Assembly: GCA_028683435.1 (NCBI GenBank) | Contig: JAQUIG010000003.1 | Location: 1 to 64,000, forward strand | DNA length: 64,000 nt | DNA from: Desulfuromonadaceae bacterium | Lineage (GTDB): Bacteria > Desulfobacterota > Desulfuromonadia > Geobacterales > Pseudopelobacteraceae | Direction of reading: 5' to 3' | Shown here: positions 1 through 64,000 of the stretch, in pieces | Position numbering within the stretch: the stretch's first letter is position 1 | How the letters are laid out: each line of letters starts with the position of its first letter | The notes under the pieces: generated by a model | Database searches by the model: none | What the model was told of the DNA's origin: nothing | The model's input: the letters and a program-made list of their open reading frames with translations, nothing else | Translations under genes and position numbers: made by a program

Positions 1-955
1 TGACGACATCAACTCCGTAGCCAAGGCCTCTGCCAAGGAACTGGATCTTCCGATCATCCCCTGTAACTGCGAGGGTTTCCGCGGCGTTTCCCAGTCTCTG
101 CGACACCACATCTCCAACGACACCATCCGCGATTACATCATCGGGACCCGTGAGTTTGCCGAACCTGAAAGCCCCTACGACATAGCCCTCATCGGCGAAT
201 ACAATATCGGCGGCGATGCCTGGTCAACCAAGCCGCTTCTTGAGGAGTGTGGCCTGAACGTCAAGGCTATCTGGACCGGCGACGGCGAGATAGAGAAGAT
301 CGCCGCCACCCACACGGTTAAGCTTAATGTCATACACTGCTACCGTTCCATGAACTATATGTGCAAGGTCATGGAAGAGAAGTACGGCATTCCCTGGATC
401 GAACTCAATTTCTTCGGCCCGACCAAGATCAAAGAGAGTCTGCGCAAGCTTGCCGAACTATTCGACGACTCAATCAAGGAGAAGGTTGAGGCGGTTATCG
501 CCAAGTACGACCCGCAGATGCAGGCTGTGATCGAACAGTACCGGCCGCGGCTGGATGGGAAAACGGTGATGCTCTATGTCGGTGGTCTGCGTCCCCGCCA
601 CACCATCAATGCCTACGAGGACCTGGGGATGAACTGCGTTGGTTCCGGCTACGAATTCGCCCACGGCGACGACTATGACCGCACCGCTTCGGAAATGCCC
701 GATGCGACCGTTGTTTACGATGACATCTCGGAGCTTGAGTTTGAAGAATTTGCTAATGCCCTGAAACCGGATCTGGTCGGAAGCGGCATCAAGGAGAAGT
801 ACCTGTTCCAGAAGATGGGGATACCGTTCAGGCAGATGCACAGCTGGGATTATTCCGGCCCTTACCACGGTTACAAGGGTTTCCCGATCTTTGCACGCGA
901 TATAGACATGGCGATTAACAGCCCGACATGGGAACTGGTAAAGGCACCGTATTGA
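1..955 (+). CDS. nifD: Nitrogenase MoFe protein alpha chain NifD (3' part, start outside window)
   Basis: The alpha subunit of the molybdenum-iron nitrogenase binds FeMo-cofactor and half of the P-cluster. The reading frame is open from base 2 to the TGA at 953-955, giving the last 317 residues of a protein usually near 480. Visible landmarks are the P-cluster cysteine in [10 protein letters not shown] near the start, the FeMo-co cysteine in the HCYRSMNY segment (about codon 112), and the FeMo-co histidine in [13 protein letters not shown] near the C-terminus. The usual SLGHH is SLRHH here. nifK follows after 69 bases with a good ribosome site, so the two are co-transcribed. NifH and the operon promoter must lie upstream of the window. 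The family call is secure; the 5' end cannot be judged. Confidence 0.97.
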
Positions 956-1024
956 CGCCGATAGGAAAAGCAAAAAACATTGTGGTGGTGTAACGGATTT
1001 GTTTCCCGCCAAAGGAGATATACC

Positions 1025-2494
1025 ATGTCAAACTTACTCGGACTTGAAGTTAAAAAAATAGTTGAGACCCCACCTGAAGAGGTGGAGCGAGTTAAAAACT
1101 GGATCAACACAGAAGAGTACAAAGAAAAGAACTTCGCCCGCCAGGCGCTGGTGATTACACCGGCCCACGCCTGCCAGCCTCTGGGTGCCGAGCTGGCTGC
1201 CCACGGTTTTGAGGGGACTCTTCCCTTTGTGCACGGCTCGCAGGGGTGTACCTCCTACTTCCGCTCCACGTTCAACCGCCACTACCGCGAACCGGCCCCG
1301 GCCGCTTCTTCGGCCATGAGTGAGGACGGCGCCGTGTTCGGCGGCCAGAACAATCTGCATGAGGGACTTGAAAATGCCGTTGCCCTGTATAAACCGAAGA
1401 TGATTGCGGTATTCACCTCCTGCATGCCGGAGGTCATCGGTGACGACCTGACCGCCTTTATCAGGAATGCCAAGCAGAAGGGGTGTGTACCCAATGAGCT
1501 GCCGACCCCCTATGCGAATACCCCCAGTTTCAGCGGGTGCCATATCCATGGCTACGACTCCATGCTGGTTTCGATACTGCAGACCCTGACCGAAGGGAAA
1601 CAGATCGAGGGACGCTGCACCGGCAAACTCAACCTGTTGCCCGGCTGCGATTTCAACACCGGCAACTATCGTGAATACAAGCGGATACTGAAGGAATTCG
1701 GCATACCCTACACACTGCTTGCCGATATCTCAGAGACATTCGATTCGCCACTGGACGGCAACTATCGCATCTATCCGGGCGGCACCAAGTTGGATGATGC
1801 GGCCGATTCTATCAACGGCAAGGCGACCATCGCCCTCGGGACATATTCAACCGCCAAGACCTACGGCTGGATCAAGGATACCTATTCGGGCAAGCATGTT
1901 TCAATGCCGGTGCCGTTCGGCATCGCCAAGACGGATGCCTTCCTGATGAAGATATCGGAACTTTTTGGCAAGCCGGTCCCCGAATCCCTTAAGGCCGAGC
2001 GCGGCCGGGCTGTTGACCTCATGACCGATGCCCATCAGTACATCCACGGCAAAAAGTTTGCCGTCTACGGCGACCCGGACTATCTCCTTGGTTACGTCTC
2101 CTTCCTGCTTGAGATGGGAGCCGTTCCCTACCACATCCTCTGCTCCAAGGGGACCAAGAAGCTGGAAAAAGAGATTCAGGCGCTGCTTGACGCTTCAATG
2201 TACGGCAAGGAAGGGAGAATATACATCAATAAGGATCTCTGGCACATGCACAGCCTGCTGATGACTGACCCGGTAGATGCCATGATTGGCGACACCCACG
2301 GAAAGTTCCTGGCGAGAACCGCCAAGATCCCACTGTTCCGTTTCGGCTTCCCGGTCTTTGACCGGGTCAACTTGCACCGTGTCCCGCTCATCGGTTATCA
2401 GGGCGTTCTCAATATGCTCTCCACAATCTGCAACAAGTTTATCGATATTACGGACGATACCTGTGACAACGAGCATTTCGAGATGATGCGGTAG
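1025..2494 (+). CDS. nifK: Nitrogenase MoFe protein beta chain NifK
   Basis: The beta subunit of MoFe nitrogenase completes the P-cluster and the alpha2beta2 tetramer. The 489-residue protein has the three expected P-cluster cysteines: HACQPLGA (about residue 49), GSQGCTSYFRS (about 75) and TSCMPEVIGDD (about 133). FGGQNN and the C-terminal FPVFDRVNLHR stretch are also typical. The start chosen is the ATG at 1025, preceded by AAAGGAGATA; the frame stays open 15 codons further upstream without a usable ribosome site. It is a slightly short NifK without the long N-terminal extension of the Azotobacter type. It lies between nifD and nifEN. Confidence 0.97.
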   Translation: MSNLLGLEVKKIVETPPEEVERVKNWINTEEYKEKNFARQALVITPAHACQPLGAELAAHGFEGTLPFVHGSQGCTSYFRSTFNRHYREPAPAASSAMSEDGAVFGGQNNLHEGLENAVALYKPKMIAVFTSCMPEVIGDDLTAFIRNAKQKGCVPNELPTPYANTPSFSGCHIHGYDSMLVSILQTLTEGKQIEGRCTGKLNLLPGCDFNTGNYREYKRILKEFGIPYTLLADISETFDSPLDGNYRIYPGGTKLDDAADSINGKATIALGTYSTAKTYGWIKDTYSGKHVSMPVPFGIAKTDAFLMKISELFGKPVPESLKAERGRAVDLMTDAHQYIHGKKFAVYGDPDYLLGYVSFLLEMGAVPYHILCSKGTKKLEKEIQALLDASMYGKEGRIYINKDLWHMHSLLMTDPVDAMIGDTHGKFLARTAKIPLFRFGFPVFDRVNLHRVPLIGYQGVLNMLSTICNKFIDITDDTCDNEHFEMMR

Positions 2495-2504
2495 AAAAAA
2501 CAGA

Positions 2505-2530
2505 TCGGGGCGCAGAAAGTTGCGCCCCGA
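2505..2530 (+). promoter_or_regulatory. Strong hairpin in the nifK-nifEN gap
   Basis: A perfect 10-bp stem (TCGGGGCGCA with TGCGCCCCGA) closes a six-base loop, GAAAGT. It begins 10 bases after the nifK stop and ends 28 bases before the chosen nifEN start. No T-run follows, so it is not a canonical intrinsic terminator; it could protect nifDK mRNA or mark a processing or antitermination site. As I recall, Geobacter nif operons use an RNA-binding ANTAR-domain regulator (GnfR) at intergenic hairpins. This loop does not show the A1/G4 hexaloop pattern of ANTAR targets, so that link is only a suggestion. Confidence 0.6.
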
Positions 2531-2558
2531 ACAAACAATGACGTTTGAGGATATTATT

Positions 2559-5501
2559 ATGGCAAAACCTGATTATTACGACGTGACCGACTGCGAAAAT
2601 AACGATAAGGGTGCGCCCAAATTCTGCAAAAAATCGGAACCGGGCGAGGGGACCGAACGTTCCTGCGCGTATGACGGGGCGCGGGTCGTGTTGATGCCGA
2701 TCACCGATGCCATTCATCTCGTGCATGGTCCTATCGGCTGTGCCGGTAACTCATGGGACAACCGTGGTGCCCGTTCCAGCGATGCCCAACTTTACCGGCG
2801 CGGTTTTACCACCGAGATGCTGGAGAACGACGTCATCTTCGGCGGTGAGAAAAAGCTCTACCGGGCAATCCTCGACCTTGCCGAACGCTATAAGGATCAG
2901 GCCAGGGCTATCTTCGTCTATGCCACCTGTGTGACCGCCATGACCGGTGATGATGTGGAGGCGGTCTGCAGTGCGGCACAAGAGTTCCTCAACAAGGATT
3001 TTTGTTCAGGCCAAGGCGGCAAGGAGGAAGCGAAGGAGGCGTACGCGAAAGTACGTCGAGGAGATTCCGACGAAGCCAACGCCGGCATGGGCAAAAAGCC
3101 GCAGTTGAGAATTCCGGTCATCCCGGTCAATACCCCCGGTTTCATAGGCGACAAGAACATCGGCAACCGGCTGGCGGGTGAGATCCTCTTCAAGTATGTG
3201 GTCGGTACGTCTGAACCGCCTGTTCTTGGTGAGTACCCCATAAACCTGATCGGCGAATATAACATCGCCGGTGACCTGTGGGGAATGCTGCCGCTCTTTG
3301 ACCGCCTCGGCATTCAGATCCTCTCCTGTTTCAGCGGCGATGCCAAATTCGAAGAGTTGCGCTATGCCCATCGCGCTAAGCTCAATATCATCATCTGTTC
3401 CAAATCGTTGACCAACCTTGCCAAAAAAATGCAGAGAACCTACGGCATGCCCTATGTCGAGGAGTCGTTCTACGGCATGACCGATACGGCCAAAGCACTG
3501 CGTGATATCGCCCGGGAGCTGGACAATATCGTCAACGGCCTGGAGAAGCGGGTCATGCAGGACCGCGTCGAGCGGCTGATCTCAGAGGAAGAGGCGAAAT
3601 GTTTCGCGGCCATTGCCCCATACCGTGAGAGGCTGGAGGGGAAGAGCGCTGTGCTGTTCACCGGCGGGGTCAAGACCTGGTCGATGGTCAATTCCCTGCG
3701 CGAGCTGGGGGTAGAGGTGCTGGCGGCCGGGACGCAGAACTCGACCCTGGAGGATTTCTACCGCATGAAGGGGCTGATGCACAAGGATGCCAAAATTATC
3801 GAGGACACCTCCACGGCCGGTCTGCTGGCGGTCATGCGCGAGAAGATGCCTGACCTGATCGTGGCCGGTGGTAAAACAAAGTTTCTGGCGCTGAAGACCA
3901 AGACCCCCTTCATGGACATCAATCATGGCCGCTCGCATCCGTATGCCGGCTATGAAGGGATGGTGACCTTTTCAAAACAGCTGGATATGACGGTTAACAA
4001 TCCGATCTGGCCGACCCTGAATGCTCCGGCACCGTGGGAGAAGAGCGCTGAGGAGCTGAATGCCGATGTAACTGCCTCGGCTGGACATGGCGAGGCTTTC
4101 ATGGCGTTGGCGATGCCCAGTCAGCAAGACCTAACCCCCCCAGCCCCCCTTATCAGGGGGGAGCATGAGTCAACTCCTCCCCTGATAAGGGGAGGTCGGG
4201 AGGGGTTAAAAGCGGCCACGGTAAACCCGCAGAAAAACTCGCCCGCGCTGGGCGCTACCATGGCCTATCTGGGGATCAACAATATGCTCGGTCTGCTGCA
4301 TGGCGCCCAGGGGTGCTCGACCTTTATCAGGCTGCAGCTGTCGCGACATTATAAGGAATCCATCGCCCTTAATGCGACCGCCATGAGCGAGGATTCGGCA
4401 ATTTTCGGCGGCTGGGAAAATCTGAAAAAAGGGATCGGGAGGGTGATCGAGAAGTTCAACCCCGAGGTGGTGGGGGTCATGACGACCGGCTTGACCGAGA
4501 CCATGGGCGATGATGTTAACAAGATCATACAGGAGTTCCGTGCGGAACATCCTGAGCATGATGCCGTGCCGATTATCTGGGCATCTACGCCTGATTACTG
4601 CGGATCGTTGCAGGAGGGGTACGCCACGACGGTGGAGGCAATAGTCACCAGCCTGACGGAAGGGGGCGATCTCATAACTGATCAGGTCAACCTGCTGCCG
4701 GGCGCTCATCTGACTCCGGCTGACGTTGAAGAGCTGAAGGAGCTGATCGAATCATTCGGTTTGAGGCTGCTGACGATCCCTGATATTTCCAACGCCATGG
4801 ATGGCCATATCGACGAGGTCGTATCGCCGCTCTCAACCGGGGGCATATCGGTGGAGGATATCAGGAAGGCGGGGCGCAGTGCCGCGACGCTGTATGTTGG
4901 CGACAGCCTGGCCAAAGCCGCAATCAGGCTGAAAGAAAAATTCGGCATTCCGGCGTACGGTTTTACATCACTAACCGGCCTCGCCGAGACCGACTGTTTC
5001 ATGGAGGTGTTGTCCGCAATAAGCGGCCGGCCGATCCCGGAAAAGCACCGTCGCTGGCGGAGCCGCCTGATGGACGCGATGGTGGACAGTCATTACCAGT
5101 TCGGGACCAAAAAGGTTGCGATCGCGCTGGAGTCGGATAATTTGAAGACATTGACCGGTTTCCTGGCCGGGATGGGATGCGAAATTCAGGCGGCGCTTTC
5201 CGCTACGAGAACCAGAGGATTGGATGGTCTGTCGTGTGACAACGTTTTTGTCGGTGATCTGGAAGATTTGGAGGAAGCGGGCAAGGGGGCCGACATGATC
5301 GTGGCCAATAGTAACGGTCGTCAGGCTGCAACAAAACTAAAGATCGGTGCCCATCTGCGCGCCGGTCTGCCGGTCTTCGACCGTTTGGGGGCCCATCAGA
5401 AGATGTGGGTTGGCTACCGCGGCACGCTGAACCTGATATTCGAAATCGCCAACCTGTTTCAGGCAAATGCGAAAGAGGCGCAGAAACTGGCGCATAATTA
5501 G
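2559..5501 (+). CDS. nifEN: Fused FeMo-cofactor scaffold protein NifEN
   Basis: NifE and NifN form the scaffold on which the NifB product is matured to FeMo-cofactor; here they are one 980-residue chain. The NifE half spans about residues 1-520, with cysteines in RSCAYDG (36), GPIGCAGNSWDNRG (61) and YATCVTAMTGDD (124). The NifN half begins near 553 (TVNPQKNSPALGA) with HGAQGCSTF and AMSEDSAIFGG. The ATG at 2559 has GAGG eight bases upstream and opens as MAKPDYYDV; two in-frame ATGs further upstream lack this spacing. Two palindromic repeat sequences lie inside the frame: residues about 147-182 inside NifE and about 525-551 in the NifE/NifN linker. As I recall, NifEN fusions occur in Geobacter and some cyanobacteria. 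Confidence 0.95.
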   Translation: MAKPDYYDVTDCENNDKGAPKFCKKSEPGEGTERSCAYDGARVVLMPITDAIHLVHGPIGCAGNSWDNRGARSSDAQLYRRGFTTEMLENDVIFGGEKKLYRAILDLAERYKDQARAIFVYATCVTAMTGDDVEAVCSAAQEFLNKDFCSGQGGKEEAKEAYAKVRRGDSDEANAGMGKKPQLRIPVIPVNTPGFIGDKNIGNRLAGEILFKYVVGTSEPPVLGEYPINLIGEYNIAGDLWGMLPLFDRLGIQILSCFSGDAKFEELRYAHRAKLNIIICSKSLTNLAKKMQRTYGMPYVEESFYGMTDTAKALRDIARELDNIVNGLEKRVMQDRVERLISEEEAKCFAAIAPYRERLEGKSAVLFTGGVKTWSMVNSLRELGVEVLAAGTQNSTLEDFYRMKGLMHKDAKIIEDTSTAGLLAVMREKMPDLIVAGGKTKFLALKTKTPFMDINHGRSHPYAGYEGMVTFSKQLDMTVNNPIWPTLNAPAPWEKSAEELNADVTASAGHGEAFMALAMPSQQDLTPPAPLIRGEHESTPPLIRGGREGLKAATVNPQKNSPALGATMAYLGINNMLGLLHGAQGCSTFIRLQLSRHYKESIALNATAMSEDSAIFGGWENLKKGIGRVIEKFNPEVVGVMTTGLTETMGDDVNKIIQEFRAEHPEHDAVPIIWASTPDYCGSLQEGYATTVEAIVTSLTEGGDLITDQVNLLPGAHLTPADVEELKELIESFGLRLLTIPDISNAMDGHIDEVVSPLSTGGISVEDIRKAGRSAATLYVGDSLAKAAIRLKEKFGIPAYGFTSLTGLAETDCFMEVLSAISGRPIPEKHRRWRSRLMDAMVDSHYQFGTKKVAIALESDNLKTLTGFLAGMGCEIQAALSATRTRGLDGLSCDNVFVGDLEDLEEAGKGADMIVANSNGRQAATKLKIGAHLRAGLPVFDRLGAHQKMWVGYRGTLNLIFEIANLFQANAKEAQKLAHN
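2998..3104 (+). repeat. In-frame repeat-like insertion inside the NifE domain
   Basis: About 107 bases encode a Lys/Glu/Ala/Arg-rich stretch (KEEAKEAYAKVRRGD and neighbours) between FLNKD and IPVIPVNTPGF, two segments normally almost adjacent in NifE. The centre is a hairpin core, CGTAC-GCGAAA-GTACG, and the ends carry TTTTTG and CAAAAAG-type sequence. It resembles a dispersed palindromic element I associate with Geobacter genomes, but no second copy lies in this window, so the repeat status is inferred. The reading frame is preserved. Confidence 0.55.
4130..4211 (+). repeat. Palindromic repeat forming the NifE-NifN linker
   Basis: Nested inverted repeats: an outer pair TAACCCC / GGGGTTA (4132-4138, 4202-4208) and inner arms CCCCTTATCAGGGG (4146-4159) and CCCCTGATAAGGGG (4179-4192), which are exact reverse complements. 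Both inner arms are read in the frame that gives Pro-Leu-Ile-Arg-Gly, so the linker contains this pentapeptide twice. The layout is that of a small palindromic mobile repeat captured in a coding region. No other copy was seen in this window. Confidence 0.75.
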
Positions 5502-5540
5502 CACGGTAAAAATCCCGTTTATCGGGACTAAGGAGTCACT

Positions 5541-5927
5541 ATGAAAATCGCATTTACAACTTCAACCGGTGAAATAATCGATCAGCACTTCGGCCAATGT
5601 TCGAGCTTCCATATCTGGGAGGTTGGTCCTGATGAGGCCTCTTTCCTGGAGGCGGTCACTGTTGGTGAGCATGGTGGTGACGAGGAAGATCGTATTTCCG
5701 CCCGGGCACAACTGCTGTCCGACTGTGCCATCGTCTATACGATGCAGATCGGAGGACCGGCGGCGGCCAAGCTGGTAGCACAAAAGATACACCCCATGAA
5801 GACAAATACCGAAGTCAGTTTGAAAGATACCATAGAGCGTTTTCAGGAAGTGTTGCGCGGCAATCCGCCGCCATGGCTCAGGAAGGCGATGAACAGCGAT
5901 AAACCAATTATGAATTATGAATTATAA
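5541..5927 (+). CDS. nifX: FeMo-cofactor carrier protein NifX
   Basis: A 128-residue member of the NifX/NafY dinitrogenase iron-molybdenum cofactor family. These small soluble proteins hold NifB-co or FeMo-co precursors and exchange them with NifEN. The start MKIAFTTSTGEIIDQHFGQC is typical, with the QHFG motif at about residues 15-18. The ATG at 5541 has AAGGAG at 5530-5535. A short hairpin (TCCCG/CGGGA, 5513-5527) precedes the ribosome site in the gap after nifEN. The last residues (IMNYEL) are encoded by one arm of an A+T-rich inverted repeat, so the natural C-terminus has probably been replaced by repeat sequence. It is co-oriented and probably co-transcribed with nifEN. Confidence 0.9.
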   Translation: MKIAFTTSTGEIIDQHFGQCSSFHIWEVGPDEASFLEAVTVGEHGGDEEDRISARAQLLSDCAIVYTMQIGGPAAAKLVAQKIHPMKTNTEVSLKDTIERFQEVLRGNPPPWLRKAMNSDKPIMNYEL

Positions 5928-5949
5928 ATGTTGAATTCAATTCATAATC
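5908..5949 (+). repeat. A+T-rich inverted repeat across the nifX stop codon
   Basis: ATTATGAATT occurs twice in overlap (5908-5917 and 5915-5924) and is matched by its reverse complement AATTCATAAT at 5940-5949. The element covers the last six codons and stop of nifX and ends before the ferredoxin ribosome site. Related A+T-rich sequence (ATTCATAATTAT) follows dapF near 25,100. Confidence 0.6.
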
Positions 5950-5970
5950 CAAAATAAAGGAGTACAGAAA

Positions 5971-6234
5971 ATGGCCTACATTACCGGATTGACACGCAAT
6001 AAACAGGAGTGGACACCGCAGTTCGTGGTCTCCATTGACGAAGAGCTCTGCATCGGCTGCGGCCGCTGCTACAAGGTCTGTGCCCACGATGTGCTGGCTT
6101 TTGAAGAGCTGGATGGCGACGATTCTGCCAAGATGTACATGCGGGTTGCTAATCCAGGCAACTGCATCGGCTGTCAGGCGTGTGAACGGACCTGCTCAAA
6201 GAAGTGCTTTACGTTTGAGCCTGTTGTTGCCTAA
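5971..6234 (+). CDS. Nif-associated 2[4Fe-4S] ferredoxin
   Basis: An 87-residue ferredoxin with two complete cluster motifs, CIGCGRCYKVC (about 28-38) and CIGCQACERTC (about 65-75), both CxxCxxCxxxC. The N-terminal MAYITGLTRNKQEWTPQFV extension and the position after nifX match the nif-specific ferredoxin III (FdxB) type. The likely role is donating electrons to nitrogenase or to cofactor assembly in the cytoplasm; the exact partner is not shown by the sequence. The ribosome site is AAAGGAG, 8 bases upstream. An extra Cys-Cys-adjacent pair (SKKC) follows the second cluster. Confidence 0.9.
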   Translation: MAYITGLTRNKQEWTPQFVVSIDEELCIGCGRCYKVCAHDVLAFEELDGDDSAKMYMRVANPGNCIGCQACERTCSKKCFTFEPVVA

Positions 6235-6249
6235 AAAAGAGGTACGATC

Positions 6250-6579
6250 ATGTTAATAGCGGTCGCATCAAAAGATGGCAAGGAGATTAACCAGCACTTT
6301 GGCCATGCCGAGCGTTTTCTGATCTATGATGTCGAAAACAGCTCCGCAAAGCTTGTTGATGAACGAGTGGTCGAGCGTTATTGCAGTTATGACCCTGATC
6401 ATCCCCTCCGGGGACATCTGCTCAAGGGAATCTGCGATGCTCTTGTCGGCTGCCGGGCAGTTGTATCCGCCCAGATGGGTGAACATCCGAAAGGTGTACT
6501 GGAAAATATTGGTGTCGAGCCGTTCGTGATCAGCGGTCCGATCAAGCAGAGTCTGGTTGAACTGGCAAAAATTCTCTAA
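6250..6579 (+). CDS. Second NifX/NafY-family FeMo-cofactor binding protein
   Basis: A 109-residue protein of the dinitrogenase iron-molybdenum cofactor-binding fold (also the C-terminal domain of NifB). It shows the family N-terminus MLIAVASKDGKEINQHFGHAE, with the conserved QHFGHA. It is a distinct paralogue of the NifX at 5541-5927, with which it shares the QHFG segment but little else. It sits 15 bases after the ferredoxin gene and 9 bases before draT, so it belongs to the same transcript. It probably carries a cofactor precursor or binds apo-nitrogenase; the sequence does not separate these roles. Confidence 0.85.
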   Translation: MLIAVASKDGKEINQHFGHAERFLIYDVENSSAKLVDERVVERYCSYDPDHPLRGHLLKGICDALVGCRAVVSAQMGEHPKGVLENIGVEPFVISGPIKQSLVELAKIL

Positions 6580-6588
6580 AGGTCATTT

Positions 6589-7416
6589 ATGCATCTTCAC
6601 AACGAGGTGATGGCCGTCATGTACAATGGTTCCTTTAATTACTGCAATCTGCCCCCCTGGGTCATCGCTTCGCGCCACTTTAACGACAATCCCCAGACCA
6701 TCCGGATCCAGGGGGTGCGGGAGGCGAACCGCTTCCTTTTTCAAAAGCTGGATTCCATAAACTCTCAGGAAGAGCGCGCCGTGATCTTCAACGATTTCAT
6801 GTCGGTCACGTTCCAGCTCCATCATTGGCAAGAGCAGACGAACACCGCAAAAAAAAGCATTAAAAACAGTTATCTCCGGTTTTTGCGCGGCTGGATGATG
6901 GATTCCAATTCAGTCGAAGGGGCCGTCCTCAAGCGCTGGGTGGAGAGCCGGATGGGGATCACACCGACCTATCACCGCACCCGTATTGCGGATATCCATA
7001 GTGAAAATTATTTTGATTTCTCGGTGGATGTCATGAAAGGGAGTGCCCGCAGCAACGCCATTCAGTCTCAACTGGATCTGCTCTACGAATACTGCCAGTA
7101 TGAGCTCGCAAGAAAATATCCCGAATCCAAACAGATCGTCCTGTACCGGGGCACATACGACGCCAGCGAGCATGACGTCATCGAACAAATTGACAGGCGG
7201 AGTCAGATCGTCCGCCTGAACAACCTGCTGTCATGTACCTCGGATGAGGAGCGTGCCTGGGAGTTCGGTTCAACAATCTGGGAGCTGCAGGTGCCGCTCT
7301 GCAAGGTGTTCTTCTATAACGATCTGCTCCCCGGCAGCATTATGAAGGGGGAAGGGGAATATCTGGTTATAGGCGGAGAATACAGGGTCCGGCAGGTGAT
7401 GTGTACGGTGAGTTAG
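6589..7416 (+). CDS. draT: Dinitrogenase reductase ADP-ribosyltransferase DraT
   Basis: DraT transfers ADP-ribose from NAD+ to a conserved arginine of NifH, switching nitrogenase off when ammonium appears or energy falls. The 275-residue length fits the family. Elements of the R-S-E class of ADP-ribosyltransferases are visible: YRGT (Arg187), the SCTS segment (215-218) and GEGEYLVIGGEY with the catalytic ExE pair at about 255-257. AAAGG lies 6 bases before the ATG. It is the last gene of the nif run. The partner hydrolase draG is not in this window. Its usual regulators, PII and Amt, are encoded 4 kb away (glnK, amt). Confidence 0.9.
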   Translation: MHLHNEVMAVMYNGSFNYCNLPPWVIASRHFNDNPQTIRIQGVREANRFLFQKLDSINSQEERAVIFNDFMSVTFQLHHWQEQTNTAKKSIKNSYLRFLRGWMMDSNSVEGAVLKRWVESRMGITPTYHRTRIADIHSENYFDFSVDVMKGSARSNAIQSQLDLLYEYCQYELARKYPESKQIVLYRGTYDASEHDVIEQIDRRSQIVRLNNLLSCTSDEERAWEFGSTIWELQVPLCKVFFYNDLLPGSIMKGEGEYLVIGGEYRVRQVMCTVS

Positions 7417-7472
7417 GCTAAAGTCATTTAGCTGATAATTTCTGCCCGGAATTTTCCCGTTTAAGTTTGCCC

Positions 7473-7500
7473 TTGCCAATTAAGCCGCAAGGGGTATACA
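7473..7500 (+). promoter_or_regulatory. Candidate sigma-70 promoter for the EAL-HDOD gene
   Basis: TTGCCA (7473-7478), a 16-base spacer and TATACA (7495-7500) form a plausible vegetative promoter 130 bases before the next gene. The resulting leader (about 7507-7632) has short complementary pairs (for example GCATC with GATGC) and could be structured. It matches no riboswitch class I recognise, including the GEMM c-di-GMP class. Confidence 0.4.
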
Positions 7501-7632
7501 TTGTACGGTACGAAAAGGGGGATCACTGCTTGCAGTTCGGTGCATCTCGTGTAAAACAATGTCGACTGTGATGCTCCCGCCCCGAAGCCCTTTGTATCCG
7601 CCCGACCAGAAGCAGTTCTTCGGAGTAGATTT

Positions 7633-8871
7633 TTGAATCAATCCAACCATCTCATGGGCAGACAGCCGATCCTGAACGGTCTTGAAGAGGTCGTCGGCTA
7701 TGAGTTACTCTTCCGCTCGCCGCAATCCACATCCTCGGCGGTTATCATAAACGCTTCCCACGCTACCTCCAGTGTCATCCTCAATATTCTTTCTCATTTC
7801 GGTGTCAGTGAAATTCTCGGGAATTATCGGGGTTTCATTAATGTGGATGCCGATATGCTGCTGAGTGAGGCGCTGGAGCTGCTCCCTGCGGATATGATCG
7901 GCCTGGAACTGCTGGAAGATATCATAATTACCCCGGAGATCATCGCCCGTTGCCGCAAACTTAAGGCCGACGGGTTCGTGCTGGCCCTTGATGACCATCG
8001 CTATAATCCGGCATACGAGGAACTCTACGCCGGAGTGGTCGATATCGTCAAAATCGACATGATTGCGACGCCGTTGGAGGACCTTTACCGGGAAGTTGAG
8101 CAATTCAGACGTTATCCGGTACAGCTTCTGGCAGAAAAAGTCGACAGCAGGCATGTGTATCTTCGCTGTCGCAAGATGGGATTCGAACTTTTTCAGGGAT
8201 ACTTTTTTGCCCGTCCGTCACTGATGCAGAAGTCCCGGATGGAAAACTCGGCCGGCACATTTTTCAAGCTGATGCAGCAATTAGCTGCTGATGCGGAAAT
8301 TGACGAAATAGAACAGACATTTAAGCAAAGCCCGGCGCTTACGTACAAACTCCTGCTGCTGGTAAATTCGGTCTCTTGTTCGACGCGAGAAAAGATCCGC
8401 ACGGTCCTCCACGCGATAACCCAGATCGGTTTGGAACATCTCCATCGCTGGGTGCATCTTGCAATTTTTGCTGATGATGGCGGTTCTGAATTGAATAGTG
8501 CCATCCTTGATATGGCTGCAGTTCGTGCGGCATTTATGGAGGAAATGGCGAGCTTAAAGCCTCAAAATCCGCTGTTGCTGCGCCACGCTCAACCCGAAGA
8601 AGCCTTCATGGTCGGCACCCTCTCGATGCTGAAAGATATTTACGATATTGATTTGAAGGAGATTGTGACCCAGTTGAATTTGTCGGACGATATTCAGGAT
8701 GCGCTGCTCAATCGGGGGGGAGATCTTGGAACGTTGCTCTGTTTGGCCGAGATGATGGAGTCGCTTGAGCTTGATGAGGCCGCAGAGTGTCTCGGAAGAC
8801 TGGGGATCTCGCTTGACACCGTTATTACCTGTCAGAAAAAGGCCTACAACTGGCGGAACAAGCTGCGCTGA
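7633..8871 (+). CDS. EAL-HDOD (YuxH-type) signalling protein
   Basis: A 412-residue protein with an EAL-like domain (about 1-200) followed by an HDOD domain (about 205-400). The EAL half is degenerate: ELLFR stands at the signature position and DDHRYNP replaces the catalytic DDFG region, while AEKVD and LFQGYFFARP remain. It is therefore probably a c-di-GMP-insensitive or binding-only regulator, not a phosphodiesterase. HDOD domains are typical of signalling proteins without HD hydrolase residues. The start is a TTG at 7633 with GGAG 7 bases upstream; an in-frame ATG at 7654 is the alternative. The 3' end overlaps the convergent histidine kinase gene by 47 bases. Confidence 0.85.
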   Translation: MNQSNHLMGRQPILNGLEEVVGYELLFRSPQSTSSAVIINASHATSSVILNILSHFGVSEILGNYRGFINVDADMLLSEALELLPADMIGLELLEDIIITPEIIARCRKLKADGFVLALDDHRYNPAYEELYAGVVDIVKIDMIATPLEDLYREVEQFRRYPVQLLAEKVDSRHVYLRCRKMGFELFQGYFFARPSLMQKSRMENSAGTFFKLMQQLAADAEIDEIEQTFKQSPALTYKLLLLVNSVSCSTREKIRTVLHAITQIGLEHLHRWVHLAIFADDGGSELNSAILDMAAVRAAFMEEMASLKPQNPLLLRHAQPEEAFMVGTLSMLKDIYDIDLKEIVTQLNLSDDIQDALLNRGGDLGTLLCLAEMMESLELDEAAECLGRLGISLDTVITCQKKAYNWRNKLR

Positions 8872-9628
8872 CGACCGGCGCCATTTCTCTGATTATCGGT
8901 AATCTTACGCTAAAAGTTGTCCCGCCGCCGTTTCTGCTTTTTACAATAATTCCCCCCCCCATATTTTCCACCAGTTTTTTTGTGACAAACAGCCCCAGTC
9001 CCGTCCCTTCACCCGGTTTCTTCGTTGTAAAATAACGGTCAAAGATCCTCTCGATCGCTTCGGGCGGAATTCCCGGGCCATTATCGGTAATGGTAAAGCA
9101 TATCGAGTCATTCCCGGCTGCAGCAGTTTCAACCAAGAGCTTGCCCCCGCTGTTTTCCATGGCTTGCAGGGCATTCATGATGATATTGAGTAGAATCTGC
9201 TTCAACAGGTTGGCGTCCACGCGTAAAACCGGCAACGTGTAGTCAAGCTGCGTGAGGACGACAACTCCGCGCCGCGCTGCTTCAAAGTTCAAAAAGTTGA
9301 GAATGAAATCGACGGTGACATTGAGATCGGCCTCACCGATGGTTTCATCGTGGCTGCTGAATTTCAGTAGTCCCTTGGTCAGCTGTGACAGGCGCTGCGC
9401 TTCCGAACTGATGCGGGCGATCATTTCCCTCACGGCCTCCGAAACACCTTCCTCGCGCATGATCATCTGAGATGCCGATATTATGACGGAGAGCGGAGCA
9501 TTCAGTTCATGCACGACCCCCGCAGAAATCTTGCCCAGTTCGGCCATTTTTTCGTTATAGGCCAACTGGCGCAGCAGGTCAGTGGAGATAATCTCTTCAT
9601 CAGTATGCCCGGCAACTGAATCCTTCAT
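8825..9628 (-). CDS. Soluble sensor histidine kinase
   Basis: A 267-residue kinase with only a short N-terminus (about 25 residues), a HisKA dimerisation domain with His40 in the H-box VVHELNAPLS, and an HATPase domain with N-box NIIMNALQAM (Asn152), DNGPGIP (182-188) and GEGTGLGL (206-213). No membrane segment or sensor domain is visible, so the input must come through a partner protein, as in NtrB-like or GnfK-like kinases. No response regulator gene adjoins it. Its place between the nif operon and glnK-amt suggests nitrogen control, but that is inference. A strong hairpin stands directly ahead of its start. Confidence 0.88.
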   Translation of the reverse strand: MKDSVAGHTDEEIISTDLLRQLAYNEKMAELGKISAGVVHELNAPLSVIISASQMIMREEGVSEAVREMIARISSEAQRLSQLTKGLLKFSSHDETIGEADLNVTVDFILNFLNFEAARRGVVVLTQLDYTLPVLRVDANLLKQILLNIIMNALQAMENSGGKLLVETAAAGNDSICFTITDNGPGIPPEAIERIFDRYFTTKKPGEGTGLGLFVTKKLVENMGGGIIVKSRNGGGTTFSVRLPIIREMAPVVSAACSASCRPFSDR

Positions 9629-9648
9629 TTATGCTCCAGATGGTCAGG

Positions 9649-9672
9649 AAACCGCCCGCAAACGGGCGGTTT
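9649..9672. promoter_or_regulatory. Hairpin in the leader of the histidine kinase gene
   Basis: AAACCGCCCG (9649-9658) pairs perfectly with CGGGCGGTTT (9663-9672) around a four-base loop. On the minus strand it ends 20 bases before the kinase ATG. Each side has only three T after the stem, so it is at most a weak bidirectional terminator; attenuation or insulation of the kinase gene is possible. Confidence 0.5.
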
Positions 9673-10001
9673 AGTGGTAGCACAAGTTCTGCAAGAATCT
9701 TACCGAACAGTTATAAAAGCTTGAATACGCGTCGTTTACCGGCTGCCGGCAAAATGTTAAAATTTCAGGAGGTGGGATATACCGTCAAATATGCATTTAT
9801 TTTGTGCATGCTGCCTGTTTCGCCTGCAAAAAAGACAACCCTCTATAGCTTTGATCAGTTGCGTGAGTCGATGAGGGCGTTGTGGAGTGTATGAAGCTTA
9901 AATCAGGCATAAGGTTGCATTTTTCGAAGTGAGTGACGTAGTAAGCGATCTTTGCCACTACGGGGAACTCCAATAAGATAATATACAGGTACGACTAAAT
10001 T
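9673..10001. other. Intergenic stretch without a supported gene
   Basis: About 330 bases between the kinase leader hairpin and the amt terminator. A frame of 87 codons runs through 9631-9894 but has no credible ribosome site at its start and no recognisable protein features. A small inverted repeat (CGTAGT 9937-9942 with ACTACG 9957-9962) is present. I see no promoter with good matches. Confidence 0.6.
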
Positions 10002-10038
10002 AAAAAAGCCGCTCATCCTTTCAAAAAGGTTAGCGGCT
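10002..10038 (-). terminator. Intrinsic terminator of the porin-glnK-amt unit
   Basis: On the minus strand AGCCGCTAACC pairs with a near-complement ending in AGCGGCT, followed directly by six T. It lies 34 bases beyond the amt stop, the expected place for the operon end. Confidence 0.85.
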
Positions 10039-10071
10039 GATTTATGCGAAGTTATGCTGTTTTTATACAGG

Positions 10072-11559
10072 TTACATATTGTAACCACTTTCCGAGTGCT
10101 GCGTCTGGTCGAGTCCCATGATTTCATCTTCCTTCTCAACGCGCAGACCGATGGTTTTGTCAAGAACGAAGGCAAGTATCAGCGTAACGATAAAAGCGTA
10201 GGCGCCTGCAGCCAGAACGGCGATCAGCTGGATCATCAGCTGCTTGAAGTTCCCGGCCAGCAGGCCGGTGGCGCCGACGGTAGCAAATACACCGGTCATG
10301 ATGGCACCAAAGGTTCCGCCGATGCCATGTACGCCGAAGGCATCAAGGGAGTCGTCATATTTCAGTTTTGCTTTCAACAGGATGCCGCCGTAGCAGACGA
10401 GGCCTGCCATAATTCCCATCAGCAGTGCTGCGCCCGGCTGGACAAAACCGGCTGCAGGAGTGATGACAACCAGACCGGCTACGACACCGGAGCCAAACCC
10501 GAGAGCAGAAGGCTTGCCGGAGTGGATCCATTCGGCGATCATCCAGGAAAGACCGGCTGCAGCTGGCGCGATGGTGGTTGTGGCAAAGGCGAGTCCAGCC
10601 AGGCCACCGGCAGCATCAGAGTTGTTTACGCCGACAATTGCCGAACCGGCATTGAAGCCGAACCATCCGAACCAGAGCAGACCGACGCCCAGCAGAGTCA
10701 ACGGCAGATTGTGCGGGGCCATACGCTCATTGGGAAAGCCGTGGCGCTTGCCGAGGAAAATGAGGAAGGCCAGGGCCGATATACCTGAAGAGAGGTGAAC
10801 GACGGTGCCGCCGGCAAAATCGAGTGCGCCTTTTTTGAACAGCCAGCCGTCAGTCATCCAGACCCAGTGAGCGAGCGGGTCATAAACAAGTGTTGTCCAG
10901 AGGAGGATGAAGATGCAGTAGGCGGAAAACTTGACGCGCTCAGCCATGGCGCCCGAGATCAGTGCCACGGTAATCATGGCGAACATGCACTGATACATTG
11001 CAAAAACCAGCTCCGGGATGGCGCCCGGCTCTTTGGTATAGTTCTGAAAAAGTGCGTATTCTACAGCGCCGCTGGCAGCGTCTTTCATTATGATCAGGCC
11101 GTTCAGCATGAATTTGCTGAAGTCGCCGACAAGCCCCATACCACCCAGATCTGGTGCAAATGCGAGTGAATAGCCGACAACAGCCCACTGTACTCCGACT
11201 ATACCCATGGCAACCAGGGAGTGCATCATCGTTGAGAGGACGTTTTTCTGCCGCACCATGCCGCCGTAGAAGAGGGCCAGACCGGGGATCATCAGTAGAA
11301 CCAGTGCCGATGAAACCAGCATCCAGGCGGTGTCGCCGGTGTTGAGTACCGGTTTGACATCTGGCGGGGTAGCTGGAGCTGCTACAGGGACTGCCGCATC
11401 AGCAGGCTTTGCCGCTTCTGCTGCTGGAGTTGCCGTTGTCGCCACATTGGTCGCTGCTGCCGGTGCAGCAGCCATTTTTTCTTCAGCTATTGCGGCAATC
11501 GGAGCCAGTCCGGCCAAAATAATAAGCATCAGAGATGCAAGGTATAGTTTTAATTTCAT
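10072..11559 (-). CDS. amt: Ammonium transporter Amt
   Basis: An inner-membrane ammonium channel of 495 residues. A cleavable signal sequence (MKLKLYLASLMLIILAGLAP, cut near AIA-EE) and an Ala/Pro-rich linker precede about 11 transmembrane helices. The pore histidines sit in GGTVVHLSSG and DAFGVHGIGG, and the short cytoplasmic tail ends in GLRVEKEDEIMGL, the region contacted by PII. GGAGGA precedes the ATG. glnK lies 37 bases upstream in the same operon, the classic PII/Amt pair in which uridylylation-free GlnK plugs the channel when ammonium is plentiful. The Ala-rich segment after the signal is longer than in E. coli AmtB. Confidence 0.96.
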   Translation of the reverse strand: MKLKLYLASLMLIILAGLAPIAAIAEEKMAAAPAAATNVATTATPAAEAAKPADAAVPVAAPATPPDVKPVLNTGDTAWMLVSSALVLLMIPGLALFYGGMVRQKNVLSTMMHSLVAMGIVGVQWAVVGYSLAFAPDLGGMGLVGDFSKFMLNGLIIMKDAASGAVEYALFQNYTKEPGAIPELVFAMYQCMFAMITVALISGAMAERVKFSAYCIFILLWTTLVYDPLAHWVWMTDGWLFKKGALDFAGGTVVHLSSGISALAFLIFLGKRHGFPNERMAPHNLPLTLLGVGLLWFGWFGFNAGSAIVGVNNSDAAGGLAGLAFATTTIAPAAAGLSWMIAEWIHSGKPSALGFGSGVVAGLVVITPAAGFVQPGAALLMGIMAGLVCYGGILLKAKLKYDDSLDAFGVHGIGGTFGAIMTGVFATVGATGLLAGNFKQLMIQLIAVLAAGAYAFIVTLILAFVLDKTIGLRVEKEDEIMGLDQTQHSESGYNM

Positions 11560-11596
11560 AGTAGTATCCTCCGTTTATTGTGGGTAGCAGCTGTTG

Positions 11597-11974
<378 letters not shown>

Positions 11975-11976
11975 TC

Positions 11977-12015
11977 AAAAAAACGAGGGGGAGGATGCAC
12001 CCACCGTACCCCTCG
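11977..12015 (-). terminator. Internal terminator between the porin-like gene and glnK
   Basis: On the minus strand CGAGGGG (12015-12009) pairs with CCCCTCG (11990-11984), followed by seven T (11983-11977). The hairpin lies 18 bases after the porin-like stop and 41 bases before glnK. The gap has no room for a separate sigma-54 promoter downstream of it, which suggests regulated attenuation or antitermination of glnK-amt. Confidence 0.8.
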
Positions 12016-12033
12016 CATGGCAGGAGGAACAGC

Positions 12034-12768
12034 CTAGAAATTAATGTCCAACTGGGTTGTGACAGTCGGTTTACCACCCGATGAAATTTTATTATAGAAA
12101 TTGGCGCCAACCAGAAGGGAAACCTGCTTGGAAAATGCCCACGATCCACCAACGCTGACAGCACCAAGAAAATTATTGCCGCTCTGATAATCTACGGCCA
12201 GCCAGAGTTTGTCGGATATTTCACTCATGGTGCGGTCCCATGATGCAAGAAGACCGGTATTCTGGGCACCCAGAGAACTTTCAGCGCCATTGTAGCCGCC
12301 AACAGATAACCGCCCGATAACCGGAAAGGTCTTTGCGATGAGGCCGTAGGCGACATTTGATGAGAGAGCATTGCTGGCGGTGTTCATGCCAAACATACCG
12401 GCGGCGACTGCAGGCATGCCGGCAAAAAAGGCATCTTCAGGTATTCCGGCCTTGAAGTTGAAGTACGCAGGATGGCTTGAAGCCAAGCTTCCGGCATTAT
12501 TGTCGGTTATATAGTCGGCCCCGACCTCGATCTTGAATTTTTCAAGCGGCAGAATGCCGGCCGTTACGCCCACATCATATGTATTCACGCCGGCATCAGG
12601 AGCGTTCGAGGTGCGGGCATAGTTATCAATGCTTATGTTAACTTCTTTAAAACCCTTTACATCTGTTGAGGGGATCCAGACCTGCCCCGAGAACGTTGCC
12701 ATTGCCGAACTGCTTGCCAGTGCCACGATTGCTGCCGCTAACGCTACCATTTTTACACTTTTCATCAT
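12034..12768 (-). CDS. Outer-membrane beta-barrel (porin-like) protein in the glnK-amt unit
   Basis: A 244-residue exported protein with a signal peptide cut near AMA-TF at about residue 25 and alternating beta-strand sequence throughout. It ends in DINF, the terminal phenylalanine expected of a BAM-assembled barrel. I do not recognise a named family. It is first in a unit with glnK and amt and behind a sigma-54 promoter, so it could help ammonium or another nitrogen source cross the outer membrane; this is inference from position. AAGGAGA precedes two adjacent ATG codons, either of which could start it. Confidence 0.75.
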   Translation of the reverse strand: MMKSVKMVALAAAIVALASSSAMATFSGQVWIPSTDVKGFKEVNISIDNYARTSNAPDAGVNTYDVGVTAGILPLEKFKIEVGADYITDNNAGSLASSHPAYFNFKAGIPEDAFFAGMPAVAAGMFGMNTASNALSSNVAYGLIAKTFPVIGRLSVGGYNGAESSLGAQNTGLLASWDRTMSEISDKLWLAVDYQSGNNFLGAVSVGGSWAFSKQVSLLVGANFYNKISSGGKPTVTTQLDINF

Positions 12769-12911
12769 CTTCTCCTTTTCATCGTTGATTTTGAACGGTG
12801 ATCAGATGAAAGCTTCGTTGGTTCCATCGCTGCACGTTCTGTTGAAGTTGACTGCTGTTGGCCACAACAATTCATACTATCGTAGGTGCATTCCATTTTA
12901 ATTTGTAGCTC

Positions 12912-12928
12912 AGCAGGTTACGTGCCAA
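12912..12928 (-). promoter_or_regulatory. Sigma-54 promoter of the porin-glnK-amt unit
   Basis: The minus strand reads TTGGCACGTAACCTGCT: TGGCAC as the -24 element, five bases, then CTGCT as the -12 element. The invariant GG and GC have the required spacing of ten bases between them. The start site would be near 12900, giving a leader of about 130 bases. This fits nitrogen control by an NtrC-type activator. Confidence 0.8.
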
Positions 12929-12973
12929 TAATAAAAAAGCTGTTTTTACAGGTAGTTGTGCTATGGAGTGGCG

Positions 12974-13037
12974 TGGCATACCGCCAATAAAGGCCCCCTA
13001 TGCCATATATCTGCTTATTTTGTAGGCACGACTGCCT
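12974..13037. promoter_or_regulatory. Inverted repeats upstream of the sigma-54 promoter
   Basis: TGGCATA (12974-12980) and TATGCCA (12999-13005) are exact inverted copies 18 bases apart; AGGCA-CGAC-TGCCT (13024-13037) is a second palindrome. They lie about 45-110 bases upstream of the sigma-54 promoter, where enhancer-binding activators normally bind. They could equally serve the divergent Rieske gene. The motif matches no activator site I can name. Confidence 0.45.
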
Positions 13038-13152
13038 GTGTAATTATCGTCATGGGGTGTGGAAGTACGGAGCAGATTGGTAGAAGCGGTTGACGGGGAT
13101 GGCCTTTTTAAGGTAGGTTTAATACTTAAATTACCGCCAAGGAGGGAGTCGT

Positions 13153-13449
13153 ATGGACAACGTTGCAAAAATCAGCGAAGTACCTAATTTCGGTAAAAAG
13201 GTTGTATCAATTTCCGGCAGGGAAATCCTGCTGGTCAACGTCAAAGGGACTATCTATGCGTTTGAAAACGAGTGCCCCCACCAGGGGAGTCCGATGAGTG
13301 CCGCAGTCGTTAAGGATGGCTACATCTCCTGCCCGCGGCACGGCTACCGTTTCAGTCTGACGGATGGACACTGTGCTGAACATCCGGAATTTATTCTGGC
13401 AACATTTTCGGTACAACTGAATGGAGATGATATTCTGGTCGATTTGTGA
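13153..13449 (+). CDS. Rieske-type [2Fe-2S] ferredoxin
   Basis: A 98-residue small Rieske protein, the size of dioxygenase ferredoxins and NirD. The cluster ligands are visible as CPHQG (about 40-44) and CPRHGYRF (about 60-67), the paired CxH and CxxH motifs. No oxygenase or nitrite reductase gene adjoins it, so the redox partner is unknown. GGAGGGAG lies ahead of the ATG. A weak promoter (TTGACG at 13090, 18 bases, TAGGTT) is possible. It is separated from the divergent porin gene by about 380 bases that hold the sigma-54 promoter and inverted repeats. Confidence 0.88.
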   Translation: MDNVAKISEVPNFGKKVVSISGREILLVNVKGTIYAFENECPHQGSPMSAAVVKDGYISCPRHGYRFSLTDGHCAEHPEFILATFSVQLNGDDILVDL

Positions 13450-13474
13450 AACGCCAATAAAGTGTGATCTGTAC

Positions 13475-13508
13475 TGTGGGTGACAACTGGTTTTGTCATT
13501 TGCCCACA
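13475..13508. other. Bulged hairpin after the Rieske gene
   Basis: TGTGGG-TGACAA pairs with TTGTCA-(TTTG bulge)-CCCACA around a CTGGTT loop: 12 base pairs interrupted by one four-base bulge. No T-run follows, so it is not a clear terminator. Confidence 0.4.
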
Positions 13509-13548
13509 TGCGGGAAACAAAAAAGACTAAAAGAGTATTTTTATCTTA

Positions 13549-13577
13549 TTGACAGCTGTCATATTGACTGGTATTAG
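13549..13577 (+). promoter_or_regulatory. Sigma-70 promoter of the peroxiredoxin gene with palindrome
   Basis: TTGACA (13549-13554), a 17-base spacer and TATTAG (13572-13577). The perfect ten-base palindrome GACAGCTGTC (13551-13560) overlaps the -35 element, a good place for a repressor or activator dimer. Confidence 0.6.
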
Positions 13578-13621
13578 ATAGTGCATACGTTTTGACTTCA
13601 ATTTTAAAGGAGAACCATCCA

Positions 13622-14218
13622 ATGTGCCTTACAACTCTCGTAACTCAGCAAGCTCCAGATTTCACCGCCGAGGCGGTTATGCCCGACAACAGTTTTGGTT
13701 CGATTACTCTTTCGGCTCTCAAGGGAAAATATGCCCTGCTCCTTTTCTATCCGCTCGACTTCACCTTTGTCTGCCCTTCCGAAATCCTGGCTTTCAACAA
13801 AAAAATAGCTGAGTTTAAAGCCAGAAACTGCGAAGTTATCGGCGTTTCTGTCGACTCAAAATACACGCACCTGGCTTGGAAGAATACCGCTGTTGAAAAC
13901 GGCGGTATCGGCAACATCCAATTTCCACTTGTACAGGACCTGAATAAGGAGATTTCTAAATCATACGGTATTCTCCTTGGCGCTTCTGTTGCCCTTCGTG
14001 GTCTGTTCCTGATCGATCCTACCGGTACGGTCCGCCACTGCGTCATCAATGACCTGCCACTGGGGAGAAACGTTGAAGAAGCCCTTCGCATGGTTGATGC
14101 CGTCCAGTTTTCCGATACGCACGGAGAAGTCTGCCCCGCCAACTGGAAACAGGGTGAAGAAGCCATGGAACCGACCGCTGAGGGGGTCGCAACATATCTT
14201 GCCAAACACTCAAAATAG
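13622..14218 (+). CDS. 2-Cys peroxiredoxin (AhpC/Prx1 type)
   Basis: A 198-residue thiol peroxidase that reduces hydrogen peroxide and organic peroxides. The peroxidatic cysteine is in FYPLDFTFVCPSE (about Cys51) and the resolving cysteine in HGEVCPANW near 168, so it is a typical 2-Cys enzyme. The start chosen is the ATG at 13622 (MCLTTLVTQ) behind AAAGGAGAA; ten upstream in-frame codons lack a ribosome site. It stands alone with its own promoter. Electrons would come from thioredoxin or an AhpF-like reductase encoded elsewhere. Confidence 0.94.
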   Translation: MCLTTLVTQQAPDFTAEAVMPDNSFGSITLSALKGKYALLLFYPLDFTFVCPSEILAFNKKIAEFKARNCEVIGVSVDSKYTHLAWKNTAVENGGIGNIQFPLVQDLNKEISKSYGILLGASVALRGLFLIDPTGTVRHCVINDLPLGRNVEEALRMVDAVQFSDTHGEVCPANWKQGEEAMEPTAEGVATYLAKHSK

Positions 14219-14237
14219 GGTTTTATTTTTAAACCTC

Positions 14238-14267
14238 TTGACTTTAAGAGTATAACTTTTCTACTAT
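14238..14267 (+). promoter_or_regulatory. Candidate promoter of the leuA T-box transcript
   Basis: TTGACT (14238-14243), an 18-base spacer and TACTAT (14262-14267). A start near 14274 would put the conserved GAGGAGTAG of the leader about 20 bases into the RNA, as expected for T-box leaders. Confidence 0.55.
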
Positions 14268-14274
14268 GCATTAA

Positions 14275-14510
14275 ATTGTAAAGGCAATGAAGAGGAGTAG
14301 TAACCATTTACGTGCTTTTCAGAGAGCCGGTGGCTGGTGCGAACCGGTAAGCATCGTGGTGAACTCGCCTTGGAGCCGCTCTGGTGACAGGTAGTCAGAG
14401 TCGTGAGCCTGCGTTAAAGGCGTATGAAGGCCTGATTGTTTTCAGGTGAATTGGGTGGTACCGCGGATGGCTCAAAACCTCTGCCCCAAATATTGGGGTA
14501 GGGGTTTTTT
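14275..14510 (+). promoter_or_regulatory. T-box leader controlling leuA (leucine tRNA sensor)
   Basis: A full T-box leader: GAGGAGTAG (from about 14292), the AGAGAG motif (14321), a specifier region GTGAACTCGCC, the T-box GGGTGGTACCGCGG (14453-14466), then a terminator with a stem around ATA (CCTCTGCCCCAA with TTGGGGTAGGGG) and six T (14505-14510). The likely specifier is CTC (14364-14366), a leucine codon followed by the usual purine. Uncharged tRNA-Leu would stabilise the antiterminator and allow leuA transcription. T-boxes are rare outside Gram-positives, but Deltaproteobacterial leuA leaders are known. Confidence 0.93.
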
Positions 14511-14579
14511 AATTTGTGGCTGCAAACAGCTATGCGAGAAAACAAACGGTCTCGCAGGACATTGAAAGGGGTGCAAACA

Positions 14580-16133
14580 ATGGCAAAGACAGCGAAGAAA
14601 GATGACCGGAAGATTATCAGGATTTTTGACACGACCCTGAGGGATGGGGAACAGGCACCAGGCAACAGCATGAACATCGAGGAGAAACTGCGGATCGCCA
14701 AACAGCTGCAGAAAATGAATGTCGATGTCATCGAAGCCGGTTTTCCGATCGCATCCGATGGGGATTTCGAGGCGGTTAAAAAGATCGCCCAGACAATCAA
14801 AGGACCCGAGATTGCGGGGCTCTGCCGTTCAAGCGAGAAAGATATCGACCGGGCCTGGGAAGCTCTGAAATACGCCGGCGAGAAGGGGCGTATTCACACG
14901 TTTATCGCCACCTCCGACATCCACATGAAATACAAGCTGCAGATGGAGCCGGACAAAGTTCTTGCGGCGGCCGTCAAGGCGGTCAAGCGTGCCGCCTCGT
15001 ACACCCCCAATGTCGAGTTTTCCTGTGAGGATGCCGTACGCACCCGCCTGCCGTTCCTTGCCGAAGTTGTCGAGGCTGTCATCGCCGCCGGTGCAACGAC
15101 CGTCAACATACCGGATACGGTCGGTTATACGATCCCGTTCGAGTATTTCAACATCATAAAGTTCCTTAAAGACACGGTGCCGAACATCGACAAGGCAATT
15201 ATCTCCGTCCATTGCCATAACGACCTGGGGCTGTCGGTTGCCAACTCGATCGCTGCCATCCAGGCTGGTGCCGGTCAGGTTGAGTGTACCATTAACGGCA
15301 TCGGCGAGCGGGCCGGCAACTGTTCGCTGGAAGAGTTTGTCATGATCCTGCGAACCCGTCGCGATATTCTCCCTTTCGCAACAAATATCGTAACAGAGCA
15401 GCTTACACCGGCCAGCCGTTTATTGACTATGGTCACCGGGATTGCAGTACAGCCGAATAAGTCGATCGTCGGCGCTAACGCCTTTGCCCACGAGGCGGGC
15501 ATCCACCAGCACGGGATGATGATGGATAAAACCACCTACGAAATCATGACTCCTGAGTCGGTAGGCCTTTCGGCAAGCGCCATCATCCTTGGCAAACATT
15601 CCGGGCATCACGCTCTTCGCAAGCGGCTGGTTGAATTAGGCCACGAACTTGATGAGGTACAGTTCCGCCGGGCCTTTGATCGTTTCAAGGAGCTTGCCGA
15701 TCTGAAAAAAGAAATCTTTGACGAAGATCTTGATGCCATTGTTACCGACGAGGCTCGGGAAGAAGATCAGTACAAGCTTGATCACGTCACCGTCACCTGC
15801 GGCTCGTTTGCTGTCGCGACGGCAACAGTCCAGATGGAAGTCAACGGCGTCACTGTGCGTACGGCGGAACTGGGTGACGGTCCGGTTGACTCGACGTTCA
15901 AGGCTATCAGGAAACTGACAAAGTCAAAGGCAAAGCTTTCGCAGTACAACGTCGGCTCCATTACCGGCGGTACTGATGCCCAGGGTGAAGTAACCGTGCG
16001 AGTCTCTGAAGGGAACCATACTGTTGTCGGCAAGGGGGCCTCAACCGACATTATCGTTGCCTCGGCAAAAGCGTATATACATGCACTCAACCGGCTGAAC
16101 AACAAACAGAAACGGCTGACTGACGCGGTCTAA
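14580..16133 (+). CDS. leuA: 2-isopropylmalate synthase LeuA
   Basis: LeuA joins acetyl-CoA and 2-oxoisovalerate in the first committed step of leucine synthesis. The 517-residue protein opens its TIM barrel with IFDTTLRDGEQAPGNSM (about 17-33), has the metal ligands in HCHNDLG (about 215) and NGIGERAGNC, and ends in the LeuA allosteric dimer domain (about 390-510). The length fits the long, leucine-inhibited bacterial type. The ATG at 14580 follows AAGGGG; a frame open further upstream would run into the T-box terminator and is rejected. Control is by the T-box leader immediately upstream. Confidence 0.95.
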   Translation: MAKTAKKDDRKIIRIFDTTLRDGEQAPGNSMNIEEKLRIAKQLQKMNVDVIEAGFPIASDGDFEAVKKIAQTIKGPEIAGLCRSSEKDIDRAWEALKYAGEKGRIHTFIATSDIHMKYKLQMEPDKVLAAAVKAVKRAASYTPNVEFSCEDAVRTRLPFLAEVVEAVIAAGATTVNIPDTVGYTIPFEYFNIIKFLKDTVPNIDKAIISVHCHNDLGLSVANSIAAIQAGAGQVECTINGIGERAGNCSLEEFVMILRTRRDILPFATNIVTEQLTPASRLLTMVTGIAVQPNKSIVGANAFAHEAGIHQHGMMMDKTTYEIMTPESVGLSASAIILGKHSGHHALRKRLVELGHELDEVQFRRAFDRFKELADLKKEIFDEDLDAIVTDEAREEDQYKLDHVTVTCGSFAVATATVQMEVNGVTVRTAELGDGPVDSTFKAIRKLTKSKAKLSQYNVGSITGGTDAQGEVTVRVSEGNHTVVGKGASTDIIVASAKAYIHALNRLNNKQKRLTDAV

Positions 16134-16168
16134 GCGGCCGCTGTTTTTCTGCACCACTGAAAAAGCTG

Positions 16169-16198
16169 AGGCCTGACGGGAATTAACCTGTCAGGCCT
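16169..16198. terminator. Bidirectional terminator between leuA and the GAF activator gene
   Basis: AGGCCTGACGGG (16169-16180) pairs with CCTGTCAGGCCT (16187-16198), a 12-bp stem with one G-T pair and loop AATTAA. It lies between two convergent genes; TTTGATTT follows on the plus strand and a looser T-rich stretch on the minus strand. Confidence 0.8.
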
Positions 16199-16222
16199 TT
16201 GATTTAAAACTGTTATGTTTAT

Positions 16223-19036
16223 TTAAATCTTTACGGTTTTATACAAAAAATTCTTGAAGCGGAACAGTTGCCGCTGTTCTTCCTCCTTCTCGACTCCATC
16301 GGCAATAGCTTTAAGATAACGCGCAACCGCCGGCATGGTCTTGCCGGCTTTGGCACGTGCTTTTTCAATCACCAGTCGCACCGTTTCGCGTGAAATGTCG
16401 TTACGCGAGAATGGCTCGTAAATATCCGACCAGAAATCGCCTCCCGCTGCAATCTTGCCGATTATATCGCCAGCCAGGCGCTGGTCGAGGTCATGAGTTG
16501 CCGATGATGGTGTTGGCGCTTCCTGGTGCCCGGTCCCTGCTATCGCTTCCTTGATCGCATCACCTGTTATGATGTTTTTTCGTCTGAAGAAGAGCGCCCG
16601 CAGCAGAATGCTGCGCAACTCGCGGATGTTGCCCTTGTAAACATGAAGCTTGAGAATCTCTTTTGCTTCTTTGGCCAGGTAGGGGGGCGTTTCTCCGCTG
16701 TCACCCTCAGCACGGTAGGTGCGGTAGAGTTTCCCCAGAAAATGGACTGACAGATCGGGGATATCTTCGCGCCGTTCGTTGAGTGACGGCAGATGGATCG
16801 AGAGTTCTGAAAGGCGGTGATAGAGATCTTCGCGGAAACGGCCGGCGGCAATTTCGTCAGCCAGATTTTTGTTGGTTGCTGCAACCAGCAGGACCCTGCT
16901 GTAACGTTCAGCATTCTCACCGAGCCTCATGAAACCGCCATTGTCGAGAAAACGGAGCAGCTGCACCTGGGTCTTGGGATCGGCATCACCGATTTCATCC
17001 AGAAAGACGATGCCGCCGACGGTTTCTTCCAGGATGCCGCGCCGGTCGCTGTATGCTCCGGTAAAAGCACCCTTTTTATGCCCGAATAGCTCCGAATACG
17101 TCAAGTCACCGGAATATGCGGCGATATTTGTCTTCTTGACCGGCAGTTCGCCGCTCGGATTGATAGTGCGGCGATACAGTTCATTAAGCTTGTTATAGAG
17201 GTTGTTGAAGAAAAACTCCTTGCCGGAGCCGGTCTGGCCGGTTATCAGGATTGAGGGCAGCCCGATGGTAGCCTCCTGCAGAATGTTGCGCGACCAGTAT
17301 ACGATGCGGTTAAACAGCGGCGGTGAGACGGTGTTGATGAAATCGACGACCTCCTGCGATTTCTGACTGTTGCCGATGATGTTGCCGAGCCGATACGAGG
17401 AGACGTGCGGATCTTTGTAGGCGACATCTGTCGTAAGCCGGTTTACTTCGCCCTGCAGGCGTTCGATCCGCTGCAGATCGGATATGTGGCGTGCCGTCAG
17501 GGAACCGATGATCTGCAGTATGCGTTGATGTTCCTCACGGAAATAGTCGTACTGCAGTGAGTTGAGACAGATAACCGCAATGACTTCACCATCACAGATG
17601 ATCGGCACCGCGATTTCGCTTTTCAGAAGGGGGCTCATGGAACGATGAAAGCCGCCTCCCAGCAGTTCCGACTCAACACGGGCGTTGATTTTCGGCTGCT
17701 TGGTAAAAGCGACATATCCGGTCAGACTTCGATCTTCTCTCGGCAACTCGCTTCCGCCGACCTGAAGCGGCGGGATGTACTTCTTCAACCATTCCTTGTT
17801 TTTGGCACCGATAATGGTCCCGTGTTCGTCCTCCACCTCCAGCCACTTCGTACCTTCCCGCTCTGTTACGACGGCAATGCTGCCGGTATCAGCGCCGATA
17901 AGTTCGGTCGCTTTGGAAAGAACCCTGGTCAAAAAGGGCTGCAGGGTCTCGGTCGGCTCATTGAGGAGATCACTGATTTCGGAGAGGACGCGGATTTCAA
18001 AATGTTCGCCGCCTACCTCACTGATGACCTTCTCGACCATCTCGGCATGTGTCTGCAGCAGCCCCATCTCAAAATCGCTGAACTGGTACAGGTCGTGAGA
18101 ATAGTAATTAAGCAGACAGATTATGCGCCGTGTCTCCGGGTTGAACCGGGGTACGACGTAAAGTGAACGGAGCTCCATCGATTCGGTCAGCTCCCGCTTC
18201 TGCAGGTTGTGCTGCGTCAGGTCGTGGATAAAAAGCGGCTTGAGCAAACGTTCATCGGTGATCAACCCCTGATCGTTGATATAGTTGGAAATCAGTGACA
18301 TCCCTTTGCGAAGATCCAGTGCACCCAGCTGGTCATACTTTTTTTTCAGATTCTCATCAGCAGAGTAGCTGGCAAGATTTTTCAGGGCGCCTGCGACACC
18401 CTCCTGGTGGGTCGGCACCAGCACCGCAGCAAGAGAAACCTTCTCGATCAGTTTAACTGCCGATCTGACCATCATCCCGGCCGCTTCGCGCGCCTTGTAC
18501 TCCTCAAGACGCCTGGCCAGGCGGACCTGCTGGTGATAAATCCTGGCCTCGTCAAGGGGGGCGGCGACGATAACAGCCAGCTCAGCCAGCTGCATTTTTG
18601 CGTGGCTGCCGAGCACTTCGCCGGGGTGATCCTGGTCGATACAGAGCACTCCGATCGATTTTCCGAAAGTGACAATCGGCATGATGTAGCTGGAGCGGAA
18701 TCTGAAGCGAACAGCAAGCTCATGATCAGGGGCGTTTTTGCCGACAGTGGTGAGCTTGAAATCAAGCGGAATTTGGTTGACAAAAACGGTGGAAACGCTC
18801 GCTTCCTTTGATACGATCGGGAAGGTCGTCTCGACGAGCTCTTTGCCGAGCGGTCCTGTGGCATGGGCACAGGTAAGCGCCCCCCGGGTCAGATCTTCCA
18901 GATAGATGCGGATCTGTTCGCATCCCGACAGCTGCGTGGCATTTTCAGCCAGGGCATAGAGCATTTCTCCGAGATTTTCCTTGCCGTAGGAGGCGATTGT
19001 ACTTTGAAACTCTTTGAAGCGTGATTTTGCCGGCAT
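16223..19036 (-). CDS. Triple-GAF sigma-54-dependent transcriptional activator
   Basis: A 937-residue enhancer-binding protein. Three GAF-like sensory modules occupy about 20-165, 185-340 and 355-520. The AAA+ domain (about 555-790) has Walker A GQTGSGKE (600-607), an intact GAFTGA (656-661), Walker B IVFLDE (676-681) and FREDLYHRL. The GAFTGA loop means it should engage sigma-54. The C-terminal 90 residues end in a basic segment (KTMPAVARYLKAI) that may be the DNA-binding helix-turn-helix but is not a clear Fis type. The ligand is unknown; the gene lies next to flgM, so flagellar control is possible. Its ATG follows a weak ribosome site. Confidence 0.88.
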   Translation of the reverse strand: MPAKSRFKEFQSTIASYGKENLGEMLYALAENATQLSGCEQIRIYLEDLTRGALTCAHATGPLGKELVETTFPIVSKEASVSTVFVNQIPLDFKLTTVGKNAPDHELAVRFRFRSSYIMPIVTFGKSIGVLCIDQDHPGEVLGSHAKMQLAELAVIVAAPLDEARIYHQQVRLARRLEEYKAREAAGMMVRSAVKLIEKVSLAAVLVPTHQEGVAGALKNLASYSADENLKKKYDQLGALDLRKGMSLISNYINDQGLITDERLLKPLFIHDLTQHNLQKRELTESMELRSLYVVPRFNPETRRIICLLNYYSHDLYQFSDFEMGLLQTHAEMVEKVISEVGGEHFEIRVLSEISDLLNEPTETLQPFLTRVLSKATELIGADTGSIAVVTEREGTKWLEVEDEHGTIIGAKNKEWLKKYIPPLQVGGSELPREDRSLTGYVAFTKQPKINARVESELLGGGFHRSMSPLLKSEIAVPIICDGEVIAVICLNSLQYDYFREEHQRILQIIGSLTARHISDLQRIERLQGEVNRLTTDVAYKDPHVSSYRLGNIIGNSQKSQEVVDFINTVSPPLFNRIVYWSRNILQEATIGLPSILITGQTGSGKEFFFNNLYNKLNELYRRTINPSGELPVKKTNIAAYSGDLTYSELFGHKKGAFTGAYSDRRGILEETVGGIVFLDEIGDADPKTQVQLLRFLDNGGFMRLGENAERYSRVLLVAATNKNLADEIAAGRFREDLYHRLSELSIHLPSLNERREDIPDLSVHFLGKLYRTYRAEGDSGETPPYLAKEAKEILKLHVYKGNIRELRSILLRALFFRRKNIITGDAIKEAIAGTGHQEAPTPSSATHDLDQRLAGDIIGKIAAGGDFWSDIYEPFSRNDISRETVRLVIEKARAKAGKTMPAVARYLKAIADGVEKEEEQRQLFRFKNFLYKTVKI

Positions 19037-19180
19037 GATGTCTCCTGCAGATATGTCCAGAATAGGAACACGTGTGAGTACAAAATATACACAGCAGGAA
19101 TGTAGCGCGGGGGTACAGGTCAGGTCAAGGAGGAAGTGAAAATGCTGCAGATGTCCCGCCCGGACGGCAGGATATTGATG

Positions 19181-19459
19181 TTAACCTTTTAGTACATTCA
19201 ATATTTTGTCGGCGACATCTTTGCCGCTGATATTGTAAGAGCCCTCCGCCAGCTGCTGGCGGATGATGTTCAGGCGCTCCCGCCGGGCTTCATCTTCTGC
19301 CAGTTGAACTGCAGTTGCGGAGAGCTTCACTGCGGCAGGTGGCGTTTCCGCAATCGTCTGTGTCGCTGGATCGGACTTGCCGACAGGCTGAGGCGCTGGT
19401 TTGAGTGTTGCGCTGTTCAGTAATGCCATGTAAGTTGAAACGCGATCATCAATTTTCAT
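19181..19459 (-). CDS. flgM: Anti-sigma-28 factor FlgM
   Basis: A 92-residue protein with the FlgM layout: an unordered N-terminal half rich in Ala/Pro/Thr, then VKLSATAVQL (about 44-53) and a helical C-terminus (RRERLNIIRQQL...YNISGKDVADKIL). FlgM holds FliA (sigma-28) inactive until the hook-basal body is complete and exports it. A sigma-28 promoter lies 43-69 bases ahead, giving the expected feedback on its own synthesis. It sits far from the main flagellar cluster, downstream of an unrecognised 612-residue gene. fliA is not in the window. Confidence 0.85.
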   Translation of the reverse strand: MKIDDRVSTYMALLNSATLKPAPQPVGKSDPATQTIAETPPAAVKLSATAVQLAEDEARRERLNIIRQQLAEGSYNISGKDVADKILNVLKG

Positions 19460-19501
19460 AACGTACTCCTGTTCTCATACCGGTTTGGTGTGATGGTACG
19501 T

Positions 19502-19528
19502 CCATCGGCAGATCCTGATAAAACTTTA
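19502..19528 (-). promoter_or_regulatory. Sigma-28 (FliA) promoter of flgM
   Basis: The minus strand reads TAAAGTTT, 11 bases, GCCGATGG. The -35 element is a full match to the FliA consensus TAAAGTTT-N11-GCCGATAA, and six of eight -10 bases match. The start site would be about 35 bases before the flgM ATG. Confidence 0.85.
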
Positions 19529-19542
19529 GCCTCGCCTGAACA

Positions 19543-21381
19543 TTAGCTGAGCCCTTTCCTGATCTGATACAGCTCTTCAATGTCCAGGCCGTTCTTTTCG
19601 TAATATTCTCGTTCCAGCTCTTCGACATAGAACCGGTCAAGACCCGAGTTTTCCAGAAAGTCCTCCCGCAGTCCGACGTTCCGTTCCGTAATGATTTGCG
19701 GCAGGAGAGAATGCAGGTACATGGCCTCTTTTTTGATCGTAAAAATCGTTTCGTTAAACAGGTGGTCAGGGATAGCGGCGCTGATCAGTTTCTTTGTTTT
19801 CAACTCCTCGACAACTTCACGGCGCAACGCCTCCTGATCGGCTTTTGTTGTGAACCTGGAGTAAAAATTACGGATGCGGTCACGTACATGTTCAAGGAGA
19901 ACAATCGCGATTCGCTCCTCCTGATCAATCCGGGTCAATTGACGGTGCAGCTCTTCGATCGTTGAAAACCGTGCTTCAATCGCCGCCAGCCCTTCCATGA
20001 GGATTTGTATCTTACGCCGGCCGAAACTGCCGAGATAGGCATTGGCAAGCAGCTCCCGGATAAACAACTCCTGAAAACAATCTTCATGCAGGTTGTCGAA
20101 GGCGGCCTTATGTTCAAGCAGGCCACGCAGCATCTCCTCGTTGATCCGGACGTTTTCCATGAAGGCCAGTTGGCTGATCAGGTTTGAAACTGTGTCGAAA
20201 CGGTCAAGATACGTTATGACGTACGAGAAACCGTCCAAAAGTGACGCGTCGGCGCCGTCCCGGATTTTTTCATCGCACTCCTTGCTGGCATCCAGCAGCA
20301 GCTGATCGTAGCAATGGTCGCGGTTTTCCATTGCCCTTTTCTTCCCCTGGATCAGCTTGAGCATATCTTCCCGATCGATATGGCTCTCGATATCGATCTC
20401 CCGAAAAAAGATCCCTTCCAGTATTTCGCGGGTTGCAGCGATATAATCGGGCTCCCCGTTTTTTTTGAGATTGCGCCCTTTTTCCAGCATTTCATCCAGA
20501 GTATAAAAAAGAGCGCCTGGAATTTTGTTGCGCACAGACAGAGTTTTCAAACGAGTCAGGCGGGCATTGTCGAGGTTGCTGATCTCACCTCTTGAATTGC
20601 ACGCCAGGAGGATACTGCGGTACTCATCGACAATCCGCTTGTTGACAGGACTGCGGTACATGGCATCGATTCTGATGCGCTCCTGCTGATAACGGTCGAT
20701 TTTATGCTTCGCAGCGACAGCCACCAGTCTGCCGAAATCCTCGTCGGAGATTTTTTTGTTCTTGAAATAGAAGCGGCGGAACAGGTCGCGATATTCGCGA
20801 TGGTGGCGGTTGATCAGCTTGATCACAAACAGCTGGGAGGATCCATCTTTCAATAACGGGTACAGCTCGGAAATAAGAACATCATCACGTTCTGCTCCGA
20901 TCGCCTCCGAGCGCTTGATGTTCTTGCCGAGTCGCTTGACCAGCTCTTCCTGCTGGCTTTTCAGTTTGCGTGAGAGCAGGTTGGAGTGGACGAAAATGAA
21001 ATAGTTGCAGACGGCATTCCCTTCAAAAAAAATGTTGTCATACGTTTCCGAGCCGGATGTTTGGTCACTGAAATAGACGGCGCCATCCTCGTCCGAGTGG
21101 ACTCCGTACATGACCAGGCGGTTGATGATCTCCGGTTTGGCAAGATCAGAGGAGGGTTGCTCCACCCCAAACATATATTCGCAGAAATTACCGCCGTTCC
21201 CATGGTAGCTGATCCCTTCCGGTGAAAGGATCACTTCGTTTCCCGGGGAGAAAATCCGCAGCTGATCCTCCTCCTGGACGATGTTGAAGAAATAGCGCTG
21301 GTAGGCGTCGTTGCCGGCTACCATGACAAAATACTCTGTCTGCTCTCCCATCATACCGTGCAGCCGAATGTCCTTGTGCAT
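19543..21381 (-). CDS. Unrecognised 612-residue conserved-type protein upstream of flgM
   Basis: I do not recognise an assigned function. The first 140 residues look globular (EYFVMVAGNDAYQRYFF, FSPGNEVILSPEGISYHG); from about 140 to the end the chain is strongly charged and mostly helical, with many Glu/Lys/Arg runs and leucine spacing that suggests long helical bundles. No signal peptide, membrane segment or Walker motif is visible. It starts 22 bases after the MBL hydrolase gene and runs into the flgM promoter region, so it is in the same leftward run. A Geobacter-specific family of about this size exists in my memory (TIGR04442), but I cannot confirm it. Confidence 0.75.
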   Translation of the reverse strand: MHKDIRLHGMMGEQTEYFVMVAGNDAYQRYFFNIVQEEDQLRIFSPGNEVILSPEGISYHGNGGNFCEYMFGVEQPSSDLAKPEIINRLVMYGVHSDEDGAVYFSDQTSGSETYDNIFFEGNAVCNYFIFVHSNLLSRKLKSQQEELVKRLGKNIKRSEAIGAERDDVLISELYPLLKDGSSQLFVIKLINRHHREYRDLFRRFYFKNKKISDEDFGRLVAVAAKHKIDRYQQERIRIDAMYRSPVNKRIVDEYRSILLACNSRGEISNLDNARLTRLKTLSVRNKIPGALFYTLDEMLEKGRNLKKNGEPDYIAATREILEGIFFREIDIESHIDREDMLKLIQGKKRAMENRDHCYDQLLLDASKECDEKIRDGADASLLDGFSYVITYLDRFDTVSNLISQLAFMENVRINEEMLRGLLEHKAAFDNLHEDCFQELFIRELLANAYLGSFGRRKIQILMEGLAAIEARFSTIEELHRQLTRIDQEERIAIVLLEHVRDRIRNFYSRFTTKADQEALRREVVEELKTKKLISAAIPDHLFNETIFTIKKEAMYLHSLLPQIITERNVGLREDFLENSGLDRFYVEELEREYYEKNGLDIEELYQIRKGLS

Positions 21382-21403
21382 ACGATATATTCTCCTCCGT
21401 TCG

Positions 21404-22162
21404 TTACGTCAGGTCAAACTCCATGCCATCATAAGCCAGTTCAAAACCGGGCGGCAGCCTGTTCCCTTCAGAGTACGCGATTTCGTGGGTAAGATGGGTC
21501 ATAACTGTCCGGGGGACTTTTATCTGTCTGGCGGCAGCAATGGCTCCCGGAATATTGAAATGAAAGGGGTGCCCGGTCCAGCGCAGGCCGTCAATCACCA
21601 ACAGTTCCAGCCCATGCAGCAGGTGCAGCGATTGTTCAGGAATGGCGCTGCAATCGGTCAGATAGGCAAAATTCCCGATACGGTAGCCAAGCGAGAAGGT
21701 TTTACCGTGCAGCAGCGGTACCGGAATGACCGCCCGCCCGAACAGCTCGAACGGTGCAGAGATCTCGTGAGCAGCGAGCAACGGCGAGTAGCCGGAACCT
21801 CCCTGCTCGTTAAATATGTAACTGAAAGCGTTCTGCAATGTTATGAGGGTTGCCTGCGCAGCAAAGCAGGGTATGATCTCTTTGTGAAGAAAATGAAATC
21901 CGCGCAGGTCATCAATGCCATTGACATGGTCGGCGTGGGCGTGGGTGAACAGTACCGCATCGATGCGCCGGATATGCTGTCGCAGCGCCTGCTCTCTCAA
22001 GTCGGTGGATGTGTCGACGAGAACGGTGTGATCGTTATAAGAGATCAGAATCGATGCGCGGGTACGTGTATCCCTGGGGTCGGCAGAGCTGCAGACCGGA
22101 CAGCTGCAGCCGACCATCGGCACCCCGGTGGAGGTTCCGCAACCCAAAATAGTGATTTTCAT
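21404..22162 (-). CDS. PhnP-like metallo-beta-lactamase-fold hydrolase
   Basis: A 252-residue MBL-fold hydrolase. The signature HAHADH (about 76-81) supplies the di-metal site. The N-terminal GCGTSTGVPMVGCSCPVC resembles PhnP and related cyclic phosphodiesterases, where the cysteines bind a structural zinc. Further ligands are likely in PLLHGK, LTDCS and MTHLTHE. The ATG at 22162 with AAGAAAG nine bases upstream is preferred over an in-frame TTG three codons earlier. No phosphonate genes adjoin it, so the substrate is open: a cyclic phosphate ester or similar metabolite. Confidence 0.85.
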   Translation of the reverse strand: MKITILGCGTSTGVPMVGCSCPVCSSADPRDTRTRASILISYNDHTVLVDTSTDLREQALRQHIRRIDAVLFTHAHADHVNGIDDLRGFHFLHKEIIPCFAAQATLITLQNAFSYIFNEQGGSGYSPLLAAHEISAPFELFGRAVIPVPLLHGKTFSLGYRIGNFAYLTDCSAIPEQSLHLLHGLELLVIDGLRWTGHPFHFNIPGAIAAARQIKVPRTVMTHLTHEIAYSEGNRLPPGFELAYDGMEFDLT

Positions 22163-22237
22163 ACCGGTCAACTTTCTTGTAATTTGTACGAAAATAACAG
22201 AATCAGATCATGTGGGCAAGATGGTTTTCGGGGCGGT

Positions 22238-23491
22238 TTAACGTGCCATATCAACCAATAGTGCGATGTTCAGCCCGATCACGATCGACCCGACGATCCA
22301 GAGCACCGTGGCACCCAGGGGCCGGTTGGCGTATTCGCCCATAACCTTGCGTGACGAGGTCAGCAGGATCAGCGGGATAATGGTCAGCGGCAGCTGCAGG
22401 GAGAGAGCGATCTGACTCCAGAGGATCCCTTTGAACGGGTCAGGAAGCAACATGATGCCTGCGAGTGCTCCCAGCAGCGTGATGCCCACACCGATGCGGG
22501 AATGTGGGTCGTTGATGTCGAACGGTTCGATGAAGATGCCCGCAAAAACACTGCCGCCCGCCATGCCGGCGGTGACCGACGATGAAAGCCCGGCAAAGAG
22601 GAGCCCCAGCGCAAAGATTACGGCTGAGGCTTTGCCGAAGATCGGCTCAAGCGTCATGGTAACCTGAGGCAGTTCGTTTACGACGATCCCGTTCTTATAG
22701 AATACGGCAGCGGCCATGATGATCATGGCGCTGTTGATGGCCCAGCCGGCCCCCATCCCGGTCAATGTGTCCAGAAACTCATATTTGAGCTGTTTTTTGA
22801 TGACGTCATCACCCTGTGCATTCCACTGGCGGCTTTGGATCACCTCCGAATGGAGGAAAATATTGTGCGGCATGACGACAGCACCCAGTACCCCCATGAT
22901 GACCGGCAGTGCACCGACCGGAAAGGTCGGCGTCACCCAACCGACCGCTGTCTGGACCCATGATACGTCAGCCAGCCAGATCTCGAAGATGAATGCCAGG
23001 CCGATCAGAGAGACAAAGCCCATGATCCATTTTTCCAGGCGTTGATAGTTTTTTGAAAAGAGCATCCAGGCCGAAAAAACTGCCGTCAAAACAGCTCCGA
23101 TCGCTATCGGGAGACCGGTCAGCATGTTAAGTCCGATAGCCCCGCCGAGCAGTTCCGCCAGGGCAGTTGCAACGCAGGCGACCATGGCGCTTCCGAGCAT
23201 CATGACCCGCAGCCACGGTTTGAAGAATGTAGAGGCGGCCTCCGAGAGGCAGAGCCCGGTGACGATGCCGAGGTGAGCGGCGTTATGCTGGACAACGATC
23301 AGGATGACCGTGGAGAGAGTGACGACCCAGAGCAATTGATAGCCGAACTGTGAACCGGCTGCCACGTTGGTGACCCAGTTGCCGGGGTCGATGAAGCCGA
23401 CCGTGACAAAGAAACCGGGACCGATATAGCGGAACAGTTCCATCGAGGCCAGGCGCGAGGCATGCTTGCCGATGTGGGAGAACCAGTTCAT
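22238..23491 (-). CDS. Nramp-family divalent metal transporter
   Basis: A proton-coupled importer of Mn2+/Fe2+ in the inner membrane, 417 residues with about 11 helices. Metal-site motifs are present: DPGNW in helix 1 (about 36-40) and VVMPHNIFLHS in helix 6 (about 207-217). The methionine of the latter is characteristic of transition-metal-selective Nramps. It overlaps the carbonic anhydrase-like gene by four bases and shares its transcript. No Fur or MntR box was recognised nearby. Assignment as MntH is likely, but many soil Deltaproteobacteria carry more than one Nramp. Confidence 0.92.
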   Translation of the reverse strand: MNWFSHIGKHASRLASMELFRYIGPGFFVTVGFIDPGNWVTNVAAGSQFGYQLLWVVTLSTVILIVVQHNAAHLGIVTGLCLSEAASTFFKPWLRVMMLGSAMVACVATALAELLGGAIGLNMLTGLPIAIGAVLTAVFSAWMLFSKNYQRLEKWIMGFVSLIGLAFIFEIWLADVSWVQTAVGWVTPTFPVGALPVIMGVLGAVVMPHNIFLHSEVIQSRQWNAQGDDVIKKQLKYEFLDTLTGMGAGWAINSAMIIMAAAVFYKNGIVVNELPQVTMTLEPIFGKASAVIFALGLLFAGLSSSVTAGMAGGSVFAGIFIEPFDINDPHSRIGVGITLLGALAGIMLLPDPFKGILWSQIALSLQLPLTIIPLILLTSSRKVMGEYANRPLGATVLWIVGSIVIGLNIALLVDMAR

Positions 23492-24042
23492 TGCTTGGTT
23501 TCTGAGCCTTCTAAGCCGTCATTGATGTACTGCAGCGCGTATTTCACGTAGTTGCCGGCCGATTTTTTCAGCCATGCCACCTCATCCGCAGTCAGATCGC
23601 GCTTGTACCGGGCCGGTGCCCCGACCCAGAGGGTATGCGGCGGGATGACGGTCCCCTCGGTTACCAGCGCCCGCGCCCCTACCAGTGCCCCTTCGCCGAC
23701 AACGGCGTGATCCATCACGATGGCCTGCATCCCGATGAAGCTGCCGTTTTGCAGTGTGCAGCCGTGCAGGGTCACAGAGTGGCCGACCGTGACGTCATCG
23801 CCGATGATCAGTGGTGCACCGGGGTCGTCGGCATGTTTCTTGTGGGTGACGTGCAGCATGGTGAGGTCCTGCACGTTGCTTCTGGCGCCGATGCGGATAT
23901 GGTTGACGTCGCCGCGAACAACGCAGTTGTACCAGACGCTCGATTGCGTCCCCATCTCGACATCACCGATTATCACGGCGGTCTCGGCGACAAAGGCGGT
24001 CGGATCGATAGTGGGGTGGATGCCCTGAAAGGCTTTGATCAT
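23488..24042 (-). CDS. Gamma-carbonic anhydrase-family protein (YrdA type)
   Basis: A 184-residue left-handed beta-helix protein built of hexapeptide repeats. The zinc-ligand histidines are visible in the LHVTHKKHADD and GHSVTLHGC segments. Members bind metal, and some have carbonic anhydrase activity; many (YrdA, PaaY-like) have none proven. It is first in a leftward run with the Nramp transporter, MBL hydrolase and the 612-residue protein. The ATG at 24042 has a poor ribosome site (GGGATTACT). Confidence 0.9.
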   Translation of the reverse strand: MIKAFQGIHPTIDPTAFVAETAVIIGDVEMGTQSSVWYNCVVRGDVNHIRIGARSNVQDLTMLHVTHKKHADDPGAPLIIGDDVTVGHSVTLHGCTLQNGSFIGMQAIVMDHAVVGEGALVGARALVTEGTVIPPHTLWVGAPARYKRDLTADEVAWLKKSAGNYVKYALQYINDGLEGSETKQ

Positions 24043-24148
24043 GATAGTAATCCCTCAAAAGTAAATGGTAACCGCGCAGCGGAGTATAGACGCTTGGCAA
24101 AGAGTTGGCAATCGAAGCGTTTCCACTCGGGAAAGAAGATTAAACTGC

Positions 24149-24177
24149 TTGTTGCCGCGCTCTGTTTTTGTTATGTT
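24149..24177 (+). promoter_or_regulatory. Candidate promoter of dapF
   Basis: TTGTTG (24149-24154), 17 bases, TATGTT (24172-24177) with TG just before the -10. It lies 41 bases ahead of the dapF ATG and probably also serves gspC onward, since no terminator follows dapF. Confidence 0.5.
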
Positions 24178-24217
24178 GGCATTCTCCATTTTCCCAGTAA
24201 AAGGATAGAACCATACG

Positions 24218-25060
24218 ATGAAATTTACCAAGATGCAGGGCGCCGGAAATGACTATGTATATGTGAACTGCTTTGAGGAGACGGTGCGCGACCCGCAACA
24301 GACAGCGATACAGGTTTCAAACCGCAATTTCGGGATCGGCTCGGACGGGCTGATACTGATCATGCCGTCCGAAAAAGCAGATGTGCGGATGCGGATGTTC
24401 AACTCCGACGGTTCCGAATCGGAGATGTGCGGCAACGGCATCCGCTGTGTCGCCAAATACGCCTACGATCATGGTATAGTCGCAAATACCGAGATAACCG
24501 CCGAGACCGGTAACGGTGTGCTTACGCTGCAGCTGTTCCCGGGGAGCGACGGCAAGATCGTCAAAGTGCGGGTTAATATGGGCCCGCCGCGGCTGACGCG
24601 AGCAGAAATCCCGATGACCGGTGATCCGGGCGCAAACGTGGTCGCGGAAGAGCTGACCGTTCTGGATCGCACCTTCAAAATTACCTGTGCTTCAATGGGT
24701 AACCCGCACTGTGTCATTTTTGTCGATGACGTGGCAGCGTTTCCGGTTGCAACCTATGGACCGCTGATTGAAAACAACGCGATGTTTCCGCGCCGTACTA
24801 ACGTTGAGTTTGTACAGATCATTTCAAGGGGTGAAATCCGTCAGCGGACCTGGGAGCGTGGCGCCGGCGAAACCCTGGCCTGCGGCACCGGTTCCAGCGC
24901 TGTCACGGCGGCCTGTGTGCTGAACGGAGTGACGGATAAAAAGCTCCTCAACCATCTCTCCGGCGGTGACCTGGAAATGGAATGGGCCGACGACGGCAAT
25001 ATCTACATGACCGGCCCGGCGGTAGAGGTTTTCAGCGGGGAAATAGAAAATCTATTCTGA
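24218..25060 (+). CDS. dapF: Diaminopimelate epimerase DapF
   Basis: DapF converts LL- to meso-diaminopimelate for lysine and peptidoglycan synthesis. The 280-residue enzyme has both catalytic cysteines in family context: EMCGNGIRC (about 71-79) and LACGTGSSA (about 222-230). The N-terminal [12 protein letters not shown] is typical. AAAGGA precedes the ATG. It stands between the divergent carbonic anhydrase-like gene and gspC; no other dap gene is nearby. Confidence 0.97.
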
Positions 25061-25115
25061 ATTTTGTATTCTTAGTTTTGGATTAAAATTCAACATTCAT
25101 AATTATCAGGTTGCT

Positions 25116-25997
25116 ATGCCGCGAGTTATTACCATCATAAATATTGTTCTGGGGGCCATCATCATTGCCCTGGCGGCGGCGATCGCTACGGAGCTACTGT
25201 CAGACCGTCTCGGGAGCAAGTTTCTCCCCAAAGGAGCATCTACAGCCACCGCTCCCGCAGCCCTCTCACCTCGTACTGAAGATCTCTCCTTTTACGCCCC
25301 GATCCTGACGGTCGGTCTGTTCGGCAGTGCGACCCAGGGGCCGCTTACAGCTGTCACAAATGCTTCCGCTGCGATGCAGGCCGCTCCGACCACAGCACCG
25401 GTCGAACTGATGCTGATTGGTACGTCCGTCGGATCGTTCCGTGAGACCTTTGCCCTGGTGCGGCATACGACGAAAAATGAAGAACGGGTGTTTCGGCTGG
25501 GAGATATGGTTTTTGATGCCGGGCGGCTGGCTGAGGTCCGCAAGGAAAGTGCCTTCATTGTCATCAACAACAAGAAAGTCGAACTGCTGACCCCCATGAC
25601 GCCGCCTGTATCATCCCCCCCCGGTCAACAGCCGGCGGGAACCCCGCAAACAGCCGCAGCGGTAGCCAGGACCGGAGCCGGCAGTTTCGTTATCGATCAG
25701 CGCGCCCTCAACGCCACGCTGGATAACCCGGCCCAGGCGATGAGCGACGCCCGTCTCCTTCCGAGCCAGAAGGATGGCAAGGTCGAGGGTTTCCGGGCCT
25801 CGGAGGTAAAGCCGAACGGACTTTTTGCCATGATCGGCATTAAAAACGGTGACGTTCTGCTCCGCTTGAACGATTTTCCGATGGATTCGCCCGACAAGGC
25901 GCTACAGTCATTCATCGCCCTCAAGGGACAGAATCGGCTGAAGCTCGATATCATACGCGACGGGCAGCCGCAGACGTTCAATTACGATATCAGATAA
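25116..25997 (+). CDS. gspC: Type II secretion protein GspC
   Basis: GspC links the outer-membrane secretin to the inner-membrane platform. The 293-residue protein has one N-terminal membrane helix (about 5-27), a homology region (about 90-155, with GSFRETFALVRH and VFRLGDMV), a Pro/Gln/Thr-rich linker and a C-terminal PDZ-like domain (about 205-293, GLFAMIGIKNGDVLLRLN). The ribosome site is weak (CAGGTTGCT). It is 24 bases ahead of gspD. The A+T-rich gap after dapF contains no terminator, so the two may be co-transcribed. Confidence 0.88.
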   Translation: MPRVITIINIVLGAIIIALAAAIATELLSDRLGSKFLPKGASTATAPAALSPRTEDLSFYAPILTVGLFGSATQGPLTAVTNASAAMQAAPTTAPVELMLIGTSVGSFRETFALVRHTTKNEERVFRLGDMVFDAGRLAEVRKESAFIVINNKKVELLTPMTPPVSSPPGQQPAGTPQTAAAVARTGAGSFVIDQRALNATLDNPAQAMSDARLLPSQKDGKVEGFRASEVKPNGLFAMIGIKNGDVLLRLNDFPMDSPDKALQSFIALKGQNRLKLDIIRDGQPQTFNYDIR

Positions 25998-26021
25998 AAC
26001 AGCAATAATCAGGAGGTACTC

Positions 26022-27920
26022 TTGGCTCGATATCTGTTACGCACATTTTGTACCCTCGTTCTGGTGGGAACGCTTTTGGCCTCTCCGGTGCTGGCCGCCG
26101 GCGGCAAAGGGGTGGTGCTGAATTTCAATGAGGTGGATATCTCCACCATGGTGAAGTTCATCAGTGACCTGACCGGCAGAAACTTTATCCTTGATGAACG
26201 GGTTAAAGGGAAAATATCGGTGTATTCTCCCTCCAAGCTCTCGATCGAAGAGGCATACAACGTCTTTACCTCCGTACTGGAGCTGAAGGGGTTCACCGTC
26301 GTGCAGAGCGGCAGGGTCGGCAAGATCGTCCCGTCTTCTTCTGCCAGGCAATCAGGCTTCAGGCTGCTGCCGGAGGGTGCGCAGGCCCCGGTCAACGAGA
26401 ACTATGTCGCCCAGGTGACCAAGCTGGAATATATAACCGCCCAGGAAGCGCTGGCTTTTCTGCAGCCGATGGTTTCCAAAGATGGGCACATATCGGCCTT
26501 CGGCCCGGGCAATCTGCTCCTGATGGTTGATTCTTCGATAAACATTCGCAAGCTGCATGGGCTTCTGCAGAGTATTGACACTGAACGGACCCGTGAGGGA
26601 CTTGAGATCATCTATCTGAAGAACGCTTCGGCTGAAAGTGTGGCAACAACTGTTCAGGGGTGGCTGACCGGTTCGGACGCCAAAACTCCCGGGCAGCCAG
26701 CTGTTCGTGGCGGATCGGGGAGCACGACAAGCGTTATGGCAGATCAGCGTCTCAATGCCCTGCTGATTTTCGGCAACGAAACGACTAAGGCGTCGATTCG
26801 AGAACTGGTTGCAAAACTGGATGTCACACCCCCTGAAGCGAGCAGCAAGGTCAACGTCTATTATCTCGAAAACACTGATGCGACCGAGATGGCAAAAGTT
26901 CTGGAAGGTGTCGTCAAGGGGATCAGCGCACCGGCAACGGGTCAGCCGGGCGCCGCTGCACCGCAGTCATCCCCCTTCGAAAGCGGCAAGGTTACCATCA
27001 CCCCTGATAAGGCTTCCAATTCGCTCGTCATCATGGCCTCCCCCAATGACTATACCAATCTGGTCCAGGTGATTAAAAAACTTGACCTCCGCAGCAAACA
27101 GGTCTTTGTGCAGGTGCTGATCGCCGAGGTATCGCTCGATAAATCAAACGAATTCGGGTTGCAAACCGGGCTGATCGGAGGTGGCTCCCCCAACAGTAAC
27201 CTCACGGTGGCCGGGATGTACGATCCGCTTGGAACGCTTGGCACTATCGGTACCATTCTTGCTTCGGGCGGGACACTAACCCCCGGCCTCGTCGCCAGCC
27301 CGCTCAATATTACGGCCGTGCTCAAGGCGCTGGACAAAAAAGGGCTGCTGAACATTCTCTCCACCCCCAATATTCTGACCTCCGACAACAAAGAGGCGGA
27401 GATCAATGTCGGTGAAAACGTGCCGTTTCAAGGGTCTGCAACACAGAGCACGTACGGTACCACACAATCTGTTGAGCGTAAGGATATCGGCATCAACCTT
27501 AAAATCAAGCCTCAGATCAGCGAAGGTGATTATATCCGCATGGATATCAATCAGGAAATTTCAGCGGTAAAGGACAGCAAAGGAGAGGCGGTCGATCTGG
27601 TTACGACCAAGCGCTCGGCCAAGACCAGTGTTGTTGTCAAGGACAAGGAGACGGTGGTGATCGGTGGCCTTATCCAGGACACCGAAGAGGATACCGTCAG
27701 CAAGGTGCCGCTCCTCGGAGATATTCCTCTTTTGGGATGGCTGTTCAAGACCAAATCAAAGGTACGCAAGAAAACCAACCTGATGATTCTGCTGACACCT
27801 CATATCGTCAGGGATGCCGCCGATCTGGCGGAGATGACGCGCATCCAGCGCCAGTCGTTCGGAGAATCAGCGAAAAAGTACGAACCGGTCGACGTGCAAA
27901 AAGAGATTTTCGGCAAATGA
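26022..27920 (+). CDS. gspD: Type II secretion secretin GspD
   Basis: The 632-residue outer-membrane secretin. A signal peptide (MARYLLRTFCTLVLVGTLLA, cut near VLA-AG) is followed by N0 (FNEVDISTMVKFISDLTGRN), N1-N3 ring domains (about 120-380), and the secretin domain (about 400-600) with NVGENVPFQG and the closing VPLLGDIPLLGWLFKTK signature. The start is a TTG with AGGAGG five bases upstream; the signal peptide begins exactly there. It overlaps gspE by four bases. No pilotin-type S-domain is obvious at the C-terminus. Confidence 0.94.
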   Translation: MARYLLRTFCTLVLVGTLLASPVLAAGGKGVVLNFNEVDISTMVKFISDLTGRNFILDERVKGKISVYSPSKLSIEEAYNVFTSVLELKGFTVVQSGRVGKIVPSSSARQSGFRLLPEGAQAPVNENYVAQVTKLEYITAQEALAFLQPMVSKDGHISAFGPGNLLLMVDSSINIRKLHGLLQSIDTERTREGLEIIYLKNASAESVATTVQGWLTGSDAKTPGQPAVRGGSGSTTSVMADQRLNALLIFGNETTKASIRELVAKLDVTPPEASSKVNVYYLENTDATEMAKVLEGVVKGISAPATGQPGAAAPQSSPFESGKVTITPDKASNSLVIMASPNDYTNLVQVIKKLDLRSKQVFVQVLIAEVSLDKSNEFGLQTGLIGGGSPNSNLTVAGMYDPLGTLGTIGTILASGGTLTPGLVASPLNITAVLKALDKKGLLNILSTPNILTSDNKEAEINVGENVPFQGSATQSTYGTTQSVERKDIGINLKIKPQISEGDYIRMDINQEISAVKDSKGEAVDLVTTKRSAKTSVVVKDKETVVIGGLIQDTEEDTVSKVPLLGDIPLLGWLFKTKSKVRKKTNLMILLTPHIVRDAADLAEMTRIQRQSFGESAKKYEPVDVQKEIFGK

Positions 27921-29494
27921 GTAACGGCACAGATAGCGTTTCTGATCAGTTGCTGGCCGTTGCCGGCCAGCTGGGAATAGAGTGTCAGCTCGAAATCCAG
28001 GCAGATGAAGTTGACTCCGGGCTTCTGAACCGTCTCCCCCTGACGTTCGCACGTACCAATTCCATCTTGCCGCTGCAGGAAGTCGACGGCGTGGTCAGGG
28101 TTGCCGTTTCAAGTGCCGCCGGGATGTTGCAGCTTGACGAACTCCGTTTGCTGTTCGGCAAGCAGACCGAAGCGGTGCTGGTGCCGGCGCCACACCTGGC
28201 GGACGTCATCAATCAAGTATACGCCGGCGTTTCCGGGACAGCGAGTGAAGTTCTGCAGGAGCTGCAGGGGGATGACCTCTCTACGGTTGCCACCGAACTT
28301 AACAATCCTACGGATCTGCTGGATCTCTCTGATGAAGCTCCGGTTATCCGGCTGCTGAACTCAATCCTTTCGGAAGCGGTCAAAGAGCGGGTCAGTGACG
28401 TCCATATAGAACCGTACGAGCGGGATCTTCTGGTGCGCTTCCGCATCGACGGCATTCTCTATGAAAAACTCTCTCCCCCTAAAATCATCCAGGACGCACT
28501 GGTTTCGCGCGTCAAGATCATGGCGGGGCTCAACATCGCCGAGAAACGCCTGCCGCAGGACGGCCGCATCCGTGTGCGGGTCGCCGGCCGAGATGTTGAT
28601 ATCCGCGTCTCGATCATCCCGACATACTACGGCGAACGGGCCGTGCTCCGTCTGCTGGACAAGAAGAAGGGAATTCTCTCCCTTTCAGATATTGGTCTTG
28701 GTGAATATGGCGTCCGTACGCTGGAGCGGATGCTAAACCGGACGAGCGGCATCATCCTCGTGACCGGTCCGACCGGCAGCGGTAAATCTACCACGCTCTA
28801 CGCCGCGCTGAATCGTGTCAACACCAGCGAAAAAAACATCATTACCATTGAAGACCCGATCGAATACCAGATCAGGGGGATCGGCCAGATTCAGGTCAAC
28901 CCGAAGATAGATCTGACCTTCGCCGGCGGCCTCCGCTCGATCCTTCGCCAAGATCCGGACATCATCATGGTCGGCGAGATCCGCGATGCCGAAACGGCCG
29001 AAATTGCCATCCAGGCAAGCTTGACCGGGCATCTGGTGCTTTCGACGCTGCATACCAACGATGCCGCCACCGCCGTGACCCGCCTGGTGGATATGGGGAT
29101 CGAACCGTTCATGATCGCCTCCTCCCTTTCTGCCGTCGTTGCCCAGCGCCTCGTGCGGGTGATCTGTCCGCATTGCCGCGAAGAGTATCGTCCGGTGGAG
29201 CGGTATGCCGGAGTGGTCCTCCCCGAAAAGCTGTATCGTGGCCGTGGCTGTGATGCCTGTTTTGGGCTCGGCACCCTGGGACGAACCGCCATCTATGAAA
29301 TAATGCCGGTTGACCAGGAGCTCTGCTCGATGATCATTCGCCGCTCGCACGCCGGCGAGATCAAGGAATATGCGGTTGCGCACGGCATGAAGACCCTGCG
29401 TGATGACGGCATCGCCCGCGCCGCCGCCGGGATTACCACCATCGAAGAGGTCCTGCGCGTTACCCAGGACGATTATGCCGACGTTCCGCTATAA
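27917..29494 (+). CDS. gspE: Type II secretion ATPase GspE
   Basis: The 525-residue cytoplasmic hexameric ATPase that drives pseudopilus assembly. The N-terminal domain (about 1-130) precedes the catalytic domain with Walker A GPTGSGKST (about 284-292), the Asp box ITIEDPIEYQI, Walker B PDIIMVGEIRD and the His box LSTLHTNDA. The zinc module with CPHC and CDAC (about 420-455) is present. The ATG overlaps the gspD stop as ATGA; the longer frame upstream lies inside gspD and is rejected. It overlaps gspF by 20 bases. Confidence 0.95.
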   Translation: MSNGTDSVSDQLLAVAGQLGIECQLEIQADEVDSGLLNRLPLTFARTNSILPLQEVDGVVRVAVSSAAGMLQLDELRLLFGKQTEAVLVPAPHLADVINQVYAGVSGTASEVLQELQGDDLSTVATELNNPTDLLDLSDEAPVIRLLNSILSEAVKERVSDVHIEPYERDLLVRFRIDGILYEKLSPPKIIQDALVSRVKIMAGLNIAEKRLPQDGRIRVRVAGRDVDIRVSIIPTYYGERAVLRLLDKKKGILSLSDIGLGEYGVRTLERMLNRTSGIILVTGPTGSGKSTTLYAALNRVNTSEKNIITIEDPIEYQIRGIGQIQVNPKIDLTFAGGLRSILRQDPDIIMVGEIRDAETAEIAIQASLTGHLVLSTLHTNDAATAVTRLVDMGIEPFMIASSLSAVVAQRLVRVICPHCREEYRPVERYAGVVLPEKLYRGRGCDACFGLGTLGRTAIYEIMPVDQELCSMIIRRSHAGEIKEYAVAHGMKTLRDDGIARAAAGITTIEEVLRVTQDDYADVPL

Positions 29495-30686
29495 AGCCTA
29501 CAGTGCCACCGGCTCTTCGGTTTCCGGTACGGTCGAGGCCGATTCCGAACGTCAGGCGATGCAGCAGCTCAAAGGGCAGGGATTGCTGCCGCGTGAGGTG
29601 ACCGAAGAGGGTGCCGCCGGGGGGCGCTCCAGATCCTTCTCCTTCCGCCGGGGTGTCCCTGCTGATGAACTCTCGCTCTTCACCCGTCGCCTTGCCACTC
29701 TGGTTGCGTCATCGATACCGCTCTTTGAAGCGATGGGGTCGCTCTGCGAGCAGGAGGAGAACGGCCCTCTCCGTCAGGCCCTCGTACGGGTAAAAGAACG
29801 CATCGCCGAAGGGACTTCGCTGTCTCGGGCGCTTGCGGCTGAGCCGGATATCTTCGGTGAAAGTTATGTCAGCATGGTAGCGGCCGGCGAGGCTGGCGGC
29901 GCTCTTGATGCTGTACTGGAGCGGCTGGCTGATTTTCTGGAGGAGCAGGAGCAGGTACGGAGCAAGGTCACATCCGCCCTTGCTTATCCGATCCTGATGG
30001 TATTCGTCGGGGGGGGAGTGATGCTCTTCCTGCTGACGGTCGTCATCCCGCGCATCGTAACAATTTTTGAAGACAGCAAAGCCGCCCTGCCGCTGATCAC
30101 GATCATCCTCATCAAAGTAAGTCATTTTCTCCAAGGGTATTGGTGGATCCCTGTCTCCCTGATAGTCGCCTCTGTGCCACTCTACCGCCGTGCCATGAAG
30201 CGCGATGATCTCCGTCTGAAGCGTGACGCTCTGCTGCTGCGGCTTCCGATGGCCGGCGGCATGCTGCAACGCTTGATCCTCTCCCGCTTCGCCCGTGTTC
30301 TCGGTCTGCTCCTCTCCAGCGGCGTACCGATTATGAAGGCTCTGGAGATCACCGGCGAGGTACTTGTCAACCGGGTCTACCGCTCTTTTCTCCGTGGCGT
30401 GATGGAGGATGTTGCCCAGGGGGGGAGTCTCTCGACAAGCCTGAAAAAGAGTCCACTTTTCCCGCCGCTTCTGGTGCATCTGGCCGGTGTCGGCGAGAAG
30501 AGCGGCAATCTGGAAGGTATGCTGGTAAAGGCGGGTGTCGCCTATGAACGTGAGTTCAGTGCCCGCCTGACGCGGCTGATGGGACTGATGGAGCCGCTGC
30601 TGGTTCTGGCGATGGGGGTTGCGGTCGGCATCGTGGTGCTGGCGGTGCTACTGCCGATTTTCGAGCTGAATCAGCTGATCAAGTAG
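29475..30686 (+). CDS. gspF: Type II secretion inner-membrane protein GspF
   Basis: The 403-residue platform protein, with three membrane helices and two cytoplasmic T2SSF domains. The start MPTFRYKAYSATG is the family opening; the ATG at 29475 lies within gspE, an overlap of 20 bases. Domain 1 spans about 60-185 (FTRRLATLVASSIPL, SMVAAGEAGGALDAVLERL) and domain 2 about 265-390 (FARVLGLLLSSGVPI, GVGEKSGNLEGML). No pseudopilin genes follow, so gspG-K must lie elsewhere or this set serves a related machine. Confidence 0.94.
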   Translation: MPTFRYKAYSATGSSVSGTVEADSERQAMQQLKGQGLLPREVTEEGAAGGRSRSFSFRRGVPADELSLFTRRLATLVASSIPLFEAMGSLCEQEENGPLRQALVRVKERIAEGTSLSRALAAEPDIFGESYVSMVAAGEAGGALDAVLERLADFLEEQEQVRSKVTSALAYPILMVFVGGGVMLFLLTVVIPRIVTIFEDSKAALPLITIILIKVSHFLQGYWWIPVSLIVASVPLYRRAMKRDDLRLKRDALLLRLPMAGGMLQRLILSRFARVLGLLLSSGVPIMKALEITGEVLVNRVYRSFLRGVMEDVAQGGSLSTSLKKSPLFPPLLVHLAGVGEKSGNLEGMLVKAGVAYEREFSARLTRLMGLMEPLLVLAMGVAVGIVVLAVLLPIFELNQLIK

Positions 30687-30756
30687 GATGCTCTTCATGC
30701 CGGGACACAGCCTCCTGAAAATCGGTATGGACCAGGTTTCCTGATATGGGGAGAGT

Positions 30757-32949
30757 ATGGCAGTAGCAGGGGAGATCCAGAAACAGGTTTTTGACCTTCT
30801 TTCGCGCGCCTCCAACATCTCTTTTGTGACTGCAGATCAGGAGGGGGGGAGCGTCAGCGTACTGGCCCCAGGTCAGCGGGTCAGTGCCGAAGTCTTATCG
30901 ACGCTGCCCAATAACCGGGCACAGGTGCAGGTCGGAGCCGAGCGTTTCAACCTTGATCTGCCGATGGCGGTTCGGGTCGGACAGTCCCTTGAGATGACCT
31001 TTGTCTCCAATGATCCGCGCTCCACCTTTGCCATCGCCCGCCAAACCGGTATCGCCCCGCCGGTGAGCCTTTCCGATGCCTCTCGCCTGTTAAGCCTGCT
31101 GGTCCCAGCCGAACAGACAGCCGATCCGCAGCTCCGCTCCTCCTTGCAGAGCATCGGTGAGATGCTGCGGCGTTCATCAGGAGAAGCCGCCGTGCTGGCC
31201 AACCTGCTGGATGAAGCGCTGATCTACGGAGCGGGGAAGGATTCGGCGCAAGCCACTTTAGCAGCTGGCGATGCCACCAAGGATTCTGGAGGGGCGCCGG
31301 GAACGGGGCGGTTAACTCCGGACCAGGCGCGTCTGGCGACGTTTGAAACAAATGCGGCCCAGATCCTCAGAAACATAGCCCAGAATTCACGCTTTACCCT
31401 TATTGAGGCAGCCAGTCAACCGCTGACGCCGTTGCCGCTCCTGCCTGGTGAAGAGGTCAGTGCGGCAATAGTCGGCACCCTGCCGGGTGGAAGAGCCATT
31501 GTACAGTTAGCCGGGACGACCCTGGAGCTGTTGCTCCCGCAGAAGGTCCAGCCGGGCGAAATCCTGCGCCTGACCTACCTGTCGGGAGAGCCTAAGCCCA
31601 CCTTTGCACTTTCCCGGGCACTCCCCGAAGGCGCTCCGCCTCTGCTGAGCGAGGCCGGACGCTGGCTGAGCGTGCTTGAACATAGCGAAGGGGGAGTGTC
31701 CAGCCAGCAGGCCTATGTGCTGGAACGGTTGAACAGTGTGCTGAAAAGTCTCCCCACGGATTCACCCGCCTTCAGCATTATTTCGGATGAAGCGCTGACC
31801 TACCAGAGAAGTCGGCAGATGCCGACGATATCCGATCCATCCGCCGCCCTTGCCGTCGCGGCGCAGAACAGTGCAGCGTCCGGAAACGGTATTGTGTTGA
31901 GCGACGATATGGCCAAACTTCTTCAGGCCGTTATCAAGGGAAACCGCCTGGCACTTCTTGAAGCTCTCAACCAGCAGGCCATACCGGCTGGTTTTGCGCC
32001 GGGGCAGCAGCTCCGGGGCGAGGTGATGGCATCCCTGGGCGGGGGGCGGTTTTCCGTCATGGTCGGCGCGCAGATGCTGGAGTTCCTCATGCCGAAAGGT
32101 GTCAGGCGTGGCGACCGCATCAATCTGTTTTTCATAACCGAAGAGCCGCATATGATATTTCTGATGGCGCGTTTCGGCCGTGTGTGGGACTCAAAAGTCA
32201 GCGACACCGGCCGCTGGCTGAGCGGCTTTCTCGGTGAAGCGTCCGGGCAGCTGCCGGCAGAGGCAACGATGGGCCTTCTGCGGACATTGCTGGCTGAGGC
32301 GACGACTGATGCTTCACTGCTCGGCCGGATGCTGCAGCAGGGCCTTCGTGAAAGCGGCCTGTTTTACGAGTCTCACCTGGCCCGCTGGTTCGGTGGCAAC
32401 TACAAACTGGGAGACCTCCTCAGGGAACCGCAAGGGTGTTTGTCTCCGCGCCTGCCCCAGGCGGGGGAACAGGGGGCTCCGATTGACGAGTTTGTTCTGG
32501 GGAGTGTTCGGAGCGGCGCAGCTGAAATAATTGAGGCGCTCTTTAAAAAAGCAGGCAGCAGCATGGCACATGAAGGAATAGCTGATCAGCGCGCCCTGCC
32601 GATCGTCGGCGAACAGCTGTCCGCGCTACAGAACGGCCAGCTGCTGTTTCGGGGTGATCTGTTCCCCGGGCAGTACATGGAGTGGACCGTTGCCGAGCGG
32701 GAAGCGGAGCGGAACCGGTCCGGCGCCCGAGAGCGGAGCTGGGAAACGAGCATAACCATTAGTCTGCCGAAACTGGGACCGGTCACGGCGCTGCTCACAC
32801 TCAATGGTGCCTGTGTCACCGTTAAAGTCACTGCCGGAAACAGCGCGACTGTCCCGGCTCTGGAAGATGGCAGGGCCCGCCTGGTTGAACAGTTGGAAGG
32901 AGCCGGACTTACACCGGCAGAGATGAGCATCAGCCATGCCGCGCCGTGA
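30757..32949 (+). CDS. Triple-repeat FliK-like hook-length protein
   Basis: A 730-residue soluble protein built from three copies of a unit of about 185 residues. Each opens with a beta-rich segment, PGQ/PGE-x-V...LP-x-x-RA-x-V...LP...V-x-x-G...F/L-x-R, at about 36-95, 228-287 and 413-472, followed by a helical stretch (RLLSLL, RWLSVL, RWLSGFL). The C-terminal 150 residues resemble the Flg_hook domain of FliK that talks to FlhB. The next gene encodes an FlhB C-terminal-like domain, which supports a FliK-type role. GGGGAGAG precedes the ATG. A second, ordinary fliK lies at 46249-47739. Confidence 0.75.
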   Translation: MAVAGEIQKQVFDLLSRASNISFVTADQEGGSVSVLAPGQRVSAEVLSTLPNNRAQVQVGAERFNLDLPMAVRVGQSLEMTFVSNDPRSTFAIARQTGIAPPVSLSDASRLLSLLVPAEQTADPQLRSSLQSIGEMLRRSSGEAAVLANLLDEALIYGAGKDSAQATLAAGDATKDSGGAPGTGRLTPDQARLATFETNAAQILRNIAQNSRFTLIEAASQPLTPLPLLPGEEVSAAIVGTLPGGRAIVQLAGTTLELLLPQKVQPGEILRLTYLSGEPKPTFALSRALPEGAPPLLSEAGRWLSVLEHSEGGVSSQQAYVLERLNSVLKSLPTDSPAFSIISDEALTYQRSRQMPTISDPSAALAVAAQNSAASGNGIVLSDDMAKLLQAVIKGNRLALLEALNQQAIPAGFAPGQQLRGEVMASLGGGRFSVMVGAQMLEFLMPKGVRRGDRINLFFITEEPHMIFLMARFGRVWDSKVSDTGRWLSGFLGEASGQLPAEATMGLLRTLLAEATTDASLLGRMLQQGLRESGLFYESHLARWFGGNYKLGDLLREPQGCLSPRLPQAGEQGAPIDEFVLGSVRSGAAEIIEALFKKAGSSMAHEGIADQRALPIVGEQLSALQNGQLLFRGDLFPGQYMEWTVAEREAERNRSGARERSWETSITISLPKLGPVTALLTLNGACVTVKVTAGNSATVPALEDGRARLVEQLEGAGLTPAEMSISHAAP

Positions 32950-33208
32950 CGATGAAGAGCGCCGTGCGGCGGCGCTTTCCTACAAACAGGGGTACTATGC
33001 CCCGGTTGTCGTTGCCCGGGGGAAGGGGGTTGTCGCGGAGGCGATCATCGCCTGTGCCCATGAAGCCGGTGTGTATGTCCATGAGTCGCCGGAGCTGGTC
33101 AGGCTTTTGATGCAGGTCGACGATGATCAGTTCATACCCCCCGAGCTGTATCGGGCGGTTGCTGAAGTGCTGGTATGGCTGCAGTGGCTGGAGGATCAGC
33201 AGAAGTAA
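32936..33208 (+). CDS. FlhB C-terminal-domain-like protein (FlhX type)
   Basis: A 90-residue protein matching the cytoplasmic substrate-switch domain of FlhB: AAALSYKQGYYAPVVVARGKG, then VVAEAIIACAHEAGVYVHESPELVRLL and IPPELYRAVAEVLVWL. The autocleavage motif NPTH is absent, its place being occupied by residues around YYAPVV. Such stand-alone modules (FlhX) can partly replace the FlhB C-domain in some bacteria. It overlaps the FliK-like gene by 14 bases, so the two are translationally coupled and probably interact. Confidence 0.85.
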   Translation: MPRRDDEERRAAALSYKQGYYAPVVVARGKGVVAEAIIACAHEAGVYVHESPELVRLLMQVDDDQFIPPELYRAVAEVLVWLQWLEDQQK

Positions 33209-33229
33209 GCAATGTGTAAGGAGTAATTG

Positions 33230-34639
33230 ATGCAGATCAAGTTTGGTACCGATGGCTGGAGGGGTATTATTGCCCGGGATTTCACCTTTGATAATCTTTC
33301 ACAGGTGGCACAGGCCACCATGGATTATCTGAACCGCGAGGGGGTGGGGGACAAGGGACTGGTAATCGGCTATGACCGACGTTTTCTCTCACGCGATTTC
33401 GCCAGACGGGTGGCAGAAATTGCGGCCGGCAACGGCATCCATGTACGCTTGACGGAGGATTATGCCCCGACGCCGGCGGTTTCATGGGCCGTACGCGAGT
33501 GTGGCGCCGGAGCCGGGGTTATGATCACCGCCAGTCATAATCCTCCAGAATATAACGGTTTTAAAATCAAGGAGGCCTTTGGCGGTCCCGCCCTCCCCGC
33601 GACAACATTAATTCTTGAAGAAATCGTTGCGTATAATCAGGGAAACGATCGTCGAATTATATCGATTCCGTATGATGAGGCTCTGGAAAAAGGAACTATT
33701 GAACTATTTGACCCGTGTGAAGGCTATTTTCATCAGCTCAGCCGCTACGTTGACCTCGACCTGATTGCAAAGGCCGGGATCAGGGCGGTGGTTGATCCGA
33801 TGTACGGCGCCGGTTGCGGTTTTATACCTCGCCTCCTCCCCGGGGTCGATGAAATCCACAACAGCGAAAATCCCCTGTTCGGCGGCCGGGCACCTGAACC
33901 GATCGGCCAGCATCTGCAGGAATTATCGGCGCTGCTCAAAAGTGGGAAATACACTGTCGGCCTGGCTCTGGACGGCGATGCCGACCGTATCGGCGCCGTT
34001 GATGAAAACGGTGACTTCTTCTCCTCCCATTGTATCTTTACCGTTATCCTGCGGCACCTGATCGAGTATAAAAAGATGACCGGAGCTGTTGTCAAGACGG
34101 TCTCGACAACCAGGATGGTGGACCTGCTGGCGGAAAAATTCGGGTTGGAACTCTTTGAAACGCCGATCGGGTTTAAACATATCTGTGAGCTGATGCTGGA
34201 GCGCGATATTCTCATGGGTGGTGAAGAATCGGGAGGACTGGGAGTGAAAGGGCATATCCCGGAGCGGGACGGTATCCTGCTTGGGCTGCTGCTGCTGGAA
34301 GCGGTCGCGGTGAGCGGCAAGGGGCTGCGACAGCTTCTTGATGAAACGATGGATGAGATCGGGCATTTTTACTATCAACGGATTGACCGTCGTATCGAAA
34401 GTACCGCCAAAGAGCAGCTGATCACCAGGCTGCGCAGCCACCCTCCGGCAGCGATAGATGGTCAGCGGGTTGCCGCCACCAATTTCAGCGACGGTTTCAA
34501 GTTCATCTTTGAAAACGGCGACTGGCTCCTGATCCGTCCGTCCGGGACAGAGCCGGTTTTACGCCTGTACAGTGAAGCGGGAACGCTTGACCAGGTTGAG
34601 CGCTTCCTGCGCCAGGGGGTAATGATCGCCGGCTGTTAA
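33230..34639 (+). CDS. Phosphoglucomutase/phosphomannomutase family enzyme
   Basis: A 469-residue alpha-D-phosphohexomutase that shifts phosphate between C1 and C6 of a hexose. All four loops are visible: the phosphoserine loop TASHNPPEYNG (about 101-111), metal-binding DGDADRIG (about 245-252), sugar-binding GGEESGG (about 332-338) and the phosphate loop RPSGTEPVLRLY (about 433-444). The ATG at 33230 has AAGGAG upstream and is preferred over an adjacent in-frame TTG. Substrate (glucose, mannose or glucosamine) cannot be told from these motifs. Confidence 0.92.
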   Translation: MQIKFGTDGWRGIIARDFTFDNLSQVAQATMDYLNREGVGDKGLVIGYDRRFLSRDFARRVAEIAAGNGIHVRLTEDYAPTPAVSWAVRECGAGAGVMITASHNPPEYNGFKIKEAFGGPALPATTLILEEIVAYNQGNDRRIISIPYDEALEKGTIELFDPCEGYFHQLSRYVDLDLIAKAGIRAVVDPMYGAGCGFIPRLLPGVDEIHNSENPLFGGRAPEPIGQHLQELSALLKSGKYTVGLALDGDADRIGAVDENGDFFSSHCIFTVILRHLIEYKKMTGAVVKTVSTTRMVDLLAEKFGLELFETPIGFKHICELMLERDILMGGEESGGLGVKGHIPERDGILLGLLLLEAVAVSGKGLRQLLDETMDEIGHFYYQRIDRRIESTAKEQLITRLRSHPPAAIDGQRVAATNFSDGFKFIFENGDWLLIRPSGTEPVLRLYSEAGTLDQVERFLRQGVMIAGC

Positions 34640-34688
34640 TCTGTTTACATCCGGAAAATAAAAGATTCTGAACATCATCACTACACGG

Positions 34689-34716
34689 TTGCACTGGCGA
34701 AAAAAACAGTTATAAT
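34689..34716 (+). promoter_or_regulatory. Sigma-70 promoter of the cheY-cheX operon
   Basis: TTGCAC (34689-34694), 16 bases, TATAAT (34711-34716), a perfect -10. It lies about 90 bases ahead of the cheY ATG. A small hairpin (GCGACT-CTAA-AGTCGT) follows at the expected start of the transcript. Confidence 0.7.
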
Positions 34717-34807
34717 CCTGCGACTCTAAAGTCGTGCGCACAGACCGCAACACGCGCTGAATATTCATCCATATTGCATGGAAAACTACGAGAAGGAGCA
34801 CACTGCT

Positions 34808-35173
34808 ATGGCAAACATTCTGATTGTTGATGATTCATCCACCATGCGTAAAATTATTTCGAGATCTCTTCGTCAGGCCGGTCTTACCGTTGATGAAATC
34901 TACGAAGCAGGTGACGGCATCGAGGGACTGGGAGTTATTGCCTCCGGTAAATCCATTCAGTTGATTCTGTCCGATATCAATATGCCGAACATGGATGGAC
35001 TTGAGTTTGTCAAAGCGGTACGCGCCAACGGCAATACAACCCCTATTGTCATGATCACTACGGAAGGGGGCGAGGAGATCATTGCTGAGGCTATGTCGAG
35101 CGGCGCGAGTGACAGCATTAAAAAACCGTTTACCCCCGACCAGCTTCAGGAAAAGCTGGGAGGGATGCTATGA
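34808..35173 (+). CDS. cheY: CheY-like single-domain response regulator
   Basis: A 121-residue receiver domain with no output domain. The acidic pair is in ILIVDDSS (about 9-10), the phosphoacceptor Asp in LILSDINMPNMDG (about Asp54), the conserved Thr in VMITTEGG and Lys in IKKPF. The start is the ATG at 34808 behind AAGGAG; an in-frame ATG ten codons upstream lacks a ribosome site. It overlaps cheX by four bases, so it probably acts in flagellar motor control with CheX as its phosphatase. Confidence 0.93.
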   Translation: MANILIVDDSSTMRKIISRSLRQAGLTVDEIYEAGDGIEGLGVIASGKSIQLILSDINMPNMDGLEFVKAVRANGNTTPIVMITTEGGEEIIAEAMSSGASDSIKKPFTPDQLQEKLGGML

Positions 35174-35676
35174 CCCTCAATCCGGATATTTCCCGGTCAA
35201 CCAGCTTTACCGAAGCGCAGGTAGCCGGTTACGTGATTGATGCAACGAAAGAAGTATTCTCCACCATGGTCATGATGGAGATAACGGACGAGTTTCCGCT
35301 CAAGGAGCCGGTCAGTCGCTTTAAATGCAGTATTACCGGAATGGTAGGTTTTGCCGGAACCTACTCCGGAGTTATTTCAATTCACTGTCCGGTCGCCCTG
35401 GCACTGAAGATCACCTCCAACATGCTTGGACTTGATTGTGATGAGGTTAACGAAGACTTAAATGATGCCATCGGAGAAATTGCCAACATGCTGGGGGGGA
35501 GCGTCAAGCAGGTGCTCTCCAAGGGGGGGCTGGATGTCAAGTTGTCCATTCCGACAGTCATATCGGGAGAAGATTATACCGTTAACTCGCTTTCTGACAA
35601 TGATTGCGTAGTCGTCCCCTTTACCGTTGAAGAACATACGCTATTGGTCGGGATTACGCTGAAGAAGGAAGATTAG
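35170..35676 (+). CDS. cheX: CheX-like CheY-P phosphatase
   Basis: A 168-residue protein of the CheC/CheX/FliY family. The family's active motif E-x-x-N is seen in GEIANMLGG (about 97-105). One copy of the motif is the CheX pattern, in contrast to the two of CheC. It is coupled to cheY by ATGA overlap, supporting a role in dephosphorylating that receiver. No membrane segment is visible. Confidence 0.87.
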   Translation: MTLNPDISRSTSFTEAQVAGYVIDATKEVFSTMVMMEITDEFPLKEPVSRFKCSITGMVGFAGTYSGVISIHCPVALALKITSNMLGLDCDEVNEDLNDAIGEIANMLGGSVKQVLSKGGLDVKLSIPTVISGEDYTVNSLSDNDCVVVPFTVEEHTLLVGITLKKED

Positions 35677-35747
35677 TCTAATCCTGCATCTCCGGCTGTT
35701 GTGACACTCGGCAGTCATCCTGAAGCTGTACCGGAAGACAATACTAC

Positions 35748-36815
35748 ATGGATGGTTATACAACTCTATACGCGATGCTGGAAACAGCCCTTAAGCAGGC
35801 AGGCGAAGAAAGCGGCATGCTGCTGGGGCAGGAGCTTTCGATTGCCCTTGCAGACTCGCTTTCGACAACCAAAAGCTCTTATTTCGGCGCTCTTGACGAT
35901 GGCTGCTTCGTCCTCGGAGTAGACTCGGGCGAGGCCTACGCGGGGCAGTTCTACCTCGTATTCTCTTTGCGTGATGCGATTGTCATGAGCAGTATCCTGC
36001 TCGGCATCCCTCCGGCGCGCATCCAGGAAAAGAAACGGCTCTCAATCATCGAAAATGACGATATTGACGCTTTTTCCGAAATAGCCAACATGGTAAACGG
36101 CGCGCTTAATACCGTCTTTCAGGGAGCGCTACCCAACAAAGTCCGTCTCAAGCTGTTGTCCCCCAATAAATACATTCCAGAAATTGACCAACTGACCCCT
36201 GAGGAGCCGATCCCGGACGGCGACTACCTGATGTTTCGCTCCAAACTGGAGATGCCGGATCAGGAAATGAACTATCTGGACGTTTTGATTCCGGTCGCTT
36301 TAGCTGAGCTGTATGACCCGCAACCGACGGTTGTCGAAGCAGAGGTTGAGGAAGCAACTGAGACAAAGATCGCTGGTAGTGATGATACAGGAGACGCACC
36401 GGGAGAAGAGGGTGAAGCCGCACCGGGAGCAGGTGGTGGAGTTGACAGTATCATTGTGCTGGAGGACAATGAAGAACAGCGCCAGCAGCTGATCGGTCTG
36501 GTTGCCTTTACCGGATTCCAGACCGCTGAAGGGACACTTAATGCGGATATAAAAGAGCTGTTTGCCGGTAGAAATGTTAAACTGGTTATCATCGGCTCCC
36601 AGGATGCCGATGATCGCGAATTAGCTGTCTGCATAAAAGTCAATGCCATTCGCCAGGATTCACCGCCGCCGATCATCATGAGTGCCGAGTGCTGGACGAG
36701 AACAGCCGTTCTGAAAGCTCTTAAATACGGCGCGCGCGATATTATCATAAAGCCCTTCGATGGTGCCGATGTAACTGCTAAAGTCCGTCGTTACTGCAAA
36801 ATTGCGCTGGTTTAG
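35748..36815 (+). CDS. CheC-like protein fused to a degenerate receiver domain
   Basis: A 355-residue protein. The first 190 residues form a CheC/CheX-like domain with the motif SEIANMVNGAL (about 107-117). An acidic, low-complexity linker (about 195-230) follows, then a receiver-like domain (about 232-355) opening IIVLEDNEEQ. At the phosphoacceptor position the strand LVII is followed by Gly (LVIIGSQDADD) where Asp is expected, while Ser (IIMSAE) and Lys (IIKPF) persist. It is thus probably a pseudo-receiver. It lies 71 bases after cheX and belongs to the same run. ATG at 35748; the ribosome site is weak. Confidence 0.82.
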   Translation: MDGYTTLYAMLETALKQAGEESGMLLGQELSIALADSLSTTKSSYFGALDDGCFVLGVDSGEAYAGQFYLVFSLRDAIVMSSILLGIPPARIQEKKRLSIIENDDIDAFSEIANMVNGALNTVFQGALPNKVRLKLLSPNKYIPEIDQLTPEEPIPDGDYLMFRSKLEMPDQEMNYLDVLIPVALAELYDPQPTVVEAEVEEATETKIAGSDDTGDAPGEEGEAAPGAGGGVDSIIVLEDNEEQRQQLIGLVAFTGFQTAEGTLNADIKELFAGRNVKLVIIGSQDADDRELAVCIKVNAIRQDSPPPIIMSAECWTRTAVLKALKYGARDIIIKPFDGADVTAKVRRYCKIALV

Positions 36816-36834
36816 TTTCTATGCAGGCTTCATA

Positions 36835-38922
36835 ATGAACCAACCATTAGTTCTACAACTTTTTTCTGCTCAATTCCGCAGAGCCCTTTTTTTCAGTGTG
36901 CTGATGTTCGTGCTTGCCGTACCGATCCTTCCGGCAAAAGCGTATGCGTCCTTTCCCAACCGTCTCTACCGGATAGATATACGCCCTCAAAAAAACTTTA
37001 CCCGTCTTACGCTCCGCCTGGCAGATCCCCCGCATTACAGGTTGGTGGCTATTCCGGGTAACCGTCTTCGTCTTGTCATACAAGACACCGGTGGGACACT
37101 GTTCAAAAAGTTCCGGCGTTATTCAGACAAAAATATCGGCGGCTTGGTTCTTAAACAACGGGGCAACAGCCTGCTGGTTACTTTTCAGTTTTCTCAGGCA
37201 GCTGGATGGCGGGATCTGTCCCGCCATGATATCAGCGCCATAACAGTTGATATTGGTGCCCCCTTCAGGCCGGGCCCCCCGCAGCCGACTCTTGCGGGGC
37301 GTGAAAAGATATGGGAAGGGGTTGAAAAACTGGTGCGGAACTTCGACCCGCCGCTGAAGTCGGAGATCCCTTTTTCTCCGACGGATCGCCAGGTGCTGAA
37401 AAATTTTCTTACTGATGATGAACAGAAAAATTTCATGGCAGCTGAGGCTGCTCTATACAAGGGGCAACTGACTGAAGCCGAGGAGCTGTTTACCCGCTTT
37501 GCGTCGTCTCAGACGCCGATTCGGCCGCTGGCGCTTTATCGCCTTGCAGAAACATGGTACAAGCTGCAAAAATATTCACAGGCCCTGGCCGCTTTTCATG
37601 AGGCGGAAAAATTGTGGCCGGCCTACCTCGGGATAAATCCGGGAGTGACCTTTTATTACGGTGACAGTATCGCCAGAAGTGGAGAAGTGGCCTCTGCCCG
37701 CCCTTTGCTTACCGCTCTTGTTGTACGGCTGGCTGACAAAACCTATGCGCCGGCACTGCTCGTACGGCTGGGTGATATTCTCGCCCGGCAGGGTCATGAG
37801 CACGAGGCTCTTGCGATCTACCAAAATGTAGCGGAAAATTTCAAAGGGAACAAAGCCTCTCAGATGGCTTTAATGCGGGTTGCTGACAGTGGCTTTCTTC
37901 AATCGACACGCTGGAATTACCGCTCGATCAGCGACGTATATCTGAACGCTTCCCGGCAAAGCGGCGACCTCGACATGCGTGAGGAAGCACACTTTAAATA
38001 TGTACTGCTTGAATCGATCCATGGTGAAGCGGGTGAAGCGCTGCAGCTGGTTATGAGCTTTCAGCGAAAGTTTCCCCGCGGCGTATATGTTGCCGTGGTC
38101 AGAACAATTCGGGAGGTCCTCGTTGCTGAAGCCTACCGGGATGCGGAGTGGAACAAGGACCCTTCTGCATTACTGCGGTTCATGGATGAGCAGTACGAGT
38201 ATCTTGCCGGCTGTGTTGAGCAACCCGGTTTTCTTGCGACAGTTACACGTGCCTACAGCGAAGCCGGGCGGCCGATTGAGCTGGTCAAGTTGCTGACCTC
38301 TTTGGTTGAGCGATCGTGGGCGGCTTCGGTGGCGCCGGAACTGTATGTCAGCATCGTTGACAACGCTGAACTGATTGGTGATTCGGCGGCTGCCGAGCGG
38401 AACATTAAAGCTTTTCTGGGTAAATTCAGTACCAACCCGCGGGCGCGGATGATGACGGAACGACTCGGCTCAATTTATTTTTCGGCGGGGAAATATCAGC
38501 AGGTCAAGGAAACACTCCTCTGGCTGCTCAACAAAGGGGAACGGGCCCAACGTACCGAAAGTTATTACCTGTTGGGACGATCGCTCTGGGAGCTTCAACT
38601 CTATGCACAGGCGGCCAGATCGATGGACCTTTTTCTCTCGACTCCGTCGGGGCGTGATCCACGTACCATGCCGGACGCTTATTTCGTTGCCGGTTCTGCC
38701 AGGGAAAGCCTGGGCGATCGAAAGGGAGCTTTGAAGCAATTTGAGGCTGCGCTCAAACTGCCGGATAATAGTCGGAATGATGAGTTTATCTACAGAGCAG
38801 GGCAGATTAATCTCCGCGAAGGCAATACCGGTCGTGCAAAAGAGCTGTTTGGTCAGCTTGCTGAAAAAGGGAAGGATCCCGACTGGCAGAAGCTTGCCAG
38901 GCAGGCACTGTCAACGCTTTAA
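36835..38922 (+). CDS. Exported AMIN/TPR-like repeat protein
   Basis: A 695-residue protein with an N-terminal signal sequence (FFSVLMFVLAVPILPAKAYA; cut near residue 40). An AMIN-like beta domain (about 45-150: YRIDIRPQKNFTRLTLRL, RLRLVIQD) is followed by about 500 residues of tetratricopeptide-like helical repeats (for example LYKGQLTEAEELF, LYRLAETWYKLQKYSQALAAF, YFVAGSARESLGDRKGALKQFEAAL). The ATG at 36835 is preferred; an upstream in-frame start would overlap the preceding gene. It sits between che genes and flgB, so a periplasmic role in flagellar assembly or placement is inferred. Confidence 0.8.
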   Translation: MNQPLVLQLFSAQFRRALFFSVLMFVLAVPILPAKAYASFPNRLYRIDIRPQKNFTRLTLRLADPPHYRLVAIPGNRLRLVIQDTGGTLFKKFRRYSDKNIGGLVLKQRGNSLLVTFQFSQAAGWRDLSRHDISAITVDIGAPFRPGPPQPTLAGREKIWEGVEKLVRNFDPPLKSEIPFSPTDRQVLKNFLTDDEQKNFMAAEAALYKGQLTEAEELFTRFASSQTPIRPLALYRLAETWYKLQKYSQALAAFHEAEKLWPAYLGINPGVTFYYGDSIARSGEVASARPLLTALVVRLADKTYAPALLVRLGDILARQGHEHEALAIYQNVAENFKGNKASQMALMRVADSGFLQSTRWNYRSISDVYLNASRQSGDLDMREEAHFKYVLLESIHGEAGEALQLVMSFQRKFPRGVYVAVVRTIREVLVAEAYRDAEWNKDPSALLRFMDEQYEYLAGCVEQPGFLATVTRAYSEAGRPIELVKLLTSLVERSWAASVAPELYVSIVDNAELIGDSAAAERNIKAFLGKFSTNPRARMMTERLGSIYFSAGKYQQVKETLLWLLNKGERAQRTESYYLLGRSLWELQLYAQAARSMDLFLSTPSGRDPRTMPDAYFVAGSARESLGDRKGALKQFEAALKLPDNSRNDEFIYRAGQINLREGNTGRAKELFGQLAEKGKDPDWQKLARQALSTL

Positions 38923-39062
38923 TCGAAGTTATCCATTCCGTAAGTACAACAACAAAAGTCAATATTCTGACTTTGCCAAAATAATGGCACGCTCTGCGTC
39001 CTCATTGAGGCCTTTTGCGCAGAAATATCCCATTCTGGCGCCATTTTTATGGTTGTTGTCAG

Positions 39063-39078
39063 TGGTATATATTTTGCA
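39063..39078 (+). promoter_or_regulatory. Candidate sigma-54 promoter of flgB
   Basis: TGGTAT, five bases, TTGCA, with the invariant GG (39064-39065) and GC (39076-39077) ten bases apart. The -12 half matches fully, the -24 half in four of six. The start site would be near 39089, 18 bases before the flgB ATG. Confidence 0.45.
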
Positions 39079-39106
39079 TAATCAACATTTTCGGAGGGAG
39101 CCGGAT

Positions 39107-39541
39107 ATGCAAATTGACGGGATTTTCAGCAGTACTATCGGTCTTCTGGGGAAGAGTATTGATCTGAGGGCTAAAAATCAGAATTTGATCGCCTCCAATA
39201 TCGCCAATGCCGAAACACCGAACTTTGTTCCCAAAGAACTGGCTTTTGAGCAGGAATTGCAGGGAGCTCTAAAAAACCGCCAATCCGGGCAACGCCCCTC
39301 TTCTACTCCGCACGCACGCCACATTCCAATCAGGGGTTCCGGAGCAGGCAGTTCCGTGGAGTCGGTTTCAGGGCGGGTTGTCGAAACACCCTCCAAGACA
39401 CCCGGCATAGACGGCAATGCTGTCGAGCTTGAAAATGAAATGGGAAGACTGGCTGAAAACCAGATCATGTTTAACGCCTCAGTTCAACTGCTGAACAAAA
39501 AATTTGAGGGTTTGCGGACCGCAATCAAAGAGGGTAAATAA
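39107..39541 (+). CDS. flgB: Flagellar proximal rod protein FlgB
   Basis: A 144-residue rod subunit. It has the rod/hook family N-terminus (LRAKNQNLIASNIANAETPNF, about 21-41) and the C-terminal helix (NQIMFNASVQLLNKKFEGLRTAI). The start is the ATG at 39107 behind GGAGGGAG; the long frame open upstream lies inside the TPR gene. It is the first gene of the flagellar run and touches flgC. Confidence 0.94.
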   Translation: MQIDGIFSSTIGLLGKSIDLRAKNQNLIASNIANAETPNFVPKELAFEQELQGALKNRQSGQRPSSTPHARHIPIRGSGAGSSVESVSGRVVETPSKTPGIDGNAVELENEMGRLAENQIMFNASVQLLNKKFEGLRTAIKEGK

Positions 39542-39979
39542 ATGGACTTTTTTAGTTCTATGAATGTGAGTTCGTCGGCACTTTCCGCCGGGCGGACGCG
39601 CATGAACCTGATATCCAGCAATCTTGCTAATGCCAATGCTACGCGAACGCCCGAAGGGGGGCCATACAAGCGGAAAGATGCGGTTTTCGCCGCGACTCCG
39701 GTTGACAGCCCCTTTAACAGGGCTCTTGATGGTGCAACAGCCCAGCAGGTGCGGAAAGTGGAAGTTTCCGAAATTGTTGAGGACCGTAATCCTCCCCGCC
39801 TGCAGTATGATCCCGGACACCCGGATGCCAATCCGCAAGGGTATGTGGCCATGCCAAACGTCAACGTGGTTGAAGAAATGACCGACATGATCAGCGCTAC
39901 AAGGTCATATGAAGCAAATGTAACCGCCGTTCAGGCAGCCAAAAGCATGGCCCTTAAAACACTCGAAATCGGCCGGTAA
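39542..39979 (+). CDS. flgC: Flagellar proximal rod protein FlgC
   Basis: A 145-residue rod subunit. The N-terminal heptad region SALSAGRTRMNLISSNLANANATRT (from about residue 12) and the C-terminal segment GYVAMPNVNVVEEMTDMI with the SYEANVTAVQA helix are diagnostic. It starts on the base after the flgB stop, so translation is coupled. Confidence 0.95.
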   Translation: MDFFSSMNVSSSALSAGRTRMNLISSNLANANATRTPEGGPYKRKDAVFAATPVDSPFNRALDGATAQQVRKVEVSEIVEDRNPPRLQYDPGHPDANPQGYVAMPNVNVVEEMTDMISATRSYEANVTAVQAAKSMALKTLEIGR

Positions 39980-40015
39980 CCTTTTAAAACAAAGAAATTC
40001 AAGAGGATATAACCC

Positions 40016-40318
40016 ATGGTAATTAGCGGAATTGAGAGCGGAATAGGGATGTCGAAAGCCTTTCCGGAAATAAACAAGACCAGTCCGGCATCTACGGTCG
40101 ATGGTGCGGGTAAGTTCTTCAGTGAACTTGTTTCTAAAGTGAATGACATTCAGGTGCAGTCGGACAAGTCGATCCAGGGACTCGCCAGCGGAGAGAATAA
40201 AAATCTCCACGAAGTCATGATCGCAGTCGAGAAAGCGAGCATATCGTTCCAGTTTATGTCGCAGGTACGCAACAAGGCACTTGAAGCCTACCAGGAAGTC
40301 ATGCGTATGCAGGTATAA
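40016..40318 (+). CDS. fliE: Flagellar hook-basal body protein FliE
   Basis: A 100-residue adaptor between the MS ring and the rod. The C-terminal half is typical: [38 protein letters not shown]. It follows flgC after 36 bases with GAGGA upstream. FlgB-FlgC-FliE is the usual order. Confidence 0.92.
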
Positions 40319-40341
40319 TTCCCGCCGGGACGAGCTATCTT

Positions 40342-40370
40342 TTGACAGCAGCACCCTTGATAGTCAGAAT
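40342..40370 (+). promoter_or_regulatory. Candidate sigma-70 promoter ahead of fliF
   Basis: TTGACA (40342-40347, full match), 17 bases, CAGAAT (40365-40370, four of six). It lies in the 133-base fliE-fliF gap, the largest break in the first half of the flagellar run. A T7 stretch after a weak stem near 40,400 is also present. Confidence 0.4.
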
Positions 40371-40451
40371 AAAGCATACGCCTGATACGGTCAGCATTTT
40401 TTTGCAGCAGCAATCTGTAATTTATTAATCGAAAGGTATATAACCCCGCCA

Positions 40452-42032
40452 ATGCCAGAAGGAATCCGTAGACTCATAGAGCCTTTTCTTGCACTTTCTC
40501 CAGGCAAACAGATGGTGATTGTCACAGTGGCTTTTCTCTCTGCCGTTGCATTCGCAATGCTGATCTTTGTCGCAAACCGCACCGACTACAAGCCTCTCTT
40601 CACCAATCTGACCTCAGAGGATGCCGGTGAAATAGTCAAAAAACTGAAGGATGCCAAAACACCATATCAGTTTACAGCTGATGGCAAGGGAATTCTTGTG
40701 CCGTCTGACAAAGTGTACGAACTCCGCCTGACATTGGCGTCAGAGGGGATCCCCCAGGGAGGCGGCGTCGGTTTTGAAATATTCGACCGGAAAAATTTCG
40801 GCATGACCGAGTTCGTTCAGAAACTTAATTATCAACGAGCCCTGCAGGGTGAACTATCAAGAACAATTTCACAGCTGAACGGTGTCGAACAGGCGCGCGT
40901 ACATCTGGTAATACCCGAAAAATCACTTTTCAAGGATAATGAAAGGCCGGCCACCGCCTCCATCGTCCTCAAGATGAAATCAAACCGCGCCCTGCGCGAT
41001 TCTGAGGTGCAGGGGGTCGTTCATCTGGTTGCCTCTTCTATCGAAGGGATGGACCCGGAACAGGTTACCCTTCTTGACAGCCGCGGCAAGATTCTCAGCA
41101 AAGGGGGGAGCAGTGACCCGACGTCCCGCATGAGTTCGGCCATGCAGGAAACCCAGCGTGCGTATGAAAGAAATGTTGAGGAACGGATACAATCACTGCT
41201 TGACCGTATTGTCGGTGGGGGGAAGTCGGTGGCGCGTGTCACGGCCTCTTTCGATTTCAAACAGGTTGAGCGGGTTGAAGAAAAGTATGATCCGGAGTCA
41301 ACTGCCGTCCGCAGCGAGCAGCGGACGGAGGAGAAGGGCTCGTCTACCACAAGCGGCGCAGGTGTTCCAGGTGTGCAGACCAACCTTGGACGCACAACAG
41401 CTGGAGGGGGTGCAACCTCTGGCGGCGGCTCCAAAAATGACGAAACCCTTAACTATGAAGTAAGCCGCACAACGGCGAAGATTATTGAACCGGTGGGGGC
41501 ACTCAGTAAAATTTCTGTTGCTGTGCTTGTTGACGGCAAGTATGAAGCTCCCGCAGCGGTTAAGGAAGGGCAGATTGCCAAGGCAAAATACGCGCCCCGC
41601 TCACCTGACGAACTACTCAAAATAGAAACACTGGTTAAAAGTGCCGTTGGATTTAATTCTGAGCGGGGTGACCAGCTGACGGTTCAGAATATCCCCTTTC
41701 AGGAAACCGACGAGGGGGGGAGCGTTGAAACCGCAACTTGGTGGACAAACCCGTTTTTCATCTCTCTGGCTAAAAATCTGATGATCGGAATCGGCTTTCT
41801 GGTGTTGGTCCTGTTTGTCATCCGCCCGCTTCTGGCCTCGCTACGACTCGTAAAGCGTCCGACACTGGAGAGTTTTGAAGCGATTGGAGCGGGTGGAGAG
41901 CAGTTGACAACGACTGAACGAGCGCAGATTAGCGCCCAGATGGCGGAACAGAAGAACTTGATCGAGCAGGCAAAGAAAGATCCCTATCAGGTCGCCCAGA
42001 TATTACAGAACTGGGTCGCTGAGGACAAGTAG
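40452..42032 (+). CDS. fliF: Flagellar MS-ring protein FliF
   Basis: A 526-residue inner-membrane ring protein. Two transmembrane helices are visible: about 22-43 (MVIVTVAFLSAVAFAMLIF) and about 440-460 (LMIGIGFLVLVLFVI). The periplasmic YscJ-like domain lies between (KLKDAKTPYQFTADGKGILVPSDKVYELR, QRALQGELSRTI). The C-terminal tail (KNLIEQAKKDPYQVAQILQNWVAEDK) binds FliG, the next gene. An unusually Gly/Ser-rich segment is at about 300-330. Confidence 0.96.
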   Translation: MPEGIRRLIEPFLALSPGKQMVIVTVAFLSAVAFAMLIFVANRTDYKPLFTNLTSEDAGEIVKKLKDAKTPYQFTADGKGILVPSDKVYELRLTLASEGIPQGGGVGFEIFDRKNFGMTEFVQKLNYQRALQGELSRTISQLNGVEQARVHLVIPEKSLFKDNERPATASIVLKMKSNRALRDSEVQGVVHLVASSIEGMDPEQVTLLDSRGKILSKGGSSDPTSRMSSAMQETQRAYERNVEERIQSLLDRIVGGGKSVARVTASFDFKQVERVEEKYDPESTAVRSEQRTEEKGSSTTSGAGVPGVQTNLGRTTAGGGATSGGGSKNDETLNYEVSRTTAKIIEPVGALSKISVAVLVDGKYEAPAAVKEGQIAKAKYAPRSPDELLKIETLVKSAVGFNSERGDQLTVQNIPFQETDEGGSVETATWWTNPFFISLAKNLMIGIGFLVLVLFVIRPLLASLRLVKRPTLESFEAIGAGGEQLTTTERAQISAQMAEQKNLIEQAKKDPYQVAQILQNWVAEDK

Positions 42033-42035
42033 TAA

Positions 42036-42098
42036 GGGCGCTGCATATCGCGCCCAGCCAGGCAGCAAAATCAGGGCGCGGCACGCAGCGCCCCTACA
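42036..42098 (+). repeat. REP-like palindromic element between fliF and fliG
   Basis: Two GGGCGC...GCGCCC palindromes (42036-42055 and 42074-42093); the outer arms GGGCGCTGC and GCAGCGCCC also pair with each other. Its ending, GCAGCGCCCCTACA, is of a type common as intergenic repeats in many bacterial genomes. It sits directly after the fliF stop and before the fliG ribosome site. Confidence 0.75.
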
Positions 42099-42109
42099 AA
42101 AGGGATACT

Positions 42110-43102
42110 ATGACCGGTTCAGAAAAAGCCGCAATCTTGCTGCTGTACCTTGGAAATGATGTGACAGGCAAGGTTTTCGAGCATATGGATGATACCGAAA
42201 TAAAAAAAATCAGTAAGAGTATGGGTACACTCGGGCATGTCTCGCGCGAAACGATCATGGAAGTTGTTACCGGCTTTACAGCGGTAATCGACCCTGAATC
42301 GGGTATTTTTTCGCAGGGGGATGAATTCGTATTAAAAATACTCGAGAAGGCCCTCGGGACTGAAAAAGCCCAGATATTGATGGACGAGCTTCAGGCCTCC
42401 AGTTATGGCGATCTGGTCGACATTCTGGCGAATATGGACTCGAAAAGTATCGCCAATTTCCTTTCTCAGGAGCACCCTCAGACCATCGCGGTCATCCTGG
42501 CCAAACTCAAATCGAAGCAGACCAGCGAGATAATCAGCATCCTGCCGCAAGAACTTCAGGCGGAAGTGGTGTTACGCATTGCCGATGTCGAACAGGTGTC
42601 GCCGGATATTCTGAAAGAAATCGATGAAGTCATGAAGCGTGAACTCAGTTCGATGGGGGGGACACAACGTTACAAGGTCGGCGGTATCGACAAGGTAGTC
42701 GATATGTTCAACCATTTTGATCGCAGCAAGGAAAAGCAGATCCTTGACAAACTGGATGTTCTCAGTCCGCCGTTGTCAGAAATTATCCGCAAACACCTCT
42801 TTACCTTCGAAGATGTCTTCGCCCTGGATGATCGGAGCATTCAGTCCGTTATGCGTGAAGTCTCAAACGACACCTTGACCCTGGCCATGAAAACCTCACC
42901 GGAGGAGGTCAAGGAAAAGATTTTCAAGAATATTTCCAGCCGTGCTGCAGACATGATCAAGGAAGATCTGGAGGTCATGGGACCGGTGCGGCTTTCTGAT
43001 GTTGAAAAGGCACAGGGAGAGATCATCAAGATCGTGCGTAAGATGGAGGAAGAGGGAAAAATAGTTCTGGCCGGCCGTGGAAGTGAAGATGTCCTCGTCT
43101 AA
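42110..43102 (+). CDS. fliG: Flagellar motor switch protein FliG
   Basis: A 330-residue C-ring protein that couples to FliF and the stator. The middle domain has the EHPQ motif (SQEHPQTIAVILAKL, about 123-137), and the C-terminal domain carries the charged motor residues (FTFEDVFALDDRSIQSVMREV, about 227-247). The start TGSEKAAILLLYLGNDV is typical. GGG lies 6 bases upstream of the ATG. It overlaps fliH by 14 bases. Confidence 0.97.
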   Translation: MTGSEKAAILLLYLGNDVTGKVFEHMDDTEIKKISKSMGTLGHVSRETIMEVVTGFTAVIDPESGIFSQGDEFVLKILEKALGTEKAQILMDELQASSYGDLVDILANMDSKSIANFLSQEHPQTIAVILAKLKSKQTSEIISILPQELQAEVVLRIADVEQVSPDILKEIDEVMKRELSSMGGTQRYKVGGIDKVVDMFNHFDRSKEKQILDKLDVLSPPLSEIIRKHLFTFEDVFALDDRSIQSVMREVSNDTLTLAMKTSPEEVKEKIFKNISSRAADMIKEDLEVMGPVRLSDVEKAQGEIIKIVRKMEEEGKIVLAGRGSEDVLV

Positions 43103-43817
43103 GATCATAAAGCAGGCAGACCAGAGCAGATCAAACGTTTCAGAATTCAGTTTCAGAAACATCGGCAAGTCTGGCGGATCGGCTCCTGCAGAACTCGGTA
43201 CAGGCGGTTTTGTGCCGATGGGACTGTTTCAAAGCGGTGATCCGCAGGACCAGCCGGTTGATGCCGGGCCTCCCGTGATTGAAATCAGCGAAGATGACCT
43301 CAACCAGAGAACAAGTGATGCATTTAATGCCGGCCTCAAAGAAGGTAAAGAGCTTGCGGAACGAGGACTTGTCAACGTCTTCAGGGCGTTACGGGCTTCA
43401 AGTGAAACTATTCACAACCTGAGAGACAAAATCTTCCGGGAATCAGAGGACGAAGTAATCAAGCTGGTCATGCTCGTTGCCCGCAAAGTGATCATCCGCG
43501 AGATAACCGAGAACCGGACGATTCTGGCCGGGATAGTGCAAAATGCGCTTGCCGGTTTGTCGGCCCGTGAGGAAATAACCGTGCGCATCAATCCCGATGA
43601 TTACCTGCTGGTTACTTCCGGACGTAATGAACTGCTGCAAAATGAACTGCTCAATGAGCGACTGCTGCTCAAGCCTGATCCGTCGGTTTCCGCCGGTTTC
43701 TGCTTCGTAGATACGGTTATGGGAACGGTTGATGCCTCTCTGGACGGACAGATGGACCAGATATACCGAAGCCTTATTGAACAACGCACCGTTGCTGCTG
43801 CCGTTGAAGAACCATGA
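43089..43817 (+). CDS. fliH: Flagellar export regulator FliH
   Basis: A 242-residue negative regulator of the FliI ATPase and part of its peripheral stalk. The C-terminal half shows the family features: VIKLVMLVARKVIIREI and the VRINPDDYLLV segment. The N-terminal 80 residues are Gly/Ser/Pro-rich and unordered. The ATG at 43089 inside fliG is chosen; two GTG codons 6 and 12 bases further upstream are alternatives. fliI follows after 17 bases. Confidence 0.88.
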   Translation: MSSSKIIKQADQSRSNVSEFSFRNIGKSGGSAPAELGTGGFVPMGLFQSGDPQDQPVDAGPPVIEISEDDLNQRTSDAFNAGLKEGKELAERGLVNVFRALRASSETIHNLRDKIFRESEDEVIKLVMLVARKVIIREITENRTILAGIVQNALAGLSAREEITVRINPDDYLLVTSGRNELLQNELLNERLLLKPDPSVSAGFCFVDTVMGTVDASLDGQMDQIYRSLIEQRTVAAAVEEP

Positions 43818-43834
43818 CGTGGGATTGATGCGAT

Positions 43835-45154
43835 ATGCCTGATACAAAGATCAATCTTGAAAAATACCATTCGGCGCTTGCGGCTGCAAAGCCGGTCAGG
43901 CTGCATGGCAAAGTTACCCAGGTCGTCGGCCTGGTTATCGAGGGGTATTGTCCTGACACTTCAGTTGGCGCCATTTGTGAGATAAAACCGCTGGATGGGG
44001 ATCCGATTCCAGCCGAGGTGGTTGGTTTTCGCAATAACAAAACCTTGTTGATGCCGCTCGGAGAACTGCGTGGGGTTGGTCTTGACAGCCTGATCTCAGT
44101 CAGGCGGGATAATGCCTCCCTCGGGGTAGGGCCTCTCATGCTGGGACGTGTTATCGACGGACTGGGCAATCCTATCGACGATAAGGGGCCGATAAATACC
44201 GAGGAAGAATATCCGATCTATGCGCTGCCGGTGAACCCGATGTCGCGTCCGCCGATCCGGAAACCGCTGGATCTGGGTATTCGCAGCATCAATGGTTTGT
44301 TGACCTGCGGTCGTGGGCAGCGGGTCGGCATAATGGCCGGCTCCGGGGTGGGGAAATCAACCCTGCTCGGAATGATCGCCCGCTATACGGAAGCAGATGT
44401 AAACGTCATCGCCCTGATTGGCGAGCGTGGCCGCGAACTGCGTGAGTTTATTGAAAAGGATCTGCAGGAGGAGGGGCTTAAAAAATCGGTTTTGGTTGTT
44501 GCAACATCCGATCAGCCTCCTTTGGTGAGGATGCGCGGCGCCTACATTGCGACGACCATTGCGGAATATTTCAAGAACCAGGGGAAAAAAGTCCTGCTGA
44601 TGATGGATTCGGCAACCCGATTCGCAATGGCGATGCGTGAGGTCGGTCTCGCCATTGGCGAGCCCCCTACCACCAAGGGTTATACACCATCGGTCTTTGC
44701 CGCGCTGCCTAAATTGCTTGAGCGGACTGGCAACTTTCCTGAAGGGAGCATCACCGCACTTTACACGGTTCTGGTTGAGGGGGACGATTTTAATGAACCG
44801 ATCTCAGATGCTATGCGCAGCATTCTTGATGGGCATATCGTGCTGTCGCGGGACCTGGCGGCCCGTAACATATACCCGCCGATCGATGTTCTGGCGAGCG
44901 CCAGTCGTGTCATGAGCGACGTGGCATCTAAAGAACACCTCAATGTAGCCTCAAAGTTCAAGGAAGTGATGGCAACCTATCGCCAGTCGGAGGATCTGAT
45001 AAATATCGGTGCTTATAAAGCGGGGAGTAATCCCGGTATAGATTATGCTGTAGCTCATATCGATGCCATGCAGTCATTCATGAAACAGGCGGTGCACAAT
45101 CCGGTCATGCTGGAAGATGCGGTGCAGGATTTAAAATCAATGTTTGAGACCTGA
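43835..45154 (+). CDS. fliI: Flagellum-specific ATPase FliI
   Basis: A 439-residue F1-beta-like hexameric ATPase of flagellar export. Walker A is GSGVGKST (about 167-174), Walker B LLMMDSATRF (about 248-257), and the family stretch GERGRELREFIEKDL (about 192-206) is present. The N-terminal beta barrel is at about 20-90. It lies between fliH and fliJ, its stalk partners. Confidence 0.97.
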   Translation: MPDTKINLEKYHSALAAAKPVRLHGKVTQVVGLVIEGYCPDTSVGAICEIKPLDGDPIPAEVVGFRNNKTLLMPLGELRGVGLDSLISVRRDNASLGVGPLMLGRVIDGLGNPIDDKGPINTEEEYPIYALPVNPMSRPPIRKPLDLGIRSINGLLTCGRGQRVGIMAGSGVGKSTLLGMIARYTEADVNVIALIGERGRELREFIEKDLQEEGLKKSVLVVATSDQPPLVRMRGAYIATTIAEYFKNQGKKVLLMMDSATRFAMAMREVGLAIGEPPTTKGYTPSVFAALPKLLERTGNFPEGSITALYTVLVEGDDFNEPISDAMRSILDGHIVLSRDLAARNIYPPIDVLASASRVMSDVASKEHLNVASKFKEVMATYRQSEDLINIGAYKAGSNPGIDYAVAHIDAMQSFMKQAVHNPVMLEDAVQDLKSMFET

Positions 45155-45190
45155 GGTGAGCTACAAGCCGGGGAGTAGGAGTAATAGGCG

Positions 45191-45634
45191 ATGGCTGGCA
45201 AAATATTCGAACTGGAGCAGGTGCTCGTCTACCGACGCGAGATGGAAAAGCTCCGCAAGCAGGAGTTTGCAGCAGCAAAGCGGGGGCTTGAACAGGCTGA
45301 TCAGGAGCTGAAACGCGAAGAGGGGCTTGTCAGAATACTGACGCAAGAGTTTCAACGGTGCCAACGGGACATTGAGTGCATTGATGACATGCAGATGTAT
45401 GCCGCTTTTTTTGCCCGCAAGCGTGAAATAATCAGACAGCAGAAGGATCGGGTCGAGCAGTTGGACCAGACCATGAACGAGAAAAGATCTGATTTAATGG
45501 AAGCAAGCAGGGGGAAAAAAGTGCTTGAGTCATTGAAAGAGGAAAAAGCCGCAGAATTCAGGCAGGAGATGGCAACAAAGGAGCGGAACTTTCTCGACGA
45601 AATTTCCATCCAGAAAAAGGTTGAACCGACGTGA
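45191..45634 (+). CDS. fliJ: Flagellar export protein FliJ
   Basis: A 147-residue protein that is almost one long antiparallel coiled coil, with charged heptads throughout (LEQVLVYRREMEKLRKQEF at the start). FliJ is the central stalk of the FliH-FliI-FliJ ATPase complex. Position after fliI and the coiled-coil pattern support the call; primary sequence of the family is poorly conserved. It overlaps the next gene by four bases. Confidence 0.85.
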   Translation: MAGKIFELEQVLVYRREMEKLRKQEFAAAKRGLEQADQELKREEGLVRILTQEFQRCQRDIECIDDMQMYAAFFARKREIIRQQKDRVEQLDQTMNEKRSDLMEASRGKKVLESLKEEKAAEFRQEMATKERNFLDEISIQKKVEPT

Positions 45635-46185
45635 AGCAAAAAAAAATCCACGTAATGATATTTCTATTGGGGGGTGCGCTCATCCTGTTGCCCTATAAGC
45701 TGTCGGCGGTTCTTGCCAACTCTCCAGTTCAGAATGAAGCCGCGGCCAAAGTTGCGACAGAGGCGGTATCTACAAGCCAGCAGCCGCTCAATGCAACCCG
45801 CGCTGCCAGAGAAGAAAAAGCCCTTCAGGATGCCCGGCGTCAGCAGCTGGCAGACAAAGAGGCGGCTCTGTCAGCCAAAGAGCAGGAGCTGAAAAAATTG
45901 AGCGCCAAGATCGAAGCGCAGGTAAAAGCTCTCGAGGACAGTAAAAAACGGCTTGATGAATCACTTAAACAAAAGAAAAAAACTCTGGACGAAAAGCGTA
46001 AGAGGATGCTGACCCTTCTCAAAAAAATGCGCCCTGAACAGGCGGGGCAGTTTCTTGGAAAAATGCAGGAGGTGGAAATAATTTCGATTCTGAACGATCT
46101 GGACAACAAGATGGTCCTGAAGTTGATCCCCTATCTCAACCAACCGATGGTTCTTAAATGGATAAAAGACAATCTCAATAGTTAA
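45631..46185 (+). CDS. MotE-like periplasmic chaperone of the stator
   Basis: A 184-residue protein with one N-terminal membrane helix (about 8-26), a coiled coil (about 60-125, KEQELKKLSAKIEAQVKAL) and a C-terminal MgtE-N-like fold (KMRPEQAGQFLGKMQEVEIISILNDL, about 132-157). In other bacteria such proteins (MotE) guide MotC/stator assembly. It uses a GTG overlapping the fliJ stop. No mot genes are in the window. Confidence 0.82.
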   Translation: MKQKKIHVMIFLLGGALILLPYKLSAVLANSPVQNEAAAKVATEAVSTSQQPLNATRAAREEKALQDARRQQLADKEAALSAKEQELKKLSAKIEAQVKALEDSKKRLDESLKQKKKTLDEKRKRMLTLLKKMRPEQAGQFLGKMQEVEIISILNDLDNKMVLKLIPYLNQPMVLKWIKDNLNS

Positions 46186-46248
46186 TAATTTTATGGATGC
46201 AGAAATGTCCACTCCATAAAAAATACAGACAGAAAGGAGGTGAAAATA

Positions 46249-47739
46249 ATGATTAATGGACAATTAAATGCAGCATCACTGCAACAAACAACACCGTTGG
46301 CAGCTTTAGAGCCGGTCGTACCGGTTGCGGCGGCAATAAACGGCGGTGCGGATTTTGCCGGGATGCTGGGCGGAATCCAATCGCTGGCAAAAGAGAAGGT
46401 TCTGCCGGATTCCGGGCACGCTGAGGAGCTTCTGAGCAAGAGCGGCAAGGATCAGCTCCATCTTGAAGCCGGTGGTGAGGATGCTGCCGTTGATCTGCTG
46501 GCACTGCTTCAGGTACCGCCACAGATTACCGCTGCATCAGAACCTGTTGCAGCAAAGTCGGAGGATTCAGAAAAAACGGATGTAACTGCCGATGTCGCAG
46601 CATTGCACAGCGAAGCATCCGGGGTTACGTCGCAGATGGCTTTGGCAGCATATTCACAACCCGGCAGAATGCCGGAAGTCAATATTTTGGCGCAAATTCC
46701 CGTTGACACGCTGCAGAAGGCAGCCACAGCAACAGAAGAACAGCCTGTCCTCATCGCTGCTATATCTGACAAAATTCAGGGAGGGCAAGCGGCGGCGGCA
46801 GCACTGCAGGAAGAAACATCAGTGCAGGCTCCCGTTGTCTTTTCTGCAAAAGCGACAACAGCCCCTGCGCCAGAAGTGCAGATCGTGCCGAAGGGAACAC
46901 ATGTGGTTGATCTATTCGCCGCTGCACCGGCTGAAAAGAGCGCAGCAGGATCAACGCCGCCGGCAGCTCCTCCGGCTGCAGCTGCTTTAGCTGGCAACAT
47001 TCCTGCGGCAGCCGTACAGGAAGCACATACTGCCCGGCAGCCCCTAAATCCCGAACAGCAGCTTGAAAAGGATCGGACGGGGGGTGAACCGGTAGCTGTC
47101 AAGGAGATGGCAGCAGCACAGCAGAGCGCAGCATCTGCCGGCGAATCCTCGTTGGGCTCAGATACTCCGCAAAGCGGCGACAGCAATCAGATGCTGGAGC
47201 AACAGATGCGCGGGCAGTTGAACACTGAACATCAGAAAGTCGCAACGCTCTCTCCCAAGGGGGTGTCGGCCGAAGCTTCACGTCAGAACGTTCCGGAACA
47301 GGTTATGCACCAAGTAAAAGATCGCTTGCTGCAGCACGACCTGAAACCGGGAAATCAGCAGATCACGCTGACGCTGTCACCAGACAGCCTCGGTGAACTG
47401 AAAATGAACCTGAATCTGCAGGGACAAAAACTCTCGGTAGAAATTTTAACCGAAAACCGGACGGTGCGGGATGCTATTGTACTGCATGCCGATGCACTCA
47501 AGGAATCGCTGGCACGTCAAAACATCACGATGGAATCCTTTGACGTTACCACCGGCGGAAAAGGTTCGGCAGGTCAGGGGCAAAACCAGAATGCCTGGCG
47601 TGAGCTGGCTAAAGAACAGCAACAGCAGCAGCTCTGGACATCGCCGCGCGGCTATCGCACAGCACAGACAGATCTTCCCACAGGCCATGGAGCGTATCAG
47701 AGGCAGCAAGGGCAATCGATGCTCGATATTCATTATTGA
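46249..47739 (+). CDS. fliK: Flagellar hook-length control protein FliK
   Basis: A 496-residue secreted ruler. About 350 residues of Ala/Pro/Gln/Glu-rich, largely unordered sequence precede a Flg_hook domain (about 355-440: ITLTLSPDSLGELKMNL, VEILTENRTVRDAI). Hook length depends on the N-terminal part and the switch on FlhB contact. The ATG at 46249 follows AAGGAGGTG at six bases; an in-frame GTG inside that ribosome site is rejected. It lies before flgD, its usual neighbour. Confidence 0.88.
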   Translation: MINGQLNAASLQQTTPLAALEPVVPVAAAINGGADFAGMLGGIQSLAKEKVLPDSGHAEELLSKSGKDQLHLEAGGEDAAVDLLALLQVPPQITAASEPVAAKSEDSEKTDVTADVAALHSEASGVTSQMALAAYSQPGRMPEVNILAQIPVDTLQKAATATEEQPVLIAAISDKIQGGQAAAAALQEETSVQAPVVFSAKATTAPAPEVQIVPKGTHVVDLFAAAPAEKSAAGSTPPAAPPAAAALAGNIPAAAVQEAHTARQPLNPEQQLEKDRTGGEPVAVKEMAAAQQSAASAGESSLGSDTPQSGDSNQMLEQQMRGQLNTEHQKVATLSPKGVSAEASRQNVPEQVMHQVKDRLLQHDLKPGNQQITLTLSPDSLGELKMNLNLQGQKLSVEILTENRTVRDAIVLHADALKESLARQNITMESFDVTTGGKGSAGQGQNQNAWRELAKEQQQQQLWTSPRGYRTAQTDLPTGHGAYQRQQGQSMLDIHY

Positions 47740-47758
47740 AAGCGAGGTGACAATATAA

Positions 47759-48418
47759 ATGGTAAGTACAGTAACTTCAACAACCGACACAACCGCAGCG
47801 GCAGCGGCGATGAAGCAATCTCTGGGAATGAACAAGGATGACTTCATGAAACTGTTTATTGCCCAGCTGCAGTACCAGGATCCACTGAAGCCACAGGATC
47901 CGAGTGCGATGCTGGACCAGCTTTCCCAGTTATCTCTGGTGGAACAGTCATACAACAGCAACACCGCATTGAATAATCTGCTGACGGCACAGAACAACTC
48001 CATCAGCCTGACCGCCGTTTCATTCATCGGCAAAAATGTCAAGGCAAACGGCAACAGCGCATCATTTGACGGCAGTACGCCGGCAGATCTGCAGTTTAAT
48101 CTGCCGCTTTCGGCATCATCGACACAGGTTTCGATTGTCAATGGTTCCGGCAAAACAGTCAGAACAGCAACAGTCGGATCACGCAGCGCTGGTGAAAACG
48201 GCTTTTCTTGGGACGGTCGCGATAATAGCGGCGCATTGCTCCCCGCCGGAGCGTACACTTTTACCGTTACTGCCAAGGCAGCAGACGGCAGCTCTCTGGC
48301 TGCGACAACCTATACCACAGGCAAAATCGATGGCGTCAACCTTTCCGGCAGCACACCACAACTGACAGTAGGTACTGTTTCGGTGGCACTGGGTGATGTT
48401 ATCAGTATGGGGGTGTGA
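47759..48418 (+). CDS. flgD: Flagellar hook cap protein FlgD
   Basis: A 219-residue scaffold on which FlgE is assembled. The N-terminal family segment DFMKLFIAQLQYQDPLKPQD (about 28-47) and a C-terminal FlgD Ig-like half (FSWDGRDNSGALLPAGAYTF, about 148-167) are clear. It lies between fliK and the small flagellar operon protein. Confidence 0.95.
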   Translation: MVSTVTSTTDTTAAAAAMKQSLGMNKDDFMKLFIAQLQYQDPLKPQDPSAMLDQLSQLSLVEQSYNSNTALNNLLTAQNNSISLTAVSFIGKNVKANGNSASFDGSTPADLQFNLPLSASSTQVSIVNGSGKTVRTATVGSRSAGENGFSWDGRDNSGALLPAGAYTFTVTAKAADGSSLAATTYTTGKIDGVNLSGSTPQLTVGTVSVALGDVISMGV

Positions 48419-48424
48419 TTCACT

Positions 48425-48811
48425 ATGATTGATCAGATTTTTATTCCGAATCCGGTTCAGCCGGGCAGGATCGACCGGTTGCAACAGCAAAAACCGGCAA
48501 CCGGCCAGACTTCCAACTCGCCGTTCGCCCAGGTTCTGGATCAGAAGCTTCCGACACAGGGCGTCAAATTTTCACAGCACGCTCAGGATCGGCTCCGGGC
48601 CCGCAATATCACCTTCTCAGCCAATGATCTTGCCAACCTCGAAGGGGCTGTCAACAGCGTCGCCCAAAAAGGGGGGAAGGAATCGCTGGTCATGATGGGA
48701 GATTCAGCGCTGGTAGTCAGCATCAAGAACCGCACTGTGGTGACCGCCATGGACCGAGCCCAGATGAAGGGCAACGTTTTTACCAACATAGATTCAGCAG
48801 TGATTATTTAA
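48425..48811 (+). CDS. Flagellar operon protein (TIGR02530-type)
   Basis: A 128-residue protein of the small family found between flgD and flgE in many bacteria. The conserved core KFSQHAQDRLRARNI (about 41-55) and SALVVSIKNRTVVTAMDR (about 98-115) are recognisable. Function is not established; position suggests a role in hook assembly. It starts six bases after flgD, without a strong ribosome site. Confidence 0.85.
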   Translation: MIDQIFIPNPVQPGRIDRLQQQKPATGQTSNSPFAQVLDQKLPTQGVKFSQHAQDRLRARNITFSANDLANLEGAVNSVAQKGGKESLVMMGDSALVVSIKNRTVVTAMDRAQMKGNVFTNIDSAVII

Positions 48812-48914
48812 AAACGCAACAGGGCTGGTCCTCCGAGAGGAAGCCCCCGAAACGCTGATCGATTGACGCGTTTCACACAACTTAAATCTCTCACACGTAC
48901 AAGGAGGCAACACA

Positions 48915-50309
48915 ATGAGTGTCACATCCGCAATGTTTACTGGCGTATCCGGCCTTTTGGCCAACGCAGAAGGCATCAACGTCATCGGCAACAACCTTGC
49001 CAACGTCAATACCGTCGGCTTTAAAAGTGGGCGCATGCTGTTTTCCGACGTGCTTTCCGCCAATATTGGCAACAATTCCCAGATTGGCCGCGGCACCCAG
49101 ATTCAGACGGTAGACAATATTTTTGGTCAGGGGACATTTGAAACGACCGAGAGCGTCACCGACCTGGCACTTCAAGGAAACAGTTTCTTTGCCGTCATGG
49201 ATCCGAACGCCACGGCACCGGTCAATCAGAATAGCGCCTTGCTGACCCGCGCGGGTGCTTTCCGTCTGGACAGCAACTACACTCTGGTAAACCCCGATGG
49301 CTATCAGGTCCTGGATACTCAGGGGAATCCGGTAAAATTCAGCGACAATGCGGCTGCAATTGCCGCTGCTAACACTGCCATCACCGCGGCTACTGCTGCT
49401 GCAAGCACTGCCATCGATGCTGTGGCCAATGTCACCGAGCCTTTTTATATAACAGCTGCTACTGCTATTTCGACTGAAGCGACAGCTCAAGCTACCGCAG
49501 CGGCGGCTTTTGATACTGCCATTAATGCGCTTGCAGCACCTGCTACTCCGGCTACAGTTGCGGAGACAACGGCCTCTGGTCTAATCAAAACAGCTGCAGA
49601 TGCTGCTAAAACAGCGGCGGATACGGCCGTTACAACACCTAATGCAACGAATATTGCAGCAGCTCAGGCTGCGTTCAATGCCCTCAATACATTGACGAAT
49701 AGTTCGTCGTTTGCAGATGATGCTTTAGCACTCTACACTCCCTTTAGAGCAGCCCTAAATACTTCAAATACGACAGTTGATGCTGCCATGACCATGGCTG
49801 CAGCTGCCAAGGAAGCTGCAATTTTGATTGATCCAGTTGTAGTCGCTGCAAAAGCCGATTTGGCAACGGCTACTGGTTTGGCCTTCAGCAAGATCACCAA
49901 AATAGACGCCAGCGGTCTGATTACCTATCTGGGCAAAGATGGCATCACGTCAAACTACTACAACACTTCCGGTCAGGTTGGTCTTGCTGCCAACGCAGTC
50001 AATGCTGCAACCGTGCAACGTCTGGCGGTAGTTGCGGTTGCCAATTCGGGCGGTCTTGAAAAAGTCGGTGGGACGCTTTTCAGGCCAACAACCTCTTCTG
50101 GGATTTCATCAGCTGCGTTCAGCTTGGCAGATAATTCTGCCAATGGCAGCAGTGAAAAGATCTACACGAACTCCCTGGAGCAGAGCAACGTGGATATGGC
50201 TGCCCAGTTCGTCAAGATGATCCTGACGCAACGAGCCTATTCAGCCAACTCAAAGACGATTACCACGGCGGATGAAATGACGCAGGAAGTATTACAGCTC
50301 AAGCGTTAA
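48915..50309 (+). CDS. flgE: Flagellar hook protein FlgE with Ala/Thr-rich central replacement
   Basis: A 464-residue hook subunit. The N-terminal D0 region (SVTSAMFTGVSGLLANAEGI, NLANVNTVGFK) and the C-terminal D0 region (LEQSNVDMAAQFVKMILTQR, MTQEVLQLKR) are intact, as is the FlgE piece GLEKVGGTLF (about 380-389). Between about 145 and 318 the usual D2 domain is replaced by low-complexity sequence in which Ala and Thr dominate (for example AAANTAITAATAAASTA). AAGGAGG precedes the ATG. It could be a divergent hook surface or recombination product; the frame is clean. Confidence 0.9.
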   Translation: MSVTSAMFTGVSGLLANAEGINVIGNNLANVNTVGFKSGRMLFSDVLSANIGNNSQIGRGTQIQTVDNIFGQGTFETTESVTDLALQGNSFFAVMDPNATAPVNQNSALLTRAGAFRLDSNYTLVNPDGYQVLDTQGNPVKFSDNAAAIAAANTAITAATAAASTAIDAVANVTEPFYITAATAISTEATAQATAAAAFDTAINALAAPATPATVAETTASGLIKTAADAAKTAADTAVTTPNATNIAAAQAAFNALNTLTNSSSFADDALALYTPFRAALNTSNTTVDAAMTMAAAAKEAAILIDPVVVAAKADLATATGLAFSKITKIDASGLITYLGKDGITSNYYNTSGQVGLAANAVNAATVQRLAVVAVANSGGLEKVGGTLFRPTTSSGISSAAFSLADNSANGSSEKIYTNSLEQSNVDMAAQFVKMILTQRAYSANSKTITTADEMTQEVLQLKR

Positions 50310-50334
50310 CCAGCATATGACAACCTGAATCGGT

Positions 50335-50370
50335 ACGGAGGCGAATCCAAGATATATGGTGCGCCTCCGT
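50335..50370 (+). other. Hairpin after flgE
   Basis: ACGGAGGCG (50335-50343) pairs with CGCCTCCGT (50362-50370) around an 18-base loop, with further GGT/ACC pairing outside. No T-run follows, so it is more likely an mRNA stabiliser or weak terminator before fliL. The remaining 98 bases before fliL show no clear promoter. Confidence 0.55.
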
Positions 50371-50468
50371 AACCGTTTAAACAGTTGCAAAAACAGTCGA
50401 TTCGTTTTACATAATGCAATGCGTAATTAATCCATTGAATTTATTATCCATTCGCGGAGGATTGGCAC

Positions 50469-51041
50469 ATGGCCAAGGAAGAACAGGCATCGACAGAAGC
50501 GGAAGCTGAAGGCGGCGGCAAGAAAAAGATGATCATTATTATCGGTGCGGCAGTCGCCGTAGCGTTAATCCTGGGGGTTGTTGCCTTCATGATGCTGGGT
50601 AAAGGTGGCGATAAGACTAAAAAAGAGGGTGAAGCAGCTCAGGCCGAAGGTGCGGCCGCTGGCGCACATGGCGCTCCGGCGGAGGCCCCGGCAGCCGGCG
50701 GCCATGGCGGTGCTGCTGCTGGTGGGGCGGCAAGCCCTGCTGCCAATATATTCCCGCTGGAACCTTTTATCGTCAATATCTATGATGGCCAGGAACTCCG
50801 CTATCTCAAGGTCAAAGTCGAGCTGGAGATGGTCGGTCCTGCCGTAAAGGGTGAAATCGAGGGACGGTTGGCTCCGATCCGGGATTCTGTCCTGATATTG
50901 CTCAGTGCGAAAACCCTTCAGGATATTCAGGATGTTCAGGGGAAAAATACGCTCAAGGATGAAATCCTCGGGGCAATCAATAAGAACATTCCTCCCGGCA
51001 AGATCTCCAAGGTATATTTCACCGATTTCGTGGTCCAATAG
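50469..51041 (+). CDS. fliL: Flagellar basal-body protein FliL
   Basis: A 190-residue single-span membrane protein that supports the stator. The membrane helix is at about 21-43 (MIIIIGAAVAVALILGVVAF); a Gly/Ala/His-rich linker (about 55-95) leads to the conserved periplasmic domain (FPLEPFIVNI, KVKVELEM, RLAPIRDSVLILLSAK, KVYFTDFVVQ). GGAGG lies 9 bases ahead. It starts the fliL-flhB group. Confidence 0.92.
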   Translation: MAKEEQASTEAEAEGGGKKKMIIIIGAAVAVALILGVVAFMMLGKGGDKTKKEGEAAQAEGAAAGAHGAPAEAPAAGGHGGAAAGGAASPAANIFPLEPFIVNIYDGQELRYLKVKVELEMVGPAVKGEIEGRLAPIRDSVLILLSAKTLQDIQDVQGKNTLKDEILGAINKNIPPGKISKVYFTDFVVQ

Positions 51042-51058
51042 GTACCGAAGTGGCCGCA

Positions 51059-52039
51059 ATGGAAAAAATCCTATCAAAAGCGGAAATCGAAGCGCTGCTC
51101 AATGCGGTCTTTGAAGGTCGCATAGAACCCGAAAAGGAGCTCGCCAAAGCGGAGGGGGCGGTTGCAACCTACGACTTGGTCAACGCAGATGCCCACAAGG
51201 GATTTGTCCCGAATCTGGACATCATTTACGACAGTTTTATTCGCTACAACCGTGTCAATCTCTCCAACCGCCTGCGCAAATCTGTTGAAATAAAAAAAGT
51301 CGGTGCTCGTTCCTATAAATTCGATGATTTTCTCCAGACGCTGCCGTCGCCGGTCTGCATGGGTATTTTCAAGATTGAACCGCTCAAGGGGGCCGCTCTG
51401 ATCTCTTTTGACAGTACCCTGGTACTGTCACTGGTTGACAGCCTTCTGGGGGGGACCGGCAGTGCAAAGGTCCCGCTTGCCAATCGCATGTTTACCTCGA
51501 TTGAAATTCGTCTGATGGAAAAGATTGTCGGAGATGCGCTGCAGGATTTGGAAAAGGCCTGGGCGCCTCTGTATGCCACCCGTATGAACCTGCTGCGGAT
51601 GGAGATGAACCCGCGTCTGCTCAATATCGTGCCGCCTGAATATCAGATCGTAACCATGACTCTCAAGATCCAGATTGACGACGTCTCCGGCAATATGATG
51701 TTTGCAGTGCCGTTCATGACCATCGATCCGATCAGGGACAAGCTCAAGACCGGTATGCAGTTCGACCTGATGGCGATCGATCCGCAGTGGTCATTCCGTC
51801 TTTCTTCCGAGATACTGGAGGCGCCGATGGAGACGACGGTCGAAATGGGAAATGCCAGCATCACCCTGCGGGAACTACTTGACCTGGCCCCGGGTGATAC
51901 CATCATGCTTGATAAGGCCTGCTCGAGCGAAATGGTTGTCAAGGTAGAGGGGGTCCCCAAGTATTTCGGTGTTCCCGGCATCAAACATGGCAACAAAGCG
52001 ATTCAGATCAGCAAGATTTGCGATAAGAGGGGGCAGTAG
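51059..52039 (+). CDS. fliM: Flagellar motor switch protein FliM
   Basis: A 326-residue C-ring protein. The N-terminal CheY-P-binding helix is at the very start (EKILSKAEIEALLNAV), followed by the middle domain (SFDSTLVLSLVDSLLGG, about 118-134) and the C-terminal SpoA domain (LGDLL-like LRELLDLAPGDTIML, about 275-289). The ATG at 51059 fits the family start; an in-frame GTG nine bases earlier is the alternative. The stop overlaps the fliN GTG by one base. Confidence 0.95.
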   Translation: MEKILSKAEIEALLNAVFEGRIEPEKELAKAEGAVATYDLVNADAHKGFVPNLDIIYDSFIRYNRVNLSNRLRKSVEIKKVGARSYKFDDFLQTLPSPVCMGIFKIEPLKGAALISFDSTLVLSLVDSLLGGTGSAKVPLANRMFTSIEIRLMEKIVGDALQDLEKAWAPLYATRMNLLRMEMNPRLLNIVPPEYQIVTMTLKIQIDDVSGNMMFAVPFMTIDPIRDKLKTGMQFDLMAIDPQWSFRLSSEILEAPMETTVEMGNASITLRELLDLAPGDTIMLDKACSSEMVVKVEGVPKYFGVPGIKHGNKAIQISKICDKRGQ

Positions 52040-52338
52040 TGAGTGATACGCCTGAAGAGAACCAACCGCCGCTTGACAAGAAAAACCTCGATTTCATTCT
52101 TGATATACCGTTACAGGTTACTGTCGAGCTGGGGAGAACCAAACTGCTGGTCAAGGATATTCTGCAGCTAAATCAGGGTGCGGTCGTGGAATTGACCAAG
52201 CTGGCCGGAGAGCCGCTGGATATTTTTGTCAACTCCAAATTGGTGGCTCGCGGTGAAGCGGTGGTCGTCAACGAAAAGTTCGGTGTCCGCCTTGTGGATA
52301 TCGTCTCTCCTAACGAGCGGGTGGAGAAAATTCTGTGA
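52039..52338 (+). CDS. fliN: Flagellar motor switch protein FliN
   Basis: A 99-residue C-ring protein with a SpoA domain: DIPLQVTVELGRTKLLVKDILQL (about 22-44) and GEAVVVNEKFGVRLVDIV. GTG start overlapping the fliM stop. Its 3' end overlaps the next gene by four bases. Confidence 0.96.
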   Translation: MSDTPEENQPPLDKKNLDFILDIPLQVTVELGRTKLLVKDILQLNQGAVVELTKLAGEPLDIFVNSKLVARGEAVVVNEKFGVRLVDIVSPNERVEKIL

Positions 52339-52754
52339 AAGGTGCGGCTCCCGCACTTATTCTACTCCTCCCCGCCATAGCATCGGCTGCCGAGAGTTCC
52401 GGACAGCGGTTCAGTTTCCTGGCAAGTCTTCTGCAGATGATCGCTGCCCTGGCACTTGTTATCGGCCTTATCCTGATAATATGGCATTTTTCCGGCAAGC
52501 TGCTGAGAGGTTTGCCGGCCGGACAGCATCTTCTTTCAAAGCATATCCGCCTGGTAGAGACCCGTTATCTCGGGCCAAAAAAATCTCTTCTGCTGGTGGA
52601 GGTGGGAGGGGAATACCTGCTGCTGTCAAGCAGCGAAGCCGGCCTGACACTTATTAAGCAGATCGACATGCTGGAAGAGATCGAAGTTATCGAAGAAAAG
52701 ACGGAACAGAGCCGTTTTGACAAGCTAATGACTCGATTGAGACAGGCATCATGA
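52335..52754 (+). CDS. fliO: Flagellar biosynthesis protein FliO
   Basis: A 139-residue bitopic membrane protein that helps FliP assemble. A signal-like N-terminus (APALILLLPAIASAAES) is followed by one membrane helix (LQMIAALALVIGLILIIW, about 36-53) and the FliO cytoplasmic domain (VETRYLGPKKSLLLVEVGGEYLLL). GTG start; overlaps fliP by four bases. Confidence 0.92.
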   Translation: MKGAAPALILLLPAIASAAESSGQRFSFLASLLQMIAALALVIGLILIIWHFSGKLLRGLPAGQHLLSKHIRLVETRYLGPKKSLLLVEVGGEYLLLSSSEAGLTLIKQIDMLEEIEVIEEKTEQSRFDKLMTRLRQAS

Positions 52755-53530
52755 GTACCGTCATGACAAACAAGTATATCACAAAACGTGCTGCTATTTT
52801 CAGCCTGACCGTCCTGCTGCTGGCGGCCGGTGCCGTGGCGTATGCCGCACCGGTTCCGTTTCCGGCGCTTAATATCGGGGTCGGTACCGCTACCAAGCCG
52901 AATGACGTTGCGGTCACGGTGCAGATCTTCCTGCTGCTGACGATCATGTCGCTCGCTCCCGGACTGCTGATCATGACGACTTCTTTCACCCGTATCTCCG
53001 TCGTGCTATCATTTCTCCGCACCGCCATGGGGACCCAGGCGGCACCTTCCAACCAGATTATTCTGGCACTATCGATGTTTCTGACGTTCTTCATCATGAC
53101 GCCGGTATGGCAGCAGATCAACAAGGATGCCTACCAGCCGTGGAAGGCGCAGCAGATCAGCCAGGAGCAGGCGATGGAGCGGGCCGTCAAACCGGTGCGC
53201 TCGTTCATGCTTTCCCAGACCCGGGAAAAAGATCTGGCGCTTTTTGTGAGCCTTTCCAAGCTGCAGCGGCCAAAAAATGCCGCAGATATCCCGACACTTA
53301 CCATCATCCCGGCCTTTATGATTTCGGAACTGCGGACTGCGTTCCAGATCGGGTTTCTGATCTATATTCCCTTTATCGTTGTTGATATGGTCGTGGCATC
53401 GGTGCTGATGTCGATGGGAATGATGATGTTGCCACCGGTCATGATATCGCTCCCGTTTAAAATCCTGCTCTTTGTGCTGGTCGACGGGTGGGGGTTGGTG
53501 ATCGGCTCACTCGTAAAAAGTTTTGAATAG
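52751..53530 (+). CDS. fliP: Flagellar export gate protein FliP
   Basis: A 259-residue gate subunit. The signal sequence runs to about residue 35 (cut after AYA). The family blocks FTRISVVLSFLRTAMGTQ, RPKNAADIPTLTIIPAFMISEL and IPFIVVDMVVASVLMSMGM are all present. ATG overlaps the fliO stop. Confidence 0.97.
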   Translation: MSTVMTNKYITKRAAIFSLTVLLLAAGAVAYAAPVPFPALNIGVGTATKPNDVAVTVQIFLLLTIMSLAPGLLIMTTSFTRISVVLSFLRTAMGTQAAPSNQIILALSMFLTFFIMTPVWQQINKDAYQPWKAQQISQEQAMERAVKPVRSFMLSQTREKDLALFVSLSKLQRPKNAADIPTLTIIPAFMISELRTAFQIGFLIYIPFIVVDMVVASVLMSMGMMMLPPVMISLPFKILLFVLVDGWGLVIGSLVKSFE

Positions 53531-53540
53531 GTAACCTATA

Positions 53541-53810
53541 ATGACTCCTGAATTAGTCGTACAACTTGCCAGGCGCAGTTTTGAAACCACACTGATGCTG
53601 GCTGCGCCACTCCTGATCGCCAGTCTGGTCATCGGCCTTATCATCAGTATCTTTCAGGCTGTCACCTCTATCAACGAGGCGACTCTGGCCTTTGCCCCGA
53701 AAATCGTTGCCGTCATGATTGCCATGATCATTTTTTTCCCGTGGATGATGAGCTACATGAGCGATTTTACCCGTGAGATATATTCTTTCATCGCAACCAT
53801 GAGGCGTTAG
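53541..53810 (+). CDS. fliQ: Flagellar export gate protein FliQ
   Basis: An 89-residue protein with two membrane helices (about 17-38 and 56-75) and the family sequence SLVIGLIISIFQAVTSINE. It is the small subunit of the FliPQR gate. Starts 10 bases after fliP. Confidence 0.96.
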   Translation: MTPELVVQLARRSFETTLMLAAPLLIASLVIGLIISIFQAVTSINEATLAFAPKIVAVMIAMIIFFPWMMSYMSDFTREIYSFIATMRR

Positions 53811-53816
53811 CCTCCC

Positions 53817-54611
53817 ATGTTCCCGCTGCTCCCCTTTCCGTCCCCCCGTGAAGTCATTTTTTTTATGCTGGTGCTAAGTCGTGTCGCGGGCATATTTGCC
53901 GCACTGCCGGTTTTCGGCGGCCACACGGTACCGCTCCGTATAAAGGTGATCATCGTATTCATGATTACCTTGGTCTGTTTCCCGGCACTCTCGGTAGCAA
54001 TCCCTCAAGTGCCGCCGGATGTTTTCAGCCTCGCTCTGCTGGCGTTCAGCGAAGTCATGATCGGCCTGACGCTGGGATTCATAACCCAGGTCATCTTTGC
54101 CGCAGTCGAATTCAGCGGCCAGATCATCGGCATGCAGATGGGGTTGACCATCTCATCAATCATAGACCCCTCCAGAGGCACGCAGGTCCAGATCATGTCG
54201 GTTGTCCAGACACTGTTTGCGACGCTGATGTTTCTGTCGCTCAACATTCATCACCTGTTTCTCCGGGCGATTATGGACAGCTTCCGGGTGATTCCGCTCG
54301 GGGGGTGGCATCTGAGCGGGGAGCTGGTCAATTTTCTCGTCATGCGCACCGCTGATATTTTTATCATCGGTATCCGTCTGGCCGCACCGGTCATGGTGGC
54401 GCTGCTCCTTACCACGGTGGCACTCGGCGTCATGGCCCGGGCCTTTCCGCAGATGAATATCTTCATGATCAGCCTGCCGCTCAATGTTGGACTGGGGTTG
54501 GTAATTCTTGGCATGACCCTGACCATATTCTTCCACGTTCTCGAGGTCTCCTTCAGTAATCTTTCCGCCCACATAGCCACGCTCTTCCGGCTCATGGCAA
54601 AGGGGGGATGA
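53817..54611 (+). CDS. fliR: Flagellar export gate protein FliR
   Basis: A 264-residue gate subunit with about six membrane helices. Typical segments are VLSRVAGIFAALPVFGG, EVMIGLTLGFITQVIFAAVEFSGQ and LNVGLGLVILGMTLTIF. It ends in LMAKGG. Its last bases supply the G-rich ribosome site for flhB, which follows in the same frame after the TGA. Confidence 0.96.
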   Translation: MFPLLPFPSPREVIFFMLVLSRVAGIFAALPVFGGHTVPLRIKVIIVFMITLVCFPALSVAIPQVPPDVFSLALLAFSEVMIGLTLGFITQVIFAAVEFSGQIIGMQMGLTISSIIDPSRGTQVQIMSVVQTLFATLMFLSLNIHHLFLRAIMDSFRVIPLGGWHLSGELVNFLVMRTADIFIIGIRLAAPVMVALLLTTVALGVMARAFPQMNIFMISLPLNVGLGLVILGMTLTIFFHVLEVSFSNLSAHIATLFRLMAKGG

Positions 54612-54614
54612 CCT

Positions 54615-55688
54615 ACGGCTGAAGATTCGGACAAACACTCCAAAACAGAACAGCCAACCGGTAAAAGGCTGGAAAAGTCGCGCGAAGACAGTCCGCCCCC
54701 AATGAGCCAGATGCTGACGTCATCTCTCACTCTGCTCGCCGGTATCGTCAGCCTCTATATCTTCGGCAGCTTCATGATGGACGGCCTCAAACAGAGCACG
54801 GTCAAGATTCTGTCAACGATGGGCAGCTTCGATCTGACCGCAGCAAACCTGTATGTTTTGCTCCTCAAGCTGTTTGGAACAGTTGTACTGCTGCTGGCGC
54901 CCATTATCGTAACAATCATAGCCACCGCCGTTCTTTCCAAGCTGGTTCAGGACAACGGCAGGTTTGAGTTCCAGACATCGCGTCTGGGAGTAAAATTTGA
55001 CAAATTGAATCCGCTGAACGGCTTCAAGCGGCTGTTTAACAAAGATGCCCTGGTTGAGATGCTGAAATCGCTCCTCAAGCTGCTGGTTGTTGCCTGGATC
55101 GCCTACGGAGTGGTGCGGGATGAAATGCAGAATATCACCTTTCTGGCAGAAGCAGATATTCAGACTATTTTCGATTTTGTCGGCCACATCGCTTTCAAGA
55201 TCGTTACCCACACCTGCGGCATCCTGATCGTTCTCGGTCTGTTCGATATGCTCTATGTCAAGTGGCAGCATACCGAAAAGCTCAAAATGACAAAGCAGGA
55301 GGTCAAGGACGAACATAAAGAGTCCGACGGCAACCCTGAGACCAAGGGCAAAATCAAGAGGATGCAGTTTCAGATGGCGCGCCGCCGGATGACCAAAATT
55401 ATCCCGCTGGCCGACGTTGTCATCACCAACCCGACCCATTTTGCCGTCGCGCTCAAATATGACCGGCAGAAGATGGTCGCGCCGGTTGTCCTCGCCAAGG
55501 GGATGGATATCATGGCAGAGGCGATCAAGAAGATCGCCCGTGAACATAGTATCACTCTCGTGGAAAACCGTTTCCTCGCCCGTGAACTATATGACCAGGT
55601 AAAGGAAAACGAACCGATACCGGAAGCGCTCTACGCGGCCGTTGCCGAGGTGTTGGCGTATGTCTACAAGTTGAAGGGTAAGGTTTAG
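54615..55688 (+). CDS. flhB: Flagellar export switch protein FlhB with apparent ACG start
   Basis: FlhB is the substrate-specificity switch of the export gate. The chain has the conserved N-terminal segment KTEQPTGKRLEKSRE, about four membrane helices (30-210), and the C-domain with autocleavage motif NPTH (about 271-274) and PIPEALYAAVAEVLAYVYKL. No ATG, GTG or TTG stands before the N-terminal segment in this frame; the first ATG (54702) would remove it. The codon before Ala-Glu-Asp-Ser-Asp is ACG (54615), seven bases after AGGGGGG, an ideal ribosome site. With ACG the protein is 357 residues, the normal length. A one-base sequencing error is the other explanation. Confidence 0.85.
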   Translation, partial: TAEDSDKHSKTEQPTGKRLEKSREDSPPPMSQMLTSSLTLLAGIVSLYIFGSFMMDGLKQSTVKILSTMGSFDLTAANLYVLLLKLFGTVVLLLAPIIVTIIATAVLSKLVQDNGRFEFQTSRLGVKFDKLNPLNGFKRLFNKDALVEMLKSLLKLLVVAWIAYGVVRDEMQNITFLAEADIQTIFDFVGHIAFKIVTHTCGILIVLGLFDMLYVKWQHTEKLKMTKQEVKDEHKESDGNPETKGKIKRMQFQMARRRMTKIIPLADVVITNPTHFAVALKYDRQKMVAPVVLAKGMDIMAEAIKKIAREHSITLVENRFLARELYDQVKENEPIPEALYAAVAEVLAYVYKLKGKV

Positions 55689-55730
55689 GAGCTGTTATCT
55701 ATTGGCGGTGATTCGAACAAGGGACATGAA

Positions 55731-56876
55731 ATGAAACAGATTATAGCAACTATTTTGTCAGCGGCTCTGTTTTTAAGCATCGGCGCCTGTGGAAAGAGTG
55801 ATTCAAAAAAAGAGGTTTCCAAACCCCCGGTGGCCGTAGAGGTGCGGGCAGCTTCGTCCAACAGCATATCGGATGGTATCGAGGTGACCGGCGGCCTGGA
55901 ACCAAAGTTCTCGGTGGATGTGAAAACCCAGATTCCGGGGCTGGTCAGGCAGGTCATGGTGTCCGAGTGGGTGCATGTCAAGAAGGGCCAGCCGCTGGTT
56001 CTTATCAATGTTCCAGAAGCCGAGGCCCAGGTCAAGCGAGCCGAGGCAGGGGTTGCCTCTGCCAGAGCGAATCTTGCTGAGGCCCGGGTGGCGGAGGGCC
56101 GTGCTGAACGGGAACGGGTCCGTTCCCTCAAGCTGAAAGAGTCCGGTCTGGCGACACAGCAGGCGGTTGATGACGCCCGGAGTGAAACAGAGGCAGCCAA
56201 AGCGCGGGTTGCCGCCGCTGCCGCCCAAATCCGTGTTGCCGAAGAAGATCTGCGTCAAGGGATAGCCCGCCGGGCAAAAGGGAGCGTCGTCGCACCTATC
56301 GATGGGATCGTCGCGTCGCGGGATGTCAATGTTGGTGATCTGGCCAGTGATGCCGCTGCTGCTAAACCGATTTTTCGCATCGTGGATAATCGCCTGCTCA
56401 ATTTGACCGTGACCGTCCCGTCGGTCGATTCCGGGCGGGTCAAGGTCGGCCAGTCGTTGGAGTTTACTGTCGATTCTCAGCCTGGCCGTACGTTTACCGG
56501 TAAAGTAATGTATATCAACCCCGAGCTTTCTTCGACAGACCGTTCATTGAAGGTTATCGCTGAAGTGAGTAACACTCCCGGAGACCTCAAAGGGGGGATG
56601 TTTGCCAAAGGGCGCATCATTACCGGGGTCCGTGCAGAGGTGCTGCAGGTGCCGCGCAGCGCGGTTGGCTCTTTCGACACGCAGGCGAAACGTGGCAGTT
56701 TATTCATCGTCAAAAACGGTGTCGTCCGCAAGCGGGAGATACTGAGCGGCGTCGTAAATGGCGACATGGTCGAGGTTGTTTCGGGGATTAAACCGGGAGA
56801 ACAGTATGTGGTCCGGGGCGGGTTCAACTTGAAAGATGGCGATAAGGTCGCTGTAGCAGCAACAAAAGAACCTTAA
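55731..56876 (+). CDS. RND efflux membrane-fusion lipoprotein
   Basis: A 381-residue periplasmic adaptor. The signal ends in a lipobox (SIGAC, Cys20). A biotinyl-lipoyl-like domain (SVDVKTQIPGLVRQVMVSEWVHVKKGQPLV, in two halves around a coiled coil at about 100-185), beta-barrel domain (about 215-300) and membrane-proximal domain complete the HlyD/AcrA pattern. It couples the pump encoded next to a TolC-like channel. Substrate is not shown by the sequence. Confidence 0.93.
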   Translation: MKQIIATILSAALFLSIGACGKSDSKKEVSKPPVAVEVRAASSNSISDGIEVTGGLEPKFSVDVKTQIPGLVRQVMVSEWVHVKKGQPLVLINVPEAEAQVKRAEAGVASARANLAEARVAEGRAERERVRSLKLKESGLATQQAVDDARSETEAAKARVAAAAAQIRVAEEDLRQGIARRAKGSVVAPIDGIVASRDVNVGDLASDAAAAKPIFRIVDNRLLNLTVTVPSVDSGRVKVGQSLEFTVDSQPGRTFTGKVMYINPELSSTDRSLKVIAEVSNTPGDLKGGMFAKGRIITGVRAEVLQVPRSAVGSFDTQAKRGSLFIVKNGVVRKREILSGVVNGDMVEVVSGIKPGEQYVVRGGFNLKDGDKVAVAATKEP

Positions 56877-56904
56877 CCCAGATAAACTGGATAAGTGCGT
56901 TAAC

Positions 56905-56943
56905 GAAATTATTTCCTTGCCAAAAAACGCAAGAAATAATTTC
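56905..56943. other. Long A+T-rich hairpin between adaptor and pump genes
   Basis: GAAATTATTTCCTTGC (56905-56920) is matched by GCAAGAAATAATTTC (56929-56943): 15 pairs with one bulged C around loop CAAAAAAC. It ends 20 bases before the pump ATG. There is no T-run, so it may be a processing or attenuation site that sets the adaptor:pump ratio. Confidence 0.65.
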
Positions 56944-56963
56944 TAACTTACTAAGGAAACGGC

Positions 56964-59900
56964 ATGATCCTCTCCAATACCTCCATCAAGCGCCCGATCT
57001 TTGCCACGGTCATGATTCTGGCCCTGGTTGTACTCGGCATTTTTTCCTATCGCCGCCTGTCGGTAGAGATGTTTCCCAACGTAGAGTTTCCGGTTGTCTC
57101 GGTTGTCACGGTTTTTGCCGGCGCTTCGCCGGAAACGATCGAGCGGGAGGTTTCCAAGCGTATTGAGGAAACGGTTAATCAGATCGCCGGAGTGAAGCAT
57201 GTCTTTTCAACCTCGCGAGAGGGGGTCTCGACGGTTGTGATTGAGTTCCGTCTTGAGGAGAAGGTCAACGATGCGGCTCAGGAGGTGCGGGCCAAAATTG
57301 CCTCCATACGTGGGACGCTCCCTGAAGCCATCGAAGAACCGATCATCCAGAAACTGGACTTTAATGCCGCGCCGATTGCGGCGCTGGCGATCGAGTCCGC
57401 GACGATGTCGCCCCGTGAACTGACAACGCTGGTGGAGAAGAAGGTTAAAAAGCGCTTCGAGAGTGTCGCCGGAGTTGGCAAGGTGGATATGGTCGGCGGT
57501 CAGAAGCGCGAGGTCAATATCAATCTCGATCCGGCCAGAATGGATGCGCTCAAGCTGGGAGTCAACGACATTGTTACCGGCATCCGTTCCGAGAACACCA
57601 ACACTCCGCTTGGGCGCATAACGCGCGGTTCGGCAGAATATCCGCTGCGAATTGAAGGTAAGCCGGAGCGGGCCGATCAGTACCGCCGGATGACCGTGGC
57701 CCGGAGGGACGGCCGTCCGATCACGCTGGGCGAGGTGGCGGATATACGTGACGGCATTGAAGAAAAACGCAGATTGGCGCTGGTCAACGGCAAGCCTGCC
57801 ATCGGCCTGGATATATACAAGCAGTCAGGCGGCAATCAGGTCGAGCTGGTTGATACGGTCAAAAAGGTCATGGTCAAGGTGCAGAAAGAGCTGCCGTCCG
57901 GAGTGACTCTTTCTCTGGTCCGCGACGGCTCGATCATGACCCGCGAGTCGCTGGCCGACGTCAAGGAAACCCTGCTGATCGGCGGCATACTGACGGTGCT
58001 GATAGTTTTCTGCTTTATCAACTCCTGGCGCTCGACGGTGATTACCGGTGTGACCCTGCCGATTTCGGTGGTCTCCACGTTCATCATCATGAATGCGCTC
58101 GGCATGACGCTGAACGTCATGACCCTGATGGCTCTTTCTCTCGCCATCGGCCTGCTGATTGACGATGCCATCGTCGTGCGGGAGAATATCGTCCGCCATC
58201 TGGAGATGGGCAAAGACCATATGGAGGCGGCTCGCTTCGGCACGTCAGAGATCGGCCTGGCGGTCTTCTCCACCTCCATGTCGATCGTTGCGGTGTTTAT
58301 ACCGGTGGCTTTCATGAAGGGGATCGTCGGACGCTTTTTCTACCAGTTCGGCATCAGTGTCGCCTTCGCCGTGCTTGTCTCACTGTTCGTTTCGTTCACC
58401 CTCGATCCGATGCTTTCCTCCCGCTGGCATGACCCCTCGATTCACCTGCAGGGGAAGCGGAAGGGGATTGCCAGCTATCTGGAAAAATTCAATTCCTGGT
58501 TTGACAGGAGTGCCGACAGATACCGCGGTGCCATCGCCTGGGCTCTGGATCACCGCACAAGTGTCATGGCACTTGCCTTTGCCGCTTTTGCCGCCGGGCT
58601 GTTGATTTTCAGCACCCTGGAGTCATCTTTCATGTCCCCGTCTGACAAGGGTGAGTTTCAAATCGCTTTCAAAACCGCGCCGGACGCCTCAATAGTTGAA
58701 ACCGAGAATCGAATGAATGCGGTCATCGCGGCTGTTAAAGTTGCCCCGGAGGTTGACCATACCTATGCCACGATCGGCGCCGGAGACAGCGGCACTGTGC
58801 GGGACGGCCTGCTGTATGTGAAGCTCAAGGAGCGAAAATCGAGGGACAAGAATCAGTTTCTACTGCAGCGGGAAGTACGGGAGCGCTTGCAGAAGGTGGC
58901 TGGAATTACCTTTTCCATCGAAGAGGTCGGGCAGATCGGCGGGGCGCAAAAATCGCTCAACGTCAACCTCAAGGGTGATGATCTGATGATTCTTAAAGGA
59001 CTTGGAGCGCGCCTGAAAGAGGAGCTCTACAAAGTGCCGGGCATCGTCGACCTTTCAATGACCCTGGAGAATGATATCCCAGAATACCGCATGCGGGTTG
59101 ACCGTGATAAAGCCCTGTCGGCCGGTGTTACAACGGGTGATATCGTCGCTGCAATCAGCCGCCTGGTCGGTGGGGAGGCTATTTCGACCTTTGAGGATGA
59201 AGATGGCGATGCGGTTAATCTCCGCGTGCGCCTTCCGGCAAATCTACGGGAGAATGCTGCTCAGGTCCTGGACCTGAACGTATCAGTGCCTGACGGGGGT
59301 GGCGGCGTCAAGCTGATACCGCTCTCCAGCCTGACCAGCACGGTGGTGGCCGCCTCGCCGACCGAAATAAACCGGCGCGATCTTGCCCGGCAGGTAACCG
59401 TCAGTGCCAACCTTGACCGGTTGCCGGTCGGTACTGCGGCCACGTATGTGGAGGAGGCTTCCAAAAAGATCAACATGCCCCCCGGTTACTCGGTCAACCT
59501 CTCCGGTGAGGCCGAAGATATGGCAGAATCGTTCGGTTACATGGGGGAGTCGCTGCTGCTGGCGGTGCTGCTGGTTTACCTTATTCTGGCCGCCCAGTTT
59601 GAATCGTTCTTCGAGCCGCTTGCCATCATGCTTTCCCTGCCGCTCTCGATCGTCGGTATGGCCGGCATGCTCAAGCTGACTGGTGACACGGTCAATATCA
59701 TGTCGCTGATCGGCCTGATCATGCTGATGGGGCTGGTAACCAAGAATGCAATTCTGCTCGTCGATTATGCCAAGGTTCTCCAGCTCAGGGACGGCATGGG
59801 ACGCCGTGAAGCGGTTATTCTGGCCGGTCGCACACGGCTGCGGCCGATCATGATGACGACACTGGCGATGGTTTTTGGCATGATGCCGCTTTTCCTTGGT

Positions 59901-60062
59901 CTCGGCGCCGGAGCCGAAGGGCGCGCTCCGATGGCTAGAGCCGTGGTTGGCGGCCTGTTGACTTCAACCCTGCTGACACTGTTGGTGGTGCCGGTTATGT
60001 ACACGCTGATGGACGATCTGGGGAGTTGGCTGAAACGGCGATGGAAAGGGCATAATGCCTGA
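56964..60062 (+). CDS. RND-family efflux pump (AcrB/HAE1 type)
   Basis: A 1032-residue inner-membrane proton-driven pump: helix 1 at about 12-30, periplasmic porter domain 1, helices 2-6 (about 330-530), porter domain 2, helices 7-12 (about 850-1025). Helix 4 carries the proton-relay Asp pair in LAIGLLIDDAIVVRENI, and helix 10 the lysine in MGLVTKNAILLVDYAK. The type is multidrug/solvent (HAE-1-like), not a CusA metal pump, as the CusA methionine triad is not obvious. Stop overlaps the next gene by eight bases. Confidence 0.95.
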   Translation: MILSNTSIKRPIFATVMILALVVLGIFSYRRLSVEMFPNVEFPVVSVVTVFAGASPETIEREVSKRIEETVNQIAGVKHVFSTSREGVSTVVIEFRLEEKVNDAAQEVRAKIASIRGTLPEAIEEPIIQKLDFNAAPIAALAIESATMSPRELTTLVEKKVKKRFESVAGVGKVDMVGGQKREVNINLDPARMDALKLGVNDIVTGIRSENTNTPLGRITRGSAEYPLRIEGKPERADQYRRMTVARRDGRPITLGEVADIRDGIEEKRRLALVNGKPAIGLDIYKQSGGNQVELVDTVKKVMVKVQKELPSGVTLSLVRDGSIMTRESLADVKETLLIGGILTVLIVFCFINSWRSTVITGVTLPISVVSTFIIMNALGMTLNVMTLMALSLAIGLLIDDAIVVRENIVRHLEMGKDHMEAARFGTSEIGLAVFSTSMSIVAVFIPVAFMKGIVGRFFYQFGISVAFAVLVSLFVSFTLDPMLSSRWHDPSIHLQGKRKGIASYLEKFNSWFDRSADRYRGAIAWALDHRTSVMALAFAAFAAGLLIFSTLESSFMSPSDKGEFQIAFKTAPDASIVETENRMNAVIAAVKVAPEVDHTYATIGAGDSGTVRDGLLYVKLKERKSRDKNQFLLQREVRERLQKVAGITFSIEEVGQIGGAQKSLNVNLKGDDLMILKGLGARLKEELYKVPGIVDLSMTLENDIPEYRMRVDRDKALSAGVTTGDIVAAISRLVGGEAISTFEDEDGDAVNLRVRLPANLRENAAQVLDLNVSVPDGGGGVKLIPLSSLTSTVVAASPTEINRRDLARQVTVSANLDRLPVGTAATYVEEASKKINMPPGYSVNLSGEAEDMAESFGYMGESLLLAVLLVYLILAAQFESFFEPLAIMLSLPLSIVGMAGMLKLTGDTVNIMSLIGLIMLMGLVTKNAILLVDYAKVLQLRDGMGRREAVILAGRTRLRPIMMTTLAMVFGMMPLFLGLGAGAEGRAPMARAVVGGLLTSTLLTLLVVPVMYTLMDDLGSWLKRRWKGHNA

Positions 60063-61797
60063 ATTCCCGAAGATCCTCTTCGATTCATTCGGTAGTGGCA
60101 GATTCGCGTCTTCATGGCGTTTCGACGGCTATGTTAAAACTGTTGTCGCCTCCCACCCCGGTGAGGTGGTTGATGTCCTGAATCAGGTAGAACAGGCTGC
60201 TGCTGGCGGCCTTTATGCGGCTGGTTTTGTCGCCTACGAAGCCGCCGCCGCGCTCAATCCGGATCTCCCCTCCGTTCCGCCGGCTGAAGGTCTGCCTCTT
60301 GCCTGGTTTGCCCTCTTTCGGGAGCGGCAGAGTGCCGATGCAGCTGCGGGGCTGACTGCTGCTTCTGTCGACGTCCCACTCGAGCCTGCTAAAAGTATTG
60401 AAGAGTACAGCGGTAACGTTGGTCGTATCCACGATTACATTTCTGCTGGCGATTGCTATCAGGTCAATCTCACCTTTCCGTTGCAGGGGGCTTTCAACGG
60501 GAATTTACAAGAGCTGTATCGGCAGATCGGTACTGCACAGCGGGCACCGTTTTGTGCGTGCCTCGACACCGGCCGTTTCACGATTCTCTCCGCTTCGCCG
60601 GAGCTGTTCTTTTCGCTGAAGGATGGCAAAATTACCACCCGGCCGATGAAGGGGACCATCCGTCGCGGTCGCTGGTCTGACGAGGACTTCGCCGCTATCG
60701 AACAGTTGCGGGAGAGCCGTAAGGAGAAGGCTGAGAACCTGATGATCGTAGACCTGCTGCGCAATGATCTCGGCATCGTGGCGGAGGTCGGTTCCGTAAC
60801 GGTAGAATCTCTGTTCGCGGTGGAAACGTATCCAACCGTCCACCAGATGACCTCTACTGTTTCTGCCCGGCTGCGCGCCGGTACAGGTTTAACGGATACT
60901 TTCCGGGCACTGTTTCCGTGCGGTTCGGTGACCGGAGCACCAAAACGCCGCAGTATGGAAATAATATCCGAGATTGAAAACGCTCCGCGCGGGATCTACT
61001 GTGGAGCGATCGGCTGCGTCGCCCCCGGCGGGGAGGCGCTTTTTTCAGTCGCTATCCGCACCATGCTCTTTGATGCCGACAAAAGAACTCTGGAGATGGG
61101 GGTCGGAAGCGCCGTCACCTGGGATTCGGAAGCTTCGTCAGAATATGCCGAATGCTTGAGTAAAGGAGCCTTCGTTAATCATCAGGCACCGGATTATCAG
61201 CTGATTGAATCGTTACGGCTGGAAAATGGCTCCTACACACTGCTGGATAGGCATGTCGCTCGACTGGCAGCCTCGGCGGCATATTTCGGCTTCACCTGTA
61301 GCCAGAAAAATATTCGTCAGGCGCTTTTAAACCATGTTGCTCAAACCCACGGGCTTTGCAAGGTTCGCCTTACTCTGGCGGCTGATGGCAGTATTGATAT
61401 AACTTCAGAACCGCTGTTGGAGAATAGCGGCACGTTACGTGTCGCTGTCAGCCACATTACCGTTGATTCTCATGATAGCATGCGCTATCACAAAACGACC
61501 TGCCGCGATCTACTCGACAGAGCCAGATCAAGCCGTTCTGACTGCGATGAGGTGCTGCTGCTCAATGAACATGACCAGCTGGCCGAGGGGAGCTATCACA
61601 CTCTGGTTGTGAAGCTGGGCGGCCGCCTGCTGACGCCGCCTCTCGCCTGCGGCCTGCTTCCAGGGACACTGCGGGGCGAATTGCTGGAGCTGGGAAAAAT
61701 TACCGAGCAGATCCTTTATCCTGATGACCTTGAACGGGCTGGCGGGTTGTGGCTGATAAATTCGGTGCGCGGTTGGCGACGCTTTGTAGTGGTCTGA
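60055..61797 (+). CDS. pabBC: Fused aminodeoxychorismate synthase I / lyase PabBC
   Basis: A 580-residue bifunctional enzyme of p-aminobenzoate (folate) synthesis. The N-terminal chorismate-binding domain (about 100-375) has DCYQVNLTFPL, RPMKGTIRRG with the PabB-type lysine, LRNDLGIVAEVGSV and PCGSVTGAPKRRSMEII. The C-terminal 200 residues are class-IV aminotransferase/lyase-like, with the PLP lysine in RYHKTTCRDLL and NEHDQLAEGSYHTL. It lies inside an efflux operon, overlapping the pump gene and 16 bases ahead of the TolC-like gene. Confidence 0.92.
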   Translation: MPEFPKILFDSFGSGRFASSWRFDGYVKTVVASHPGEVVDVLNQVEQAAAGGLYAAGFVAYEAAAALNPDLPSVPPAEGLPLAWFALFRERQSADAAAGLTAASVDVPLEPAKSIEEYSGNVGRIHDYISAGDCYQVNLTFPLQGAFNGNLQELYRQIGTAQRAPFCACLDTGRFTILSASPELFFSLKDGKITTRPMKGTIRRGRWSDEDFAAIEQLRESRKEKAENLMIVDLLRNDLGIVAEVGSVTVESLFAVETYPTVHQMTSTVSARLRAGTGLTDTFRALFPCGSVTGAPKRRSMEIISEIENAPRGIYCGAIGCVAPGGEALFSVAIRTMLFDADKRTLEMGVGSAVTWDSEASSEYAECLSKGAFVNHQAPDYQLIESLRLENGSYTLLDRHVARLAASAAYFGFTCSQKNIRQALLNHVAQTHGLCKVRLTLAADGSIDITSEPLLENSGTLRVAVSHITVDSHDSMRYHKTTCRDLLDRARSSRSDCDEVLLLNEHDQLAEGSYHTLVVKLGGRLLTPPLACGLLPGTLRGELLELGKITEQILYPDDLERAGGLWLINSVRGWRRFVVV

Positions 61798-61813
61798 GAG
61801 GAGAAGTCTGATA

Positions 61814-63118
61814 ATGATAATGAAAATTGCATTGATGATATTGGTTGCGCTCATGCCCGCCGTCTCTGCCGCAGAAACCAGGGTGCTGACACTTGACCAG
61901 GCGATCTCGATTGCGATGGAGAAAAATCGCAGTATTGAAGGGGCGCGTGAGTATGCACGGTATGTTCAGGGGAAATATGTTGAGGAGCGGGCTGCCGCGC
62001 TACCGCAGTTGTCTCTCAACGGCGCGGCGGTGCTCTCAAAGGACGAAAGCCAGGTAATAGCCGGAATTCCTGCTCAGCGCCAGTTTGGGCGCGCGGTCGA
62101 TCTGACGGTTTCCCAGCCGCTCTATACCTGGGGCAAATTGAGTGCCGCCCTCCGTGCCGCCGAGGTTGGGCTGAAAACCGCTGACCAGCAGTTGCGGTTG
62201 TATCGGCAGGCGGCCTACCGTGATGTCGTGGCGGCCTATTACGATATTCAATTGGCCAGAGAACTGTATCGGTTGGCGCAGGAAAACAGGTCTCAGAAGA
62301 TGCGCCATCTGGATGAAGCGACCCGCAAATTCAGTGCCGGAGTTGCGACAGACTATGATGTGCTGGCTGCTGAAGTTGCGGCTGAAAATACGCAGCCGGA
62401 AGTCATTCGCTCCGAGAATAGCATTCGCATGGCCCGCGAGCGGCTCCGTTTTCTGCTCGCCATGGGGGCAGACGAGGTTGATGCCGCCGGGTCCCGGCAA
62501 GAGCCGGCAGCCGATCGGCCCCTGCCGGCCGGTTATGCCGAAGCATTGCAGATCGCTGCCAAATGTCGTCCGGAGCTGGCAGACCTACGTCTGCGTATCG
62601 GCATCTATAATGAACTGATAACGATTGCCAACGCCGAAAACAAACCGCGCCTCGATCTGAAAGGGGGTGCCGGCTGGCACTGGGCACGCCTGGATGATCC
62701 CGGTCCGGCGCTGCACGCCGATGGACCGGCCTGGAACGTCGGTTTGCACCTGTCGTTCCCTTTTTTTGACGGATTCCGGACAAACGGCAAGGTTGCTCAG
62801 GCAAGAAGCGACCTGCGCACAAAACAGATCGAAGAGGCCAAGCTGCTGGATTCGGTAGCCCTCGAAGTCCGCCAGGCGGAATTTTCATACCACGAAGCGG
62901 CCGAAATTCTGAAAGCACTCTCCGGCACGGTCAAACAGGCCGCACGTCTGATTCAGATGGCGGAAAAAGGGTATGAGTTCGGTGTCAAGATAAGGCTTGA
63001 GGTCGATGATGCACAGTTGAACCTGCTCCAGGCCAAAAGCAATCAGGCCAGGGCAGAGCGAGACCTGCGTGTTGCCAAGGTTAATTATCTCTGGGCGATA
63101 GGGGGGGCTGGGGAGTAG
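61814..63118 (+). CDS. TolC-family outer-membrane efflux protein
   Basis: A 434-residue outer-membrane channel. A signal peptide (cut near VSA-AE, residue 19) is followed by two OEP repeats: TLDQAISIAMEKNRSIEGA (about 25-43) and YAEALQIAAKCRPELADL (about 237-254), each with long helices. GAGGAG lies eight bases before the ATG. As the last gene of the run, it supplies the exit duct for the pump encoded upstream. Confidence 0.93.
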   Translation: MIMKIALMILVALMPAVSAAETRVLTLDQAISIAMEKNRSIEGAREYARYVQGKYVEERAAALPQLSLNGAAVLSKDESQVIAGIPAQRQFGRAVDLTVSQPLYTWGKLSAALRAAEVGLKTADQQLRLYRQAAYRDVVAAYYDIQLARELYRLAQENRSQKMRHLDEATRKFSAGVATDYDVLAAEVAAENTQPEVIRSENSIRMARERLRFLLAMGADEVDAAGSRQEPAADRPLPAGYAEALQIAAKCRPELADLRLRIGIYNELITIANAENKPRLDLKGGAGWHWARLDDPGPALHADGPAWNVGLHLSFPFFDGFRTNGKVAQARSDLRTKQIEEAKLLDSVALEVRQAEFSYHEAAEILKALSGTVKQAARLIQMAEKGYEFGVKIRLEVDDAQLNLLQAKSNQARAERDLRVAKVNYLWAIGGAGE

Positions 63119-63166
63119 CCCTGCGGAGTGTCTAGCAAGTCAGTATCTGCTGTATCTACAATCCTT

Positions 63167-63195
63167 TTGACTCATTCTGACCTCCGTGGTACGTT
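63167..63195 (+). promoter_or_regulatory. Candidate promoter of the PfkB-family gene
   Basis: TTGACT (63167-63172), 17 bases, TACGTT (63190-63195). The -35 is good, the -10 weak. It lies 30 bases ahead of the ATG in a 106-base gap after the efflux operon. Confidence 0.35.
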
Positions 63196-63224
63196 ACACT
63201 ATTATTTCCCGGCGGGAGAAACCA

Positions 63225-64000
63225 ATGAGCATTGTTGTTGTCGGTACCGTGGCGTTTGACACCGTTGAAACCCCTTTCGGGCGGGGAGAGAACGTTCTGG
63301 GGGGCTCAGCCACCTATTTTTCTACCTCGGCCAGCTTCTTTACCGACGTGTCGCTGGTTGCGGTTGTCGGAGAAGATTTCCCGGAAGAGCACATCACTTT
63401 TCTGCAGGGGCGCAACATCGATACGGCCGGTTTGCAGCGCATCCCCGGCAAGACGTTCCACTGGAGCGGCCGCTATGGGTATGACCTGAACGAGGCGGAG
63501 ACCCTTGACACCCAGCTTAATGTGCTGATGGATTTTCAGCCGGAGCTGTCGGAATCCTACCGCGACGCGGAATATCTGTTTCTGGCCAATATCGATCCCG
63601 ACCTGCAGATGAAAGTGCTGGAACAGGTTCGGAAACCAAAACTTGTGGCGTGCGACACGATGAACTTCTGGATCTCATCAAAACCGGAAGCTCTGAAGAA
63701 AGTGCTCCGTAAGGTTGATGTTGTTGTCATCAACGAAGGTGAGGCGCGTCAGTTCACCGGAGAAGCCAACCTGGTCAAGGCTGCGCGGCAGATTATCGCA
63801 CTCGGCTGCAAGCGGTTGGTCGTCAAGCGGGGAGAGTACGGTGTCCTGATGTTTACAGCCGATTCGGTTTTTGCCGCACCCGCCTACCCGCTGGAAGAGG
63901 TGTTCGATCCGACCGGCGCCGGGGACACCTTTGCCGGAGGTTTTATGGGATATCTGGCAAATACCGGAGATATGTCGGAGGAGGGGCTTCGCCAGGCGAT
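63225..64000 (+). CDS. PfkB-family carbohydrate/nucleoside kinase (3' end outside window)
   Basis: A ribokinase-fold sugar kinase, 258 codons visible. It opens IVVVGTVAFDT, has GGSATYFSTSASFF (about 26-39), and shows the C-terminal PfkB signature DPTGAGDTFAGGF with the catalytic Asp (about 228-240). Substrate cannot be assigned from these motifs. CGGGAGAA precedes the ATG. The frame is still open at the window end, with about 50 residues missing. Confidence 0.92.
   Translation, partial: MSIVVVGTVAFDTVETPFGRGENVLGGSATYFSTSASFFTDVSLVAVVGEDFPEEHITFLQGRNIDTAGLQRIPGKTFHWSGRYGYDLNEAETLDTQLNVLMDFQPELSESYRDAEYLFLANIDPDLQMKVLEQVRKPKLVACDTMNFWISSKPEALKKVLRKVDVVVINEGEARQFTGEANLVKAARQIIALGCKRLVVKRGEYGVLMFTADSVFAAPAYPLEEVFDPTGAGDTFAGGFMGYLANTGDMSEEGLRQA

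Follow-up and report, generated by a model that had tools for sequence, protein, structure and literature searches.

A conserved ACG or CTG start codon behind a very strong Shine-Dalgarno sequence in the flagellar gene flhB of the Trichlorobacter group

The flagellar export gene flhB of a bacterium of the Trichlorobacter group of Geobacterales (not Geobacter in the narrow sense) is very probably translated from a near-cognate ACG codon, which an exceptionally strong Shine-Dalgarno sequence would put in place and which probably receives ribosomes terminating on the preceding gene, fliR. The gene lies in a 64,000-nucleotide stretch of DNA, referred to here as the window. Comparison across species sets the flhB start at this ACG, and reveals a start that has been conserved as a weak codon and that occurs together with a strong Shine-Dalgarno sequence.

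In the window, fliR (PF01311, TIGR01400) occupies positions 53817..54611 of the plus strand, with its TGA stop at 54609-54611, and the flhB coding sequence of 357 aa follows on the same strand at 54615..55688 (stop TAG at 55686-55688). Read directly, the junction between the 3' end of fliR and the 5' end of flhB is ...GCA AAG GGG GGA TGA CCT ACG GCT GAA GAT TCG GAC AAA..., and the two genes share one frame with TGA-CCT between them. The last sense codons of fliR, AAG GGG GGA, constitute the ribosome-binding site of flhB: the Shine-Dalgarno sequence AAGGGGGG (54600..54607, plus strand), recognised by its duplex energy and per-base conservation, lies within the 3' end of fliR and is separated by a 7-nt spacer from the ACG (54615..54617, plus strand), which itself stands 3 nt past the fliR stop. 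The earliest ATG, GTG or TTG in frame with flhB is found at 54702. Another ATG (54608..54610, plus strand) overlaps the fliR stop, is out of frame (it reads ATG ACC TAC GGC TGA), leaves no spacer to the ribosome site and is missing in several relatives; it is not the start. These observations agree with a sequence-only reading of the same DNA, which had reported a strong ribosome site seven bases before an ACG, no canonical flhB start upstream of 54702, and an ATG at 54608 that is out of frame and abuts the ribosome site. Its flhB frame was as described; its coordinate for the first alanine codon was not, as GCT starts at 54618 and 54615 is the first base of the ACG.

Translated from the ACG, the frame encodes a full-length member of the FlhB family: PF01312 is matched with E=1.1e-118 over profile positions 2-335 of 335, and TIGR00328 (flhB) scores 374 bits against a cut-off of 349. 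The Pfam match (Bac_export_2) begins at residue 9 counting from the ACG, and the conserved N-terminus extends up to that codon. What follows flhB directly, at window positions 55731-60062, is not flhA: the translations point to an RND-type efflux pair of a membrane fusion protein and a pump. A short protein of 93 aa resembling the C-terminus of FlhB is encoded at window positions 32927-33208, matches FlhB residues 274-352 and is present in most relatives.

The FlhB protein was used as a query against 58 genomes of the order, then 141, and against genome contigs, and the loci with the junction were recovered. Among 66 species of the family the homologous start codon is CTG in 34, ACG in 29, TTG in two and ATG in one, and nothing else was seen; ACG or CTG therefore stands at the orthologous position in 63 of 66 species, a conserved non-canonical start. 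The window's own genus (g1) contains 29 species with ACG (the window included), three with CTG and one with ATG, while in the family's other eight genera (g10-g17) the codon is CTG in 31 species and TTG in two. In other families of the order, ATG was found in 20 sampled species and GTG in one. The sequence-only reading had proposed the ACG start as one of two alternatives and suggested comparing it with the flhB starts of relatives; the recurrence of ACG at the same codon in 29 species, with CTG in sister genera and a nearly invariant Shine-Dalgarno sequence, sustains its proposal. Metagenome assemblies represent those ACG species that could be found by name, and closed or nearly closed genomes are present among the CTG species. 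The distance from the fliR stop to the flhB start is 3 nt in nearly all 66 species, a short distance of the kind expected for a coupled pair. The motif AAAGGGGGGATGANNN(A/C)(C/T)GNNNGANGR has a single occurrence in each of 52 genomes of the family, was absent from the roughly 200 further genomes searched in the class and was not found in viral contigs; since it is confined in this way within the class, the flhB junction is not a product of chance.

Several loci deserve separate mention. The closest relative, G013 (L002/L031; FlhB 97% identical), carries ATG in place of ACG, with a weaker ribosome site, AATGGGGGG. Three flhB copies are not counted in the 66: an additional one in G020, a contaminated genome, and two divergent ones with ATG. 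The former (L083, G020:C55) is nearly identical to the flhB of G104, from another genus, and is probably a foreign contig in the G020 bin (9% contamination). The latter (L099 in G103 and L103 in G002) have an ATG start and no strong ribosome site; their genomes are assigned to the family, and the tree places these copies with another family, pointing to transfer or contamination. Five genomes of the genus that are 92-100% complete (G007, G028, G033, G034 and G035) gave no flhB match, and have probably lost flagella.

In the ribosome site, the sequence AAAGGGGGGA hardly varies across the family, GGGG at -13 to -10 is found in all 66 species, and the spacing to the start is suitable (7 nt). The duplex of the window's AAGGGGGG with the 16S 3' end has an energy of -13.3 kcal/mol, and the mean is about -13.3 kcal/mol in the family for ACG, CTG or TTG starts, as compared to -4.7 kcal/mol for ATG starts in other families; the only ATG relative with this junction reaches -11.2 kcal/mol. 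On a tree of 87 FlhB proteins, built with the start residue excluded, the flhB clade of the family has a support of 100/100, and the weak start falls on that one branch. Since the energies split by family and codon, the strong site and the weak codon co-occur on a single well-supported branch. The same direction of compensation has been described for GUG and UUG starts generally by Belinky et al. (PMC5622118). RNA structure around the flhB start displays no special fold (z 0.2).

In its evolution the codon resembles a start and differs from ordinary sense codons. All 66 species have G at the third base, an invariance shared by none of the 58 amino-acid-conserved degenerate flhB columns in the family. 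Not one of ten conserved threonine columns in flhB of the genus keeps a single codon; among conserved leucine columns of the CTG group, the start alone does so, and the others vary. Among the conserved fourfold sites in the genus at which C is the majority base, T averages 18% and no site has at least 96% C, while the middle C of the ACG is changed to T in one species only. The codon preceding the start takes 14 different forms, stop codons among them.

The FlhB tree requires six changes among five codon types. ACG and CTG differ by two bases, and the path between them passes through ATG, which is a better start, or through CCG, which barely serves as one. Since ATG is seen once though it would be a functional intermediate, ATG intermediates appear to have been short-lived or rare, and this would argue for selection against a strong start. 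We tentatively suggest, short of an even chance, that the flhB start is held by selection at a poor codon across the family, passing between CTG and ACG and avoiding ATG and GTG, that IF3 and the termination of fliR control the supply of FlhB, and that this is the first conserved bacterial ACG start as far as we could find; no report of such a start, or of a family-wide alternation of CTG and ACG in a flagellar gene, was found in the open-licence literature. A serious though rather doubtful competitor is that the ACG start is real and selectively neutral, the strong Shine-Dalgarno sequence and the coupling making any NTG or ACG adequate with no selection for low FlhB. The strong site does accompany every codon type seen in the family, and a codon propped up in this way could drift among weak starts. 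Drift is harder to reconcile with the complete absence of GTG and the rarity of TTG and ATG despite saturated third positions, with the solitary ATG on a two-step path where it is the functional intermediate, and with the general tendency of such starts to revert quickly to AUG (PMC5622118).

These two readings share the ACG as the point of initiation. An internal start, at 54702 or 54711, is very unlikely. Codon 33 is ATG, GTG or TTG in most relatives, but the position of the first canonical codon differs among them, 54702 has a poor ribosome site (-1.0 kcal/mol), and the 28 codons upstream are under strong amino-acid constraint. Between the window and its relatives, codons 2-29 show 314 synonymous and 101 nonsynonymous differences, and the third position varies within the genus in all 28 codons of the N-terminal segment AEDSDKHSKTEQPTGKRL... 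(54618..54701, plus strand), which a start at 54702 would remove; by this measure the coding constraint extends to flhB codon 2. Initiation at 54702 would truncate the Bac_export_2 domain, which begins at residue 9; the sequence-only reading had held that it would remove the conserved N-terminus. Export is affected by mutations in the N-terminus of FlhB, which lies close to where its cytoplasmic domain begins (PMC7064499); losing that segment would therefore be expected to harm. In a coarse scan of 42 conserved window genes for conservation upstream of every ATG, GTG or TTG, flhB stands out; the other flagged genes either overlap a gene upstream of them or, in the cases inspected, start in an ordinary way.

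Readthrough of the UGA, producing a FliR-FlhB fusion functionally like the fused gene of Clostridium, is highly improbable. In nearly all relatives a single codon separates fliR from flhB and the frame is shared, and natural FliR-FlhB fusions exist (NF009411; PMC7064499), but tandem stops (TGA TAA or TGA TAG) directly precede the CTG start in L087, L091 and L095, the two frames differ in L079, and a readthrough product would need neither a conserved start-like codon nor a Shine-Dalgarno sequence. Moreover, the C-terminus of FliR is periplasmic whereas the N-terminus of FlhB is cytoplasmic (PMC7064499). The Clostridium fusion likewise ties the production of FliR and FlhB together; the window, in contrast, encodes two proteins, with a stop and a new start. 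It is exceedingly improbable that ribosomes initiate at the out-of-frame ATG at 54608 and then shift frame by +1. Coupled genes commonly start in an ATGA overlap, and a +1 shift at GGC-TGA would reach the flhB frame; yet this ATG is missing in L079, L083 and L085 and is GTG in L016, it directly adjoins the Shine-Dalgarno sequence, leaving no room for a spacer, and a conserved slippery stretch is absent. Tandem stops, the frame offset and the lost ATG together speak against programmed recoding of either kind. A sequencing or assembly error, raised in the sequence-only reading as one wrong base, can be practically discounted: the true codon could be ATG, as in the nearest relative G013, or deletion of one inserted C could bring the ATG at 54608 into frame as ATGACTACGGCT, but this is contradicted by identical ACG codons in independent assemblies of 29 species, with the same frame length in nearly all, and one such error could not also account for the CTG of sister genera. 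Editing of C to U, which would convert ACG to AUG and is known in plastids, was set aside: we know of no bacterial case, and CTG would be turned into UUG.

We therefore return to initiation at the ACG itself and to the translation machinery of the host. An altered initiator tRNA was rejected: the initiator tRNA of the window's genome is single-copy and its anticodon arm, GGGCTCATAACCC, is normal. In the same genome, infC has ATA as its start codon, preceded by AGGGGGTG (L129, G000:C13, 2013-2011, minus strand), and the ATA start is kept in eight other genomes of the order examined. This indicates that a non-AUG start of the IF3 type is in use in the window's genome. The infC start looks as if IF3 discrimination were working in the host, and the flhB start is built in the same way. 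To our knowledge, ACG is absent from the start list of NCBI's table 11, and Hecht and colleagues are said to have found it, in 2017, to be a poor start in E. coli. For CUG, an output of 0.86% of AUG in E. coli and a share of 0.024% of bacterial initiation codons are quoted in PMC11497404. By analogy with these quoted values, with CUG below 1% of AUG, a low FlhB level is plausible. Excess IF3 cuts reinitiation at AUG about threefold, and less so with a Shine-Dalgarno sequence (PMC2268962).

Initiation at the ACG could proceed as follows. A 30S subunit would be held by AAGGGGGG inside the last fliR codons, placing the ACG in the P site, where fMet-tRNA would initiate despite the middle-base mismatch; FlhB would carry fMet at residue 1. 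The ribosome would probably be one just finishing fliR at the TGA 3 nt upstream (termination-reinitiation), and the fixed stop-to-start distance fits such coupling. Only some of the fliR-terminating ribosomes would restart at the ACG, and the output of FlhB would be in step with FliR at a fraction of its level. IF3 should repress this start. Scarcity of FlhB may have been selected, with one copy per export gate. The gate is composed of FliP5-Q4-R1 with FlhB added (PMC7064499), so that a low supply of FlhB tied to FliR would be sensible.

Conserved weak starts with a strong Shine-Dalgarno sequence are already known from infC, pcnB, sigR, ccpN and cvfC1, and by its composition the flhB start is a weak start of the infC, sigR and ccpN kind. 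The infC gene, encoding IF3, has a long-conserved near-cognate start (AUU, AUA or AUC) and a strong ribosome site in E. coli and others, as does flhB; the infC start is repressed by IF3 and autoregulated. It has a third-base mismatch, whereas that of flhB is in the middle base (ACG) or the first (CTG), and flhB, unlike infC, is a flagellar export gene whose start is 3 nt after an upstream stop. The rare GTC start of sigR in Streptomyces keeps one protein scarce relative to its partner, and was likewise misannotated since gene finders accept only ATG, GTG and TTG; it differs in its codon and in belonging to a regulated sigma factor, and the effect of IF3 on it was demonstrated by experiment in Streptomyces (PMC5472188). 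In Staphylococcus aureus, ccpN (AUA) and cvfC1 (AUU) similarly combine a conserved non-canonical start with an extended Shine-Dalgarno sequence, and these starts yield about 10-30% of AUG output in reporters; they have third-base mismatches and were discovered by ribosome profiling, and the text of that study does not mention ACG or CUG starts (PMC13009471).

Since common gene finders allow only ATG, GTG and TTG, FlhB of Trichlorobacter and its relatives is probably annotated about 29 residues short throughout the family. Such an annotation would drop a segment that plays a part in the export switch. The conserved ACG, with CTG in sister genera, provides a comparative system for studying how a Shine-Dalgarno sequence compensates for a bad start codon, and for asking whether bad start codons set the stoichiometry of membrane complexes in bacteria.
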